DNA of 64,000 nt from Desulforamulus hydrothermalis Lam5 = DSM 18033 (GTDB lineage Bacteria > Bacillota > Desulfotomaculia > Desulfotomaculales > Desulfotomaculaceae): contig NZ_CAOS01000010.1 in assembly GCF_000315365.1 (NCBI RefSeq), positions 1-64,000 of the forward strand, in the 5' to 3' direction. Shown piece by piece: positions 1 through 64,000 of the stretch. The first letter of the stretch is position 1. Each line of letters begins with the position of its first letter. The translations under genes and the position numbers were made by a program. The notes below the pieces were generated by a model that ran no database searches, was not told the DNA's origin, and saw only the letters and a program-made list of their open reading frames with translations.

Positions 1-162
1 AATAGCACTTTGTTAACCTTAAGTCAATTACTTTTTGACCGGTTTGTTTGGTTTTTAATCTCAGTGCTGCCAGTAAGGTTGCCGCATCGGCGTAAATTAA
101 TATATCACATAATTTTGTCCTGTGTCAATGTGAATTTTATTACTAAGTGAGTTTAAAATAAT

Positions 163-382
163 TGTCTACAAGAAAAGTTTAGGTGGTATTATGATCCCCT
201 GCCGGCATTTATTGAAGCACCGGTCACAGCACTTGCCGGTTGGCGCCCACAAAGCGTGGGCGCCGGCCGAACCGGGCCGGGAAGGAACGCTTCCGGCGAC
301 TCTAATTACCACTGAAACAAATCATGGTGCCGGTGCGTAGACCCAAGCTGCAAGAGATTATATACCACCCTAACAGTGTTGT
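163..382 (+). repeat. Dispersed palindromic repeat, copy 1 (diverged)
   Basis: A diverged member of the dispersed repeat family. It opens with TGTCTACA, then has the family blocks GGTGGTATTATGATCCCCTG, GAAGCACCGGTCACAGCACT and the apical stem GGCGCCCAC/GTGGGCGCC, and closes with GGTGCGTAGAC and a degraded ACCACC end. The remaining 409 bases left of the gyrA stop hold no convincing gene. No flanking duplication is evident. Confidence 0.75.
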
Positions 383-409
383 TTTTATTTCACAATGTTA
401 CCCTTATTG

Positions 410-2848
410 CTACTGTTCGCTGTCTTCTTTAACCACCCGGGCAATGGCCACGATGCGGTCGTTTTCTGCGGTTTTCATGAGGGTCACTCCCTGGGTATTG
501 CGGCTCATAGAGGAAACATCCCGGGCCGGTAATCTGATGATAATTCCTTCGGCACTGATCATCATGATCTCATCTTCTTCTTTAACTACCTGTACGCCCA
601 CCACAGGCCCGTTTCTTTTGGTTGTCTTGATATTAATAATCCCTTTACCGCCGCGGGACTGGGACCGGTATTCGCTGAGGGGGGTTCGTTTGCCGTAACC
701 GTTGGCAGTTACCGTCAACAGGTCAGCGCCTTCTTTTACCACATCCATGTTAACCACAAAGTCATTGTCTGACAGGGTAATACCCTTAACACCCCTGGCG
801 GCCCGCCCCATAGGTCTTACGTCATCTTCAGAAAAACGGATGGCGGTTCCCTCCTGGGTGCCCAGAATAATTTCTTCCTTGCCATAGGTTAATTCCACCG
901 CTACCAGTTTATCCTCTTGATCCAAAGTGATGGCGATTATGCCGTCCCGGCGGGAAGAATTATATTCCGTAAGGGGTGTTTTTTTAACGGTGCCGTTTTT
1001 GGTAGCCATGAATAAGAAAGCGTCTTCAGCAAATTCTTTAATAGGTATCACGGTAGATACATATTCGTCATGATCAAAGTTTAATAAATTAATAATGGGC
1101 GTTCCCTTGGCGGTTCGGGATGCTTCCGGCACTTCGTGCACCTTTAAGCGATACACCTTGCCTTTATTGGTGAAGAACAAGAGAAAATGGTGCGTTGAGG
1201 CAATAAACAGATGCCTAACAAAATCTTCTTCTTTGGTGCCCATGGCGGTAATCCCCTTGCCGCCCCGGCGCTGGCTGCGGTAAGTATCCAGGGAAATTCG
1301 CTTAATATAACCTTGATTGGTAAGGGTTACCACCATATCTTCTTCATCAATAAGGTCTTCAATATCAAATTCGCCGGCAGCCTCATTGGTAATAACCGTT
1401 CGGCGGGGGTCGGCAAATTTTTCTTTCACTTGCAGCAGCTCATCTTTAATAATGCCCAGTACTTTTTTCTCATCTGCCAGCACCGAGCGCAAGTAATCAA
1501 TTTTTTGCAGCAGCTCTTTATACTCTGCCTCTAATTTTTCCACTTCCAAGGCAGTAAGACTGCGCAGGCGCATTTCGACAATGGCTTCAGCCTGCACCTG
1601 GGTCAGGTTAAATTTGTTTACCAGGCCCTTTTTTGCTTCTTCGGTATTTTTTGATTCCCGGATGGTTTTAATAACCTCATCCAGGTTGGCCAGTGCAATG
1701 CGCAAGCCCTCTACAATGTGTGCCCTGGCTTCGGCCTTTTTAAGCTCATATTTGGTCCGGCGGGTGATTACATCCTTTTGGTGTTCCAGATAATGAAAAA
1801 TCAGCTGCGCCAGATTTAATACTTTGGGCTCGTTGTTAACCAGAGCCAGCATGATGATGCCGAAGCTTTCTTGCATTTGGGTATGCTTGTATAAAAGGTT
1901 AAGAATTACATTGGGATTGGCGTCTTTTTTCAATTCAATGACAATGCGCATACCCCGGCGGTCAGACTCATCACGCAGGTCGGAAATGCCTTCAATTTTT
2001 TTATCTCTGACCAGCTCAGCAATTTTTTCGATTAGCCTGGCTTTGTTTACCTGGTAAGGAATTTCATGCACAATGATAACCGGCCTGCCGTTGGCCTTTT
2101 GTTCAATAGTGGCCTGGGCCCGGATTTTAATGGTGCCCCGGCCGGTGCGGTAAGCCTGGCGGATGCCTTCCCGTCCCATTATTTTTGCTCCGGTGGGAAA
2201 GTCAGGCCCTTTAATTACCTTCATCAGCTGATCGGAGGTAACTTGCGGGTTATCAATCATCATTAAAATACCGTCAATAACTTCGCCCAGGTTGTGAGGA
2301 GGTATATTGGTGGCCATCCCCACCGCAATACCGGAAGAACCGTTAATTAACAGGTTGGGAATTTTCGAGGGGAGAATAACAGGTTCTTCGGTACGGTTAT
2401 CATAGTTGGGAGCAAAGTCGACAGTTTCTTTATCAATATCAGCCAGCATTTCCATGGTTATCTTGGCCATGCGGGCTTCAGTATAACGCATGGCCGCCGG
2501 CGGGTCACCGTCAACCGAACCAAAGTTGCCATGACCTTGAATTAAAGGATACCGGCTGGCAAAATCCTGGGCCAACCTCACCATGGCATCATAAATAGCC
2601 ATATCGCCATGAGGGTGAAAATCCTGCATTACCTTACCAACTATCCCGGCACTCTTACGATATGGCTTGTCCGGGGTTAACCCCAATTCATGGAGGGAAT
2701 AAAGAATTCGTCTGTGAACAGGCTTGAGGCCATCCCGCACATCCGGTAAAGCCCTGCCTATAATTACGCTCATAGCGTAATCAAGGTAGGAATTTTTCAT
2801 TTCGTTGTTAATGTCCAGAGGGATAACCTTACCAGTTTGGGGAGCCAT
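410..2848 (-). CDS. gyrA: DNA gyrase subunit A
   Basis: An 812-residue GyrA, the breakage-reunion subunit that introduces negative supercoils together with GyrB. The N-terminal winged-helix region carries the catalytic tyrosine in [10 protein letters not shown] (Tyr122). The GyrA box QRRGGKG lies near residue 530, at the start of the beta-pinwheel C-terminal domain that wraps DNA. Length is normal for Firmicutes. It is the last gene of the leftward dnaA-dnaN-yaaA-recF-remB-gyrB-gyrA series, 89 bp after gyrB. Oddity: the position equivalent to quinolone-contacting Ser83 is methionine ([10 protein letters not shown]). Confidence 0.98.
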
Positions 2849-2937
2849 TTTTTATACCTCCGAAATAGTAAACGTTTAGTAAATTAAAAGGGCAAAACGC
2901 CGGCCTGGTCAGGCTGTTGGCGCAAATTATTTATATT

Positions 2938-4872
<1,935 letters not shown>

Positions 4873-5008
4873 TTACATTGACTCCATATTATACCATAAT
4901 TAGTATTCCCTATTCAAGGATATACATTAACAGAAAAATTACAACAAATTATGTTATTGGTTAGTCTAAAAGAAATGGCACCCACAGAGCATGGGCGCCC
5001 ACAGACTG

Positions 5009-5258
5009 TAGACAAATGTCGTAAGACAGTGAGGTGGTCTTATGATCCCCTGTCGGCGACTTGTCGAAGCACCGGTCACAGCACTTGATGAGCGTAAGGA
5101 GCCATGGGGGGGCGCCCACAGGATGTGGGCGCCAGCCGAACCGGGCCAGGATGGCCCGTTTGAGGCGACCCCAAGGGCGACCGGAGCGAATCACAGTGCT
5201 GTCGGTGCGTAGACCGGAGCCAAAGGGGATCATAAACCACCGCTAATGTTTGTCGACA
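5009..5258 (+). repeat. Dispersed palindromic repeat, copy 2
   Basis: A full-length (250 bp) copy between remB and gyrB, bounded by TGTAGACA and TGTCGACA. It contains all family blocks: GAGGTGGTCTTATGATCCCC, GACTTGTCGAAGCACCGGTC, the apical hairpin GGCGCCCAC/GTGGGCGCC, a CGGGCC/GGCCCG stem, and the closing block CCAAAGGGGATCATAAACC. The two ends pair to form one long imperfect hairpin. Related hairpins flank it at 4976-5005 and 5264-5292. Confidence 0.9.
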
Positions 5259-5263
5259 TGCCG

Positions 5264-5292
5264 GTGGCGCCCACGCGCTCTGTGGGCGCCAC
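5264..5292. terminator. GC-rich hairpin flanking repeat copy 2
   Basis: A stem GTGGCGCCCAC/GTGGGCGCCAC followed on the plus strand by TTTAATAAT. A related, less perfect hairpin lies on the other side of the repeat (4976-5005). The arm sequence resembles the repeat's own apical stem, so this may be part of an older repeat copy rather than an independent terminator. Confidence 0.45.
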
Positions 5293-5336
5293 TTTAATAA
5301 TGACCGGAGTTTAAGTAAATTACCGGCAACCTTTGT

Positions 5337-5600
5337 TTAAGCCTCATCTTCTGTATTGTCCGTGATGTTGTCTGATCTCTTTTTTAAAGTAGTGCAAGAA
5401 ATTGGCGAAACAAATATCTCCTTACTGGTAATCACAAAAGACTTCTCTTTTTCCTGGTTGGACACCGGTTGGATAAACCCTTCATCTTTGGCAATCTCAA
5501 TGAATTCCCTGGTAATGGCTGAATTTTTTGTCCGGGCATCCAAGATGGCAATAATATCTTTTTTTAACACTACCACATCCCCGCCTAAATGCAAAAACAC
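5337..5600 (-). CDS. remB: RemB/DUF370-family regulatory protein
   Basis: An 87-residue protein beginning FLHLGGDVVVLKKDIIAILD, the hallmark of the RemB (YaaB, DUF370) family found between recF and gyrB in many Firmicutes. In Bacillus the related Rem proteins regulate biofilm-matrix genes; the role here is inferred from family only. It starts with GTG overlapping the recF stop by one base (TAGTG), preceded by AGGAGG at good spacing, which indicates translational coupling. The charged C-terminus is not conserved in the family. Confidence 0.88.
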   Translation of the reverse strand: MFLHLGGDVVVLKKDIIAILDARTKNSAITREFIEIAKDEGFIQPVSNQEKEKSFVITSKEIFVSPISCTTLKKRSDNITDNTEDEA

Positions 5601-6715
5601 TATAATTCCTCCTTTTTCGTGAGAGAGCCGTCATTTACCTGCCAAAGGGCACCGGCTCCCCCGATGGTTTTTTCTATATTGCCCGTAAAACTGGTGGTAA
5701 TAAAAGTTTGCACCCGGTTAAGCACCCGCTGTAAAAGCATTGTTTGCCGCCGGCGGTCCAGTTCAAACAATACATCATCCAGCAGCAGTAACGGATAATG
5801 GCCATATTCTTTAAACCATAACTCCAACTGGGACAATTTAAAAGACAAGGTAACCGTACGCTGCTGCCCTTGCGAACCAAATACTCTGGCTTCCGTACCG
5901 TTAATTAAAACCGCCAGGTCATCACGGTGGGGTCCCAACAGGGTCTGGCATCTTTGAATTTCTGACTGCCGCACCCTCTGGGAAGCCGCTGCAAATATTT
6001 GATATATCTGCGCTTCCTGTAAGCCCGGCTCCAACACCAGCGAGGAAAGATATTTTGCTTGCAGCTCCTCGTTGCCCCCGGTTAGTTCATGATGAATACG
6101 GCGGGCAATGGGAATTAATTTGCTTAATACCTGCAGACGCAGGTAAATTAACCGGGCACCATACCTGAACAGTTGCTCATCCCATATTTCCAACATATCC
6201 CGGCTGGCCCGCCGGTCTCTGATTTCCTTCAGCAGAGTGTTTCTCTGGGTTAAAACCCTGGCATACTGCCGCCAGGTGCCGCTGTAGGAAGGGCTTAAAG
6301 GCCCTACGTCGTAATCTAAAAAACGCCTTCTTTCCTGCGGCGAGCCTTTTACTAAAGATAAATCCTCCGGACAAAATAAAATAACGCCCAGGTAATCTAA
6401 CCGGTTGCGAGGTGTTTCTGAACCGTTAACCAGTAACTTTTTGTTACCTTCCTTAATTTTCCATTCAATTGTTAAATGCCGATCCTGATAGACCACTTTG
6501 GTTTGCAGCCAGGTTTGCTCGGTTTGCCAGCGTATAATGTCCTTATCTCTTTCGGCCCGGAAAGAACGCCCCCGCAGACTGTAATAAACAGCTTCCAGTA
6601 AATTGGTTTTACCCTGGGCATTGGGGCCGGTAATTAAATTAACTGCCGGGTGGGGCTGCCATACCTGTTCTTTGTAATTGCGGAAATTCCTTAGTGTAAC
6701 ACTGGATACCAGCAA
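5600..6715 (-). CDS. recF: DNA replication and repair protein RecF
   Basis: A 371-residue SMC-like ATPase of the RecFOR pathway, which loads RecA at single-strand gaps. The Walker A GPNAQGKTNLL lies at residues 30-40, the signature-like SQGQQRTVTLSFKL and LGPHRDDL motifs follow, and the Walker B LLLLDDVLFELD is near the C-terminus. Length is normal. It follows yaaA and is coupled to remB through a one-base stop/start overlap. Confidence 0.97.
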   Translation of the reverse strand: MLVSSVTLRNFRNYKEQVWQPHPAVNLITGPNAQGKTNLLEAVYYSLRGRSFRAERDKDIIRWQTEQTWLQTKVVYQDRHLTIEWKIKEGNKKLLVNGSETPRNRLDYLGVILFCPEDLSLVKGSPQERRRFLDYDVGPLSPSYSGTWRQYARVLTQRNTLLKEIRDRRASRDMLEIWDEQLFRYGARLIYLRLQVLSKLIPIARRIHHELTGGNEELQAKYLSSLVLEPGLQEAQIYQIFAAASQRVRQSEIQRCQTLLGPHRDDLAVLINGTEARVFGSQGQQRTVTLSFKLSQLELWFKEYGHYPLLLLDDVLFELDRRRQTMLLQRVLNRVQTFITTSFTGNIEKTIGGAGALWQVNDGSLTKKEEL

Positions 6716-6725
6716 GGTTTCACCT

Positions 6726-6938
6726 TCACATCACAACCATAAAACTTCCCGCGCCGGCCACTTCTACCGTATCGTTGGCTTTAAGTTTTTTACCCCGCCG
6801 GGTTTCAGTAACTCCGTTTACTTTTACCTGACCTGACTGAATCAGTATTTTGCTTTGACCGCCTGTATCAGTTATGTTAGCCCACTTTAAAAATTGATCC
6901 AGTCTTATTTCAGTGTTAACTTTTATTTTTTGGGTCAT
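6726..6938 (-). CDS. yaaA: S4-domain RNA-binding protein YaaA
   Basis: A 70-residue protein consisting of one S4 RNA-binding domain (IRLDQFLKWANI, SGQVKVNGVTETRRGKKL). This small protein sits between dnaN and recF across Firmicutes and is thought to act in ribosome or RNA metabolism. It lies 13 bp after dnaN and 10 bp before recF, so it belongs to the same operon. The exact role is not known from sequence. Confidence 0.92.
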   Translation of the reverse strand: MTQKIKVNTEIRLDQFLKWANITDTGGQSKILIQSGQVKVNGVTETRRGKKLKANDTVEVAGAGSFMVVM

Positions 6939-6951
6939 GGGCTGTCTCTCC

Positions 6952-8049
6952 TTAAATAGTGCGCATCGGTAAAATCAGCGAGAGGTAATCTTCGCCTTCC
7001 ACCGGCCGTAAAATACCGGGGCTCAAGGGGCCGGATAAATCCAAGTAAATGTTGTCACTGCCGCAAGCCCGCAGGGCATCAATCAAATAATTGGCATTAA
7101 AGGCAATTTGCATGGGTTCCCCTTGCAAATATACCGCAATTTCTTCGTGGATTCTGCCCACTTCGGTATTGGCGGTAATAATAATTTTATCTTGTTCGAT
7201 ATGTAAACGAATTATTTGTGTACCTACTCTGGCCAATAAAGAGGCCCGTTCGACAGATTCCAGCAGTTCTTTCGTCTTAACCCGTATTCTGGTTTTATAG
7301 CTTTGCGGTATAACCTGCCGGTAATTGGGAAACTGCCCTTCAATTAACCGGGAAACCAGCACGGTATCTTCCATGCCAAAGATAACTGTATTTTCTGCCA
7401 GGGAAATAGTAACCTCTTGATCAGCAGCACCAATTACCCTGGCCAATTCATTTAATGTTTTGCCAGGGATAATCATGCTCACATCTGATATCTCGGTATT
7501 AATTTTAACATCCCGCAGGGCCAAGCGGTGAGTATCGGTAGCCACCAGGCGCAAGTTTCCTTCGCTCAATTCCATCAGTACACCGGTAAAGACAGGACGG
7601 GTTTCCTCTGTGGAAGTTGCAAAAAGAATTTGCCGCAGGTATTCTTTTAAATCCTCTTCGGGTATAGTGATGGAAGTTTTTCCTTGTTGCTTAGGGAAAA
7701 CAGGAAATTCCTCATCGTGAAAACCGTTTATGGAAATTTCGGATTGGCCGTACCGTATGACAACATTGGTACCCTGACCGGTTTCAATTTGTATGGGTGC
7801 GTCCGGCAATCTTCTGACAATCTCACCCAGATACTTGGCAGGCAACACGATGGAACCAGCTTCTTGCACCGTGCAAGGAACGGTGCATTGAATACCCATT
7901 TCCATATCGGTGGCTTGAAACTCCAGGTAATGATCCCGGGCGGTAATAAGTATGCCGGCTAAAACAGGCATGGTGTTTTTCGCAGAAACGGCCCGCTGGG
8001 CGGTGGTAACACCCTGGACCAGGTTCTGACGGGTACAGATTACTTTCAT
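6952..8049 (-). CDS. dnaN: DNA polymerase III beta subunit (sliding clamp)
   Basis: A 365-residue beta clamp that encircles DNA and tethers polymerase III. The three-domain fold is recognisable from VLAGILITA and LEFQATDMEMGI in domain 1, LRLVATDTHRLALRD in domain 2 and the C-terminal YLSLILPMRTI ending. Length is normal. It follows dnaA after a 230-bp spacer that carries DnaA-box-like sequences. Confidence 0.97.
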   Translation of the reverse strand: MKVICTRQNLVQGVTTAQRAVSAKNTMPVLAGILITARDHYLEFQATDMEMGIQCTVPCTVQEAGSIVLPAKYLGEIVRRLPDAPIQIETGQGTNVVIRYGQSEISINGFHDEEFPVFPKQQGKTSITIPEEDLKEYLRQILFATSTEETRPVFTGVLMELSEGNLRLVATDTHRLALRDVKINTEISDVSMIIPGKTLNELARVIGAADQEVTISLAENTVIFGMEDTVLVSRLIEGQFPNYRQVIPQSYKTRIRVKTKELLESVERASLLARVGTQIIRLHIEQDKIIITANTEVGRIHEEIAVYLQGEPMQIAFNANYLIDALRACGSDNIYLDLSGPLSPGILRPVEGEDYLSLILPMRTI

Positions 8050-8279
8050 AGTCCTCCCCCGTTATTTTTATTTTTATTATAAATATAAATTAAAGCTAGT
8101 AGTAGTAATAATACCTGTGAGTTTGTGTGTAAGGCGCTTCAAACCATGCTGTAACTGGCTTGAGGGCTGTAGTAAAGCTGTGGAAAAAGAATCTAAAACT
8201 TATTCACAGACTTAACCTTAAAAATGATGCCTTTTACCTGACAGCGGTTGTTAACAAACTTGTCCACTGCATATTCACA
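8050..8279. other. dnaA-dnaN spacer with DnaA-box-like sites
   Basis: An AT-rich spacer. Candidate boxes include TTATTCACA at 8200-8208 and the reverse-strand TGTGGAAAA at 8179-8187, with more degenerate TTCACA-type sites up to 8279. In Firmicutes with a bipartite origin, the dnaA-dnaN spacer holds one of the two DnaA-box clusters. The boxes here are weaker than those on the rpmH side. Confidence 0.55.
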
Positions 8280-9605
8280 TTATTCACTGATACGTTTTTT
8301 TAATTCTTTGATGGTTTCCTGCAGTACCGGGTCGCCGGGCAGGTCAGCCACAATTTTTTCGCAGGCGTGCAGTACGGTGGTATGGTCCCGGCCGCCGAAT
8401 TCATCACCGATCTTGGGCAGGGATAAGTCGGTTAATTCCCGGGTGAGATACATGGCTACTTGTCTGGGAAAAGCCACTGACCGGGTTCTTTTTTTAGCTT
8501 TTAAATCATCAATACGCAAGCCGTAAAAATCAGCCACGCATTGCATAATTAATGACACCGTAATTACTTTCGGCTTACTGGGTGAAATAACATCCTTTAA
8601 CACTTCTGCCGCCAAATGGGGAGTGGCTTCTCTTTTTTCTAAGGAAGAAAAAGCGCTGACCCGGATTAAAGCGCCTTCCAGTTCCCGAATGTTGGAATGA
8701 ATTTTGTCGGCAATAAAAGCAATAGTCTCGTCAGGTATATTGGAAATACCTTCTAATTGAGCTTTCTTCCTTAAAATAGCTACCCTTGTTTCATAATCAG
8801 GCGGCTGTATATCAGTAATTAATCCCCACTCAAAACGGGAGCGCAGCCTGTCTTCCAGGGTAGCAATTTCTTTGGGCGGGCGATCGCTGGAAATAATAAT
8901 TTGTTTATTGGCTTCATACAGGGTATTAAATGTATGGAAAAATTCTTCCTGGGTTCGTTCTTTCTTCTCCAAAAATTGAATGTCGTCAATTAAAAGAATA
9001 TCCATGCTGCGATATTTATTGCGGAATTCTACCGTTTGATCATCCCGAATGGAGTTAATCAATTCATTGGTAAATTTTTCTGAGGTAACATAGGCAACCT
9101 TTAAACGAGGATTGTTTTCTAATATATAATGGCCAATGGCATGCATCAGGTGGGTTTTGCCTAAACCAACCCCGCCATAAATAAATAAAGGGTTATAGGC
9201 TTTGGCCGGTGATTCCGCCACCGCCAGGGAAGCCGCATGGGCAAAGCGGTTGCTGTTGCCGATGACAAAGGTGTCAAAGGTATATCTGGGATTAAGAATA
9301 TTAATATAAGTATCTTCCTGTAATCTTTCCTTTGGTTTAGGTTGGTCAACTTCTTGACCTGCCAGAATAAATTGCAAAGATATTTCCCGGTGCAGAATTG
9401 ATTCGTAAGCCTGTTTAATCAGCGGTGCGTAGCGGTCAGCCAGCCAGCCTTTGGAAAAGTGATCAGGGACTTCTATAATAATCGTATTGTCATAGTGAGC
9501 CACCGGCTTACAACGGGCGAGCCAGGTTTCAAAGGAATGTTTGTTTACCTGTTTTTCCAAGCGGATTAAAACCTGTTCCCACCTGGCCAGAATATCGCTT
9601 TGCAT
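8280..9605 (-). CDS. dnaA: Chromosomal replication initiator DnaA
   Basis: A 441-residue DnaA, the AAA+ initiator that binds DnaA boxes and melts the origin. Domain I starts [20 protein letters not shown]. The AAA+ core has Walker [17 protein letters not shown] and Walker [14 protein letters not shown]. Domain IV has the DNA-binding signature [19 protein letters not shown]. Length is normal. It is divergently oriented from rpmH, with the main DnaA-box cluster between them. Confidence 0.98.
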
Positions 9606-9984
9606 ATGCTTTTTAAAACCCCCTGAACTGTAAATTGCTAAAAAAATCCCTTAATTTAACTAAGGGAGTGCGGTAAACAAATGCGGTTATGTTTAGAGAT
9701 AAAACCTTAAAAATCAACAAAGTTGTTCACAATTTTATCCACAACCTGTGCAAAACTTGGATAATTAAAATTATCCACAAGTGTAAATCAATAATACCAA
9801 AACTTCCAAGAGTTATCAACAAAGAAATGATATTCACAGCTGGTATGGATAGCTAGGTAAACTAATAATTTCAAAAAACCATATATCTTGACTAAGAGCG
9901 TTAATTTTAATATAATTTTCAGTGACTGTCTGGTATTTCCATCTTTTTTTATATACTGATCTTGCTGAAGGAGGTGTATATCGT
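9606..9984. other. Probable replication origin (oriC)
   Basis: An AT-rich dnaA-rpmH intergenic region. Perfect consensus DnaA boxes TTATCCACA lie at 9735-9743 and 9771-9779, a one-mismatch box TTATCAACA at 9813-9821, and a weaker TTGTTCACA at 9723-9731. A small inverted repeat (CCCTTA/TAAGGG) lies near 9647-9665. The AT-richest part, 9850-9930, is the likely unwinding region. Gene polarity switches here from minus to plus, as expected at oriC. Confidence 0.85.
9888..9916 (+). promoter_or_regulatory. Sigma-A-type promoter for rpmH-rnpA
   Basis: TTGACT (-35, 9888-9893) and a perfect TATAAT (-10, 9911-9916) separated by 17 bp, about 70 bp before rpmH. It probably drives the rpmH-rnpA-yidD-yidC-jag series. 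Confidence 0.8.
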
Positions 9985-10119
9985 TTGAAGCGCACATTTC
10001 AGCCAAAGAACCGCCGGCATAAAAAGGTACACGGTTTTTTAAAGAGAATGTCTACTAAATCGGGCCGCAACGTACTAAAAAGAAGACGCTTAAAAGGTAG
10101 AAAACGTTTGACTGCATAA
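9985..10119 (+). CDS. rpmH: 50S ribosomal protein L34
   Basis: A 44-residue, very basic L34 ([20 protein letters not shown]). The TTG at 9985 is chosen as the start because GGAGGTG lies about 8 bp upstream and it gives the exact family length; the longer in-frame ATG at 9922 lies beyond the promoter and would add non-homologous residues. It is the first gene rightward of the origin. Confidence 0.96.
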
Positions 10120-10140
10120 GGCCGCTTTGGGTGGCCTTTT
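10118..10140 (+). terminator. Short hairpin after rpmH
   Basis: AAGGCC and GGCCTTTT pair around a 9-base loop directly overlapping the rpmH stop, followed by T-rich sequence. It is probably a partial terminator or processing hairpin that reduces read-through into rnpA. Confidence 0.6.
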
Positions 10141-10208
10141 CCTAATTTGTATAACTTTTCGTTGCTTTGGATAAGATATCCAATAAAAACCTTTATTAGG
10201 AAGACTCT

Positions 10209-10550
10209 ATGGAAAAGTTTATATCTTTAAAGAAGAATTCTGATTTTCAAACTGTTTACCGTCATGGAATGTCAGCAGCAAACCGTTATCTGGTGTTATA
10301 TCAATTTCCTAATAAGGGTTGTGGTCGCAGGTTTGGTTTTTCCATCAGTAAAAAAGTTGGTAAAGCTGTTTGCCGTAACCGTTTGCGTCGTATTTTAAAG
10401 GAAATCTGCAGGCTTAATTTAGAGCGTTTTCCTGATCGACACGATTTTGTATTTATTGTTCGGCAGGCTGCCTCTGATCAGAACTATCATCAAATGGAAA
10501 AACATGTGTGGCATGTTCTGGGTAAACTTAATCATCAGGAGAGGGAATAA
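10209..10550 (+). CDS. rnpA: Ribonuclease P protein component
   Basis: A 113-residue RnpA that binds RNase P RNA for tRNA 5'-end maturation. It has the RNR signature [18 protein letters not shown] around residues 48-66 and the phenylalanine-rich substrate cleft FGFSISKK. The start ATG is preceded by AGGAAG. Its stop overlaps the yidD start (TAATG). Confidence 0.96.
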
Positions 10551-10756
10551 TGCGGCAGGTTGTTTTGCTTGGCCTCATGTTTTATCAAAAGTTTATTTCT
10601 CCTTTAAAGCCGCCTACTTGCCGGTTTTACCCTACATGTTCTGAATATTCGATACAAGCTGTCAAAAAGTACGGAGTGGTCAAGGGGCTGTGGTTAACTG
10701 TAAAAAGATTGGCTAAATGCCATCCCTTCCACCCGGGCGGATATGACCCCGTTTAA
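10550..10756 (+). CDS. yidD: Membrane protein insertion efficiency factor YidD
   Basis: A 68-residue YidD with the conserved [14 protein letters not shown] and [12 protein letters not shown] blocks and three cysteines. It is a membrane-associated helper of YidC-dependent insertion. It overlaps the rnpA stop by one base and precedes yidC, the usual rnpA-yidD-yidC arrangement. Confidence 0.95.
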
Positions 10757-10789
10757 ATTTAACCGGGGCTTTTAAGGAGGTAACGACTA

Positions 10790-11482
10790 TTGTTTGGATG
10801 GTTTGATGCCATTGTTAACGGCATGACTGCATTGATGAACTGGTTGTATGAACTCACTGTCAATATTGGTGTGCCAAGCTATGCCCTTGCCATTATATTA
10901 TTGACTGTGATCATTAAAGTGGCATTGTACCCCCTTTCTAAAAAACAGATGCACTCAATGGTAATGATGCAGAAACTGGCCCCTGAAATTAAGGCCATTC
11001 AGGATAAGTATAAAAACAAAGACCCGCAAATGATGCAGCAAAAAATTATGGAGCTATATAAAGAGCACAACGTCAACCCAATGGCCGGTTGCTTGCCTTT
11101 GTTGGTGCAAATGCCAATTTTGATTGCCCTTTACCGGGCCCTGTACGCATTCCCCTTTAAGAACCCTGATCATGCACACTTTTTTTGGGTAACATCTCTA
11201 AGCCAAAAAGATCCTTATTTTATTTTGCCCATATTGGCAGCAGTCACCACTTATTTACAGTCAAAACTGACCACCAATACCCAAGACCAAACCCAGAGAA
11301 CTATGCTGTATATGATGCCTTTATTAATCGGTTGGATTGCCAGCACGGTACCGGCAGGTTTGGCATTATACTGGGTAGTATTTAATATTGTAGGAACAAT
11401 TCAACAGTGGTTTATTAATAAAGAGACCCTGCAGCTTAAAGAGGGGGTAACCGGAGTTGAAGGTAGTAGAAAAGGTCGGTAA
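10790..11482 (+). CDS. yidC: Membrane protein insertase YidC/SpoIIIJ
   Basis: A 230-residue short-form YidC (Oxa1 family) that inserts and folds membrane proteins. Hydrophobic segments around residues 25-45 and 95-115 and near the C-terminus, plus the conserved NPMAGCLPLLVQMPILIALY stretch, identify it. It starts at TTG after AAGGAGG. No lipobox cysteine is seen at the N-terminus, unlike Bacillus SpoIIIJ. It overlaps jag by 26 bp. Confidence 0.95.
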   Translation: MFGWFDAIVNGMTALMNWLYELTVNIGVPSYALAIILLTVIIKVALYPLSKKQMHSMVMMQKLAPEIKAIQDKYKNKDPQMMQQKIMELYKEHNVNPMAGCLPLLVQMPILIALYRALYAFPFKNPDHAHFFWVTSLSQKDPYFILPILAAVTTYLQSKLTTNTQDQTQRTMLYMMPLLIGWIASTVPAGLALYWVVFNIVGTIQQWFINKETLQLKEGVTGVEGSRKGR

Positions 11483-12077
11483 GACCATTGATGAAGCCAT
11501 TGAGCATGGCCTGCAGGAATTCGGGGTATTGCGGGACGAAGTTATTATTGAAGTATTGGAAGAACCTTCTAAGGGTTTATTCGGTATTATTGGTTCTCGT
11601 CCTGCCCGGGTAAGATTAACCTTGAAGGACAACCCTGCCAGGAGAACAGACCGGTTGTTAAAAGATATTTTTCGGGCCATGGAAATTCCCGTGGAGATGG
11701 ATATTCAGGAAAGGGAGCAGGTATTGCAGGTTAGTTTACAGGGGCCGGATTTGGGCGTATTAATCGGACGCCGGGGTGAAACACTGGATGCTTTGCAATA
11801 CCTGGTTAATCTGGCTGTTAACAAAAACCAAGAACAAAAACGGAAAGTTATTTTGGATGTTGAAGGCTACCGCCGGCGTCGCGAGGAAACTCTGCAAAAA
11901 CTGGCTATGCGGCTGGCTGATAAGGCAAAAATGCGGGGCCGCAGTGTTGTACTGGAGCCTATGAATTCCCAAGAACGAAGGATAATTCATACCGCCCTGC
12001 AGGGACGGGATGATATTTATACTTTCAGTGAAGGTGAAGAGCCCTTTAGAAAAATTATAATTTCGCCAAAAAAATAA
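11457..12077 (+). CDS. jag: RNA-binding protein Jag (KhpB/EloR)
   Basis: A 206-residue protein with an N-terminal Jag domain (KGLFGIIGSRPARVRL near residue 45), a KH domain (VLIGRRGETLDALQYLVN near residue 100) and a C-terminal R3H domain (MNSQERRIIHTALQGR). The family binds RNA and influences cell elongation and sporulation. The TTG start lies inside the yidC 3' end, so translation is probably coupled. Confidence 0.93.
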   Translation: MKVVEKVGKTIDEAIEHGLQEFGVLRDEVIIEVLEEPSKGLFGIIGSRPARVRLTLKDNPARRTDRLLKDIFRAMEIPVEMDIQEREQVLQVSLQGPDLGVLIGRRGETLDALQYLVNLAVNKNQEQKRKVILDVEGYRRRREETLQKLAMRLADKAKMRGRSVVLEPMNSQERRIIHTALQGRDDIYTFSEGEEPFRKIIISPKK

Positions 12078-12086
12078 CCTGCTTTC

Positions 12087-12117
12087 AAAACCCAGCAGCC
12101 GGCGCTGCTGGGTTTTT
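12087..12117 (+). terminator. Rho-independent terminator after jag
   Basis: The stem CCCAGCAGC/GCTGCTGGG with a CGGC loop, preceded by A4 and followed by T5. It separates the rpmH-jag unit from mnmE. Confidence 0.9.
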
Positions 12118-12157
12118 CCAAATACTGTTACATAATAAACCTTAGGGAGGTTAAAAA

Positions 12158-13543
12158 GTGTTAAACGACACCATTGTTGCCATTGCTACACCTCTCGGAG
12201 AAGGAAGTATCGGTGTCATCCGCATCAGCGGTCCCGAGGCCGTTGCGGTGGGACGACGGGTTTTTCAGCCTAAAGTTAACCGTCACTGGTATGTTCAAGA
12301 TAATTATAAATTGGTATACGGTCATGTGGTTGATCCGGCAAACGGGGAGATCATTGATGAAGTGCTGCTTTCTGTAATGCGGGGCCCGCGCAGTTTTACA
12401 GCGGAAGATGTGGTGGAAATCAGCTGCCACGGCGGCATAGTGCCTTTGCGTCGGGTATTGGAAGTGGTGCTGCGCCAGGGAGCCCGCCTGGCGGAGCCGG
12501 GAGAATTCAGCAAGCGGGCCTTTTTGAACGGTCGTCTGGATTTAGCTCAGGCAGAGTCTGTTATTGATATTATCCGGGCCAAAACTGATGCCGGGGCGAA
12601 AATAGCCATATCCCAGTTAGGGGGTAAATTATCTCAACAAATTAATGAACTGCAGCAGGAATTGCTTGGTTTATTGGCCGGTATTGAGGCGACCATTGAT
12701 TTTCCGGAAGATGACATTCCCGATGAAAGTCTGCAAAACATGGTCGATCGTTGTACCGCGCTAATTAAAGTTTTTGATCAACTGTTGGAACATGCGGCTA
12801 CCGGCAAGGTCTACCGGGAAGGATTGAGAACTGTTATTGTCGGGAAACCTAATGTGGGCAAATCTTCTCTGCTCAACGCCTTACTGAGGGAACAAAGAGC
12901 TATTGTCACCGACATTCCCGGCACAACCCGGGATGTGATAGAAGAAGTAATTAATATTAAAGGGGTACCTTTAAAATTAATTGATACCGCAGGGTTTAGA
13001 GAAACCCAGGATTTAGTGGAACAATTAGGAGTAGAAAAATCCCGTGCGCTGCTGCAACAGGCCGACTTAGTGCTGCTGGTTTTAGATGCCGCCACCGGAT
13101 TAACCGATGATGACCTGCAAGTGGTTGATTTAGTGAAAGACAAAAAAGTGCTGGTAATTATCAATAAAATAGATATTGACCGTTCGCTGATTGATTTGCG
13201 GCAACTGCAGCAGCTTATCAGTTACAGCGACATTCTGGAAATTTCCGCTCAGAAGAACATCGGGTTGGAACGTCTGGAGCAGTCAATATTAAACTTAGTT
13301 TTGGCCGGTAAAGTAACGGCTGCAGATCAAATAGTGGTGGCCAATTCCCGTCATAAAAATGCTCTGGAAAGGGCTAAAGAGCACCTGGAAGAGGCTCGTC
13401 GGGGGCTGTTGGCAGCTGTGCCGGCGGATTTAGTGGCTATTGATTTAAAATCAGCCTGGGAAATACTAGGTGAAATAACCGGCAGTCATGTGACCGAAGA
13501 TTTAATTGACAGGATTTTTGCAGACTTTTGTATAGGTAAATGA
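12158..13543 (+). CDS. mnmE: tRNA uridine-5-carboxymethylaminomethyl GTPase MnmE
   Basis: A 461-residue GTPase that works with MnmG to modify U34 of tRNAs. An N-terminal folate-binding domain is followed by a helical region holding the G domain, with [34 protein letters not shown] and NKID motifs. The C-terminus ends in the conserved CIGK. It starts at GTG after AGGGAGG. It lies two bases before mnmG. Confidence 0.97.
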
Positions 13544-13544
13544 G

Positions 13545-15443
13545 GTGGAAAAATTGCGCTATCATGCGGGTAATTATGATGTCATTGTGGTGGGGGCCGG
13601 GCATGCCGGCTGTGAAGCAGCTCTGGCTGCCGCCAGAATGGGATGTAAAACATTAATTTTAACCTTAAATTTAGATAACGTTGCTTTGATGCCCTGTAAT
13701 CCTGCGGTAGGAGGCCCGGCAAAATCTCACTTAGTCAAGGAAATTGATGCTTTGGGCGGCCAGATGGCAATAAATACAGATTTAGCTGCCATTCAAATGA
13801 GAATGCTTAATACCGGGAAAGGCCCGGCTGTTCATGCTTTGCGGGCACAGGCTGATAAAAACCGCTATCAGGTATTAATGAAAAAAACCTTGGAGACCCA
13901 GGAAAACCTTGATATTAAGCAATTAATGGCAGAAGAAATACAGGTTGCCAACGGACGGGTAACCGGTGTTGTTACTCATATCGGCGCTGTCTTTAACGCC
14001 CGGGCGGTGGTGGTTACAACCGGGACTTATCTCAAAGGGAGAATTATCATCGGCCAGGTACATTTTCCCGGCGGTCCCAACAGTCAGTTTCCGGCAGTTA
14101 ATTTAAGCGATAACTTAAAGGATTTAGGATTACAGTTGGGGCGCTTTAAAACCGGCACACCGGCCCGGGTTGACCGCCGGACGGTAGATTTTTCTAAAAT
14201 GATTATTCAACCGGGCGATGAAAAACTGCATAATTTTTCTTTTATCAGTCCGGTAACACACCGGGAGCAAGTACCTTGCTGGTTAACTTACACTACTGAA
14301 CAAACGCACCAGATCATTCGTGACAACCTGCACCGGTCACCTTTGTATGCCGGCATGATTGAAGGGGTGGGTCCTCGCTACTGTCCTTCAATTGAGGATA
14401 AGGTGGTACGCTTTGCCGATAAGCCGCAGCACCAGATTTTTATAGAACCGGAAGGCTTAAACACATATGAAATGTATGTGCAGGGTATGTCCACCAGTTT
14501 GCCGCCGGATGTCCAACTGGCCATGCTGCGGTCTGTGCCCGGGTTGGAGCAGGTGGAAATAATGCGGCCCGGTTATGCCATTGAGTATGATTATGTGGTG
14601 CCGACCCAGTTAAAATTAACACTGGAAACAAAAACAATCAGCGGCCTTTATACAGCCGGGCAAATTAACGGGACTTCCGGCTATGAAGAAGCTGCCGCCC
14701 AGGGGATAATGGCAGGCATCAATGCCGCCCTGCAGGTAAAAGAACAGGAGCCCTTTACCCTTTCCCGGTCGGAGGCTTACATTGGTGTTTTAATTGACGA
14801 CCTGGTTACCAAAGGCACCAATGAACCCTACCGCCTGATGACTGCCCGGGCTGAATATCGCCTGTTATTGCGGCAGGATAATGCAGATTACCGTTTAACA
14901 GAAAAAGGATACCGCATTGGTTTGGTCAGCCAAGACAGGTACCGCCGCTATCAAGAAAAATGGCAGGCCGTGCGGCATGAAATAGAAAGGTTAAAGAACA
15001 TTACCGTACCTGCCGGCCCGGATACCAATGCGTTTTTAAAGGAATTAAACTCCAGCGAAATCAGCCAGGCAACACCGGCCATTAATTTATTAAAAAGGCC
15101 GGAAATCAGCTATAAATCACTTTTACAATTAATCAAACAAGATCTTGATTTACCGGAGGAAGTTATTGAAGAAGTTGATATTGAAGTAAAATATGAAGGA
15201 TATATCAAAAAACAACTGGCCCAGGTAGAAAGGTTTGAAAAAATGGAAGGCCGCAGACTTAGGGAAGATATTGATTATCATGCCATCAAAGGGCTTTCAG
15301 TAGAGGCCAGGCAAAAACTGTCCCAGCATAAGCCGGCGTCGTTAGGACAGGCTTCCCGTATATCCGGCGTCAGCCCGGCAGACATTTCAGTTCTGTTAGT
15401 TTGGCTGGAGCAAGAACGGCGCAAGGCCGCCGGAGGTCATTAA
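13545..15443 (+). CDS. mnmG: tRNA uridine modification enzyme MnmG (GidA)
   Basis: A 632-residue FAD enzyme, partner of MnmE. The dinucleotide-binding motif [19 protein letters not shown] is near the N-terminus, followed by [20 protein letters not shown]. The length matches bacterial GidA. The GTG start follows the mnmE stop almost directly, indicating coupling. It ends two bases before the chosen rsmG start. Confidence 0.97.
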
Positions 15444-15445
15444 TT

Positions 15446-16168
15446 ATGAACGAGCTGCTTAACTCTTTAACCAGGGCTGCTCAGGAGACAAATATTCCTT
15501 TATCCAATCACCACTTGCAGCTTTTTGAACAATATTATCAATGTCTGCTGGAAGGCAATCAAAAATTTAATCTTACTGCCATTACAGAACCGTTGGAAGT
15601 AGCCGTTAAACATTTTATTGATTCCCTTACCTGCTTAACAGCGGTTAATTTCCCCCAGGCAGCCAGGCTGCTGGATGTGGGCACCGGGGCAGGGTTTCCG
15701 GGTTTGCCCATTAAAATTTACCGCCCTGATTTAAATGTAACCTTGATGGATTCTTTAAACAAGCGTATTGTTTTTTTAAAAGAAACCTTGAACACTTTAG
15801 GATTATCAAATATTCAGGCGGTGCATGACCGGGCGGAAGATTTCGGGCGGCGTCCGGCCGACCGGGAAAATTATGATATTGTAGTGTCCCGGGCGGTGGC
15901 CCGGCTGGCGGTGCTGGCTGAATACTGCCTGCCCTGTGTCAAGCCAGGGGGTTACTTTATTTCTCAAAAGGGCCCTGACATTGAGCAGGAAGTTCAGGAA
16001 GCTGCCCGGGCAATTAAAATTTTGGGCGGTCAACTGACAGAAGTTAAAAAAATACAACTGCCTCTCATTGGGGATGGCCGGAGCCTGGTTGTCATCAAAA
16101 AAATACAGCCGACTCCCGCTACTTACCCTCGCAAGGCCGGACTGCCGGCCAAAAAGCCAATATTATAA
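15446..16168 (+). CDS. rsmG: 16S rRNA (guanine527-N7)-methyltransferase RsmG
   Basis: A 240-residue SAM-dependent methyltransferase (GidB) acting on 16S rRNA. The SAM-binding loop LLDVGTGAGFPGLPIKI and the basic C-terminal tail PRKAGLPAKKPIL are diagnostic. ATG 15446 is chosen over an in-frame upstream ATG inside mnmG, because it follows GGAGGTCATTA at proper spacing and starts MNELLNSL as in homologs. Confidence 0.96.
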   Translation: MNELLNSLTRAAQETNIPLSNHHLQLFEQYYQCLLEGNQKFNLTAITEPLEVAVKHFIDSLTCLTAVNFPQAARLLDVGTGAGFPGLPIKIYRPDLNVTLMDSLNKRIVFLKETLNTLGLSNIQAVHDRAEDFGRRPADRENYDIVVSRAVARLAVLAEYCLPCVKPGGYFISQKGPDIEQEVQEAARAIKILGGQLTEVKKIQLPLIGDGRSLVVIKKIQPTPATYPRKAGLPAKKPIL

Positions 16169-16233
16169 CTTGCTAAATACCAGTAAATTAACAAAAATTT
16201 CCCGGGTGGTTTAATGTAAAAACTTCTTCAGAG

Positions 16234-16487
16234 TGTCGACAAACATTATCGGTGGTTGATGATCCCCTTTGGCTCCGGTCTACGCACCGACAGCACTATG
16301 ATTCGCTCCGGTGGCCCTTGGGGTCGCCTCAAACGGGCCATCCTGGCCCGGTTCGGCTGGCGCCCACGTCCTGTGGGCGCCCCCCCAAGGGTTCCTTTCG
16401 CTCATCAAGTGCTGTGACCGGTGCTTCGACAAGTCGCCGGCAGGGGTTCATCAAACCACCTCACTTTGTTTACAACCTTTGGCGACA
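16234..16487 (-). repeat. Dispersed palindromic repeat, copy 3
   Basis: A full-length (254 bp) copy in inverse orientation between rsmG and hsp20, bounded by TGTCGACA and TTTGGCGACA. It carries all family blocks and the apical GGCGCCCACG/TGTGGGCGCC stem. It is flanked by an exact 20-bp direct repeat (16204-16223 and 16493-16512). The right flanking copy is part of an intact terminator. Confidence 0.92.
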
Positions 16488-16492
16488 CTCAG

Positions 16493-16522
16493 GGGTGGTT
16501 TAATGTAAAAACCACCCTTTTT
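16493..16522 (+). terminator. Terminator after rsmG, displaced by repeat copy 3
   Basis: The hairpin GGGTGGTTT/AAAACCACCC followed by T6. The first 20 bases are duplicated exactly on the other side of the repeat at 16204-16223, where the closing arm and T-run are missing. This right copy is therefore the functional one, about 325 bp after the rsmG stop. Confidence 0.8.
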
Positions 16523-16603
16523 TCTTTTAGAGAATTACCTATGCATATAATTTATTTTTTCTGGGCAATAAAATGATGTAAAAAAATATAGGGGGGAACA
16601 ATC

Positions 16604-17047
16604 ATGTCATTAATACCTTACGAACCTTTTCGCCATTTAGAAAACATTCGCCGTGAGTTTGACCGTTTTTTCAGCCATGAGATACCTGCGATAAGAAATA
16701 ATATTGGTTTAGGTTTTGGAAATCCAAGAATTGACATTTACGAAACAGATCAGGAAGTGGTAGCTGTTTGTGATCTGCCCGGTCTGGAAAAAAAGGAAGA
16801 TGTTAATATTTACATTGACAATAATTTGCTTACCGTTAGCGGTGCCATTAATAAGGTAAATGAAGTAAAAGAAGAACACATGCACCGGCAAGAAAGATTT
16901 TTAGGGCGTTTTCAGCGATCAGTCAGCCTGCCTGTCCAGGTTGATGCCGCCGGTGTACGGGCCACTTATAAGAACGGTGTACTGGAAGTGCGTATGCCCA
17001 AACTGCAAACTGATAACAGAAAAAGAATTGACGTTGAGTTTCACTAA
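16604..17047 (+). CDS. Hsp20/alpha-crystallin small heat-shock protein
   Basis: A 147-residue small heat-shock chaperone that holds unfolding proteins. The N-terminus MSLIPYEPFRHLENIRREFD and the alpha-crystallin core (PRIDIYETDQEVVAVCDLPG to NGVLEVRMPK) are typical. It starts at ATG 11 bp after GGGGGG. It is apparently monocistronic. No CIRCE or other heat-shock operator was recognised upstream. Confidence 0.94.
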   Translation: MSLIPYEPFRHLENIRREFDRFFSHEIPAIRNNIGLGFGNPRIDIYETDQEVVAVCDLPGLEKKEDVNIYIDNNLLTVSGAINKVNEVKEEHMHRQERFLGRFQRSVSLPVQVDAAGVRATYKNGVLEVRMPKLQTDNRKRIDVEFH

Positions 17048-17161
17048 ACCTAATTTTATCTGCAAGTTCCTGATTATTAATAAATTGGCATATAATTACC
17101 CTTATATTTTTCGTTAGACCAGGCAAATTATTAATAACCTAAACATCAGGGGGGTATGAAC

Positions 17162-17302
17162 ATGCCAAGTTCTCAGAAAAGAAGAGGATTGTTTCCCGCT
17201 GGTTATAACGCAGGCGGCGACTTTAATGAAGAAGTAAGTACAGAGCTTGGTCTTACAGAACAAACCAAAGCGTCTAAAGTAAAAAACAAGAAGAAAAAGT
17301 AA
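17162..17302 (+). CDS. Small basic protein of unknown function (46 aa)
   Basis: A short open frame preceded by a run of six G's at 17149-17154 at good spacing, and followed directly by a hairpin. It begins MPSSQKRRGLFPAGYNAGGD, continues with a short acidic section (FNEEVSTELGL) and ends in a lysine-rich tail. ATG 17162 is preferred over in-frame ATG 17156, which is too close to the G-run. Composition and size resemble small acid-soluble spore proteins, but I do not recognise a specific family. Coding is likely, function unknown. Confidence 0.6.
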   Translation: MPSSQKRRGLFPAGYNAGGDFNEEVSTELGLTEQTKASKVKNKKKK

Positions 17303-17317
17303 GTAAAAAATTTTTAC

Positions 17318-17338
17318 AGCCCCTGAATCTCAGGGGCT
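17318..17338 (+). terminator. Hairpin after the small ORF
   Basis: The stem AGCCCCTGA/TCAGGGGCT closes 16 bases after the small gene and is followed by TAAACTTTT. A closely similar hairpin (17405-17428, AAGCTCCTG/CAGGGGCTT) lies 66 bases on. The pair resembles the duplicated terminators that flank the dispersed repeats. Confidence 0.6.
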
Positions 17339-17494
17339 TAAACTTTTGCTGTAGCAACCAAGTCCGCCTGAATCATACTTTTTGACAAATTTTACTAATA
17401 ATTTAAGCTCCTGGAATTACAGGGGCTTAAAATTATTTTGGTTTATGGCATACGAACCGGCTTCGCCCCGTGCGTGGCCTAATTTTTATTAATT

Positions 17495-17510
17495 TGTTTC
17501 ACGTGAAACA
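17495..17510. promoter_or_regulatory. parS centromere site 1
   Basis: A perfect 16-bp palindrome TGTTTCACGTGAAACA, identical to the bacterial parS consensus bound by ParB/Spo0J. It lies about 550 bp upstream of parA and 7.5 kb from oriC, where origin-proximal parS sites are expected. Confidence 0.95.
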
Positions 17511-17687
17511 TAGGAGGAAGAATTCATTTCTTTGTTGAATAGGAAAATTAACAATAATTTTAGCGCTGTGAAACAGCGGTCCAATTATAGGTAATTATTC
17601 CCCCACCTTGAAAACAGGCCAAGATGATAATATACTCCCTTTGATGCTAAACCGGACAGCCCTTGCTAAGCTAAAATTATTGCCTGG

Positions 17688-17860
17688 GTCATGGGTTATG
17701 GTGATGGCTGGCAAGCATGTTAAAGAGGTAGCAGAGGAAGGAACCACTAAAACCTGTTCCTTCTGTGGCCGTTAAGAAAAGAGGCGGCCCAAAGATGAGG
17801 TATTTGCCCGCCTAACGGTCAGACAACACTTAGCAGGGATATAATTAGCCTGTCAATATA
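17688..17860 (+). pseudogene. Relic of a TnpB-type transposon protein (C-terminal zinc-finger region)
   Basis: The conceptual translation from about 17705 reads GKHVKEVAEEGTTKTCSFCG before a stop, then a continuation rich in Arg/Lys with a second stop. This resembles the zinc-ribbon end of IS200/IS605-family TnpB (TxKTCSxCG). Most of the gene and the second CxxC pair are gone. The rest of the 17.3-18.06 kb gap holds two terminator-like hairpins, parS and a pair of GACTTAAGTC repeats, and no intact gene. Confidence 0.5.
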
Positions 17861-18062
17861 ACCGGAAAAAAATTTATTGCCGTGGTTAGGCTAACTGAAA
17901 GACTTAAGTCGTGCCTCGGTTATATGGAAGACTTAAGTCGTACCACGTACACTGTGGCCTGGGATTACACTAGGTGTGACCTGATGGTGCAGATGAATTA
18001 AACAGAAACCGTGATAGGTTTCTGCCTGGATTTAGTTAGTTTTAAGTAAATTTAGGAAGGGG

Positions 18063-18833
18063 GTGTCCGTCCTGGGCAAAATTATCTGCATAGCTAATCA
18101 AAAAGGTGGTGTAGCTAAAACCACCACTGCCGTAAACATAGGAGCCAGTTTAGCCATGATGGGTCAACCGGTATTACTGGTTGATATTGACCCCCAGGGA
18201 AACGCCAGCAGCGGTTTGGGTATAGATAAGTCAAAGTTAGAACGCTGCATCTACGATGTTTTAATCAATGAAATACCGGCGGAAGAAGTTTTAATCAGCA
18301 CCGATATAAGGAACTTGCATTTACTTCCTTCTACCATACAACTGGCCGGCGCAGAAGTGGAAATGGTTTCGTTAATGGCCAGAGAACAGATATTAAAACG
18401 AGCCCTTGCCCCTTTAAAGGAACGTTACCAGTATATAATTATTGATTGCCCGCCGTCCCTGGGTTTATTAACATTAAACGCCCTGGCTGCTGCTGATTCT
18501 GTTTTAATACCTATTCAATGCGAGTTTTATGCGCTGGAAGGTGTCGGTCAGTTAATGAATACCATTCAACTGGTGCAAAAGCACTTAAATCCCGGTCTTA
18601 AAATAGAAGGTGTTTTACTGACCATGTTTGATGCCAGGCTTAATTTATCCATTCAAGTGGTGGATGAAGTAAAAAAAGTTTTTGGCAATAAAGTATACAA
18701 AAACATTATTCCCCGTAACGTACGTTTAAGCGAAGCTCCCAGTCACGGTATTCCGGTGGTAATTTATGATCCTAAATCACGCGGTGCGGAAGCTTATCGA
18801 GAACTGGCTAAGGAAGTGATGGGTATTGACTAA
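18063..18833 (+). CDS. parA: Chromosome-partitioning ATPase ParA (Soj)
   Basis: A 256-residue Walker-type ATPase acting with ParB in origin segregation and regulation of DnaA. The deviant Walker A motif KGGVAKTT lies at residues 14-21, with the later motif DCPPSLGLLTLNAL typical of Soj. It starts at GTG 18063 just after AGGAAGGGG. Its end overlaps parB by 8 bp. parS sites lie on both sides of the operon. Confidence 0.97.
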   Translation: MSVLGKIICIANQKGGVAKTTTAVNIGASLAMMGQPVLLVDIDPQGNASSGLGIDKSKLERCIYDVLINEIPAEEVLISTDIRNLHLLPSTIQLAGAEVEMVSLMAREQILKRALAPLKERYQYIIIDCPPSLGLLTLNALAAADSVLIPIQCEFYALEGVGQLMNTIQLVQKHLNPGLKIEGVLLTMFDARLNLSIQVVDEVKKVFGNKVYKNIIPRNVRLSEAPSHGIPVVIYDPKSRGAEAYRELAKEVMGID

Positions 18834-19701
18834 AAAAAGAGGCTTAGGCAAAGGTCTGCAGGCTTTAATGCCTGTGACAGCCGGTGAACCTGTCAGTCAA
18901 GGTGTTTTAAAAGAAATCAGAGTAACGGATATAAGGCCTAACCCCAAGCAGCCGCGCTTGAGAATAGATCCCGACAAGCTTAACGAACTGGTAGAGTCCA
19001 TCCGGGAGTACGGAGTGGTGCAGCCGGTGGTAGTCAGAGCACAGCCGGGCGGCTATGAATTAATAGCCGGTGAGCGCCGGTGGCGTGCCTGTCAGCAATT
19101 GGGGTTGGAATATATACCAGCCGTTGTTCGAGAATATGGCGAATTGCAATCGGCGGCCATTGCCTTAATTGAAAATTTACAGCGAGAAAACCTTAATCCC
19201 CTGGAAGAAGCAACCGCTTACCGCCGGCTCATGGATGAATTTCAGTTGACGCAGGATCAGGTTTCTCAACGGGTGGGTAAAAGCAGGCCGCAAATTGCCA
19301 ATATGATCCGCTTGTTATCATTACCTAATGAAATAAAAATTAAACTGAGTAACGGTGAAATATCAGTTGGTCATGCCAGGGCGTTGTTGGCTTTAGAATC
19401 CCGCCAACTGCAACTGGAGGCCTGCGAGCTAATTACTAAAAAACAACTTTCGGTACGACAGGCAGAAGAACTGGTGAACAATCTCTTAACTAAGCAAAGT
19501 GAAAAAGAAAAAGTAAAAAAGGAAAAAACTAAAAACCCTGACATTATGGAAATAGAAGATCAACTGAGGAGCAGTTTAGGAACCAAAGTTCAAATTAAAA
19601 CCAGCCGGCGGGGCGGTAAAATAGAAATAGATTACTATGATGATAACGATTTAAACAGACTACTGGAGTTGCTGCTGGCGCAAAACAGGCAGATGGCTTA
19701 A
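18826..19701 (+). CDS. parB: Chromosome-partitioning protein ParB (Spo0J)
   Basis: A 291-residue parS-binding CTPase clamp. The N-terminal domain has the CTP-binding motif GERRWRACQQLG and the arginine-rich IALIENLQRENLNPLEEATA. The helix-turn-helix TQDQVSQRVGKSRPQIANMI follows, then a C-terminal dimerisation domain after a lysine-rich linker. It starts at TTG inside the parA end. Its last two codons and stop lie within a long palindrome centred on parS. Confidence 0.97.
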   Translation: MTKKRGLGKGLQALMPVTAGEPVSQGVLKEIRVTDIRPNPKQPRLRIDPDKLNELVESIREYGVVQPVVVRAQPGGYELIAGERRWRACQQLGLEYIPAVVREYGELQSAAIALIENLQRENLNPLEEATAYRRLMDEFQLTQDQVSQRVGKSRPQIANMIRLLSLPNEIKIKLSNGEISVGHARALLALESRQLQLEACELITKKQLSVRQAEELVNNLLTKQSEKEKVKKEKTKNPDIMEIEDQLRSSLGTKVQIKTSRRGGKIEIDYYDDNDLNRLLELLLAQNRQMA

Positions 19702-19726
19702 TGTTTCACGTGAAACATTAAGCCAT
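19693..19726. promoter_or_regulatory. parS site 2 inside a 34-bp perfect palindrome
   Basis: The parS 16-mer (19702-19717) is the centre of a perfect palindrome with 17-bp arms. It spans the last two codons and stop of parB and the first bases after it. It can bind ParB and could fold as a hairpin in the transcript end. No T-tract follows directly. Confidence 0.93.
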
Positions 19727-19781
19727 TCATTATAACTATAGCCTGCCATAATTTAAAAGGGCGGAAAACGGAGGATTTAGT

Positions 19782-20477
19782 ATGACAGGTACCATAGTAA
19801 ATGCTGCGGCCATCGTGGCCGGGACAGCCATTGGCCTTTTATTTCGTAAAGGTATCAGCGAATCTGCCAACCAAACGGTGATGAACGGTATTGGTTTGGC
19901 GGTGGCGCTGATTGGCTTTAAGATGGCCTTTAAAACAGAAAACGAATTAATTGTTATCTTAAGCCTGGTGTTAGGCGGTATTATAGGGGAAATTTTGGAT
20001 ATTGAAGGATGGTTGGGACGCATTGGTACTTATTTGGAAACTAAAATTGGGGCTGGCGAAGGGGAAGTGGCCAGGGCCTTTGTTACCACCAGTTTAATTT
20101 ATTGCGTGGGCGCCATGGCTATCATGGGGGCACTGGAAGACGGCTTGACCGGCAATGCCACCACCCTGTACGCAAAATCATTATTAGACGGCACATCTGC
20201 GGTAATTTTCACCTCTACTATGGGTTTTGGTGTAGCCTTCTCTGCCATCCCGGTACTAATATACCAGGGAGCCATCACATTGGCGGCAGATTTTCTTAAA
20301 TCCCTCCTAAACCCTGGCATGATTAATGAAATGACTGCCACCGGCGGATTATTAATTGTTGGTATTGCCAGCAATGTGCTGGGTATTAAAAAAATAAAGG
20401 TAGGCAATTTATTGCCGGCAATTTTAGTGGCCGTTTTTCTTTCCTGGCTGTGGCAGAAATTAAATATAAATATTTAG
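19782..20477 (+). CDS. DUF554 family membrane protein
   Basis: A 231-residue integral membrane protein of the DUF554 (YdfK) family. Start MTGTIVNAAAIVAGTAIGLL and the conserved CVGAMAIMGALEDGL segment identify it. About six to seven hydrophobic segments are visible. Function is unknown; it is a putative transporter. Position after parAB is common in Clostridia. Confidence 0.9.
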   Translation: MTGTIVNAAAIVAGTAIGLLFRKGISESANQTVMNGIGLAVALIGFKMAFKTENELIVILSLVLGGIIGEILDIEGWLGRIGTYLETKIGAGEGEVARAFVTTSLIYCVGAMAIMGALEDGLTGNATTLYAKSLLDGTSAVIFTSTMGFGVAFSAIPVLIYQGAITLAADFLKSLLNPGMINEMTATGGLLIVGIASNVLGIKKIKVGNLLPAILVAVFLSWLWQKLNINI

Positions 20478-20515
20478 CTAAGCAGACGGAGTATAATAAC
20501 ACCTCCGTCTCAAAC

Positions 20516-20771
20516 TGTAGACAAAGGTTATAAAACAAAGCGAGGTGGTGTTTATGATCACCTGCCGGCGACTTATCGAGGCACCGGTCACAGCACTTGA
20601 TGAGCGAGAGGAGCCCTTGGGCCGGCGTTCACAGGACGTGGGCGCCGGCCGAACCGGGCCGGGGTGGCCCGGTTGAGGCGACCCCAAGGGCCGCCGCAGC
20701 GAATCATAGTGCTGTCGGTGCGCAGACCGGAGCCAAAGGGGATCATCAACCACCGATAAGGTTTATTGACA
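20516..20771 (+). repeat. Dispersed palindromic repeat, copy 4
   Basis: A full-length (256 bp) copy between DUF554 and degV, bounded by TGTAGACA and TATTGACA. All family blocks are present; the apical stem is slightly altered (GGCGTTCAC/GTGGGCGCC). Related hairpins sharing the start AGACGGAGTAT flank it at 20484-20510 and 20777-20805. Confidence 0.9.
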
Positions 20772-20776
20772 CTCTG

Positions 20777-20812
20777 AGACGGAGTATCAAAACAACTCTG
20801 TCTTTATTTTTG
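20777..20812 (+). terminator. Terminator after DUF554, right of repeat copy 4
   Basis: The hairpin GACGGAGT/ACTCTGTC is followed by a T-rich tract. A sister hairpin GACGGAG/CTCCGTC lies before the repeat at 20484-20510. The two look like diverged duplicates of one terminator. Confidence 0.7.
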
Positions 20813-21008
20813 ATAATCTTTGACGGCAGTCTGAGCTATGTGTATTAATACATGATAAGTAATAGGGATATTATATTTCATAAATACATCCTGCCCTTTA
20901 AAAGGAATTATTGCCGGGCCGGTCGAATAGTGCCAATTGAATTATAAAAAGGTTGGTCGACAATCCGAAAATCTTAGATTTTATTAACAAAGGTGGTTTG
21001 AAATTCAA

Positions 21009-21857
21009 ATGGCAGAAAAAGTTGCTATAGTTACCGACAGCACCTGTGACCTGGACCAGGCAACGGTGCAAGAATATGATATTAAAGTGCTGCCCCTTAA
21101 GGTAATTTATTCCAATAACGAAGAATACTTGGACAGAATAGAAATCAGTCCGGATCAAATATATCAACGCATGCCGGCAGAAATTCCCACCACATCGCTG
21201 CCGTCACCGGCCCAGATTATGGATTTATTCAAAAAACTGCAAGCGGAAGGTTATACTCATATTATTTCCATCCATATTTCAAGCGGTCTCAGCGGCACTT
21301 ACAACACTGTCAAAACCGTGGCCAGGGAATTTAAAAACATGATTATAGAAGTTATAGATTCCAAAGCCCTGTCAATGGCCCTCGGTATTCCGGTATTAGA
21401 ATCCGCTAAAACATTACGAAAAACCTTAAGTTTTCAAGCTGCTGTAGATAAAGCAAAAGATATTTTAAATAACATGGATGTATATTTTGTGGTAGGCACC
21501 TTGGAATATTTAAAAAAAGGCGGGCGCATTGGTTATGTAGCCGGAACTATTGGTGAAATCATGCAAATTAAACCCATTATTTCAATAAATAAAGAAGGTA
21601 AATATTATACCTACGATAAAGTACGGGGCAGGAAAAAATCTATTATGCGTCTGTTTGATATTGCCAGCCAAATACTTAAAGAAAAAAGCGGTACCCTGGC
21701 TGTTATGCACGGCGCTGCCCCGGAAGAATCATGGGAACTGTTTAATAAAATAAAATCCCTGCCCAATGTTAACAATTCATATTTCGGGCAGGTTGGCCCG
21801 GTAATCGGGGTACACGCCGGACCGGGGCTCATTGGCTTTTGCATCTGCAAAGCATAA
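21009..21857 (+). CDS. DegV family fatty-acid-binding protein
   Basis: A 282-residue DegV protein. Family members bind fatty acids and the FakB subgroup presents them to a kinase. Motifs: VAIVTDSTCDL at the N-terminus, TTSLPSPAQI near residue 60, IHISSGLSGTYNT near residue 90, and a C-terminal HAGPGLIGFCI. The start ATG is preceded by AAAGGTGG. No fakA kinase gene is adjacent. Confidence 0.93.
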   Translation: MAEKVAIVTDSTCDLDQATVQEYDIKVLPLKVIYSNNEEYLDRIEISPDQIYQRMPAEIPTTSLPSPAQIMDLFKKLQAEGYTHIISIHISSGLSGTYNTVKTVAREFKNMIIEVIDSKALSMALGIPVLESAKTLRKTLSFQAAVDKAKDILNNMDVYFVVGTLEYLKKGGRIGYVAGTIGEIMQIKPIISINKEGKYYTYDKVRGRKKSIMRLFDIASQILKEKSGTLAVMHGAAPEESWELFNKIKSLPNVNNSYFGQVGPVIGVHAGPGLIGFCICKA

Positions 21858-21862
21858 TTAAC

Positions 21863-23047
21863 CTATAAGTAATCTTTTGTTATTAATTTTTCTGCCTCTC
21901 TGTATGCTTCCTGATAAACCTGGCTGATGGGTACCCCGTAGGCAGCGGCGGCGGCTTGACAGTCTTCGTATTCCGGCGTTACCCTTAAAACCGGCGCCCC
22001 GGCCTGCCGACGGGCAATTTTTACACCTATGGCACCATACCGAGTGGTTACTTTTGTTACCTCCCGCCAGGCTGTAATGCGGTCTTGATAACTGATACGG
22101 AGGCCCAGGCTGGAAGTTTCCCGGAGTACAATATCGGCTAACATTTTAATATCGCCCGGTCGGCAAAGAACTGTCAGTTTGCTGCCGGGCCTGCCTTTTT
22201 TCATAATCAACGGTGTTAAAAAAACATCCAAAGCCCCCTTTTTTAGCAATATGTCCATAATATAGGGGTATATTTCAGGGTTCATATCGTCAATATTAGT
22301 TTCTATTGTAGCAATTTTTTCCAATTGACCGGTATGGTCAATAACCTGACCCAGCACAACCCTGAGCAGGCCGGGTAACGGCCGCCGGCGGCGATCCAGG
22401 CCGTAACCGATTGCCAGAGGGATCATTAGCGGCGGCGCTGCAAATTCATCCACTAATACTTTTGCCAGTGCGGCGGCCATGGGGGTAACCAAATGGTCCG
22501 CCGCCGGGCTCCACTGCACCGGCAACCCTTTGATCAGCTCAGCCGTAACAGGATCAGGCAGCGGCTGCCAGACGTCAGCTGCCTTAAGCAAACCCGTACC
22601 CAGGGTAAGGGACGGCAGGAATACCTTATTGACAGCTAATTGCTCTAAACAAAGGGCGATGCCAACCAGTAAAATAAGGTTAATTAAGGTATCTTGCCGC
22701 GCCGGGGCAGACCACGGCTGCCCGGTTACCCGGCAGTGAGCCTGATCAAGAGTGATGACAGTTTCCGCACACAGTTTTTTTGTCCTGTCACTAAGGGAAC
22801 TATTCTCCAACAAATCCATTATTTCCCCAACAGGATAAAAGGCATCTTTTTGCTCAACACTGACAGCAGCACATGTTGCTGTGATTCCGTACTCATTTAT
22901 TTCACTGATTGACAGTTTATAACCTTTTATATTTAAACCGGCCAGCTGCCGGTGCCAAACATCTTGTTTAACATTCAGCTGCAGCAGTGCCCCCAGCAGC
23001 CTGTCCAGTGACAAGCCGCAGCAAGCATCAATATACAGGATATGCAA
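21863..23047 (-). CDS. larC: LarC-type nickel-insertion protein
   Basis: About 394 residues of the LarC/DUF111 family, which inserts nickel into the pincer cofactor of lactate racemase and related enzymes. The start HILYIDACCGLSLDRLLGAL matches the family N-terminus (ILYFDxxxGxSGDM), and ETNIDDMNPEIYPYIMD is the conserved middle motif. TTG 23047 is preferred because AGAGG is well spaced; GTG 23056 is the alternative. It is antisense to its neighbours. No larA, larB or larE lies nearby. It is one uninterrupted frame, whereas some LarC genes need a frameshift. Confidence 0.85.
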   Translation of the reverse strand: MHILYIDACCGLSLDRLLGALLQLNVKQDVWHRQLAGLNIKGYKLSISEINEYGITATCAAVSVEQKDAFYPVGEIMDLLENSSLSDRTKKLCAETVITLDQAHCRVTGQPWSAPARQDTLINLILLVGIALCLEQLAVNKVFLPSLTLGTGLLKAADVWQPLPDPVTAELIKGLPVQWSPAADHLVTPMAAALAKVLVDEFAAPPLMIPLAIGYGLDRRRRPLPGLLRVVLGQVIDHTGQLEKIATIETNIDDMNPEIYPYIMDILLKKGALDVFLTPLIMKKGRPGSKLTVLCRPGDIKMLADIVLRETSSLGLRISYQDRITAWREVTKVTTRYGAIGVKIARRQAGAPVLRVTPEYEDCQAAAAAYGVPISQVYQEAYREAEKLITKDYL

Positions 23048-23179
23048 TTGACACACCTCTGTTATAATTTTTTCTATTACAATATAACAATATCTGGTAT
23101 AATGATTTTCGGATGCCGTATGACAGACAAGACATACTAAAAATGTTTAACTACAGTAATTAATAAGGGTGATTCAACT

Positions 23180-23680
23180 GTGCAACCAATCTGGCTGTTA
23201 ATAGAAAAAAATGCCCCTTATATTATGCTGGTTCTTAGCCTGCTTGCCTTAATACTTGGCCTCAGCCAAGTAATTTTGTTCCGCCGCTTTCGGGAAGTCA
23301 GCCGTCGTTATCGTTTATTAATGCGCGGTCCGTCGGGTGCCGATTTAGAAGAAATTTTACAGCGTTATGCCGTTGATGTAAAGAATTTAGAAGCCTTGGG
23401 GCAAGAAATCAAGCAGCAGCAGGGAATTTTACAAGAAAAATTGGCCCAGTGCGTTCACAACCCGGGTTTAATCCGCTTTAACGCCTTTGACAACATGGGC
23501 AGCGACCTCAGTTTTTCGGTAGCCTTATTAGACCGCCGGGGCGACGGTGTGGTGTTAACCGGCCTGTACGGCAGAGATGAAACACGCATTTATGCCAAAC
23601 CTATCCGTAAAGGCACCTCTAATTACAGCTTAACGGAAGAAGAAGCCCAGGCGGTACAAAAAACCCTTGAGAAAGCGTGA
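23180..23680 (+). CDS. DUF4446 family protein
   Basis: A 166-residue protein with one N-terminal membrane segment (YIMLVLSLLALILGL), a coiled-coil-like stretch rich in Glu/Gln (residues 55-95) and a conserved C-terminal domain with FNAFDNMGSDLSFSVALLD and DETRIYAKPI. This is the DUF4446 family found near parAB in Firmicutes. Function is unknown. It starts at GTG. Confidence 0.88.
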   Translation: MQPIWLLIEKNAPYIMLVLSLLALILGLSQVILFRRFREVSRRYRLLMRGPSGADLEEILQRYAVDVKNLEALGQEIKQQQGILQEKLAQCVHNPGLIRFNAFDNMGSDLSFSVALLDRRGDGVVLTGLYGRDETRIYAKPIRKGTSNYSLTEEEAQAVQKTLEKA

Positions 23681-23859
23681 ATAATTTACCCCCGGCCGGC
23701 CCACCTTATATAAGCGGGGGTTCAGGATGCAGGTAAGGCCAAGAAACTTTACGGCGGCAGCTAATCTTTTAAAATTTGACCGGAGCTTAAGGGAAAAAAC
23801 GCCCACCGGGTACATTAATACTCTGAACCCACCTGAAAAACTAAAAAGGGGGGGTTCTT

Positions 23860-24513
23860 TTGTTTGAAAACCGTATGGCGGCCGGTCAGAAATTGGCAAT
23901 TGCCTTGCAAGAAACAAACCGGCCCGCCGACATTGTTATAGCAATACCCCGCGGCGGAGTTGTAGTAGGCCATCAAGTGGCCCGGGCGCTGGGCATACCC
24001 TTGGATATTATCATTCCGAAAAAAGTTGGAGCGCCCCAAAATCCTGAGGTAGCGGTGGGTGCCGTTACCCAGGACGGAACAGCCATTTATCATCAAGAGT
24101 TGCTCAGCCGCCTGGGATTATCAGAAAAACAACTGCAGCCGGCCGTACAAAAAATTATTGATGAGATAAACAGGCGCACCGCGGCTTACCGTAACAACAG
24201 GCCGGGAGCTAACCTGGCAGGACGGCATGTTATTGTGGTGGACGACGGCATTGCCACCGGTTTTACCATTTTAGCGGCCCTGCAGTCAATTAAAAACAGC
24301 GGCTGCCAATCCGTCACCTTGGCGGTGCCGGTGGCGCCGCCGGAAACCGTGCAGCGGTTGGCGAAAGAAGTGGACCATTTGGTTTGTCTGGTATCCCGAG
24401 AGCCCTTTTACGCCGTAGGGCAATTTTACCTTGATTTCAGTCAGGTCAAAGATGATGAAGTAATAGCTGTTCTTCAACAATATAACTGTGACAACCAAAA
24501 AACCCGCAGCTAG
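23860..24513 (+). CDS. Phosphoribosyltransferase-family protein
   Basis: A 217-residue type I PRTase domain protein. The PRPP-binding loop is VIVVDDGIATGFTI around residues 127-140, and AIPRGGVVVGHQVA near the start binds pyrophosphate in related enzymes. Substrate cannot be told from sequence. It starts at TTG after a G-run, with ATG 23875 possible. Its final codons and stop (KTRS-stop) lie inside the first copy of a duplicated terminator. Confidence 0.87.
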   Translation: MFENRMAAGQKLAIALQETNRPADIVIAIPRGGVVVGHQVARALGIPLDIIIPKKVGAPQNPEVAVGAVTQDGTAIYHQELLSRLGLSEKQLQPAVQKIIDEINRRTAAYRNNRPGANLAGRHVIVVDDGIATGFTILAALQSIKNSGCQSVTLAVPVAPPETVQRLAKEVDHLVCLVSREPFYAVGQFYLDFSQVKDDEVIAVLQQYNCDNQKTRS

Positions 24514-24529
24514 TTGCTGCGGGTCAAAC

Positions 24530-24800
24530 TGTTGCCAAACATTATCGGTGGTTGATGATCCCCTTTGGCTCCGGTCTACGCACCGACAGCACTATGATTC
24601 GCTACGGTGGCCATTGGGGTCGCCTCAAACGGGCCATCCTGGCCCGGTTCGGCTGGCGCCTACGTCCTGTGGGCGCCCCCCCAATGGCTCCTTTCGCTCA
24701 TCAAGTGCTGTAACGGTGCTTCGACAAGTCGCCCACAGGGGATCATCAAACCACCTCCCTTTGTTTTACAACCTTTAACCACCGTTGGTGTTTGTCGACA
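24530..24800 (-). repeat. Dispersed palindromic repeat, copy 5
   Basis: A full-length copy in inverse orientation between convergent genes, bounded by TGTTGCCA and TGTCGACA. After the usual AACCTTT it has an extra fragment AACCACCGTTGGTG that resembles the opposite terminus, so it may be a compound copy. Its flanks are a 28-bp direct repeat (24497-24524 and 24800-24827, one mismatch) that includes an entire terminator hairpin. Confidence 0.92.
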
Positions 24801-24804
24801 AAAA

Positions 24805-24832
24805 ACCCGCAGTTAGTTGCTGCGGGTTTTCT
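24805..24832. terminator. Bidirectional terminator shared by the PRTase gene and yyaC
   Basis: The stem CCCGCAG/CTGCGGG with T-runs on both sides serves convergent genes. An identical hairpin with one loop change lies at 24502-24523. Both genes use it for their C-terminal codons and stops. Confidence 0.88.
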
Positions 24833-25418
24833 TTTGCAATATTTGCGCGGTTTGCAGCAGGCCGTCGGCAATTAGGTTGGCCAGCCGCATCACCAGGTTT
24901 AGCCGGGTATTTTGCAGCACCAGATACTCCAGGAAGCCGCCCACATTAACCACCCCGGTAATATAAAACTGACCCACGGCCGGCAGGGATTTATTTACCC
25001 CGGCACCGGGCAGCAGAGGACCGTCGCCAATGTTCACACAGCCAACATTTTCCAGGTGGCCCAGACAAGCATCAACTGCAATTACCGGTGCAGCCGGGTG
25101 CCTGGTTATAATCTCAGACAGTTTTTCATTCATATTACCGGCATGCACAGGGTCATCCAGTGTGCCGTAAACCCTAAACCGATGCCCCTCGGCAGCAGCC
25201 AGCTTGCTTCCCACCAAAGGACCCAGGCAGTCACCGGTAGACCGGTCGGTGCCGATACAAACAATTACCACCTCATCATCACTGCGGATGCCGCAGGCCT
25301 GCAACCGGCCGGTTAAATCCAGGGCAAAACTGTCCACAGCAAAGGGATCTTCCACACTGATTCTGGTTTTTGGGGCTAATACTGCTTGCTGGTGTAAGGT
25401 ATCCAAATGAACGGACAT
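24813..25418 (-). CDS. yyaC: Spore protease YyaC
   Basis: About 201 residues of the YyaC (DUF1256) family, related in fold to the germination protease GPR and found in endospore formers. Conserved VIVCIGTDRSTGDCLGPLVG and VIAVDACLGHLENVG segments identify it. ATG 25418 is preferred over an upstream ATG because GAGAGG lies 9 bp before it. Its last codons (KKTRSN-stop) are encoded by the shared terminator. Confidence 0.92.
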   Translation of the reverse strand: MSVHLDTLHQQAVLAPKTRISVEDPFAVDSFALDLTGRLQACGIRSDDEVVIVCIGTDRSTGDCLGPLVGSKLAAAEGHRFRVYGTLDDPVHAGNMNEKLSEIITRHPAAPVIAVDACLGHLENVGCVNIGDGPLLPGAGVNKSLPAVGQFYITGVVNVGGFLEYLVLQNTRLNLVMRLANLIADGLLQTAQILQKKTRSN

Positions 25419-25566
25419 CCTATCACATCCTCTCAAGGCAAACATACTATATATATGCCCCGTCTATGCATTGTTTATTCACTTACTGATCAATTTTCTT
25501 TCAGGTTCAGCCGGCACCCTGAACGGCATAGTATTAGGAAGAAAGCAAAACTTAAGGGGTGGCGGC

Positions 25567-26634
25567 ATGATCAATAAGGCATCGGCCGGTCTGTTAGTCC
25601 GCTTGACGGCAACCTATGTTGGGGCGGTTATCGGGGCCGGTTTTGCTTCCGGCCAGGAAATATTGCAGTTTTTTATTTTGCACGGTTATCGAGGGTTGCT
25701 GGGTGCCCTGCTGGCGTCACTGCTGTTTGCTTACCTGGGCGGACTGGCCATGTACCTGGGCGTAAACCTGAAGGCCGGCAGTTACCGGGAAGTGTTTAAC
25801 TGCTTATGGGGGCGGCGGACTGCCCAATTGATGGATCTAATCAGTCTGGCCATACTGGCAGGAGGCTTGGGTGTAATGCTGGCGGGCAGCGGAGCGGTGG
25901 CCGAGGAATACCTGGGGCTGCCTCGCTGGTTGGGCATAGCGGCTGCTTTGCTGGTTGTCTTTTATGTCATTATGCATGGTCTGACAGGATTATTAACGGC
26001 TAATGTAATATTAGTACCGGTGAAACTGGCCGGGGTTTGCCTGATTGCCGCCCTGGCTGTGATGCACCGCGGTTTGCCTGCGGCATTGCCTTTCATCAAC
26101 CAGCCGGGGGTAGGCGGGCACTGGCTGTGGTCGAGCCTGCTGTATGTCTCCTTTAATATGACCGTACCGGTGGCGGTGTTATCATCCCTGGGGCGTACGG
26201 CAGATAAAAAAACCGGTGTTTACGCAGGTGTTTTGGGCGGCTTGATTTTAGGCGGCGCCGTAGCCCTGGTAACCGTCGCCGGCCTGGCATTTTACCCGGA
26301 AGTGGCTAATTATGAAGTTCCCTTGCTGTATATGGCCACCTGTGTCAGCTCAGTCCTGCGGCCGCTGTTTGCCCTGTTGATCTGGCTGGCCATCCTTACC
26401 ACGGCCATTGCCAATGCTCATGGTTTTGCCAGCCGCTTGGCGCCGGCGGGCGGCAGGCGTTACCGGCTGTGCGGCTGTATCCTTTGCCTGGCCGTGCTGC
26501 CCTTAACCCTGTTTGATTTTTCTTTTTTGGTCAGGGTGCTTTATCCCTTGTTTGGCTATGCCGGGCTAATTATTTTTTGTTCTTTTTTAATTGCTCCTCT
26601 GTGGAAACCACACCGGGGCGGCAAGCAAAGATAG
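25567..26634 (+). CDS. YkvI-like membrane transporter
   Basis: A 355-residue polytopic membrane protein with about ten hydrophobic segments, of the YkvI family within the APC-type carrier fold. The N-terminal GAVIGAGFASGQEILQFF is the family signature. ATG 25567 follows AAGGGGTGG; an in-frame upstream start is not supported. Substrate unknown. Confidence 0.86.
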   Translation: MINKASAGLLVRLTATYVGAVIGAGFASGQEILQFFILHGYRGLLGALLASLLFAYLGGLAMYLGVNLKAGSYREVFNCLWGRRTAQLMDLISLAILAGGLGVMLAGSGAVAEEYLGLPRWLGIAAALLVVFYVIMHGLTGLLTANVILVPVKLAGVCLIAALAVMHRGLPAALPFINQPGVGGHWLWSSLLYVSFNMTVPVAVLSSLGRTADKKTGVYAGVLGGLILGGAVALVTVAGLAFYPEVANYEVPLLYMATCVSSVLRPLFALLIWLAILTTAIANAHGFASRLAPAGGRRYRLCGCILCLAVLPLTLFDFSFLVRVLYPLFGYAGLIIFCSFLIAPLWKPHRGGKQR

Positions 26635-26649
26635 CCGGCGGCAGGATTA

Positions 26650-27480
26650 TTGTCCGGCAACAGCGAACACCAAACTAAGCATCAGGCGTTGTGTAAAGCG
26701 GAGGTGGAAAAAATCAACTGGCTGGACAATATTTTTATTTTTTTACTGATCATAACAAGTTGGCAGGGCTTCTTTTACGGTTTACTGGCCGGCTTGCTGC
26801 GTCTGGCCGGCTGGCTGGTAGCATTTTATGCAGCTGTTCGTTATCACCGGCCGTTGGCCCAATGGCTGGCAGACCAATGGGGATGGGCAGATTACCTGGC
26901 CCGATTGCTCGGCTCTTTTATAAAATTACCGGCGCCTTTTAACAGCCAGGAAATACTAAGCCTGCCCGTTGGAATGCTGCAAAAACTCAGCTCTCAGTTT
27001 GTCTTGCCGGCCCCCTGGCCGGAAATAATTGACCTGCTGGGCAGGTGGGGTCAGCACTGCACGGTGGGTCAGGCATTTAATTTATTATTGGCGCACGCCT
27101 TGCTTAATATTTGCAGCCTGGTGGCCGTTATACTGGCGGTCAGGATCATAGCGGGATGGCTGATGTCTGTTGTCAGCTTTATTGTCAAATTCAGCCCGCT
27201 GGGGCCGGTGGACAAGTTAGCCGGTTTGCTGCTTGGTTTTTGCACCGGCATAGTGATTATTACGCTGATAATCAGCGTGCTGGTGCCCCTGCAGGTCCCC
27301 CTGGCTTTACTGGGCACACAGGGGTTAACGGCGGAGTTGGCCAGAGGTATCAGTGAATCCTTAATCATAGCCAAATGGCAGCCGCTGGTGCAAAATTTGC
27401 ACATCCTGCCCTCCCTGGGACCCCGGTTTGACAAGTCTTTGTTTAAATACCTGCCGGCGGGGCCGGGTACGCAAATATAG
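26650..27480 (+). CDS. CvpA family membrane protein
   Basis: A 276-residue (or 258 if GTG 26704 is used) protein with four or more hydrophobic segments. The motif INWLDNIFIFLLIITSWQGF followed by FYGLLAGLLRLAGWLVAF matches the CvpA family start (NWLDxxIxxxxxxxxxxGxxxG). The long non-homologous stretch before INWLD suggests GTG 26704 may be the true start. Related to colicin V production proteins; role in Firmicutes unclear. It follows the YkvI-like gene by 15 bp. Confidence 0.78.
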   Translation: MSGNSEHQTKHQALCKAEVEKINWLDNIFIFLLIITSWQGFFYGLLAGLLRLAGWLVAFYAAVRYHRPLAQWLADQWGWADYLARLLGSFIKLPAPFNSQEILSLPVGMLQKLSSQFVLPAPWPEIIDLLGRWGQHCTVGQAFNLLLAHALLNICSLVAVILAVRIIAGWLMSVVSFIVKFSPLGPVDKLAGLLLGFCTGIVIITLIISVLVPLQVPLALLGTQGLTAELARGISESLIIAKWQPLVQNLHILPSLGPRFDKSLFKYLPAGPGTQI

Positions 27481-27564
27481 GTTTGTTCCATTACCCGGCG
27501 GCGGGCAGGGTATAATAACTTAACGGCCAACAAGGCCGTAAACAACGTAAGGAGGCATCTTTAA

Positions 27565-28959
27565 ATGAAAAAGGTTGAGCACCTGGAGTACAGCCGTAAA
27601 AATGTTTGGGAACAGGCAAACCATGAGCTGGTACAGCAAATCATGGCCTTTGCCGAGGATTATAAAACTTTTATCAGCAGTGCCAAAACAGAACGGGCAT
27701 GTGTCCGGCAAATTATCCGGCGGGCTCAAGCAGCCGGTTTTCAGCCGGTTGACCGGTACGAACGCTTGCAACCCGGTGACAGGGTTTATATAACGGCCAA
27801 GGAAAAAATTGCAGTCCTGGCGGTTATCGGCCGGCAGGACTGGCAAAAAGGAATTCGCCTTATCGGTTCCCACACTGATGTGCCGCGCTTGGATCTAAAA
27901 CCCCACCCGTTGTATCAGGAGGCAGGGCTGGCCTTTTTTAAAACACACTATTACGGCGGCATTAAAAAGTACCAGTGGTTAACCATCCCGCTGGCTTTGC
28001 ATGGTGTGGTCTGCCTGGCAGACGGGCAAAGGGTGGAAATATCCATTGGCGACCGGCCCGGCGATCCTGTTTTTACCATTACCGATTTGCTGCCTCACTT
28101 GGCCAAAGACCAAATGGTAAAAAAGATGACCGAAGCTGTGGCAGGCGAACAACTGAATTTATTAATCGGCGGGCAACCCCGGCAGGACAGTGATAAAGAG
28201 AATGCCGTTAAAATGAATATTTTGGCCCTGCTGCACGAAGAATACGGCATTACTGAAGAAGACTTTATCAGCGCCGAGCTGGAAGCAGTGCCGGCAGGGG
28301 CAGCCTGTGATGTAGGATTGGACCGCAGTATGGTGGGGGCCTATGGCCAGGACGACCGGGTGTGTGTTTATACTTCGCTGCAGGCTTTGTTGGAAACGAA
28401 GGAACCGGCATGCACAGCGGTGGCGCTGTTTGTGGATAAAGAGGAAATAGGCAGCACAGGCAATACCGGCATGCAGGGGAGATTCCTCACCAATGCCCTG
28501 GCAGAAATCGGCTGCCGGCTTGCGCCGCAGTTTAATGAGTTGTCCCTCTACCGCATGCTGGCACAATCCCGGGCGCTTTCCGCTGATGTAACGGCTGCCC
28601 TGGATCCCAACTTTGACGGGGTGCTGGAAAAACTTAACGCTGCCCGCTTAGGAGGCGGGGTGGTGATAACAAAGTATACCGGTGCCCGGGGTAAATATCA
28701 TACCAACGATGCCAACGCTGAATATGTAGCATTGTTAAGAAACCTGCTCAACCGGCAGCAAATTACCTGGCAGACCGGCGAATTGGGCAAAGTGGATCAA
28801 GGCGGCGGCGGCACCATCGCCCATATGATGGCAGAACTGGGCATGGAAGTAATTGACTGCGGGGTAGCGCTGCTTTCCATGCACGCCCCGCTGGAGATTG
28901 CCAGCAAGGCGGATATTTATGAATGTTACAGGGCATATAAAGCATTCTTTAATGATTAA
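27565..28959 (+). CDS. M18-family aminopeptidase
   Basis: A 464-residue zinc aminopeptidase of family M18. Metal and catalytic motifs are visible: GSHTDVPRLDLKP (His, Asp), DKEEIGSTGNTGMQ (Glu pair) and SMHAPLEIAS (His). It starts at ATG after AAGGAGG. Its final codons include AAGCATTCTTTAATG, which is repeated downstream beyond a mini-repeat. It acts in cytoplasmic peptide turnover. Confidence 0.94.
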   Translation: MKKVEHLEYSRKNVWEQANHELVQQIMAFAEDYKTFISSAKTERACVRQIIRRAQAAGFQPVDRYERLQPGDRVYITAKEKIAVLAVIGRQDWQKGIRLIGSHTDVPRLDLKPHPLYQEAGLAFFKTHYYGGIKKYQWLTIPLALHGVVCLADGQRVEISIGDRPGDPVFTITDLLPHLAKDQMVKKMTEAVAGEQLNLLIGGQPRQDSDKENAVKMNILALLHEEYGITEEDFISAELEAVPAGAACDVGLDRSMVGAYGQDDRVCVYTSLQALLETKEPACTAVALFVDKEEIGSTGNTGMQGRFLTNALAEIGCRLAPQFNELSLYRMLAQSRALSADVTAALDPNFDGVLEKLNAARLGGGVVITKYTGARGKYHTNDANAEYVALLRNLLNRQQITWQTGELGKVDQGGGGTIAHMMAELGMEVIDCGVALLSMHAPLEIASKADIYECYRAYKAFFND

Positions 28960-28962
28960 GGC

Positions 28963-29018
28963 TTAAGACAAAGGTTTAAAAAACAAAGCCATAAACCGCC
29001 GTTAAGGTGTGCCGGCAT
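28963..29018 (+). repeat. Dispersed repeat, copy 6 (ends-only mini form)
   Basis: About 56 bp containing only the two termini of the family: AGACAAAGGTTTAAAAAACA joined directly to CATAAACCGCCGTTAAGGTG. The central 190 bp are missing. Flanking 15-bp sequences 28940-28954 and 29023-29037 match with one difference. Confidence 0.75.
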
Positions 29019-29065
29019 TTTGAAGCATTCTGTAATGCCGGAGGGTTGCAACCAAGGAGGTCAGC

Positions 29066-29923
29066 ATGGATTTTGTACCTGTCAAAGAGTGGTTTTTGGG
29101 CCTGTTTTCCACCAAAGACATACAACAGGCCCTGAGTATTACCTTAAGAATTATTGCTACACTGGTTTTGGCCAGGCTGCTGATCCGTTTTGGCAGCCGC
29201 CTGGTGGAAAAAATTTTTAATGCCAAACCCGGTCAAATTTTGGGCGACAACCGGGCGCAAACCCTGGCCGGGTTGTTAAAAAGCGTGCTTCGCTACGGGG
29301 TATATTTTGTAACCGTTATTTCCATAGTGGAAATTTTTATTCCCAATGCAGCCAGGACGGTTTTGGCCGGTGCGGGCATTCTGGGCCTGGCGGTTGGTTT
29401 TGGTGCCCAGAACCTGGTGCGGGATATTATCACCGGCTTTTTTATCCTGTTTGAAGACCAGTATGCGGTGGGGGAATATGTGACAGTGGCCGGGGTTACC
29501 GGTACGGTGGAAGAAATCGGCCTGCGGGTGACCAAAATTCGTGAGTTTGGCGGCCAGTTGCACATTATCCCTAACGGCATCATTACCATGGTAACCAATT
29601 TCAACCGGGGCGGCATGCAGGCTTTAGTAGAAATAGGCATTTCCTATGAAGAAAATATTGACCGGGCTATTGAGGTGCTTAAGCAAATGAGCCGGCAGTT
29701 TGCCCAAACCTGGGCGGCAGATTTAATCGAAGGGCCGGATGTGCTGGGTGTGGTCAGGTTTGGCGAGTCAGATGTAGTCATCCGCATCACCGCCAGAACC
29801 AAACCCATGCGCCAGTGGGAGATAGAAAGGCAGCTGAGAAAAGCTGTAAAAGAAGCCCTTGACCGAGAAGGCATAGAAATACCCTACCCCCGCCGGGTGC
29901 TGATTTCCATGGGAGGTACGTAA
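29066..29923 (+). CDS. mscS: Small-conductance mechanosensitive channel (MscS family)
   Basis: A 285-residue MscS channel that releases solutes on hypo-osmotic shock. The pore helix GAGILGLAVGFGAQNLVRDI and the following FFILFEDQYAVGEYV beta-domain start are diagnostic. Three N-terminal hydrophobic segments precede. It starts at ATG after AAGGAGG. Confidence 0.95.
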   Translation: MDFVPVKEWFLGLFSTKDIQQALSITLRIIATLVLARLLIRFGSRLVEKIFNAKPGQILGDNRAQTLAGLLKSVLRYGVYFVTVISIVEIFIPNAARTVLAGAGILGLAVGFGAQNLVRDIITGFFILFEDQYAVGEYVTVAGVTGTVEEIGLRVTKIREFGGQLHIIPNGIITMVTNFNRGGMQALVEIGISYEENIDRAIEVLKQMSRQFAQTWAADLIEGPDVLGVVRFGESDVVIRITARTKPMRQWEIERQLRKAVKEALDREGIEIPYPRRVLISMGGT

Positions 29924-29982
29924 TAGTTATCTTATTTCTGACAAACCTTGATAAAACTTAACAAACATAATACAATAAACTT

Positions 29983-30648
29983 ATGGAACTATTAACTATA
30001 AGCAAAGCGGCAAAGAAATTAGGTGTACATCCGAACAGCCTGCGCAACTGGGAGAAGCAAGGCTTGATTAAGCCTGTCCGTTTACCTGGCGGTCAGCGCC
30101 GGTATTCCATGGACGAACTCAACAGGCTTTTGCAGTCCGGCCAACTGGACGCCGGGCAGGAAGGCGTCGTCCTGTACGCCCGGGTGTCCACCAAAAAGCA
30201 GGCGGATGCCGGCAACTTAAACAGGCAACTGGAAAGGCTGAGGCAATATGTGATCGAGTCGCATTAGCCTGTTGTACCCGAGGTCACCGACGTAGCCAGC
30301 GGTTTAAACCAAAAACGCCGCGGTCTGACAAACGTGCTCAAGCTGGCCGAGCGGGGTGAGTACAAAAAACTAATTATCGAATATCCCCCCCCGCTTGACT
30401 AGTCGACGCGTGGCCACATTGAGCGGCATTTAAGGTACTGTGGCGTAGAGATCGTAGCCATAGCTGAAAAAGAGCCGGAAGACGCACAATCCGAATTGGT
30501 CAGGGACTTATTGGCAATAGTCACGTCTTTTTCGGCCCGGCTGTATGGCGCCAGAGGCGGGAAGAAGGTCAGGCAGGGTTTTCGGGGACTGATAGCGGAG
30601 GCATCTCAAAGTGAAAAAACGGAAGAACAACAAGAAGAAGCCGACTAA
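29983..30648 (+). pseudogene. IS607-type serine recombinase (TnpA), two nonsense codons
   Basis: In one continuous frame: an N-terminal MerR-like helix-turn-helix (TISKAAKKLGVHPNSLRNWE), then a serine-recombinase catalytic domain with the active serine in LYARVSTKKQ. The frame is broken by TAG at 30265-30267 and TAG at 30400-30402, then continues to GIVAIAEKEPEDAQSELVRD-like sequence (VEIVAIAEKEPEDAQ) and a TAA at 30646. The second stop lies in a stretch where the conserved YPDRLxRFG motif is replaced. It overlaps tnpB by 38 bp. Confidence 0.88.
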
Positions 30649-32320
30649 GACCGGTGGCGGCATAAGCTACACCGTCTGCGGCGAATTTTTTCCGGAGGTT
30701 TACCCTGCCTTCCGCTCTCAAAAGTGGAGCCGCGGGATGGAGGATCCGTTAGACACCGAGATGCGGCTGTTCTGCTCCTGCACCCGCTGGGCCTTCAACC
30801 GGTTACAGGAAGATAATTCCCGCCCAGAGATAAAGAAGCAGGGTCAAGGAACATTCAGCATATACTCCCGCTATTGAGACGACGACGTACGGAAAGCCAA
30901 AGCCGTAACTGAATCGCAAACAGAGCTGCTGACACTGGAAAGGGAAGAGACAGAAACGAAACTGGCCCGCGCCAAGAAGAAACTCCGTTGGGCAGAAAAA
31001 GACCTGGACAGGGCCGTTAAAGCAAACAATCAGGCTAAAATCGAGGACTTTAAGCACACCGTACACGGCCGCAAAGCCAGGGTAAAAAAGCTGGCTGACA
31101 AGCTGGACGAGCTAAAGGTCCACCGGGACAACGGCACCATACCAAAAGTAATTTTCGGAGGCCGCTCTCTGTGGAAGCGAGTGTGCAGAGGCAGGGTTTC
31201 GAGAGAAGAATGGCGGCAGGCCCGGCAGGACAGGCTATACGCCCGCGGCGACGAGACCAAAGGCGGCAACCCGAATCTCAAAATAAGCTGGCATAATGGA
31301 GAATTCACCCTGTCTGTGACCATCTCTCACCTGTCCGAACAGAAAGGGACAGACAAGAAGGGTAGACCCATAATGACCAGGGCCCCCCGGGTAACGGGCA
31401 AGCTCTGGCTGCCTGAGAAGCACCGGCAAAAAGTGCTGGAGCTGCTCTTATCAGGTGTGCCTTACACTGTGGAACTAATCAAAGGTAGGGACAGCCGGTA
31501 TAGGGTGCACATCACCTTTGCCGTTACAGCCCCCGTTTTAGTGACCAACCCCAACCAGGGTTACCTGGGTGTAGACACCAACCCCGACGGAGCAGCGCTG
31601 GCCAACGTCAGTTACACCGGACAGCCCACGCCCTGGCCGGAAGGTTTCACCATACCCTATCCGAAAGCACTGCACAAATTCGCCGGGGAATTTCAGATAA
31701 CCATGCACCCGAACGGTTTTCTTTACATCAAGGTACCAGAATTGTCCTACAGCCGGGGCTTCCGGCGCACGTACTTAATTGGCGTGCTTGCCAAAGTAGT
31801 GGTGGACACAGCTAAAACTTTAGGCAAACCCATCGCTTTAGAGAGCCTGGACTTCGGCAAAGACCGTTTTGACACCAACCGGAAATTCAACCGCATGGCG
31901 GCCAATTTTCCGTTCAAGAAGATGGTCGAGGCCGTCACCCGTAAAGCCTTCAAAGAAGGCGTCGGTGTAAAGCAAGTCTGGCCGGCGCACACGTCCACCA
32001 TCGGCTATTACAAATACATGGAGCGTTACGGCATAACTATCCACCACGCCGCGGCATTAGTGATAGCCCGGCGGGCGATAGGTTTTAGAGAGCGCATTAC
32101 CAAAGAGTTAAAGCAGAAAGTTCAGGCCGTCAAAGAGAAGCTGAGTCAAAAGGTAAATTCCTTGCCTGGGGAAGGAAGAGGGATGACCCGAAAGGTGAAG
32201 CAACTCTTCAAGCGGCTGGACGGAAAGATTTCTGTACACAACGGTTTGACCCGTTACAAACAGGAATCGTTTCACTCTGTCTGGCATGACTTGAAACACC
32301 TTGCTTTATCAAGTAGGTGA
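30611..32320 (+). pseudogene. TnpB-type RNA-guided nuclease relative, one nonsense codon
   Basis: A 569-codon frame starting at GTG 30611, interrupted only by TGA at 30875-30877. Visible RuvC pieces are YLGVDTNPDG (first acidic residue) and IALESLDFGKDRF (Glu). The third motif, GITIHHAAALVIARRAIG, has His where many TnpBs have Asp. No CxxC zinc ribbon is seen; HTSTIGYYKYM stands in its place, which I recall from a distinct TnpB-related lineage. A Lys/Glu-rich coiled-coil stretch lies at 30900-31130. Homologs act as RNA-guided nickases or nucleases of the IS. Confidence 0.85.
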
Positions 32321-32560
32321 CCCCGTTTAGCCGGAGTACGGTAACAACCGGTAGGCCGCATCTAACAGATCTCGGGAAGCAGAGCCGCAAGGCTTTCGCC
32401 GGACGGTCAACGCAAGACGGAAACCCCCCGTGGTTTTCCATATGGCCGCGTTTTGCGCCCGTAAAGCACTGTTTTTCCGTCCGGGTGAGACTCCCGGGGC
32501 CGAGGTCCCCTGTCACCCCAGCGCAACTTTTGCCCCCCCGCCCCCCCCCCGGTCAGGGGG
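32200..32560 (+). ncRNA. Candidate omega (reRNA)-like region at the tnpB 3' end
   Basis: TnpB proteins use an RNA encoded across the tnpB 3' end and the element's right end. The non-coding 32321-32560 stretch is GC-rich with several possible stems (CCGGGTGAGACTCCCGG, GCCGCAAGGC) and no gene. This is a positional inference only; boundaries are uncertain. Confidence 0.3.
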
Positions 32561-32625
32561 GGGGGGGTTTACAAAAATCTAACTATTGTTAGGTATTGTG
32601 AACTTTTTTGAACCAGGTGTAAACA

Positions 32626-32841
32626 ATGAGTAAATTCCAGGTGGGTGATGTGGTAAAAACCCGTAAACCACACCCCTGCGGCAATGATACCTGGGAAATA
32701 ATGCGCACGGGTGTGGATTTTCGCATTAAGTGCCAAAAATGCGGGCGGGTTCTTTTACTGCCACGTCCCAAATTTGAAAAAAGTGTAAAAGCTGTACTAA
32801 GCAGTTCGGGGGGCAGTTCAACCGGGGAAAAGGGCGTGTAA
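32626..32841 (+). CDS. DUF951 domain-containing protein
   Basis: A 71-residue protein of the DUF951 family: VGDVVKTRKPHPCGNDTWEI, then IKCQKCGRVLLLPRPKFEK. The conserved Cys in HPCG and the CxxC pair suggest metal or nucleic-acid binding. It is commonly found just upstream of rpsF in Firmicutes, as here. Function unknown. The acidic/Ser-rich tail is variable. Confidence 0.9.
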   Translation: MSKFQVGDVVKTRKPHPCGNDTWEIMRTGVDFRIKCQKCGRVLLLPRPKFEKSVKAVLSSSGGSSTGEKGV

Positions 32842-32872
32842 GCGGGCATACAAAAATTATCCGAACAATCCC

Positions 32873-32901
32873 TTGCCCTTTGTATATATTGATGATATAA
32901 T
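32873..32901 (+). promoter_or_regulatory. Sigma-A promoter for rpsF-ssb-rpsR
   Basis: TTGCCC (32873-32878) and TATAAT (32896-32901) with a 17-bp spacer. A small hairpin TGCCT/AGGCA followed by T5 (32908-32926) lies in the leader, then an inverted repeat CTCTAT/ATAGAG, before AGGAGGTG and the rpsF start. The early hairpin could attenuate transcription. Confidence 0.75.
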
Positions 32902-32985
32902 TTTACAGTGCCTTACGAGGCATTTTTCCACCCTGCTCTATTCAAGGGATAGAGCCGTTAGTCCGTGGGGAGGAGGTGAACTGTT

Positions 32986-33273
32986 GTGCGCAACTACGAA
33001 GTGATGTATATCATCAAACCCGAGTTGGAAGAAGAAAACGTAACTGCATTAATTGAAAAATTTAAAGCCCTGGTGGAAGAAAAAGGCGCCGAAGTTACCA
33101 AAGTAGACAAGTGGGGCAAGCGCCGTCTGGCTTACGAAATCAACCACCTCAAAGAGGGCATCTATGTTGTAATGCAGTTTAAAGCTGAAGCTGCTGCAGC
33201 CGCTGAATTAGACCGGGTTATGAAAATCAATGATGACATCATTCGCCACATGATCACACGCGAAGATGAGTAG
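32986..33273 (+). CDS. rpsF: 30S ribosomal protein S6
   Basis: A 95-residue S6 (RNYEVMYIIKPELEEENV, KWGKRRLAYEINHLKEGIY). It binds S18 in the 30S platform. It starts at GTG after GGAGGAGGTG. It is first in the classic rpsF-ssb-rpsR operon. Confidence 0.97.
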   Translation: MRNYEVMYIIKPELEEENVTALIEKFKALVEEKGAEVTKVDKWGKRRLAYEINHLKEGIYVVMQFKAEAAAAAELDRVMKINDDIIRHMITREDE

Positions 33274-33309
33274 ATTTTGTTAATAGAACAACCCAAGGCG
33301 GTGTTTAAA

Positions 33310-33717
33310 ATGCTCAATAAAGTTATTTTAATTGGGCGTCTAACCCGAGATCCGGAACTGCGTTATACCACCAACGGTATTGCTGTGGCTAAAATGACGC
33401 TGGCGGTGGATCGCCCTCAGTTTAATAAGGAAAAAGAAAAAGAAGCCGATTTTATCGATATTGTGGTGTGGCAGAAACAAGCTGAGACCTGTGCCAACAA
33501 CCTGGGCAAGGGTCGTCTGATAGCTGTGGAGGGCCGCCTGCAAATTCGTTCCTATGATGACAGCCAGGGCATTCGCCGTAAAGCCGCCGAAGTGGTGGCA
33601 GACAACATCAGGTTCCTTGATTGGCCGAAAGACCGGGAAAATCAAGGCGGCAGCTCCTTTGGTGGCAGCGGTTTCGGCAGCGAAATCAGCTTCAGCGGTG
33701 ATGACATACCGTTTTAG
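33310..33717 (+). CDS. ssb: Single-stranded DNA-binding protein
   Basis: A 135-residue SSB with an OB fold (MLNKVILIGRLTRDPELRYT, FIDIVVWQKQAETC) and a glycine/serine-rich linker ending in the acidic partner-binding tip DDIPF. ATG 33310 is chosen because the family begins MLNKV and AAGGCGG precedes it; the longer in-frame start is not homologous. It protects single-stranded DNA in replication and repair. Confidence 0.97.
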   Translation: MLNKVILIGRLTRDPELRYTTNGIAVAKMTLAVDRPQFNKEKEKEADFIDIVVWQKQAETCANNLGKGRLIAVEGRLQIRSYDDSQGIRRKAAEVVADNIRFLDWPKDRENQGGSSFGGSGFGSEISFSGDDIPF

Positions 33718-33757
33718 GGTTAACTAACAGCGGGCACCCGAGCAAGGAGGGAAAACC

Positions 33758-33991
33758 ATGAAACGTGAACGCGGACGCAGAGGCAAAAAGCGTGTTTGCA
33801 GCTTCTGTGTAGATAAAGCAACCACCATTGACTATAAAGAAGTATCTAAGCTAAAGAAATACATTACCGAGCGCGGCAAAATTTTACCCCGCCGCATTTC
33901 CGGCAACTGTGCGCATCACCAACGGATGCTGACCACTGCCATTAAGCGGGCTCGCAATATTGCTTTACTGCCCTTTACCGCAGAATCCTAA
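33758..33991 (+). CDS. rpsR: 30S ribosomal protein S18
   Basis: A 77-residue S18 with [20 protein letters not shown] and the conserved [20 protein letters not shown]. It retains four cysteine/histidine positions of a zinc-type variant (CSFC, CAHH). It starts at ATG after AAGGAGG and is followed at once by a terminator. Confidence 0.97.
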
Positions 33992-34015
33992 AAAACGGCC
34001 GAAAGGCCGTTTTGA
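33992..34015 (+). terminator. Terminator after rpsR
   Basis: AAAACGGCC/GGCCGTTTT with a GAAA loop, directly after the rpsR stop. Confidence 0.9.
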
Positions 34016-34019
34016 AATT

Positions 34020-34122
34020 ATTTGCAAGGTTGTAAAACAAAATGAGGTGGTTTTATAATCCCCCTGCCGGTGCGTAAACCGGAGCCAAAGGGGGTTACAA
34101 ACCACCGATAATGTTTGTCGAA
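34020..34122 (+). repeat. Dispersed repeat, copy 7 (internally deleted, 103 bp)
   Basis: It keeps the left end (AAGGTTGTAAAACAAAATGA, GGTGGTTTTATAATCCCCC) and the right end (GGTGCGTAAACCGGAGCC, ACAAACCACCGATAATGTTT, TTTGTCGAAA) but lacks the central 150 bp. Just after it, GGAAGCACCGGTAAC followed by GGTGCTTTAATT resembles an internal family block turned into a hairpin, perhaps a further remnant. Confidence 0.85.
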
Positions 34123-34216
34123 ACCTTGGAAGCACCGGTAACGGTGCTTTAATTATTGGACAAGATAGCCGGTTCAATTTATAATAATAGCAAAAATAAA
34201 AACGGAGAAAAAACAC

Positions 34217-34627
34217 ATGGAGAGTAAACTGGCCTTAAGCCTTTACCTGGCTTACAAGAAACTGCAAATTCACTTTACCAACCTGGCGGAGCAAATGGGT
34301 TTGGATCCCGCTCCCCTGTCGGCCCTGATGAAACTATGGTGCCAGGACGGCCTCACCGTTACAGAACTGGGAGACAAACTGTCTTTAAAGGCCAGCACCA
34401 TTACTTCCCTGATTGACCGCATGGAAAGGGACGGCCTGGTATATCGGGAAAGAAATCGGGAAGACCGGCGGGTAGTCAGGATATATCTCACAGAAAAAGC
34501 GAAACAGATAAAAAATAATTTTCCCGGGTTTGAAGAATACATTCAGGAAGTTATTAAAGGCAAATTCACGCCGGAGGAACAAGAAACGTTAATTAAACTG
34601 CTGCGCAAACTGGAGGCAACCCTGTAA
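34217..34627 (+). CDS. MarR family transcriptional regulator
   Basis: A 136-residue winged-helix regulator: LTVTELGDKLSLKASTITSL as the recognition helix region, then DRMERDGLVYRERNREDRRV as the wing. These proteins bind palindromic operators and respond to small ligands. Neither target nor ligand is evident; no adjacent efflux gene. A hairpin terminator follows at 34631-34661. Confidence 0.93.
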   Translation: MESKLALSLYLAYKKLQIHFTNLAEQMGLDPAPLSALMKLWCQDGLTVTELGDKLSLKASTITSLIDRMERDGLVYRERNREDRRVVRIYLTEKAKQIKNNFPGFEEYIQEVIKGKFTPEEQETLIKLLRKLEATL

Positions 34628-34630
34628 TAA

Positions 34631-34667
34631 AAAGCTGTTAACCAGGAAGGTCAACAGCTTTCACTTT
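34631..34667 (+). terminator. Terminator after marR-type gene
   Basis: AAAGCTGTT/AACAGCTTT with an ACC/GGT inner pair around AGGAA, followed by CACTTTT. Confidence 0.82.
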
Positions 34668-34809
34668 TATGCGCAAAACGGTGCTGTGTACTTAATTAAC
34701 CAGCGGCGGGAACAAATAACAACGGCGTCCGGCAGGAAATGAGCCGGCTGCCAGCGAATCAGTAGTTGTTTTAAGGGTTTGCAAAATAAATATAAGAGGT
34801 GATTTTTGT

Positions 34810-35769
34810 TTGGGTGCCTTACGAGATACCCGGGCGCTGGTGGAAGGCGCTTTTACCGCAGCATTGACGGCGGTGCTTGGTTTGCTGGGAATATTTATCC
34901 CCCCGTTTTTGTTCTTCTTCAGTATCCTGATGCCGATTCCCCTGGCGGTGTTGGTTAAACGCCGGCATTTATATACGGGTATACTGTCACTGGTGGTGAC
35001 AGGGTTTTTGCTGATGGTTCTTTACCCTAATCCCCTGAAAGTGCTGCTGCTGCTGATTCTCTTTGGCCCCCTGGGGCTGGTGCTGGGCTTATTGTATAAA
35101 AATTATGCACCCGCCGGCCACGCCCTGGTGGCAGCCTCGCTGGTGTCGGCGGCGGCCTACCTGACGGTTATTGCACTGACCGTATTTGTGTCGGGGATTA
35201 ATTTAGAAACCTTGCACAGTTTTATTAATGAATCCCTTAACAACGCCTTTCGCATGTATGAAGAGGCGGGTAACCCGGTTTCCCCGGAGCAGCAGGAATT
35301 TTTCAGGCAGACGGTTAAAACCTCCCTGCTGTTAATGCCGGCCTACTTTGTGCTGCACGGCATCGTATCTGCCACCCTGTCCTACCTGCTGGGCAACCGG
35401 GTTTTGAAAAAACTGAATTACCCGGTTAAATCACTGCCTCCCTTCAGCCGGTGGCGGCTGCCCTGGTATGCCATTTGGGGCATTATTCTGGGGCTGATGT
35501 GTTACCTGGCCGGCAGCTATTTTGGCTTATCAACCCTCAAAGTGGCAGGGCAAAATATATTGCTGGTGGTTCTCTTTATTTTCTTTATCATCGGCCTGGC
35601 GGTAGTGGCGCATTTTTATAAAAAAATCAAGTTTTCCAAACCTTTTAAAACCATCCTAGCCGTTCTTTTAATACTTTACATTACATTTGTTTACCCTGCC
35701 GTTGTGGTGCTGGGGGTGCTGGATACCGTCTTTAATCTGCGGCGCCCGTTGGCCAACAAAGAATCATAA
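34810..35769 (+). CDS. DUF2232 membrane protein (YybS-like)
   Basis: A 319-residue membrane protein with about eight hydrophobic segments and the family start (TRALVEGAFTAALTAVLGLL). In Bacillus, yybS lies before gdpP-rplI-dnaC-purA; here gdpP is absent and rplI follows at 28 bp. Function unknown. TTG start is supported by AAGAGGTGA. Confidence 0.88.
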   Translation: MGALRDTRALVEGAFTAALTAVLGLLGIFIPPFLFFFSILMPIPLAVLVKRRHLYTGILSLVVTGFLLMVLYPNPLKVLLLLILFGPLGLVLGLLYKNYAPAGHALVAASLVSAAAYLTVIALTVFVSGINLETLHSFINESLNNAFRMYEEAGNPVSPEQQEFFRQTVKTSLLLMPAYFVLHGIVSATLSYLLGNRVLKKLNYPVKSLPPFSRWRLPWYAIWGIILGLMCYLAGSYFGLSTLKVAGQNILLVVLFIFFIIGLAVVAHFYKKIKFSKPFKTILAVLLILYITFVYPAVVVLGVLDTVFNLRRPLANKES

Positions 35770-35797
35770 GATTAAATTTATATAGAGGGGGATTTAC

Positions 35798-36247
35798 ATG
35801 CAGGTTGTACTTTTGCAAGACGTAGCTAAATTAGGCAAAAAGGGAGATATTGTTAATGTAACCGAGGGCTATGCCCGCAACTTTTTATTTCCGCGGAACT
35901 TGGCGTCCCCGGCTTCCCAGGGCAAGCTGAAGGAAATTGCCGTTCAGAAGCAAGCCCAGGCAGCCAAGAAACAGAAAGAAGAAGCGGCAGCCAGGGAGCT
36001 GGCGGCTAAAATAGATGGCTTAAGCGTGGTTTTAAAGGCTAAAGTGGGTGAAGGCGGCCGCCTGTTTGGTGCTGTCAGCAGTAAAGATATTGCCGACGGC
36101 CTCAAAGCCCAGTTCGGCTACCAGATTGACAAGAAAAAAATTGCCCTGAAAGAGCCCATTAAAACCTTGGGCTACCATAAAATTACCGTTAAAATTCACC
36201 CGGTGGCCCAGGCTGAAATCAATGTAAATGTGGTGGCCCTGGAGTAA
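35798..36247 (+). CDS. rplI: 50S ribosomal protein L9
   Basis: A 149-residue L9 (QVVLLQDVAKLGKKGDIVNV, GYARNFLFPRNLA) with the long central helix and the C-terminal rRNA-binding domain (LFGAVSSKDIADGL). It starts at ATG after GAGGGGG. Confidence 0.97.
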   Translation: MQVVLLQDVAKLGKKGDIVNVTEGYARNFLFPRNLASPASQGKLKEIAVQKQAQAAKKQKEEAAARELAAKIDGLSVVLKAKVGEGGRLFGAVSSKDIADGLKAQFGYQIDKKKIALKEPIKTLGYHKITVKIHPVAQAEINVNVVALE

Positions 36248-36295
36248 ACCGCATAAGAACCGGGACAGGAACAGGCATTGAAAGGAGTAACACAC

Positions 36296-38236
36296 ATGAA
36301 AGTTTTCCTCGAAAGGTTTATGGGCGGCAACAAAGAAACGGCAGAGGATCAATTTTCCCGACAGGACCGGTTGCAGCGGCAGGTTACCGCATTGTACGGG
36401 CTGTTAAGCAATATTTACGGCGCCGACAAACTGGTGTTGCGGGCAGGAAAGTTAGATGCTCTGCAGTTAATGCGTTCCGATAAGCTGGAGGAAAGGGTAC
36501 TGGCTTTGCAAAAGCTGGTATTTGAAGATCCAACATACGAAGATCTGCCTTCCCTTGACGAGATCCCGGCAATTTTAGAAACACTGCAGGACGAACTGGC
36601 CGATGTGCTGGCTCGCCGCACCGTGGAAGAAGAGCTGGAAAAGAAAATCGGCGAAAAGATGCACCAGCGGCACGAAGACTACCTGCGCGAAATTAAAATG
36701 CAGGTGATTAAAGAAAGCAGCGGTCCGGAAAACGCCCAAACCCTGAAAAGGCTGGCCCTGCTGGAAAAACTGGAAACTAAAAAACTGGCTGTTTCCGCCA
36801 TGGAAATACTGCGGCCCACCTGCATTAACGAAGTGGTGGGCCAGCAGCGGGCAGTGAAGTCTTTGCTGGCCAAACTGGCTTCACCCTTTCCCCAGCACAT
36901 CATCCTTTACGGGCCGCCCGGCGTAGGTAAAACTACCGCTGCCCGGCTGGCGCTGGAAGCGGCACGGCAGATTAAAGGGGCCCCCTTTGCCAAAGACGCG
37001 CCCTTTGTGGAAGTGGACGGCACCACCCTGCGCTGGGACCCCCGGGAGGTAACCAATCCCCTGCTGGGTTCGGTGCATGACCCCATTTACCAGGGGGCCC
37101 GCCGGGATTTGGCGGAAACCGGCGTACCGGAGCCTAAACTGGGCCTGGTTACAGATGCCCACGGCGGGGTATTGTTTATTGATGAAATCGGTGAGCTTGA
37201 TCCGGCCCTGCAAAACAAGCTCCTTAAGGTGCTGGAGGACAAACGGGTGTATTTTGATTCTGCCTATTATGACCCCAATGACCCCAATGTTCCCCAGTAT
37301 ATTAAAAAAATCTTTGAAGAAGGGGCGCCGGCAGACTTTGTGCTGATTGGCGCCACTACCCGGGAGCCGGAGGAAATCAACCCTGCGGTGCGTTCCCGAT
37401 GTGCCGAGGTGTTTTTTGAACCCCTCACCCCGGCAGATATTCAAGACATCATCCGGCAGGCGGCGTCCAAGCTGCAGGTGGATATGGATGAGCAGGTGCC
37501 GGAGATTATTTCCGAGTATACCATTGAGGGACGAAAGGCCATTAACATTTTGGCGGACGCTTACGGGTTGGCCTGCTTCCGTCGCCAGGAAACCAATTCA
37601 GTGCATTTGACGGTGCAGGATGTTTATGAAGTAATCCAGGTCAGCCGCTTAACGCCATATGTATTAACCAAAGCCTCGGATGAATGCGAAGTGGGTAAAA
37701 TTTTCGGCCTGGGGGTAGCCGGCTACCTGGGTTCGGTGTTGGAGATTGAAGCGGTGGCTTTTGCTGCCCGCAACGCCGGACAGGGCACCATTCGATTCAA
37801 CGATACGGCGGGCAGCATGGCCAAGGACTCGGTATTTAATGCGGCAGCGGTGATTCGCAAACTTACCGGCAAAGACATCAGCCAGTACGACATCCATGTC
37901 AACCTGGTGGGAGGCGGCCGCATTGACGGGCCCTCTGCCGGGGTGGCCATCATGCTGGCCATGTTAAGCGCGGTGGAAGAGCAGCCGCTGCCCCAAAACA
38001 TCGCAGTAACCGGCGAAATTTCCATTCAAGGCAAAGTGCGGGCGGTGGGCGGTGTTTTTGAAAAAATTTACGGTGCCAAACAAGCCGGCATTAAAAAAGT
38101 GTTTATTCCCAAAGAAAACCTGCCGGATGTCCCGGCTGACCTAAAGGGCATAGAAGTAATCGCGGTGCAGCGGGTAGAGGAAATACTGGCGCACATCTGG
38201 CCGCACCACCAGTCAGCTCTCTGGCTGGTTAGTTAA
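36296..38236 (+). CDS. lonC: Lon-family ATP-dependent protease LonC
   Basis: A 646-residue Lon relative lacking the large N-terminal substrate domain of LonA. A coiled-coil N-terminus (to about residue 160) precedes the AAA+ domain, with Walker A YGPPGVGKTTAARL and Walker B GGVLFIDEIGEL. The C-terminal protease domain has the Ser in GRIDGPSAGVAIML and the Lys in SIQGKVRAVGGVFEK. ATG 36296 follows GAAAGGAG and is preferred over TTG 36278. It sits between rplI and dnaB. Confidence 0.93.
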   Translation: MKVFLERFMGGNKETAEDQFSRQDRLQRQVTALYGLLSNIYGADKLVLRAGKLDALQLMRSDKLEERVLALQKLVFEDPTYEDLPSLDEIPAILETLQDELADVLARRTVEEELEKKIGEKMHQRHEDYLREIKMQVIKESSGPENAQTLKRLALLEKLETKKLAVSAMEILRPTCINEVVGQQRAVKSLLAKLASPFPQHIILYGPPGVGKTTAARLALEAARQIKGAPFAKDAPFVEVDGTTLRWDPREVTNPLLGSVHDPIYQGARRDLAETGVPEPKLGLVTDAHGGVLFIDEIGELDPALQNKLLKVLEDKRVYFDSAYYDPNDPNVPQYIKKIFEEGAPADFVLIGATTREPEEINPAVRSRCAEVFFEPLTPADIQDIIRQAASKLQVDMDEQVPEIISEYTIEGRKAINILADAYGLACFRRQETNSVHLTVQDVYEVIQVSRLTPYVLTKASDECEVGKIFGLGVAGYLGSVLEIEAVAFAARNAGQGTIRFNDTAGSMAKDSVFNAAAVIRKLTGKDISQYDIHVNLVGGGRIDGPSAGVAIMLAMLSAVEEQPLPQNIAVTGEISIQGKVRAVGGVFEKIYGAKQAGIKKVFIPKENLPDVPADLKGIEVIAVQRVEEILAHIWPHHQSALWLVS

Positions 38237-38269
38237 CAAAACAGGCAAACTGACCAAAAAGGTGAGACC

Positions 38270-39592
38270 ATGTTAGATCGCGTACCACCGCAAAACATTG
38301 AAGCGGAGCAATCGGTGCTGGGGGCTATGCTGCTGGAACGGGAAGCTATCTTCCGGGTGATGGAATTCCTGAAACCGGAAGACTTTTACCGGGACAGCCA
38401 CCGCCTGATCTATGAAGTGATCCTGGAACTGGCCGAATCCGGCCGGCCGGTGGATCTGATAACCGTTACCGACCTGCTGCGGGCCAAGGGAGACCTGGAG
38501 AAAGTGGGCGGTGTTAGCTATGTAGCCACCCTGGCCAACCTGGTGCCCACCGCCGCCAATGCTGAATATTATGCCCGCATTGTGGAGGAAAAGGCCCTCA
38601 CCCGGGCTCTTATTTCTGTTACCACCCGTATTTCCGCCCGGGGTTACGAGGGGGCGGAAAATCCCGAAGAACTGCTGGACGAAGCGGAACGCTCCATTTT
38701 AGAATTAAGCCGCCGGCGCAGTAGCGACACCTTTGTTCCTATCAAGGAAATCCTGGTTAAAACCTTTGAAGAAATAGAACATGTCTATACCCACCGGGGC
38801 AAAATAACCGGCGTTCCCACCGGGTTCCATGACCTGGACCGGATGACCAACGGCCTGCAAAAGGGCGACCTGATTATTTTGGCAGCCCGTCCCAGTATGG
38901 GAAAAACTGCCTTTGCCATTTTAATCGGCCAGTATGCTGCCCTGCGGCACCAGGTGCCGGTGGGCATCTTTAGTTTGGAAATGTCCAAAGAACAGCTGGT
39001 GCAGCGCATGCTGTGTTCCGAGGCCATGCTGGACGCCCATAAAGTGCGGACCGGGGATTTAACCGACGATGACTGGGCCAAGCTGCACGAAGCCGCCCGC
39101 CATCTTTCCCGGGCCCCCGTTTATCTGGACGACAGCGGCGCTGTCACAGTGCGGGAAGTCCGGGCCAAAGCCAGGCGCCTGAAAGCCGAAAAAGGCCTGG
39201 GTTTGCTGATTATTGATTACCTGCAGTTGATGTCGGGCGGCCGGCGCACGGAAAATCGCCAGCAGGAAATTGCCGAAATCTCGCGCAGTTTAAAATCCCT
39301 GGCCAAAGAACTGCAGGTGCCGGTGCTGGCCCTTTCCCAGCTGAGCCGGGCGGTGGAAAGCCGTACCGACAAGCACCCCATGATGTCCGACCTGCGGGAG
39401 AGCGGCAGCATTGAACAAGATGCCGACCTGATCATGTTTATCTACCGTGACGAATACTATAACCCTGATTCAGAGAAAAAGGGGATAGCCGAAATTATTG
39501 TGGCCAAGCAAAGAAACGGTTCGGTAGGTACCATAGAGCTGGGATTTTTTAAAGAATTTGTAAAATTCGTCAATTTAGCCCGTCGTGATTAG
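38270..39592 (+). CDS. dnaB: Replicative DNA helicase DnaB
   Basis: A 440-residue hexameric helicase (DnaC in Bacillus). The N-terminal domain starts PPQNIEAEQSVLGAMLLE. The RecA-like domain has Walker A ARPSMGKTAFAI and the DYLQLM Walker B, with the DnaB signature LSQLSRAVESR. It starts at ATG after AAGGTGAG. A terminator-like hairpin follows at 39609-39646. Confidence 0.97.
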   Translation: MLDRVPPQNIEAEQSVLGAMLLEREAIFRVMEFLKPEDFYRDSHRLIYEVILELAESGRPVDLITVTDLLRAKGDLEKVGGVSYVATLANLVPTAANAEYYARIVEEKALTRALISVTTRISARGYEGAENPEELLDEAERSILELSRRRSSDTFVPIKEILVKTFEEIEHVYTHRGKITGVPTGFHDLDRMTNGLQKGDLIILAARPSMGKTAFAILIGQYAALRHQVPVGIFSLEMSKEQLVQRMLCSEAMLDAHKVRTGDLTDDDWAKLHEAARHLSRAPVYLDDSGAVTVREVRAKARRLKAEKGLGLLIIDYLQLMSGGRRTENRQQEIAEISRSLKSLAKELQVPVLALSQLSRAVESRTDKHPMMSDLRESGSIEQDADLIMFIYRDEYYNPDSEKKGIAEIIVAKQRNGSVGTIELGFFKEFVKFVNLARRD

Positions 39593-39608
39593 AAAACAAC
39601 ATTGTGCA

Positions 39609-39646
39609 AGAAAGAACAAAACCACGGCGGGTTCTTTCTGCTTTTA
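39609..39646 (+). terminator. Terminator after dnaB
   Basis: AGAAAGAAC/GTTCTTTCT with a 13-base loop, followed by GCTTTT. Confidence 0.75.
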
Positions 39647-39662
39647 TGCGGCTTTATTCCGG

Positions 39663-39691
39663 TTGACAACAGCAAGAAACTGGGTTAGTAT
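39663..39691 (+). promoter_or_regulatory. Promoter with long leader before purA
   Basis: TTGACA (39663-39668) and TAGTAT (39686-39691), 17-bp spacer. It leaves a leader of about 260 nt before purA. No known purine riboswitch or PurBox pattern was recognised in it. The 39.69-39.95 kb stretch otherwise holds nothing recognisable. Confidence 0.65.
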
Positions 39692-39881
39692 ATTCCTGTT
39701 TGGTAACACCGACAGTCTAATATTTAAATGCATCAAGCAAATTAATGGGGGTATTCGGACAGCAGCTCAAATAGAAAACTTTTTAGTTTCTGTTTGGGTT
39801 ATTTTTATTTTAATGGAAAGAATACCTACCAGACAGCGCCGTTTAGCATAATTGGAGCCGGTGTTAACCTGCACTTAGTGA

Positions 39882-41243
<1,362 letters not shown>

Positions 41244-41449
41244 ATTTAAGCGGCAGGCGGTTCTCAACCGTAATGCCGCCAATTTTGCCAAACAACCCGT
41301 GTCACTTTGCCGGTGCTGCGGGTTGTATTTATTTCAGGGTGCAGGCAAAGCCGGTCAAGGCTGCCGGACTGCCCGCAGCGGTACCGGCAGATATGTATTA
41401 TGTTGTATTTTTGCTAAAAAATTAAAGTAATGTTTTGAAGACAAACATG

Positions 41450-41478
41450 TTGACACTTATCCGGTGTTGTTGTAATAT
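41450..41478 (+). promoter_or_regulatory. Promoter of the tRNA cluster
   Basis: A perfect TTGACA (41450-41455), 17-bp spacer and TAATAT (41473-41478), 38 bp before the first tRNA. Confidence 0.88.
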
Positions 41479-41516
41479 ATCACATGTGAGGTCGCACGGC
41501 CGATAATTCAATACCT

Positions 41517-41592
41517 GATCCATTAGCTCAGTCGGTAGAGCACCTGACTTTTAATCAGGGTGTCCCGCGTTCGAGTCGCGGATGGATCACCA
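41517..41592 (+). tRNA. tRNA-Lys (TTT)
   Basis: A complete cloverleaf with acceptor stem GATCCAT/ATGGATC, anticodon loop CTTTTAA and T-loop GTTCGAGTC. The 3' CCA is encoded (41590-41592). Confidence 0.97.
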
Positions 41593-41606
41593 CCACAAAA
41601 ATTTGT

Positions 41607-41682
41607 GGCCCCTTGGTCAAGCGGCCTAAGACACCGCCCTTTCACGGCGGTAACACGGGTTCGAATCCCGTAGGGGTCACCA
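41607..41682 (+). tRNA. tRNA-Glu (TTC)
   Basis: Acceptor GGCCCCT/AGGGGTC, anticodon stem CCGCC/GGCGG with loop CTTTCAC, T-arm ACGGGTTCGAATCCCGT. CCA is encoded. Confidence 0.97.
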
Positions 41683-41703
41683 ATTTTTGTTTTTTTATCT
41701 CTT

Positions 41704-41779
41704 GACCCATTAGCTCAGTTGGTAGAGCACCTGACTTTTAATCAGGGTGTCCCGCGTTCGAGTCGCGGATGGGTCACCA
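41704..41779 (+). tRNA. tRNA-Lys (TTT), second copy
   Basis: Acceptor GACCCAT/ATGGGTC, otherwise nearly identical to the first tRNA-Lys, including the anticodon arm. The acceptor change (T to C, A to G) is compensatory. CCA is encoded. Confidence 0.97.
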
Positions 41780-41838
41780 AATTTTTATTTAACAGATGTT
41801 TGATTTTTTACAACAGGCGGGTATAATTATAATAAGAT

Positions 41839-41913
41839 GCGGGTGTAGCTCAATGGTAGAGCATCAGCTTCCCAAGCTGAGGGTTGCGAGTTCGATCCTC
41901 GTCACCCGCTCCA
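41839..41913 (+). tRNA. tRNA-Gly (CCC)
   Basis: Acceptor GCGGGTG/CACCCGC, anticodon stem TCAGC/GCTGA with loop TTCCCAA, giving anticodon CCC. CCA is encoded. A terminator follows at 41934. Confidence 0.95.
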
Positions 41914-41933
41914 TATTGTTAGAGAAAAGTCAA

Positions 41934-41962
41934 GGCCCCCCGGCAATCGGGGGGCTGTTTTG
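41934..41962 (+). terminator. Terminator of the tRNA cluster
   Basis: GGCCCCCC/GGGGGGCT hairpin followed by GTTTT. Confidence 0.85.
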
Positions 41963-42003
41963 TCAACAACGGCAACCCCTTCTTAACGCCGGCCAACTTT
42001 TGC

Positions 42004-42033
42004 TTGCCTTGGACAAACCAGGTGCTATATAAT
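42004..42033 (+). promoter_or_regulatory. Probable promoter of the SCIFF gene
   Basis: TTGCCT (42004-42009), 18-bp spacer and TATAAT (42028-42033), 27 bp before the scfA start; GGAAAGGGG precedes the ATG. Confidence 0.65.
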
Positions 42034-42060
42034 CGTATACGGAAAGGGGATGAACGACTG

Positions 42061-42204
42061 ATGAAACATATTAAAACCTTAAATAAGAAGTCCTTAGCAG
42101 CCACCCTGAAAACCGGCGGTTGCGGTGAGTGTGCCACTTCCTGCCAATCTGCTTGCAAAACCTCTTGCACAGTAGGCAACCAGGTTTGCGCCAAGCAGGC
42201 CTAG
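42061..42204 (+). CDS. scfA: SCIFF ribosomal peptide precursor (six cysteines in forty-five)
   Basis: A 47-residue peptide, MKHIKTLNKKSLAATLKTGG then six cysteines in CGECATSCQSACKTSCTV, plus one more near the C-terminus. It matches the SCIFF family, ubiquitous in Clostridia, whose precursor is thioether-crosslinked by a radical-SAM maturase encoded next to it, as here. ATG 42061 gives the family start; the longer in-frame start lies inside the promoter. Biological role of the product is unknown. Confidence 0.96.
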   Translation: MKHIKTLNKKSLAATLKTGGCGECATSCQSACKTSCTVGNQVCAKQA

Positions 42205-42296
42205 GCCCGGTGGTCAACACGGTAAAACCACAACCTTGTCTCTGCGGGAGTGTTTTTCCCCGGGGATAAGGTAATTTTTTTTGGGGGGACTTTTTT

Positions 42297-43649
42297 ATGA
42301 TACACAAATTCATCTTTGACGGCGTCCGCATTGTGGTGGATGTGCACAGCGGGGCGGTTCATGTGGTGGATGAGCTGGTATGGGATCTGCTGGACTTATA
42401 CCAGACGGCTGCCGGAGAAGAAATCATGTCAGCCCTCTCCCCTCGCTATGACCGGGCGGAGATCGAACAGGCCTTGGCGGAAATAAGCGCCTTACAGCAG
42501 GAAGGCCTGTTGTTTACCGCTGACCCGCACCAGGACAACTACCGGCCCCGGACCGATACAGTGGTAAAAGCCCTCTGCCTACATGCCGCCCATGACTGCA
42601 ATTTGCGGTGCAAATACTGTTTTGCCGGCCAAGGGCAGTTCGGCGGGCCCGGCGGCTTAATGTCCGCCCAAATAGGACGGGCTGCCATAGATTTTCTCCT
42701 TGAACAATCGGGCCCGCGCAAGCATATTGAAATCGACTTTTTTGGCGGCGAACCCCTGCTCAATTTTCAAGTCATCAAGGAACTGGTGCCCTACGGCAGG
42801 CAAAAGGCCCGGCAAGCCGGCAAAGAAATCAAGTATACCCTTACCACCAACGGCGTGCTGCTGAACCGGGAAGTACAGCAGTTTCTGCTGGACAATCAAA
42901 TGGCTGCTGTTTTAAGCCTGGACGGTCGGCCGGCTGTCCACGATGCCATGCGGCCGGCTCCCTCCGGCCGGGGCTCTTACGCTTTGGTGCTGCCGCACAT
43001 GCAGGCCTATGTGCAGCAAGAGCCGGCGGCCGGCTATTATATCCGGGGCACCTTTACCCGGCATAATCTGGATTTCAGTCAGGATGTTATGCACCTGGCC
43101 GAGCTGGGCTTCCGGGATATTTCGGTGGAGCCGGTGGTCGGCGGCAGCGAAACCGATTATGCTTTCCGGCCGGAAGACCTGCCCCTGTTGCTGGAGGAAT
43201 ACGAAAAGCTGACCCGGTTGCTGCTGGCCCGCCGGGAAGCCGGCCAACCCATTAATTTTTTCCATTTTAATATTGACTTGAGCGGCGGGCCCTGCCTGCC
43301 CAAGCGCTTGTCCGGCTGCGGCGCCGGCTATGAATACCTGGCGGTGACACCCGAGGGTGACCTTTACCCCTGTCACCAGTTCGTGGGACGTCCGGAGTTT
43401 TGGTTGGGTCATGTCACGAGCGGCATTCAAAAACCCGGCATTATTGAGCAGTTCCGCCAGGCGCACATTTATAACAAACCGCGCTGCCGCAGTTGCTGGG
43501 CCAAATTTTATTGCAGCGGCGGTTGCCATGCCAACGCCCAGGCCTTCAACAACAACCTGCGGGAGCCCTACGAAATTGGCTGCCGGCTGGCCCAAAAGCG
43601 CTTTGAATGTGCCATTTATTTACAGGTAAAACAAGCAGGTCTTGCCTAA
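42297..43649 (+). CDS. scfB: SCIFF radical SAM maturase (thioether-forming)
   Basis: A 450-residue radical SAM enzyme with an N-terminal peptide-recognition region, then CNLRCKYCFAGQG as the [4Fe-4S] CxxxCxxC motif near residue 100. The C-terminal SPASM domain carries further cysteines (SGCGAGYEYLAVTPEGDLYP, CRSCWAKFYCSGGCH). The family installs Cys-to-Thr/alpha-carbon thioether bonds in SCIFF. It lies 92 bp after scfA. Its terminator is duplicated around repeat copy 8. Confidence 0.95.
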   Translation: MIHKFIFDGVRIVVDVHSGAVHVVDELVWDLLDLYQTAAGEEIMSALSPRYDRAEIEQALAEISALQQEGLLFTADPHQDNYRPRTDTVVKALCLHAAHDCNLRCKYCFAGQGQFGGPGGLMSAQIGRAAIDFLLEQSGPRKHIEIDFFGGEPLLNFQVIKELVPYGRQKARQAGKEIKYTLTTNGVLLNREVQQFLLDNQMAAVLSLDGRPAVHDAMRPAPSGRGSYALVLPHMQAYVQQEPAAGYYIRGTFTRHNLDFSQDVMHLAELGFRDISVEPVVGGSETDYAFRPEDLPLLLEEYEKLTRLLLARREAGQPINFFHFNIDLSGGPCLPKRLSGCGAGYEYLAVTPEGDLYPCHQFVGRPEFWLGHVTSGIQKPGIIEQFRQAHIYNKPRCRSCWAKFYCSGGCHANAQAFNNNLREPYEIGCRLAQKRFECAIYLQVKQAGLA

Positions 43650-43689
43650 ACAGTAACGGCCTCCGTTTAATCAAACGGAGGCCTCAGAT

Positions 43690-43944
43690 TGTCGCCAAAG
43701 GTTGTAAAACAAAGTGAGGTGGTTTTATGATCCCCTGTCGGCGACTTGTCGAAGCACCGGTAACAGCACATGATGAGCGAAAGGAGCCATTGGGGTGGCG
43801 CCCACAGGACGTGGGCGCCAGCCGAACCGGGCCAGGATGGCCCGTTTGAGGCGACCCCAATGGCGACCGTAGCGAATCATAGTGCTGTCGGTGCGTAGAC
43901 CGGAGCCAAAGGGGATCATAAACCACCGATAATGTTTGTCCACA
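43690..43944 (+). repeat. Dispersed palindromic repeat, copy 8
   Basis: A full-length (255 bp) copy between scfB and the M23 gene, bounded by TGTCGCCA and TGTCCACA. It is the cleanest example of the long hairpin: GGTGGTTTTATGATCCCCTG pairs with GGGGATCATAAACCACC, GAGCCATTGGGG-side with CCCCAATGGC, around the apical GGCGCCCAC/GTGGGCGCC stem. Matching terminator hairpins flank it at 43658-43683 and 43951-43977. Confidence 0.93.
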
Positions 43945-43950
43945 CCCTGC

Positions 43951-43986
43951 GGTCTCCGTTTGAGTTAAACGGAGACCTTTTTAATT
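43951..43986 (+). terminator. Terminator after scfB, right of repeat copy 8
   Basis: GGTCTCCGTTT/AAACGGAGACC followed by T5. Its twin at 43658-43683 reads GGCCTCCGTTT/AAACGGAGGCC; the single base-pair difference is compensatory. Confidence 0.9.
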
Positions 43987-44120
43987 TTACGAAAACTTTA
44001 CCCGGACAAAATATTGTGATAAAATGTATGTGCCTTAATTTGCCTTACAACGACTTCTTTTCCAAATTAAATAGGGTTCCATAGAGAGTTGGCAGTTATC
44101 TTCTCGAAAGGAGTTGAACC

Positions 44121-45470
44121 ATGCAGTTTACAGACAAGCTGAAATCCCTGCCCAATTGGCTGGCCAAGCAGCCTAAAGCCTATCAACAGGGATTAGGTGT
44201 GTTATTAGCGGTTGTCCTGGTGCTCAGTGTCGTTTTTGCGGCAACCGGTAACGGGGCCTGTGCCGTTGCGGTGGACGGTCAGGTGGTGGCGGTAGTAAAA
44301 AGCAAGGCTGCGGCAGAAGCGGTCGTTAACTCGTTAGTTAAGGAACACCAAGCCAAAGCGGCCAAAGTTAAGCTGCAGCAGCAGGTTACATATAAAGCGG
44401 CCAAAGACTTAAAAAATGAAGTTGTCAGTGAAGAAGAACTTAAACGGCTGTTGTCCCAAAGGCTCACCTTTGAAGGCGTGGCTGCCGGCATCCAGGTAAA
44501 CGGCAGCTTAAAGGTAGCGGTGAAAGATAAGGCAACCGCCGATCAAGTGCTGGAAAACCTGAAACATTCTTATCAAATGGGGCCTGATTTCAAATTAGGC
44601 TTCAAGGAAAAGGTAGAGGTAGTGGAGGTGCCTGTACGGGCTGATAAAATTCTGGATCAAGCGGCTGCTTTAAAGCGGCTGCGCGGTGAATCGGATACCC
44701 CCAGGTATTACACAGTTAAAGAAGGCGATACCTTGTGGGATATTGCCATTAAGTGCAAAGTCAGCCCGGACGATTTAATTGCCAACAACCCTGGCTTCGA
44801 GCCGGAAAAAATGCAGATCGGCCAGAAAATTAAGATGGTCGGCGTGCCTGACCCCATCATTAATGTGGTGGCGGTGGCCGAAAAAACAGTAAAAGAGGAA
44901 ATTGTAGCGGCCCAGCAGGTACGCAAGAATGCCAAACTGCCCTTTGGCAAGACCGTGGTCATTCAAAAGGGCGAAACCGGCCTGAAGGAAGTTACTTATA
45001 AAATTATTGCCGTTAACGGGTTAGAAACCGAGCGGCAGGTTTTACAAGAAAAAATACTGAAAGAGGCAAAACCGCAGATTATTGAACGCAGTGCCCAAAC
45101 CATGGTGGCATCACGCGGTTATCGGCCCGGCGGCGCCATTCTTTCCCCCTTCGGTATGCGCAACGGCCGTATGCATACCGGGGTGGATTTAGCCAGGCCC
45201 TACGGCTCACCGGTAGGCGCCTATAACGAAGGCCGGGTGATCCGGGCGGGCTGGTACGGCGGCTATGGCAAATGCGTGGATATCAGCCACGGCAACGGCA
45301 TAGTCACCCGCTATGCCCACCTGTCTACAATTAATGTCAGTGTCGGCCAAACCGTCCAGCGCGGCCAAAAAATCGGGGCAGTGGGATCCACCGGCCGCTC
45401 CAGCGGGCCGCACCTGCACTTTGAAGTAATTGTTAACGGTGTGCCAAAAAACCCCATTGGTTATATATAA
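44121..45470 (+). CDS. Cell-wall M23 metallopeptidase with LysM and G5 domains
   Basis: A 449-residue exported protein. One N-terminal membrane segment (GVLLAVVLVLSVVFAATG) anchors it. A LysM peptidoglycan-binding domain (YYTVKEGDTLWDIAIKCKVS) lies near residue 195, a G5 domain near 255-330, and the M23 zinc endopeptidase domain at the end with HTGVDLARPYGSPV and HLHFEVIVNG. It likely cuts or binds peptidoglycan during growth or sporulation. It starts at ATG after AAAGGAG. Confidence 0.94.
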   Translation: MQFTDKLKSLPNWLAKQPKAYQQGLGVLLAVVLVLSVVFAATGNGACAVAVDGQVVAVVKSKAAAEAVVNSLVKEHQAKAAKVKLQQQVTYKAAKDLKNEVVSEEELKRLLSQRLTFEGVAAGIQVNGSLKVAVKDKATADQVLENLKHSYQMGPDFKLGFKEKVEVVEVPVRADKILDQAAALKRLRGESDTPRYYTVKEGDTLWDIAIKCKVSPDDLIANNPGFEPEKMQIGQKIKMVGVPDPIINVVAVAEKTVKEEIVAAQQVRKNAKLPFGKTVVIQKGETGLKEVTYKIIAVNGLETERQVLQEKILKEAKPQIIERSAQTMVASRGYRPGGAILSPFGMRNGRMHTGVDLARPYGSPVGAYNEGRVIRAGWYGGYGKCVDISHGNGIVTRYAHLSTINVSVGQTVQRGQKIGAVGSTGRSSGPHLHFEVIVNGVPKNPIGYI

Positions 45471-45477
45471 GACGTAT

Positions 45478-45512
45478 AAAACCTCCCGGAAGTTGCGCGG
45501 GAGGTTTACTTT
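45478..45512 (+). terminator. Terminator after the M23 gene
   Basis: AAACCTCCCG/CGGGAGGTTT followed by ACTTTT. Confidence 0.88.
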
Positions 45513-45556
45513 TGTGGCACAATTTGCTATGATTTCCATAGCAATCAAGCGCTGAG

Positions 45557-46147
45557 GTGATGACCTTGTTTTTTAAACATTTATCCCCCCGGGCCCGCCA
45601 GAAACGCCTGCAGCGGATTGTGTTCGGCATTCTGGTGGCGGTATTGTCGCTGGGCTTAATTGGTTCTTCTGTGGTTTGGACAGGCCTGGGCAGCCTTCAG
45701 AAAGAGCAGGCCGCCCCGAACAGCCCGGAGGAGCGCCTTGCCTTGTTGGAAAAGCAGTCTCAAAAGAACCCTCAGGATAAGGAACTTTTGCTTACCCTGG
45801 CTGCCTATTACAGGCAAGCAGGCAAACTGAAGCAGGCCGCAGAAGCCTACCAAAAAGCAATTCAACTGGACCCGAAGGATATAGCGGCCCGCCAGGAGTT
45901 GGCCCTGTTGTACTATGCCCAGGGTGATTTGCCGGCTGCCGGGCAAGCCCTGAAACAAGCGCTGGCAGTACAGCCGGACAATGCCGACCTCTTATTTCAG
46001 TATGCTAACCTGCTGGCAGAACAAAAGGATTATGCCGGAGCTATAGCCCATATGAAAAAGTTTTTGCAAATCAATAAGCAGGAAGGACCCCGAGCTGACG
46101 AAGCCCGGCAGTCCGTCGAGAAGTGGCAGCAAGAAGTCGGGCAGTAA
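45557..46147 (+). CDS. Membrane-anchored TPR protein
   Basis: A 196-residue protein with an N-terminal membrane segment (IVFGILVAVLSLGLIGSSVV) followed by three to four tetratricopeptide repeats (AAYYRQAGKLKQAAEAYQKA, LALLYYAQGDLPAAGQALKQ, YANLLAEQKDYAGAIAHMKK). TPRs mediate protein contacts. It starts at GTG 45557 or ATG 45560. Role unknown. Confidence 0.85.
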   Translation: MMTLFFKHLSPRARQKRLQRIVFGILVAVLSLGLIGSSVVWTGLGSLQKEQAAPNSPEERLALLEKQSQKNPQDKELLLTLAAYYRQAGKLKQAAEAYQKAIQLDPKDIAARQELALLYYAQGDLPAAGQALKQALAVQPDNADLLFQYANLLAEQKDYAGAIAHMKKFLQINKQEGPRADEARQSVEKWQQEVGQ

Positions 46148-46232
46148 TTGTCCGGCTTCTTTATATTTCCACTAGGACCGGTACGGCTGCAATTATATAA
46201 TAGAACTGATTAACTGATTAGAAGGAGGTGCT

Positions 46233-47135
46233 GTGATGCCCGGCTTGATCCAAAACATTAAAGGGGCTGACATGCACCGCATGTTGGGAATTACAGTGGC
46301 TGCCTTTATCCTGCTGGCGGCTTTTTTTACGAAGTTGCCCTATGCCATGCGATCAGTTGCTTATACGGTTTTCCGGGAGGGGCAAAAACAAAAGGCTCTC
46401 TGGACCACTCGCCACATGGCAACCTTGCAAAGTGAGCATTTTATTGTGCGCTATAGCAAAGGCAGTGAAGCTGATGCTCAATTAGTGCTGGCGACAGCAG
46501 AAAGATTTTACCAACCCATTGCCGAACAGTACGGCTATACAGGCGGCAGCCGGGTACCGGTCATTGTTTACCCTTCCCGGGCCGAATTAAACCGCCAATT
46601 CGGCTGGCCGTCCAACGAAAGCGCCATGGGCGTATACTGGACGGGTGTTATCCGGGTTCTCTCGCCGCACCTGTGGGTGTCGGCAGCAGATCCCCGGGCT
46701 TACCGGCAAGAGTTTATCCAGAGCGGCCCCATGGCCCACGAGTTTGCCCACCTGGTGGTGGACTATGTTACCGCCGGCAACTACACCCGCTGGTTTACCG
46801 AGGGAATTGCCCAGTATGAAGAATACAAGTTAACCGGCTTTGAATTTCAAGATGAGCAGGCCTCCCTGGAGCAGCCCTTCTACCCGCTGTCTGATATGGA
46901 CAGGCAGTTTGACACCCTGCCCAACCAGCCCCTGGCTTACCGCCAGTCCTATTTGGCTGTCCGCTATGTGGCAGAGGTTTACGGCGAAGCAGCTTTGAAA
47001 AATATCCTGCATAATTTGGCCCAACAACACAAAATAGACCGGGCCTTTGCCGTAGTGCTGGGGGTGGACATGGCAACCTTTGAACAAGATTATCAGCGGT
47101 GGGCCAGACAGCAAGCAAAACAGGGAAAATTGTAG
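46233..47135 (+). CDS. Peptidase MA-like metallopeptidase
   Basis: A 300-residue protein with an N-terminal membrane anchor (GITVAAFILLAAFF) and a gluzincin-type domain. The zinc motif HEFAH (HExxH) is followed by TRWFTEGIAQYEEY, which supplies the third ligand Glu. It is related to the peptidase MA superfamily; substrate unknown. ATG 46236 is an alternative to GTG 46233; AAGGAGGTG precedes both. Confidence 0.88.
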   Translation: MMPGLIQNIKGADMHRMLGITVAAFILLAAFFTKLPYAMRSVAYTVFREGQKQKALWTTRHMATLQSEHFIVRYSKGSEADAQLVLATAERFYQPIAEQYGYTGGSRVPVIVYPSRAELNRQFGWPSNESAMGVYWTGVIRVLSPHLWVSAADPRAYRQEFIQSGPMAHEFAHLVVDYVTAGNYTRWFTEGIAQYEEYKLTGFEFQDEQASLEQPFYPLSDMDRQFDTLPNQPLAYRQSYLAVRYVAEVYGEAALKNILHNLAQQHKIDRAFAVVLGVDMATFEQDYQRWARQQAKQGKL

Positions 47136-47238
47136 GACTTTTGGCGGTAATTAATACTACGGCAGGAATTATTCGGCAGCTTAGAGAATACATTACTGAT
47201 AATTCGGGGAGCGATACCTGATTAGGAGGTCAAATAAG

Positions 47239-48492
47239 TTGAGCAAATTAATCATTGCAGGAGGATACCCGCTCCATGGCAAGGTAAGGATAAGCGGTGC
47301 CAAGAACGCTTCCCTCGCTATATTATGCGGTGCTCTGTTGGCGGAGGATGAGGTTGTTTTAGAAAACGTGCCGGATATCAGTGATGTCCGGATTTTGCTG
47401 GAAATATTAGGCACCATGGGTGTCAAAGTACGCTGGCTGGAGGAAGATACAGTTTCCCTGCGCAGCCCGCAACAAATAACCGAAGAGGCGCCCTACGAGC
47501 TGGTAAAACAACTGCGGGCGTCTAATTTACTGTTGGGCCCCATGCTGGCCCGCTACGGCAGGGCGTCGGTTTCCTTGCCCGGCGGCTGCAATATCGGGGT
47601 AAGGCCCATGGATCTGCATTTTAAAGGCCTGGTCAGTCTGGGTGCCCAACTAAACCTGGAACGGGGTTGCATTCAAGGCATTTCCCGGCGCCTGACAGGC
47701 AACCGGGTTTATTTGGATTTTCCCAGCGTGGGGGCCACCGAAAACATTATGATGGCGGCTTGCCTGGCGGAGGGGCAGACGGTAATTGAAAACGCTGCCA
47801 AAGAACCGGAAATTGTTGACCTGGCCAATTTTCTCAACGCCCTGGGGGCCAGGGTGCGGGGGGCCGGTACCGATTTAATTAAAATTGAAGGCTTGCCCTG
47901 CTTGAAGGGTGGCCGCTACTCTGTCATCCCCGACCGCATCGAGGCAGGCACCTTTATGGTGGCGGCTGCTGCCACCCGGGGGGATGTATTGCTGGAAAAC
48001 GTGATCCCTCGCCACCTGGAGCCCCTCAGCGCCAAGCTGCGGGAAGCCAACGTGGAAGTATGGGAAGGGGAAGATACCATCCATATTAAAGCCACCGCTT
48101 TGCAGCCTAAAAGCATTGACATTAAAACTATGCCGTATCCCGGCTTTCCCACCGATATGCAGTCCCAAATGATGTCTTTTCTTTCTACGGTACCCGGTAC
48201 CAGCATCATTATTGAAAACATTTTTGAAAACCGCTTCCGGGTGGCGGACGAGCTGAAACGCATGGGTGCCAACATCAAAGTGGAAGGACGTATGGCTGTC
48301 ATTGAAGGAGTGCCTTCCCTGCAGGGTACCAAGGTAAAAGCCTCCGATTTGCGGGCAGGCGCTGCCCTTGTCATCAGCGGCCTGATGGCCCAGGGGGAAA
48401 CCGAGATCAGCAATGTCAACTATATTGACCGCGGCTATGCCAATCTGGAACAAAAGCTGACCAGTCTGGGTGCCCGCATCCGCCGCACTTGA
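47239..48492 (+). CDS. murA: UDP-N-acetylglucosamine 1-carboxyvinyltransferase
   Basis: A 417-residue MurA, first committed enzyme of peptidoglycan synthesis (enolpyruvyl transfer from PEP). It begins KLIIAGGYPLHGKVRISGAK, and the catalytic, fosfomycin-reactive cysteine is in LPGGCNIGVRPMDLH. It starts at TTG after TAGGAGG. A very long perfect hairpin follows the gene. Confidence 0.97.
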   Translation: MSKLIIAGGYPLHGKVRISGAKNASLAILCGALLAEDEVVLENVPDISDVRILLEILGTMGVKVRWLEEDTVSLRSPQQITEEAPYELVKQLRASNLLLGPMLARYGRASVSLPGGCNIGVRPMDLHFKGLVSLGAQLNLERGCIQGISRRLTGNRVYLDFPSVGATENIMMAACLAEGQTVIENAAKEPEIVDLANFLNALGARVRGAGTDLIKIEGLPCLKGGRYSVIPDRIEAGTFMVAAAATRGDVLLENVIPRHLEPLSAKLREANVEVWEGEDTIHIKATALQPKSIDIKTMPYPGFPTDMQSQMMSFLSTVPGTSIIIENIFENRFRVADELKRMGANIKVEGRMAVIEGVPSLQGTKVKASDLRAGAALVISGLMAQGETEISNVNYIDRGYANLEQKLTSLGARIRRT

Positions 48493-48530
48493 ATCGGCAG
48501 TGTTGCTTAACTTGAATTTAGTATACAAAC

Positions 48531-48582
48531 TTTGTTAACACTTAAGGCGTGCCGTCAGCGGCACGCCTTAAGTGTTAACAAA
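48531..48582. terminator. Long perfect hairpin after murA
   Basis: Two 24-base arms, perfectly complementary, with a TCAG loop. The outer part is TTTGTTAACACTTAAGG and the inner part CGTGCCG. There is no proper T-run on either side except the T/A tips. It may act as a terminator, processing site or protein-binding palindrome. Confidence 0.75.
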
Positions 48583-48682
48583 AGAGGGAAGTATTTAATT
48601 TAAGGTTATAATTAACATAGGCATACGTTGGTTGCCCGGCAAATTTTCAAAGACATCAGGCTAGTTGAACAGGAGGCTGACC

Positions 48683-49162
48683 ATGAAAATATCCATCCTG
48701 GCTGTGGGAAAACTGAAAGAAAAATACCTGGAGGCAGGCATTCAAGAATACCTCAAGCGATTGACCCCCTATGCCCGGCTTGATATCGTTGAGGTGCCCG
48801 ATGAATCCTGCGCCGATCATGCAGCAGCGGCAGAGGAAGACCGGGTGCGCCGGAAAGAGGCCGGCCGCCTGCTGAAAAGAATGCGGCCCGGGACATTTCT
48901 CATCGTTCTTGACCCCCGGGGCCGACTCTATACCTCCGAGGAGATGGCCCAACAACTGCAAGCGCTGGCTTTAAAGGGCCGCAGCGACGTTACCTTTATC
49001 ATAGGCGGTTCCCTTGGCCTGGCCCCGGAGATCCTGCAGCGGGCCGACATTACGCTGTCCTTTTCCAAACTTATTTTTCCCCATCAACTGATGCGGTTGA
49101 TGCTGCTGGAACAAATTTACCGCTGGTTCAAGATTATTAAAAACGAGCCGTATCATAAGTAA
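48683..49162 (+). CDS. rlmH: 23S rRNA (pseudouridine1915-N3)-methyltransferase RlmH
   Basis: A 159-residue SPOUT methyltransferase: MKISILAVGKLKEKYLEAGI start, FIIGGSLGLAPEIL SAM-binding knot and SFSKLIFPHQLMRLMLLEQI. ATG 48683 is preferred over the upstream in-frame ATG because ACAGGAGG is well spaced and it gives the family start. Confidence 0.97.
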   Translation: MKISILAVGKLKEKYLEAGIQEYLKRLTPYARLDIVEVPDESCADHAAAAEEDRVRRKEAGRLLKRMRPGTFLIVLDPRGRLYTSEEMAQQLQALALKGRSDVTFIIGGSLGLAPEILQRADITLSFSKLIFPHQLMRLMLLEQIYRWFKIIKNEPYHK

Positions 49163-49273
49163 GGGCTGGTTATTGGTAAAACTAAATAAATATTCAAATG
49201 CTTATACAATAGTAACGTTATGGAATGTAGGTAAAACTATTTTTGCTTTATCCGCCAATGATTAAATTAAAGA

Positions 49274-49325
49274 AAAGAGGTTGTTTCCCAAAGCCTGGCT
49301 TTTGGAAAACAACCTCTTTCGTATA
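49274..49325. terminator. Bidirectional terminator between rlmH and the DJ-1/PfpI gene
   Basis: AAAGAGGTTGTTT/AACAACCTCTTT with inner CCAAA/TTTGG pairing, A and T runs on both sides. It serves two convergent genes. Confidence 0.9.
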
Positions 49326-49913
49326 TCATATCTTAATTTCTGCCCCCAGCAGCTCGACAAATTTTCTTAGCCATTCCGGGTGGCCCGGCCAGGCGGCGGC
49401 CGTCACCAGGTTGCCGTCAACATAAGCATTAGAGAAGGTTTCGTTCACCTCGCCCCATGCAGCGCCGGCCCGCAGGACGTCGGGTTTTACAGCCGGATAG
49501 GCGGTGCATAATTTTCCTTCCAGCACCCCGGCAGCTGCCAAAACCTGCTGGCCGTGGCAAACAGAAGCAATAGGCTTATGCTTTGCCGAAAACTCCCTTA
49601 CGATTTCCAACACACGCTCATTCAGGCGGATGTATTCAGGTGCGCGGCCGCCCGGAATGATTAAGCCTACATAGTCATCTACCACTACTTTATCAAAGTC
49701 GTAAGTTATAGCAAAGTTATGACCGGGTTTTTCGCTGTAGGTTTGATCGCCTTCAAAATCGTGAATCGCAGTGCGCACTTTATCACCGCTGTTTTTGCCC
49801 GGGCATACTGCATGTACAGTATAACCAAGCATGCTAAGACACTGGAATGGGACCATAGCTTCATAGTCTTCAACAAAGTCGCCCACCAGCATGAGTATTT
49901 TTTTATCAGACAT
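49326..49913 (-). CDS. DJ-1/PfpI family protein
   Basis: A 195-residue class-I glutamine-amidotransferase-like protein of the DJ-1/PfpI superfamily. [20 protein letters not shown] begins it; [20 protein letters not shown] contains the nucleophile cysteine elbow. Members act as chaperones, deglycases or hydratases; the exact activity is unknown. ATG 49913 is chosen because GGAGGGATGCGGTT precedes it; upstream sequence is not homologous. Confidence 0.9.
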
Positions 49914-50126
49914 AACCGCATCCCTCCAATAAAAGTTATATTTAAATATTACGCTCATTATTAGAATATTCCTTCTTTGATAATCCAAGGCAATCCCATA
50001 TAAACGCTCTCTGGACATGAAACTGCGGCTAAAAATTAATGAAAACATGCAGAGATAATGCTGATGTTTTTTGTGTTACAATGGTAAAGGGTTTAAAAAG
50101 CATTAATGGTTAACTAAGGAGAGGTT

Positions 50127-50807
50127 ATGAAAATACAGCAAACAACCGGTGGGCCAAGCAAAGCCCTGCGGCGAATACTGGTAATAACTGCGGTGGCAGC
50201 AGAAAGAGAGGCTTTGCTGGGCGGCCTGGGCAGCGATGCAAGATTTGTTGTAACAGCCGCCGGGGTGGGGCCGGTTCAAGCGGCGCTAAGCACCGCCCGG
50301 GCGCTGGCTGAAGCGCCTTACGACCTGGTTATCAGCGCCGGGATTGGCGGCGGCTTTGCCGGCCGGGCGGCGGTGGGCTCCCTGGTGGTAGCTGACGAAA
50401 TCGTGGCAGCTGACCTGGGCGCCGAAACCCCGGCAGGCTTTTGCAGTATTGAGGAATTGGGTTTTGGCACTAACCGTATTCCGGTGGCGGCCAACTTGCT
50501 GCATCAGGTTGTCCGGGGGCTGCTGGCGGCCGGGCTGCCGGTGCAAACCGGCCCGGTGCTAACAGTTTCCACCGTGACGGGTACCGCAGCCCGGGCGGCT
50601 GAACTGGCTGCCCGGGTACCTGGGGCTGCCGCCGAAGCCATGGAAGGATACGGTGTTGCCCTGGCGGCCCGGGAACGCGGCCTGCCTGTATTAGAGATAC
50701 GCACTGTTTCCAACCTGGTGGGGCCCCGGGATAGGGGGGCCTGGCGGATTAACGAGGCCCTGGAGCTTTTAAAAAGAGCCGGCTGTGTATTAGCGGAGGT
50801 GCTATGA
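50127..50807 (+). CDS. mqnB: Futalosine hydrolase MqnB
   Basis: A 226-residue nucleoside-phosphorylase-fold enzyme cleaving futalosine in menaquinone synthesis. RRILVITAVAAEREALLGGL start, DLVISAGIGGGFAGRAAVG and the C-terminal PVLEIRTVSNLVGPRDRGAW are typical. It overlaps mqnD (ATGATGA). mqnA, mqnC and mqnE are not in this window. Confidence 0.93.
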   Translation: MKIQQTTGGPSKALRRILVITAVAAEREALLGGLGSDARFVVTAAGVGPVQAALSTARALAEAPYDLVISAGIGGGFAGRAAVGSLVVADEIVAADLGAETPAGFCSIEELGFGTNRIPVAANLLHQVVRGLLAAGLPVQTGPVLTVSTVTGTAARAAELAARVPGAAAEAMEGYGVALAARERGLPVLEIRTVSNLVGPRDRGAWRINEALELLKRAGCVLAEVL

Positions 50808-51661
50808 TGAAAATTGCTTTTTCCACCTGTCCCAACGATACCTTTGTTTTCTATGCCTGGGTTCACCGTCTGATCCCCGGCGCACCCCCGCCGGCTGTTG
50901 CCTATGCGGATATCGACATCACCAACAGCCTGGTGGCCGGCGAAAACGGGCCGGATATAGCAAAAATTTCTTTTGCCGCCCTGCCCTGGGCGTTGCCCCG
51001 CTATGCCTTGCTGCCATGCGGCGGGGCCCTGGGCCGGGGTTGCGGGCCCTTGCTGCTGGCCGCAAACAAAGCAGGCAGTCCCGATCACCCGGCCGGTCTG
51101 GCCGGTCGACGGGTAGCGGTGCCCAGCGAACGGTCAACCGCATACCTGCTGTTCCGCCTGTGGGCAGCCCGGCATGTGCCGGGGGGAGTGGGCGAGATCG
51201 TGGTATTGCCCTTTCATGCCATTATGCCGGCGGTACGGGACGGCCTGGTGGATGCCGGACTGGTGATTCACGAGGCGCGGTTTACCTATCATACCTATGG
51301 ATTAAACATGCTGGTGGATTTAGGCAACTGGTGGGAGGCTGATACCGGCTTGCCCATCCCCCTGGGAGCCATAGTGGCCAAACGTGATTTAGACCTGACA
51401 GCCATTGCCGGTTGGCTGCGGGCATCCGTGCAATATGCCTGGCGGCATCCGGCCGAACCCATGCCGTACATCATGCGCCATGCTCAGGAAATGTCGCCGG
51501 AGGTGGCCCAGGCCCATATCAACCTGTATGTTAATCGGTTTACCGAACATATCGGCGAGGAAGGTTACCGGGCGGCGGCTGCCCTGCTGGGCCGTGCCGC
51601 TCAGGCGGGCCTGGTGCCTGAGGCGGATTTATCTGCGTTGCGTCAGGCAGTAAACATTTAA
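50804..51661 (+). CDS. mqnD: 1,4-dihydroxy-6-naphthoate synthase MqnD
   Basis: A 285-residue periplasmic-binding-protein-fold enzyme of the futalosine menaquinone pathway. KIAFSTCPNDTFVFYAWVH at the start, DITNSLVAGENGPDIAKISF and GLVIHEARFTYHTYGL are diagnostic. It is translationally coupled to mqnB. Its stop touches a terminator hairpin that is duplicated around a mini-repeat. Confidence 0.95.
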   Translation: MMKIAFSTCPNDTFVFYAWVHRLIPGAPPPAVAYADIDITNSLVAGENGPDIAKISFAALPWALPRYALLPCGGALGRGCGPLLLAANKAGSPDHPAGLAGRRVAVPSERSTAYLLFRLWAARHVPGGVGEIVVLPFHAIMPAVRDGLVDAGLVIHEARFTYHTYGLNMLVDLGNWWEADTGLPIPLGAIVAKRDLDLTAIAGWLRASVQYAWRHPAEPMPYIMRHAQEMSPEVAQAHINLYVNRFTEHIGEEGYRAAAALLGRAAQAGLVPEADLSALRQAVNI

Positions 51662-51684
51662 AGGAGGCAAGCGCCTCTACAGAG

Positions 51685-51725
51685 TATCGACAAACCTTAT
51701 CGGTGGTTTATAACCTCTGTCTACA
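51685..51725 (-). repeat. Dispersed repeat, copy 9 (ends-only mini form, 41 bp)
   Basis: Only the two termini remain: TATCGACAAACCTTATCGG, TGGTTTATAACC and CTCTGTCTACA. It is flanked by an exact 18-bp direct repeat AAAGGAGGCAAGCGCCTC at 51660-51677 and 51731-51748. Each copy is itself a hairpin (GAGGC/GCCTC). Confidence 0.85.
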
Positions 51726-51749
51726 GTCTGAAAGGAGGCAAGCGCCTCC

Positions 51750-52601
51750 TTAGCTATATAATAAGGTTAACTCATTGGCAATGGAGTTTAACTTTTCTAT
51801 TTCCGCAACCATTTCCTGCAGCGCTTTGGATAACTGTTCGCTGCCTGTGGCACAGCTGCTGTGAATATGCTGCAACCTGTTCGTTGGCCTGCTGGATATC
51901 CTTTATAACCAAGCCTACCTGCTTAACCGATTGGGCGCTGTTGTCCGCCAGTTTCTTTACCTCATTGGGTACCACGTTAAAGCCCTTGCCATTTTCGCCG
52001 GCCCCGACAGGCTTCAATGGCGGGCATTTAAGCCTAACAATTTAGTCATGTCGGCTATACCTTTAATTAAAGCTAAAATTTCCTCCGTATTTGCTGCTTT
52101 TTTTTGTGAGTCCAGGGCGGTTGCCGCCATAACACTGCTGGTGCCGGCCTGTTCTTGGGAAGAGGCTGCCATTTCTTCAATAAGAGCCGTAAGAGTTTCA
52201 AGGCCGTTTTTCAACTGCAGGGCGGTGCTTTTCGCTTTCATTTCGCTTTCATCCCGGGCCAGCCGCAACTCAATAACCTGTGCAGCAAAGGTTGCAATAG
52301 GTTTGACCAGTTCCGGGTCGCCTGTAATGCCAATAACGCCAACCCGTTCATTGTTATATTTTATGATAACGTTAGCACCGGCACGGACATTCTCTAATTT
52401 TGCCGCTTCTTCTTTGGTTACGCCATAATAATCCATTTCACCTGCCATCATGCGTTTGGAAACAGCGTGTACCGAGCCTTCCCGGCCGGCTATGGTACTT
52501 GCAATAACAACGCCGCCGTGACCGAAAACAGTAACTTCTTCATTAACCTGGCGTTTTATCATGTTTACCATCAGATGAGCAAAATCTTTATTAATTTCCA
52601 T
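51750..52601 (-). pseudogene. Frameshifted chemoreceptor-like protein (diacid-recognition plus MCP signalling domain)
   Basis: The start at 52601 reads MEINKDFAHLMVNMIKRQVN then VFGHGGVVIAST and GREGSVH, a sugar-diacid-recognition (CdaR-type) sensor. Then EEMAASSQEQAG and KLLGLNA begin an MCP signalling domain. The frame breaks after LLGLNA near 52017-52022 and again within about 12 bp, before AGENGKGFNVVPNEVKKLAD. A third shift occurs near 51855-51865, after which QLSKALQEMVAEIEKLNSIA runs to a stop at 51750-51752. No membrane segment is present. Decayed soluble receptor, or assembly errors. Confidence 0.82.
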
Positions 52602-52742
52602 AACACAAACACCTTCCGTTCACGTAGTTTGACAAATTAAATTATTTTTCTACATAAGGACAAGAAATTCCTGGATGCTTCTTTCAGGAAACTTTTTCTA
52701 GATATATAATAAATACTGATAAAGAAAAGAGAGGGTGTTGGG

Positions 52743-53162
52743 ATGGAATATAAAAGATTTGGCAGCAAACTGGTGGTGCGGTTGGACAAAGGAGAAGAAA
52801 TAATAACCAGTCTGCAAACCCTCTGCCGGCAGGAGGGTATCCGGCTGGCTGCTGTAACAGGCATTGGGGCGGTTAAGCAAGCGGTGGTGGGGCTGTTTGC
52901 AACCTCCGGCAAAACCTATCACCCCCGGGAATTTACCGGTGACATGGAAATTGCCGGTTTGCAGGGAAATATCTCCGAAATGAACGGGCAGGTTTATTTG
53001 CACCTGCATGTAACCTTAACCGACTCGTCCTATCAGGCCTTTGGCGGTCACCTGACCTCGGCCACGGTAAGCGCCACCGCCGAAATTATCATTGATGTCA
53101 TTGACGGCCGTTTGGACCGGGCTTTCAGTGAAGAAATCGGGTTAAACCTTTTTAAATTTTAA
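52743..53162 (+). CDS. PPC/DUF296 domain protein
   Basis: A 139-residue single-domain PPC (DUF296) protein: VRLDKGEEIITSLQTLCRQE, GIRLAAVTGIGAVKQAVVGL, and metal-site histidines in YLHLHVTLTD and FGGHLTSATVS. Related domains bind DNA in plants (AT-hook proteins), but bacterial roles are unclear. Start ATG after AGAGGGTG. Monocistronic. Confidence 0.92.
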   Translation: MEYKRFGSKLVVRLDKGEEIITSLQTLCRQEGIRLAAVTGIGAVKQAVVGLFATSGKTYHPREFTGDMEIAGLQGNISEMNGQVYLHLHVTLTDSSYQAFGGHLTSATVSATAEIIIDVIDGRLDRAFSEEIGLNLFKF

Positions 53163-53240
53163 ATAAAGGCGGGTTCCCATGCAGACCGGGTTACAGGGGA
53201 TGCTAAGCCACCAAAAATATTTATATTCATTTTTGTTGAG

Positions 53241-53277
53241 AAACCTGCACTCATTGCCATGCAGGTTTATATTTTTT
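53241..53277 (+). terminator. Terminator after the PPC-domain gene
   Basis: AAACCTGCA/TGCAGGTTT followed by ATATTTTTT. The remaining 53.28-53.47 kb spacer is AT-rich leader for the symporter gene. Confidence 0.88.
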
Positions 53278-53475
53278 AAGGCGGACTGCCGGTGGGCACA
53301 AAGCATTTATTTGCAATTTATATTATATTTTAAATATTTACACTTGTCGCCCGACTGTTGTTTTAGATATATTTTCTTGTGTAATTTCGGTTTAAATCAT
53401 GCTAAAATTACATTTTGTAAAGACAAATGTATTTTTAGCAACTAATTAACTATTTATCAGAAAGGCGAGGTGCAG

Positions 53476-54903
53476 ATGTTGGCTGCGTTGGAAAAATTTA
53501 TAGCAATTAGTAACGACATTCTATGGACTTATGTTTTGATTGCATTATTAATTGGGCTTGGTATTTATTTTACTTTCAGAACCAACTTTGTGCAGCTTAG
53601 ATACCTGGGAGAAATGATTAAACAACTGGGCGATGGAGTCGGCGTTTCCAAACAGCGGCAGGGTGTATCCTCCTTTGGCGCCTTTTGCATCAGTACAGCT
53701 TCCCGGGTAGGCACCGGCAACCTGGCCGGCGTGGCCATTGCCCTTGCCGTAGGCGGGCCGGGCGCTGTTTTTTGGATGTGGCTGATTGCCCTGATCGGTT
53801 CTGCCACCGCCTTTGTGGAAGCCACCCTGGCTCAAATTTACAAAGTAAAAAGCGGCGACGGGTTCCGGGGCGGCCCGGCTTACTACATGGAAAAGGCCCT
53901 GGGGCAACGCTGGATGGGTGTGTTGTTTGCCGTTTTAATTACCATCTGCTTTGGCCTGGTGTTTAACTCGGTGCAGGCCAACACCATAACCCTGGCCTTT
54001 CATAACGCCTTTGGCGTTGACCGGTTTGTTATGGGCCTGTTGATTACCGCTTTTACTGCTTATATCATTTTCGGCGGCGTCAAAAGAATTGCCCGGGCGG
54101 CGGAGATAATGGTGCCGGTTATGGCCGGGGGCTATGTTTTGCTGGCATTGTATATTAGCTTAACCAATATATCCGAACTGCCGGCCGTACTTAAATTAAT
54201 TGTCAGCAGTGCCTTCGGGCTGGAAGAAGCGGTAGGCGGCACCATGGGCGCCGCCCTGATGATGGGGATTAAAAGAGGCCTTTTCTCCAACGAGGCCGGT
54301 ATGGGGAGTGCCCCCAACGCTGCAGCTACCGCCCACGTCAGCCACCCGGCAAAGCAGGGCTTTGTCCAGGCCCTGGGCGTGTTTGTGGATACGCTGGTGG
54401 TTTGCAGTGCCACTGCCTTCATTGTTCTGCTGTCTGAAGCATACCGGCCGGGCGGCAGCCTTACCGGTATTGAGCTGGTGCAGGCGGCCCTCAGTTCGCA
54501 TATCGGCCAGTGGGCCGGCAGTTTTGTGGCGGTTGCAGTATTCCTGTTTGCCTTTAGCTCAGTAATTGGCAATTACTATTACGGGGAAACCAACATTGAG
54601 TTTATCAAGGAAAGCAAAACCTGGCTGACGGTGTACAGGCTGGCGGTGGTTGGCATGGTTATGTTTGGCTCGGTGGCGAAAATCGGCATTGTCTGGGATA
54701 TGGCCGATTTGTTCATGGCCCTCATGTCTATAACCAACCTGATCGCCATTGCACTGCTGGGCGGCATTGCCAAACAGGCCCTGGACGACTACCTGCAGCA
54801 AAAGCGGCAAGGCCTCGACCCGGTGTTTTACCGGAGCAACCTCCGGGGATTGCGCAACATAGAGTGCTGGCCGGAGGCAGAAACATACCGTAAGGCCGGC
54901 TAA
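53476..54903 (+). CDS. Sodium:alanine/glycine symporter (AGCS family)
   Basis: A 475-residue AGCS carrier with about ten to eleven membrane helices. ISTASRVGTGNLAGVAIALA and GLFSNEAGMGSAPNAAATAH are family signatures. It couples alanine or glycine uptake to sodium. ATG 53476 is preferred over GTG 53470, given the AAAGGCGAGG ribosome-binding site. Confidence 0.94.
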   Translation: MLAALEKFIAISNDILWTYVLIALLIGLGIYFTFRTNFVQLRYLGEMIKQLGDGVGVSKQRQGVSSFGAFCISTASRVGTGNLAGVAIALAVGGPGAVFWMWLIALIGSATAFVEATLAQIYKVKSGDGFRGGPAYYMEKALGQRWMGVLFAVLITICFGLVFNSVQANTITLAFHNAFGVDRFVMGLLITAFTAYIIFGGVKRIARAAEIMVPVMAGGYVLLALYISLTNISELPAVLKLIVSSAFGLEEAVGGTMGAALMMGIKRGLFSNEAGMGSAPNAAATAHVSHPAKQGFVQALGVFVDTLVVCSATAFIVLLSEAYRPGGSLTGIELVQAALSSHIGQWAGSFVAVAVFLFAFSSVIGNYYYGETNIEFIKESKTWLTVYRLAVVGMVMFGSVAKIGIVWDMADLFMALMSITNLIAIALLGGIAKQALDDYLQQKRQGLDPVFYRSNLRGLRNIECWPEAETYRKAG

Positions 54904-54905
54904 GG

Positions 54906-54966
54906 AAGTCATTCCCTGCCGCTGAAGCGCTAAAGGGATTAAAAACCGCCGGTAAGGCTTGGCAAT
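54906..54966 (+). repeat. Dispersed repeat, copy 10 (degraded fragment)
   Basis: GTCATTCCCTGCCGCTGAAG and CTAAAGGGATTAAAAACCGC then CGGTAAGGCTTGGCAATACT align at roughly 70% with the left-internal and right ends of the family. The centre is missing. A terminator follows. Confidence 0.6.
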
Positions 54967-54971
54967 ACTCT

Positions 54972-55005
54972 ACGGCACTAAATGATGCTTAGTGCCGTTT
55001 TTCTT
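54972..55005 (+). terminator. Terminator after the AGCS gene
   Basis: ACGGCACTAA/TTAGTGCCGT followed by T4-C-TT. Confidence 0.9.
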
Positions 55006-55093
55006 AGCCTAATTTGACGAAATATTTAGATAAATTACCCTGCTGCCGCTGTCCCCGGCATGATAAGATACTGCCAAAAGGGCAGGTGACAAG

Positions 55094-55792
55094 ATGACCA
55101 GGTTGCCTCTCGATTACCAAAAACTATATGCCGGGTGGCGTGCCCTGGTGCCCGCCGTCAAAGCGGCAGCCCGGCTTTTTCCTCCTTTACCCGCTGCGGA
55201 AGTTTGGCAAAACAAGCTGCAACTAATGCACAATATTATCCGCAGTCACCCGGATACCGGCGATTGTGACCGCTGCGGCCGGTGCTGCCGTGAATTCCCC
55301 TTTGCTTGCCGTCCCATCGAATTTTTTTACCTGCTGCCCCACCTGGCCGGCTGGCCGGAACAGCAACAGGAGCAGTTTTTCCTTTGGCGCTTGGGTCAGC
55401 TGGAGCAAGAGGGCCGCAGCCGGTGCCCCTTTTTGGAAAGTGCGGGCTGTGCCATTTATGCCGGGCGCCCTCTGGTTTGCCGCCGCAGCATTTTCGGCCG
55501 GCATATTTGCAACAAACAGGCCCGTCAGTTTGACAGCTTTGGCGAATGGTGCAACATGGAAGAGGTGCTCAAGCAGCTTACTTTGACCAACTTGGTTTAT
55601 TACTATGAGGATGCGGACGGCCGCCATAGCGAACTGTATTGGCCCTTAAACCGGCTTAAGCCGCCGGCTGCCGGCCTGACTGTGGCTCCCCTGGAAATTT
55701 GGCTGCTGCTGCTGCTGGATGACCCGGCGGCTTGCCGCCGGTTGATCGACCTGGCCTATTACCGGCCCCTGCTGGCCTTTTACCCGGCCTGA
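55094..55792 (+). CDS. YkgJ-family cysteine cluster protein
   Basis: A 232-residue protein with the N-terminal cysteine motif CDRCGRCCREFPFAC (CxxCxxCC), then CPFLESAGCAIYAGRPLVCR and a further CN near GEWCNMEEVL. This is the YkgJ/UPF0153 zinc- or iron-cluster family of unknown function. The C-terminal half is variable. It lies 94 bp before the next cysteine-rich gene. Confidence 0.85.
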   Translation: MTRLPLDYQKLYAGWRALVPAVKAAARLFPPLPAAEVWQNKLQLMHNIIRSHPDTGDCDRCGRCCREFPFACRPIEFFYLLPHLAGWPEQQQEQFFLWRLGQLEQEGRSRCPFLESAGCAIYAGRPLVCRRSIFGRHICNKQARQFDSFGEWCNMEEVLKQLTLTNLVYYYEDADGRHSELYWPLNRLKPPAAGLTVAPLEIWLLLLLDDPAACRRLIDLAYYRPLLAFYPA

Positions 55793-55886
55793 CCTTTCAT
55801 TGTCCGCCGGGACAGCCGGCTGCCCGGCACAGTTTTAATCCCTCCTGAATAAGCTGGAGAAGAAACAGTGCCAGGAGGGGAGAAGT

Positions 55887-56459
55887 ATGGAAAAGTCTGG
55901 CAAAACTGGCAAGATATACGCCCAAAAGACTTATTACTTTGTGGAACCGGCCGTTTGCTGCCCGTATTTGGAAGATTCCAGATGCTCGCTGCGGGACTTT
56001 GACGTGGCTAAGAAAAACCGGCGATTTTACCAAAGCAGCTGCTGTAGCTCCGGGTATTATGACCGCTGCTCAATGTTCCGTGACAAACTGAAAACCATTA
56101 AGGAAAACAAATATTTTAAGGCATCCTATTGCTGTCCTTACCTGGAAAGCAGTGTTTGCCGATTGCGGCAGGTAAATATTTACGATAAAAACCGCAAATA
56201 TTACAGCTATGTATGCACTACCACCGATTACCTTAAAAAATGTCCTTTTTTCCACGACAGGGTGTCCCGCATCAAATGCCGCCCCCCGCTGTCGCCTGAC
56301 AAGTGCTGCCCTTACCTGCAAGACGATTACTGCCGTGTCAGGGGCAGCAAAATACAGGATCACTGCCGTGACTACTACCGTCATTGCTGCTGCAAAACCA
56401 ATTATCACAGGTGCTGCCCGTTTTACATGGAAGCCGCCGGTGATAAAAGTGATCCATAA
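55887..56459 (+). CDS. Cysteine-rich protein with three CCPYL repeats, unknown family
   Basis: A 190-residue protein with about 26 cysteines in three tandem units of about 55-65 residues. Each unit opens CCPYL(E/Q)xxxCxLR (residues about 24, 86 and 142), continues with basic and aromatic residues, and ends in a Cys/Cys-Thr pair then YxxCxxF. The spacing repeats well, so an internal triplication is clear. Likely metal binding or disulphide-rich; no signal peptide. It starts at ATG after AGGAGGGGAG. I recognise no named family. Confidence 0.82.
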   Translation: MEKSGKTGKIYAQKTYYFVEPAVCCPYLEDSRCSLRDFDVAKKNRRFYQSSCCSSGYYDRCSMFRDKLKTIKENKYFKASYCCPYLESSVCRLRQVNIYDKNRKYYSYVCTTTDYLKKCPFFHDRVSRIKCRPPLSPDKCCPYLQDDYCRVRGSKIQDHCRDYYRHCCCKTNYHRCCPFYMEAAGDKSDP

Positions 56460-56467
56460 CTGTCCGG

Positions 56468-56562
56468 CCGTACTGCGCCGCCCGCACCGGCAGCTCCCCC
56501 CTGGCGGCGGGAGCGAATCACAGTGCTGCCGGTGCTCAAAACACAGCCAAAGCCAGGGTCAG
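56468..56562 (+). repeat. Dispersed repeat, copy 11 (degraded fragment)
   Basis: GGGAGCGAATCACAGTGCTG and CCGGTGCTCAAAACACAGCC match the family block GAGCGAATCATAGTGCTGTC, GGTGCGTAGACCGGAGCC. A paired GCACCGGCAGC lies before it. Ends are eroded. Confidence 0.65.
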
Positions 56563-56573
56563 TCATATTCCGG

Positions 56574-56597
56574 CCGCCCGTTGCAGGGCGGTTTTTT
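56574..56597 (+). terminator. Terminator after the cysteine-repeat gene
   Basis: CCGCCC/GGGCGG with loop GTTGCA, followed by T6. Confidence 0.9.
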
Positions 56598-56675
56598 GCT
56601 ATACAAAACATCTCAATAGAGATAAAATAAATTATCGGTTATTGATAAAAATTAAGTCAAAAGGAGACAAGCTAA

Positions 56676-57350
56676 ATGGAATACCGGTTGCATCGCTGCA
56701 TCGACCATACCCTGCTCAGAGCAGACGCTACGCCGGCAGAAATTATCAAACTCTGTCAGGAAGCCCGGCAGTATAATTTTGCTGCCGTTTGTGTCAATCC
56801 CTGGCATGTGCGGCTGGTCGCCGACCGGCTGCAAGGCAGCGGGGTTGCGGTCTGCACCGTTATTGGGTTTCCCCTGGGGGCAGCGGAGCCGCAGGTTAAA
56901 GCCTTTGCCACCGCCCGTGCCCGGCAGCAGGGGGCAGCCGAATTTGATATGGTGATCAACCTGGGGGCATTAAAAGCCGGGGATTACCACTATGTGGAAC
57001 GGGATATTGCCGGGGTGGTTCAGGCCGCTGAAGGGCAGACCGTCAAAGTTATCCTGGAAACCTGTTACCTGACGGAACAAGAAAAGGTTGCCGCCTGCCG
57101 GTTGGCCCAAAGAGCGGGCGCCCATTTTGTCAAAACCTCCACTGGCTTTGGCAGCGGCGGCGCCACCCTGCAGGATGTGGCTCTGCTGCGGCAAACCGTG
57201 GGAACTCAGATGGGCGTTAAAGCTTCGGGCGGCATCAAAACGGCCCGGCAGGCCATACAAATGCTGCAGGCCGGCGCCAACCGCATCGGCACCAGCAGCG
57301 GCGTGAAAATAATTGAAGAATGGGAGAAAAACGGTCCGGAGCTTATTTAA
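56676..57350 (+). CDS. deoC: Deoxyribose-phosphate aldolase
   Basis: A 224-residue class I aldolase of nucleoside catabolism. [33 protein letters not shown], the Schiff-base lysine in [17 protein letters not shown] and [18 protein letters not shown] are all present. It starts at ATG after AAAGGAG. Monocistronic. Confidence 0.97.
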
Positions 57351-57602
57351 CCGGGCTGCGCGCCGGCCTGGCGCAGATTTAACCGGTTACAGCCATTGTC
57401 ACCACCCGGCATGTATTTTGTATATGTATTAAATCTTATGTCAGCCGGCAGGATTTTAAAGGCACAATATAAAATAATATGTATAAATAACTAAACAAAG
57501 AGATGAGAAATAATTTGCAAAATTTTGCTAAAGGGGGCGGCGCGTAAATACAAAATTTGTCATATATTTAACAAACTTATTACAAAGGAGATGATTGATG
57601 AT

Positions 57603-58595
57603 ATGAAGAAAATTAAAAAACACGGCTTAACCTTAATGGCTCTCATTGCCATGCTAACTCTCCTGGTGACCGGGTGTGCTAAATCCGGCGGGCAAAAGGC
57701 CGACCAGGCCGCCGAAAAAACAGAAAAGAAATTCATTAATATTGCCACCGGCGGCACAGCCGGCGTATATTACCCGCTGGGCGGCGCCATTGCAGAAATT
57801 TTAAACAAAAACCTGCCCGGTGTTAACGCCACCGCCCAGTCCACCGGCGCTTCCGTGGCCAATATCAACCTGTTAACCCAGGGCAGCGTGCAATTAGCTT
57901 TTGTGCAAAACGACATTGCTTATTATGCCGCCAACGGCACCGAAATGTTTAAGGATAAAAAAGTGGAAGGCTTAAGATGCCTGGCTGCCGTTTATCCGGA
58001 AACCGTTCAAATTGTTACCCTGGACAAGACCGGCATTAAAAGCATTGCCGACCTGAAAGGCAAGCGGGTAGCCGTGGGTGCCGCCGGCAGCAGCGTTACC
58101 GCCAACGCCCAGCACGTGCTGGAGTCTTATGGCATCACCTTTGCCGATATCAAGCCCCAGTACCTGTCCTTTAGTGAGGCAGCCAACGGCCTGAAGGACG
58201 GCAATATTGATGCCGCCTTTGTTACCGCCGGTTTCCCCACCGCAGCCATCCAGGATATTTCAGCCCAGCACAAGGTTGTGCTGCTGTCTGTAGCTGATGA
58301 CAAGGCCGAGCAATTAACCAAGAAATATCCTTTCTACACCAAGGTAGTGATTCCCGCCGGCACCTACCCCAACCAGGATAAGGATGTTACCTCCCTGGGC
58401 GCCAAGGCTATGCTGGTGGTCAGCGACAAAATGGATGAACAAACCGCCTATGATATTACCAAAGCTGTCTTCACCCATTTGGATCAGTTGCAGGCAGCAC
58501 ATAACGTGGGCAAACACATCAGCAAGGATACCGCCAAAGAAGGCATTTCCATCCCCATGCACCCTGGGGCAGAAAAGTTCTTTAATGAAAAGTAA
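57603..58595 (+). CDS. TAXI-type TRAP transporter substrate-binding lipoprotein
   Basis: A 330-residue TAXI-family solute receptor. A lipoprotein signal peptide ends at LVTG-C (residue about 20). The mature part begins FINIATGGTAGVYYPLGGAI, with AQSTGASVANINLLTQG typical of TAXI receptors. ATG 57603 is chosen after AAAGGAG. It is followed by DUF1850 and a fused permease gene. Ligand unknown. Confidence 0.94.
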   Translation: MKKIKKHGLTLMALIAMLTLLVTGCAKSGGQKADQAAEKTEKKFINIATGGTAGVYYPLGGAIAEILNKNLPGVNATAQSTGASVANINLLTQGSVQLAFVQNDIAYYAANGTEMFKDKKVEGLRCLAAVYPETVQIVTLDKTGIKSIADLKGKRVAVGAAGSSVTANAQHVLESYGITFADIKPQYLSFSEAANGLKDGNIDAAFVTAGFPTAAIQDISAQHKVVLLSVADDKAEQLTKKYPFYTKVVIPAGTYPNQDKDVTSLGAKAMLVVSDKMDEQTAYDITKAVFTHLDQLQAAHNVGKHISKDTAKEGISIPMHPGAEKFFNEK

Positions 58596-58604
58596 GGTTG
58601 TCTT

Positions 58605-59180
58605 ATGGCAGGTTTAGTGGGGCGGCGGGCCGGCCGCAAATGGGTGCTGGCTGTCCTATTGGTATCGGTTTTGCTGGCGGTACCGCTGCCCACGCTTGTT
58701 GTCAGCAGCCGGCAGGGCGAGGCGGTTCTCCGGCTGCCCTTGCTGATTGACAAAAGCTTTACCATCGAATATATTCATTCTGTAAACAAAACCCCGGTGC
58801 AAGAGCACTTTGTGCTGGCACCGGGGCATGATTTGCTGCTTACCGCCACCACTTTCCGCGCCCTGGGCGTGGGAACTCCCTTTTTGCCCGAAGAGGGCAA
58901 ACTGGAAAATCACGGTGGTGTTTATGTGTTATCGGGCATCAACCGGCATTTTAAACAAATCAACCTGGCTTTCCTGCCCTTAACCAGGCATGCCCTGGTT
59001 TACCGGGGTGAGCGGTATGATTTTGAAGATTATTTCCCACCCGGCTCTTTAATCGCCATCCAGGTTAAACCGTGTTCCCTGGCCCAAATAATCATCCTGA
59101 ACATCCGGAAGGAGGTAAAACTTGACAGAGCACAATCATCAACCGCAAGACCGGTTGAATATAGACCGGTTTATGGCTAA
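58605..59180 (+). CDS. DUF1850 protein of the TAXI-TRAP operon
   Basis: A 191-residue protein with one N-terminal membrane segment (WVLAVLLVSVLLAVPLPTLV) and a DUF1850 domain (SFTIEYIHSVNKTPVQEHF, RGERYDFEDYFPPGSLI). DUF1850 genes recur between TAXI receptor and fused permease genes, so an accessory role is inferred. Its 3' end overlaps the permease start by 59 bp. Confidence 0.88.
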   Translation: MAGLVGRRAGRKWVLAVLLVSVLLAVPLPTLVVSSRQGEAVLRLPLLIDKSFTIEYIHSVNKTPVQEHFVLAPGHDLLLTATTFRALGVGTPFLPEEGKLENHGGVYVLSGINRHFKQINLAFLPLTRHALVYRGERYDFEDYFPPGSLIAIQVKPCSLAQIIILNIRKEVKLDRAQSSTARPVEYRPVYG

Positions 59181-61056
59181 ATACGACCGGGAATCGGATT
59201 TCCGGCGTATGAGCGGCTGGGCCGGCATTGCCGTTGCCGTTATTGCCGTCGCCTTTTCACTGTTCCAGTTGTATACAGCTATCTTCGGGGTGCTGGATGC
59301 TCAGATTCAGCGGGCGGTTCATTTATCCTTCGGCCTTGCCCTGGTGTACCTCCTGTACCCCGCCAGGAAAAGCTGGCCCCGCCACCGCCTGCACTGGTTT
59401 GACGGCCTGCTGGCCCTGCTGGCGGTGGCCGGTCCCCTGTATATTATCATATATTACCAGGAAATTATCATGCGGGCCGGCATTGTTACCCCGGCCGACA
59501 TGCTGCTGGGAGGGCTGGGCATTTTAATGGTTATGGAGGCGGCCCGCCGGGTGGTAGGGTGGCCCATTGTTATTGTAGCAACCCTTTTTCTGGGCTATGC
59601 CTTTGCCGGTCCGTACCTGCCCGGGGCCTTTGCCCATCAGGGAACTAACCTGAGCGGCCTGGTGGGGCACCTGTTTTTTACCACCGAAGGAGTGTTCGGC
59701 ATCCCCCTGGGGGTTTCTTCCACCTTTATTTTCTTGTTTATTTTGTTTGGCGCTTATTTAGAAAAAACCGGCCTGGGCAAGTTTTTCATTGACCTGGCCA
59801 ATGCGGTAGCAGGTTGGGCCAGGGGTGGGCCGGCCAAGGTGGCGGTCCTCTCCAGCGGTTTAATGGGAACGGTTTCCGGCAGCTCGGTGGGTAATGTGGC
59901 GGGTACCGGCAGCCTGACCATCCCCATGATGAAAAAACTGGGTTACCGGCCGGAATTTGCCGGGGCGGTAGAAGCGGCTGCCTCCACCGGCGGCCAGCTG
60001 ATGCCGCCCATTATGGGGGCCGCGGCCTTTTTAATGGCGGAAATGGTAGGCACGCCCTATGTAAATATTGTTAAGGCGGCTGCCATTCCGGCCCTGCTGT
60101 ATTTTACCGGCATCTGGATCGGGGTTCACCTGGAAGCCAAAAAGGCCGGGCTGCAGGGGATTCCCCGGGATCAACTGCCCCGCATCGGCAGCATCCTGCT
60201 GGAAAGGGGGCACCTGGCCCTTCCCCTGCTAGCCATTGTCTACCTGCTGGTATCCGGCCGTTCGCCCATGAATGCCGCTTTGTGGGCCATTGCCCTGGCT
60301 ATCGGCGCCTCGCTGCTGCGCCGCTCCACCCGCATATCCTGGCGGGATGTGCTTAAGGGTTTGGAAGAAGGCGCCCGCTCGGCCCTGGGGGTAGTGATTG
60401 CCTGTGCCACTGCCGGTATCATTATCGGGGTTGTCACCAAAACCGGCCTGGGCCTTAAACTGGGCTCTGCCCTCATCGACCTGGCCGGCGGCCGGTTGCT
60501 GCCCACCCTGTTCTTTACCATGATTACTTCTATTATTTTAGGCATGGGCGTGCCTACCACCGCCAACTATGTCATTACCTCCACCATTGCGGCTCCCACC
60601 TTAATCCAACTGGGGGTACCGGTGCTGGCAGCCCATATGTTTGTGTTTTATTTTGGCATTATTGCTGACGTAACCCCGCCGGTGGCGCTGGCTGCCTTTG
60701 CCGGCTCGGGTATTGCCCGCAGCAACCCCATGAAAACCGGTGTGGAAGCATCCAAACTGGCGGTGGCGGCCTTCCTGATTCCGTACATTTTTGTGCTGTC
60801 ACCCTCCCTGTTGCTGATCAATACCACCTTGCCCAAGGTGCTGCTGATGATAACCACTTCCCTGCTGGGCATGACCGCCATTGCCGCCGCCCTTTCGGGC
60901 TACCTGGCGGCGCCCGCGCGCCCGCTGGAACGGCTGGTCTTTTTCGGCGGCGGTTTATTAATGATCGATCCTAACCTGCTGACCGATTTAGTGGGCCTGG
61001 GGCTGCTGGTGCTGGCGTACCTATTGAACCTTCGCCAGCGTGCCAGGCAGGCGTAA
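59122..61056 (+). CDS. TRAP transporter fused permease (DctQM-type)
   Basis: A 644-residue fused permease with about 17 hydrophobic segments; the small (4TM) and large (12TM) subunits are joined. GTVSGSSVGNVAGTGSLTIP and AAASTGGQLMPPIMGAAAF are large-subunit signatures. It completes a sodium-coupled TAXI-TRAP importer. It starts at TTG after AAGGAGG, inside the DUF1850 end. Confidence 0.94.
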   Translation: MTEHNHQPQDRLNIDRFMAKYDRESDFRRMSGWAGIAVAVIAVAFSLFQLYTAIFGVLDAQIQRAVHLSFGLALVYLLYPARKSWPRHRLHWFDGLLALLAVAGPLYIIIYYQEIIMRAGIVTPADMLLGGLGILMVMEAARRVVGWPIVIVATLFLGYAFAGPYLPGAFAHQGTNLSGLVGHLFFTTEGVFGIPLGVSSTFIFLFILFGAYLEKTGLGKFFIDLANAVAGWARGGPAKVAVLSSGLMGTVSGSSVGNVAGTGSLTIPMMKKLGYRPEFAGAVEAAASTGGQLMPPIMGAAAFLMAEMVGTPYVNIVKAAAIPALLYFTGIWIGVHLEAKKAGLQGIPRDQLPRIGSILLERGHLALPLLAIVYLLVSGRSPMNAALWAIALAIGASLLRRSTRISWRDVLKGLEEGARSALGVVIACATAGIIIGVVTKTGLGLKLGSALIDLAGGRLLPTLFFTMITSIILGMGVPTTANYVITSTIAAPTLIQLGVPVLAAHMFVFYFGIIADVTPPVALAAFAGSGIARSNPMKTGVEASKLAVAAFLIPYIFVLSPSLLLINTTLPKVLLMITTSLLGMTAIAAALSGYLAAPARPLERLVFFGGGLLMIDPNLLTDLVGLGLLVLAYLLNLRQRARQA

Positions 61057-61135
61057 TATCGGCCCGGGCGTATAACGCTTTACAAACCGGGTAACCGCTG
61101 CTATAGTATCTTTAACAAACAACTTAATATGGCTT

Positions 61136-61220
61136 TGGGGAGCTGGGGGTGGCCGGCTGAGAGGGTACCGCAGGGTACCGACCCGTGAACCTGATCTGGG
61201 TAATGCCAGCGGAGGGAAAT
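61136..61220 (+). promoter_or_regulatory. TPP riboswitch aptamer
   Basis: The thi-box consensus is evident: CTGAGAGG at 61158, ACCCGTGAACCTGATCTGGG at 61181 and TAATGCCAGCGGAGGGAA after it. It senses thiamine pyrophosphate. The terminator of its expression platform (61525-61555) lies beyond an inserted repeat copy. Confidence 0.95.
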
Positions 61221-61272
61221 ACGGATAATTATTGTATCTCAAATAACAGCTGCCTCCGGAAGGCGCTCAGGC

Positions 61273-61519
61273 TGTAGACAAAGGAAAGACACGGTGGTTT
61301 TATGAACCCCTGCCGGCGACTTGTCGAAGCACCGGTTACAGCACTTGATGAGCGAAAGGAGCCGTTGGGGTGGCGCTCACAGGATGTGGGCACCAGCCGA
61401 ACCGGGCCAGGAGGGCCCGTTTGAGGCGACCCCAAGGGCGACCGTAGCGAATCATAGTGCTGTCGGTGCGTAGATCGGAGCCAAAGGGGATCATAAACCA
61501 CAGCTAATATTTGTCGACA
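61273..61519 (+). repeat. Dispersed palindromic repeat, copy 12
   Basis: A full-length (247 bp) copy within the leader of the thiamine operon, bounded by TGTAGACA and TGTCGACA. All family blocks are present. It separates the TPP aptamer from the intact terminator. A related but imperfect hairpin half lies before it (61248-61267). Confidence 0.92.
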
Positions 61520-61524
61520 ACCTG

Positions 61525-61555
61525 AGCTGCCTCATGAAGGCAGCTTTTATTTTTG
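61525..61555 (+). terminator. Leader terminator of the thiamine operon
   Basis: AGCTGCC/GGCAGCT with loop TCATGAA, followed by TTTATTTTT. It is the likely riboswitch-controlled terminator. AGCTGCCT is repeated before the inserted element at 61248. Confidence 0.85.
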
Positions 61556-61600
61556 GCCGGATGACACCATACTAAGCCTGACGAAAGGAGTGATTGCATC

Positions 61601-61888
61601 ATGCCGGTTATTAACCTCGGGTTTCAAGTTTTGCCCAAAGTGCCGGACGGCAACACCTATGCGGCGGTGGACCGGGCCATCGAAGTGGTTCAGCGGTCCG
61701 GCGTCAAATACCAGGTGGGTCCCATGGAAACCGTCATGGAGGGAGAGCTGGACACCCTGCTGGCCATCGTAAAACAAGCCCAGGAGGCCTGCCTGGCCGC
61801 CGGGGCTTCGGAAGTAATGACCTTTGTGAAAATTCACTACCGCCCCGGCGGGGTGACCATCGATGAAAAAATGGCTAAATACCGCTAG
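61601..61888 (+). CDS. Thiamine-binding YkoF/MTH1187-like protein
   Basis: A 95-residue single-domain protein of the MTH1187/YkoF-type ferredoxin-like fold: PVINLGFQVLPKVPDGNTY, KYQVGPMETVMEGELDTLL, FVKIHYRPGG. It is a small thiamine- or HMP-binding protein that often accompanies thiXYZ-type importers, as here. ATG after AAAGGAG. It overlaps the permease gene by 26 bp. Confidence 0.92.
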   Translation: MPVINLGFQVLPKVPDGNTYAAVDRAIEVVQRSGVKYQVGPMETVMEGELDTLLAIVKQAQEACLAAGASEVMTFVKIHYRPGGVTIDEKMAKYR

Positions 61889-62651
61889 CCCAAAACCGGG
61901 CAGCCTGCTGCTGCCGGGTGTCACCCTGCTGCTGTTGCTGGCAGTCTGGGAAGGACTGGCGCATTTCAGCCGGCTGCCGGCTTGGCTGCTGCCGGCCCCC
62001 AGCCGGGTTGGCGGGGCCCTCTGGCAAACCAAAGACCTGCTCTGGCAGCACAGCCTGCAGACCGTCGCCGAAACCCTGCTGGGCTTGCTTTTGGCGGTGG
62101 CGGCCGGCGTCTTGCTGGCCACCTGCATGGAGTGGTCCCATAAACTGAGGCAGGCGGTTTATCCCCTGCTGGTGGTTTCCCAAACCATCCCCATTATTGC
62201 GGTGGCGCCCCTCTTGCTTATTTGGTTCGGTTACGGCTGGCTGCCCAAAGTGCTGGTGGTGGCCCTGGTTTGTTTCTTTCCGGTAACGGTTAACCTGGCT
62301 GACGGCTACCGTTCGGCAGAACCGGACATGATCCGCCTGCTGGCCGCCATGGGGGCAACCGGCGGGCAAATTTTTCGCCTGGTGAAACTGCCGGCGGCAC
62401 TCCCTTACTTTTTTTCCGGCCTGCGCATTGCCGGCACCTACAGCGTGATGGGGGCGGTGATCGGCGAATGGCTGGGTGCCAGCCAGGGATTAGGGATTTA
62501 TATGACCAGGGCATCCCAGTCTTACCTCACCGACCGGGTTTTTGCCGCCATTGCCGTAATTACCGCCCTCAGCCTGGCGATATTTTTGCTGGTGGAGGGC
62601 CTGGCCCGGCTGGTCATGCCCTGGCATTACCGGGCCAAAGATATTTTATAA
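61863..62651 (+). CDS. thiX: Thiamine-precursor ABC transporter permease (ThiX-like)
   Basis: A 262-residue ABC permease with about six membrane helices. The EAA-type cytoplasmic loop AAMGATGGQIFRLVKLPAAL contacts the ATPase. Start ATG 61863 lies within the previous gene. In Bacillus the related set imports hydroxymethylpyrimidine; the riboswitch supports a thiamine-precursor substrate here. Confidence 0.9.
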   Translation: MKKWLNTASPKPGSLLLPGVTLLLLLAVWEGLAHFSRLPAWLLPAPSRVGGALWQTKDLLWQHSLQTVAETLLGLLLAVAAGVLLATCMEWSHKLRQAVYPLLVVSQTIPIIAVAPLLLIWFGYGWLPKVLVVALVCFFPVTVNLADGYRSAEPDMIRLLAAMGATGGQIFRLVKLPAALPYFFSGLRIAGTYSVMGAVIGEWLGASQGLGIYMTRASQSYLTDRVFAAIAVITALSLAIFLLVEGLARLVMPWHYRAKDIL

Positions 62652-62675
62652 GCAAACTGTAAAGGGGAAAACGAA

Positions 62676-63677
62676 ATGAACAAAATTAAGCTGATGCTCT
62701 GCCTGCTGCTGCCGGCCTTGCTGTTGTCTGCCGCCGGTTGCGCCGGTGACCGAAAGACCGCTCCGCAAGCCCTGACCAAAGTAACCGTCGTGCTGGACTG
62801 GTATCCCAATACCAACCATACCGGCCTTTATGTGGCTAAGGACAAGGGCTTTTACGAACAACAGGGGCTGGCGGTGGAAATAATCCAGCCCGGCCAGGGC
62901 AGTACCGCCGACCGGCTGGTGGCGGCCGGCAAAGCGGATTTTGGTATCAGTTACCAGGAAAGTGTTACCCAGGCCCGGGCACGCGGCATCCCTCTGGTGT
63001 CAATTGCCGCTGTGCTGCAGCATAACACCTCTGCCTTTGCCTCCCTGAAAGAGGCCAACATTACCTCACCCCGGGATTTTGCGGGGAAACGCTACGGCGG
63101 CTGGGGATCACCGGTGGAGGAAGCCGTCATCAAAGCGGTGATGGAAAAGGCGGGGGGCGACCCGGCCAAAGTAAAATACGTTACCCTGGGAGCCACCGAT
63201 TTCTTTGCCTCCATCGGGCGGGATGCTGATTTTGAATGGATTTACTACGGTTGGGACGGGATCGAAGCCAAACGGCGGGGCCTGGATTTAAACCTGATTA
63301 TGCTGAAAGACCTGGACCCGGCCCTGGATTATTACACACCGGTAATAGTCACCGGCGAAAAACATATCGCTGAACAAAAAGAACTGGTGAAAAAATTTAT
63401 GGCAGCCACTGCCCGGGGCTACGAATGGAGTATCGAGCATCCCGCAGAGGCGGCAGACATTTTACTGAAAAATGCTCCGGAATTAAATGCCGAGCTGGTT
63501 AAAGCCAGCCAGGCCTGGGTCAGCCGGCAATACCGGGCGGCTGCCCCCCGCTGGGGCGTACAGCGGGAAGAAGTTTGGGCCCGTTATGCTAACTGGATGT
63601 TTGAGCGGCAGCTGATCCCGCAAAACATAGATGTTAAACAGGCCTTTACCAATCAATTCCTGCCCGAAACACCCTGA
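62676..63677 (+). CDS. thiY: Thiamine-precursor ABC transporter substrate-binding lipoprotein (ThiY-like)
   Basis: A 333-residue NMT1/THI5-type receptor. Lipoprotein signal LLLPALLLSAAGC near residue 21. The mature part begins VTVVLDWYPNTNHTGLYVAK, with KGFYEQQGLAVEIIQPGQGS, the NMT1 hallmark. Probable ligand is hydroxymethylpyrimidine or a related precursor. Confidence 0.92.
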   Translation: MNKIKLMLCLLLPALLLSAAGCAGDRKTAPQALTKVTVVLDWYPNTNHTGLYVAKDKGFYEQQGLAVEIIQPGQGSTADRLVAAGKADFGISYQESVTQARARGIPLVSIAAVLQHNTSAFASLKEANITSPRDFAGKRYGGWGSPVEEAVIKAVMEKAGGDPAKVKYVTLGATDFFASIGRDADFEWIYYGWDGIEAKRRGLDLNLIMLKDLDPALDYYTPVIVTGEKHIAEQKELVKKFMAATARGYEWSIEHPAEAADILLKNAPELNAELVKASQAWVSRQYRAAAPRWGVQREEVWARYANWMFERQLIPQNIDVKQAFTNQFLPETP

Positions 63678-63691
63678 AGAAGGTGATGTGC

Positions 63692-64000
63692 ATGCCTGCG
63701 GTCAGGCTGGCCGTTAAGGCCGTAAGCAAAAGTTACGACCGGCCGGGCCGGGGAAAAATCCTGGCCCTGGACCGGGTTTCCCTGACAGTGGGGGAGGGGG
63801 AGTTTGTCAGCCTGATCGGGCCCAGCGGCTGCGGCAAAAGTACCTTGTTGGAACTGGTGGCCGGCTTGGCCAGGCCGGACCAGGGCGACATTTTGCTGCA
63901 GGGACGGTCGGTGGCCGGCTGCCGGGGACATGTCAGCTACATGCCGCAAAATGACGTGCTGTTTCCCTGGCGAACGGTACTGGACAACGTTATCCTGCCG
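63692..64000 (+). CDS. thiZ: ABC transporter ATP-binding protein (ThiZ-like), 3' truncated by window edge
   Basis: The first 103 residues of an ABC ATPase. Walker A LIGPSGCGKSTLLEL lies near residue 47, with the Q-loop MPQNDVLFPW near residue 89. It is the nucleotide-binding partner of the adjacent permease and receptor. ATG 63692 follows GAAGGTGATG. The rest lies beyond the window. Confidence 0.93.
   Translation, partial: MPAVRLAVKAVSKSYDRPGRGKILALDRVSLTVGEGEFVSLIGPSGCGKSTLLELVAGLARPDQGDILLQGRSVAGCRGHVSYMPQNDVLFPWRTVLDNVILP

Follow-up and report, generated by a model that had tools for sequence, protein, structure and literature searches.

The window analysed here is a stretch of 64,000 nucleotides of the Desulforamulus hydrothermalis genome (2.69 Mb, referred to as G000). 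At the locus under study, two convergent genes are separated by a repeat, copy 5 of its family in the window, which is enclosed by two copies of one terminator hairpin. The features are the following:

23860..24513, plus strand: phosphoribosyltransferase gene (PF00156), terminating in the left hairpin copy
24496..24524, no strand: first of the two terminator hairpins, forming the left direct repeat and containing the phosphoribosyltransferase stop codon
24525..24798, plus strand: MITE copy 5, 274 bp, with left end CAAACTGTTGCCAAAC; at its right end stands a left-type terminus that is reversed and truncated
24799..24827, no strand: second of the two terminator hairpins, forming the right direct repeat and containing the yyaC-like stop codon according to the ORF list
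24813..25445, minus strand: yyaC-like (DUF1256) gene (PF06866), convergent, terminating in the right hairpin copy

The direct repeat is 29 nt long, with the left copy CAAAAAACCCGCAGCTAGTTGCTGCGGGT and the right copy CAAAAAACCCGCAGTTAGTTGCTGCGGGT. The two copies are the same at 28 of 29 bases and the single mismatch is located in the hairpin loop, so that the repeat can be written as one sequence, CAAAAAACCCGCAG[C/T]TAGTTGCTGCGGGT, present twice. The first-pass annotation had described a 28-bp repeat with one mismatch: the two near-identical copies and the mismatch stand, whereas the length and borders are corrected to 29 nt starting at 24496 and 24799. It had also placed the terminator stem and the end of the upstream gene, stop codon included, in the repeat, and the TAG of the phosphoribosyltransferase gene does lie within 24496-24524. 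The right copy contains the last codons and the stop of the convergent yyaC-like gene. The stop codons of both convergent genes are thus situated inside the hairpin. The right end of copy 5 is atypical and degenerate, being a reversed left-type terminus without its last ~6 bases (ACTCTG). By comparison with the other copies, this truncation would account for the ~5-6 additional A by which one side of the repeat exceeds a duplication symmetric about the dyad.

The genome contains 40 or more strong copies of the window repeat. Its ends are terminal inverted repeats (TIRs) of ~15 bp, CAGA[G/C]TGTNGACAAA, and 158 TIR-like sites were detected in G000, against 4 for the reversed pattern; the copy number in this 2.7-Mb genome is roughly 80. 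The element sizes deduced from TIR pairing range from 42 to 270 bp, mostly ~265 bp but also ~114 bp and 42-57 bp. An apparent 54-bp size class was rejected as mostly an artefact of internal TIR-like sequence. A consensus of the full-size element (~265 bp) was built from 47 copies and displays a strong self-folding (DNA z = -10.6). No transposase gene was found inside the MITE copies. The other members of the family delimited in the window are the following:

5002..5263, minus strand: MITE copy, flanking hairpins 4975-5001 and 5264-5291 (diverged)
16229..16492, plus strand: MITE copy, flanking repeats 16204-16228 (part of the stem lost) and 16493-16519
20511..20776, minus strand: MITE copy, flanking hairpins 20484-20510 and 20777-20803
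43685..43949, minus strand: MITE copy, flanking hairpins 43657-43684 and 43950-43978
51680..51730, no strand: MITE deletion derivative of 51 bp, flanking hairpins 51660-51679 and 51731-51752
61268..61524, minus strand: MITE copy, flanking hairpins 61248-61267 and 61525-61545

A diverged and shortened copy is also located at 33990-34160, between the unlike hairpins AACGGCCGAAAGGCCGTTTT and AAGCACCGGTAACGGTGCTT.

The flanks were analysed for 60 distinct insertions, namely those recovered in the stretches around TIR matches. In nearly all of these 60 paired copies of G000, the flanks are two copies of one complete hairpin, which is specific to the locus (for example AAAAGTGGGTGATTTACCCACTTTT and AAACGCCACCAGCCGAAGCGGTGGCGTTT at other copies). 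The flanking-repeat score of the 60 copies has a median of 19 and a minimum of 9, against a mean of 2.2 and a maximum of 10 for randomly paired left and right flanks. The paired hairpins differ by 6.3% on average (12 of 46 pairs are identical), and the MITE insertions of G000 are therefore old. A strict count, restricted to pairs of equal length, gives 0 stem-compensatory changes between hairpin copies. In the pair 43657-43684 and 43950-43978, which is of unequal length, a paired stem change that preserves both hairpins was seen by eye, as if both still served as terminators. At one further terminator, a 265-bp copy in D. putei (L156) faces a 57-bp copy in G000 (L109, C13:64099-64155) with flanks 94% identical; this is an old insertion common to D. 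putei and G000 that was internally altered later.

The geometry of the duplication was examined by joining the flanks so as to restore the empty site. In this arrangement the dyad of the hairpin lies at the centre of the duplicated stretch: the stem arms are equal at 61 of the 77 clean sites and at most 1 bp apart at 73 of 77. The duplication usually has its border close to where the stem meets the A/T tracts, and stems with complementary A/T tracts reach up to 9 bp past the duplication. The duplication length is correlated with the total hairpin length (r 0.56), and a regression on the length of the loop shows a weak dependence (slope 0.29, p 0.09). A T- or A-tract is present at 49 of the 60 MITE sites and at 30 of 34 IS sites, and the hairpin is located at the 3' end of a gene at 50 of 60 MITE sites. 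These tracts and gene ends indicate that the targets are mostly intrinsic terminators.

Autonomous elements with the same termini were detected in congeners. The genome G008 contains five IS copies of 1607 bp with the 15-bp ends of the MITE type, each enclosed in exact whole-hairpin repeats, and D. putei (G001) contains one IS of 1604 bp with the same 15-bp ends. Both elements encode one transposase, have matching ends (CAGA[CG]TG...GACAAA) and are flanked by exact hairpin repeats of 21-27 bp. Their transposases reach 446.3 and 456.1 bits with the IS1182 model NF033551 (cut-off 270), and PF13751 and PF05598 are also above cut-off. The flanking repeats fall within the direct-repeat range of the IS1182 family, 2-60 bp (given by ISfinder and cited in PMC7335449). 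On the model, the TIRs and the direct repeats together, the G008 and D. putei elements are assigned to this family. The 15-bp ends of the MITE equal those of these IS1182-family IS. Short, non-coding, multi-copy and carrying the termini of an autonomous IS, the window repeat is, judged by its sequence, a MITE of an IS1182-family element. The first-pass annotation had proposed that the long direct repeat was a target-site duplication left by insertion at a terminator hairpin, a proposal that nearly all the other copies and the autonomous elements support.

The partner transposase is absent from the G000 assembly (best match 17 bits), and no long autonomous copy with matching flanks was found in the retrieved parts of this genome; the autonomous partner may have been lost or may be unassembled. 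For a MITE, such a partner is usually found in the same genome, but its presence there is not a requirement. Two IS1182-like transposases of G000 were rejected as partners, as their loci have no matching TIR and they belong to a distant group in the transposase tree. Phage records gave no match to the element. At one locus of G008 (L143), the IS copy lies between matches to group II intron D1-D4 at 704-1002 and 3543-3840, on opposite strands. Some group II introns likewise target terminators, and this neighbourhood may have been hit repeatedly.

Full-length relatives were also found in Oscillibacter valericigenes, Tenericutes bacterium MO-XQ, Alkalithermobacter, Acholeplasmatales, uncultured Clostridia, the congener G004 and Enterococcus plasmids. 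The repeats around them, 17-34 bp long, are whole hairpins and agree exactly or nearly so; 28 of 34 flanking pairs of the IS are identical. Most of the IS1182 copies without a matching pair, inspected one by one, are still enclosed by two hairpins that are unlike each other (L181, L187, L188, L216 and L229). These are probable footprints of recombination between IS copies and could be used for tracing rearrangements. Among the few remaining copies, just one flank has a hairpin or no score could be given. A tree of 30 transposases, with few rows in the ISCfr1-like and IS1272/ISSau3-like groups and some long branches, places the 18 duplicators on one side of a single branch (support 100/99), apart from these two groups. 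The duplicating transposases thus form one clade, separate from the IS1272/ISSau3-like and the ISCfr1-like elements.

The core of MITE copy 5 matches the Rfam family TwoAYGGAY (RF01731) above the gathering score, at 24573-24726 on the minus strand. Matches above this score are also present in all five further 265-bp copies scanned in G000 and in one D. putei copy; besides the window copy, the loci with a match in the MITE core are L002, L004, L009, L013, L019 and L156. All six TwoAYGGAY matches scored in G000 fall within MITE copies, and a locus of a distant genome (L271) has MITE-type ends and a whole-hairpin repeat around its match. Elsewhere, the matches mostly have other, long inverted-repeat ends (e.g. 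L252, L278 and other loci of the phylum), and several palindromic repeat families may therefore share this core. TwoAYGGAY was published as a candidate regulatory RNA, for which CsrA binding was suggested (PMC4333381). Whereas it was proposed as an RNA, in G000 the motif makes up the inner part of a mobile element, and this calls its reading as an RNA gene into question.

Empty sites were available for the window locus and for plasmid-borne relatives. The first-pass annotation had suggested looking for a related strain lacking the copy, where a single segment was expected. Between the same two convergent genes, D. putei (G001), G003 and G005 have exactly one hairpin, the sequence of which has diverged. 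The annotation thus withstood its own refuting condition, an empty site with both hairpins or with neither. An exact match between the empty-site hairpin and the flanking hairpins is provided by plasmids from two strains of one species, Enterococcus raffinosus: TGGTATATCCATCGGATATGC is present once in pF162_2_1 and twice, around a 1536-bp element, in p1_Er676. The empty site of the L239 type is covered by 85 Enterococcus plasmid records, which represent one place, and both records read have one hairpin. The pELF-type plasmids of E. faecium were rejected as an exact empty site: they possess a single hairpin and deviate by 4-5 nt immediately downstream, and E. raffinosus is for this reason the only exact case.

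DDE transposases join the two 3' ends of the element to target bonds that lie a fixed distance apart, and the resulting duplications are therefore usually of fixed length. The length of the target-site duplication is thus normally a property of the transposase; here it is set by the target, which points to an enzyme acting on DNA structure. The 29-nt direct repeat is very probably the target-site duplication of a non-autonomous IS1182-type MITE, the transposase of which would read a hairpin-forming inverted repeat and not a base sequence. The IS1182 ends, the hairpin on both sides, the dyad symmetry, the single-hairpin empty sites and the single clade are the observed parts of this explanation.

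As to the mechanism, the usual target would be a Rho-independent terminator hairpin, and we infer that it is extruded as a cruciform. Both transposon ends would attack the 5' feet of this cruciform, two bonds that would be spatially close whatever the length of the hairpin. Gap repair would then copy each single-stranded hairpin arm and the entire hairpin would be doubled, so that the length of the repeat (17-34 bp) would track the hairpin. Because stems with A/T extensions run up to 9 bp past the duplication, an attack at the foot would be valid only for a partly extruded junction, and partial extrusion would explain cuts at the same rung within longer stems. We lean slightly towards a broader view, in which a whole clade of IS1182 transposases would act by this structure-directed route into cruciforms via their 5' feet, with the hairpin as target-site duplication and the length set by the target; sister clades would differ in the foot attacked, the 5' foot leading to duplication and the 3' foot to replacement as in IS1272. 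As recent exact copies occur in culturable bacteria, the cruciform question is directly testable. An element landing at a gene end would leave a terminator to each of the two neighbour genes, and the insertion would hence be nearly harmless; this suggests a route to ~80 copies in a 2.7-Mb genome with little harm and would help to explain this number.

The main rival concerns the cruciform step and leaves the MITE, the IS1182 assignment and the whole-hairpin duplication unchanged. A transposase dimer could bind both arms of the palindrome in linear duplex DNA and cut symmetrically outside them, without extrusion. A symmetric or flexible dimer would also yield a dyad-symmetric duplication, but the targets have no arm sequence in common, and the duplication lengths take nearly all values from 15 to 31, that is all helical phases, which would be hard to accommodate in a rigid duplex complex. 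We consider recognition of the linear palindrome rather unlikely.

Two other explanations bear on the duplication itself. Back-to-back terminators are frequent for convergent genes, and each gene of the window locus ends in its own hairpin; the element could thus have been inserted between two ancestral terminators, the likeness of which was kept by gene conversion. This history is highly improbable, since the hairpin is doubled at nearly all copies with locus-specific sequences, even where just one gene ends, and is doubled exactly around recent IS copies; a pre-existing pair was ruled out by the single hairpin found between the same genes in the congeners and at the other empty sites. Still less credible is a replacement of the type known for IS1272, in which the target hairpin would be removed and the flanking hairpins would belong to the element, even if IS1272 is a hairpin-targeting member of the same family (PMC5678879, PMC4923244). 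The element is constant whereas its flanking hairpins vary by locus, and the empty-site hairpin of E. raffinosus is exactly the flanking one; stem-loop replacement was rejected, the hairpin being doubled at nearly all scored sites and single at the empty sites.

Long and variable direct repeats are also a property of the IS1634/IS1549 group. The elements described here are alike in this respect, but membership of the IS1634 family was rejected, as the transposase has 23.7 bits against a cut-off of 100. Within the IS1182 family, the transposase of ISEfa7 from Enterococcus (TIR CAGACTGTAGACAAA) falls inside the duplicating clade. The ISEfa7 copies examined are interrupted or have unlike flanks, and its sisters L238 and L239 have whole-hairpin repeats of 21 and 22 bp. 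The ISSau3-like elements, which we regard as related to IS1272, belong to a clade distinct from the duplicators.

Targeting of hairpins by IS1182 elements (ISCbo5, IS1272) and variable repeats of 2-60 bp are already published. For ISCbo5 (= ISbma2), an IS1182-family element of Clostridium botulinum group III and C. novyi-NT, the parts of the paper drawn on here report that every insertion site except one is a hairpin at a gene end, taken as a transcription stop (Skarin et al. 2011, PMC3098183). ISCbo5 thus shares with the window element both the family and the hairpin targets at gene ends. It is an autonomous IS, whereas a MITE is described here, and the same parts of that paper mention a "surrounding hairpin" without a duplication rule, a dyad analysis or an empty-site comparison; ISCbo5 was not among the sequences placed in our transposase tree. 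In the literature searched, we found neither the whole-hairpin, dyad-centred repeat as a clade-wide rule nor a MITE family so spread, although subscription papers and ISfinder may hold an earlier notice.

IS1272 and TnSha1 target hairpins, often terminators, by structure and not by sequence (Furi et al. 2016, PMC4923244; Wan et al. 2017, PMC5678879). Hairpin targeting is common to these elements and to those studied here; with IS1272 the target hairpin is reported to be deleted or replaced without target-site duplication (PMC4923244, PMC5678879), whereas here the whole hairpin is duplicated. Such a duplication was drawn by Wan et al. (2017, PMC5678879) as a hypothetical pathway b. Our findings bear out this pathway, which was only sketched as a possibility in 2017, and a duplication as long as the hairpin offers an account of the unusual 2-60 bp range of the IS1182 family.
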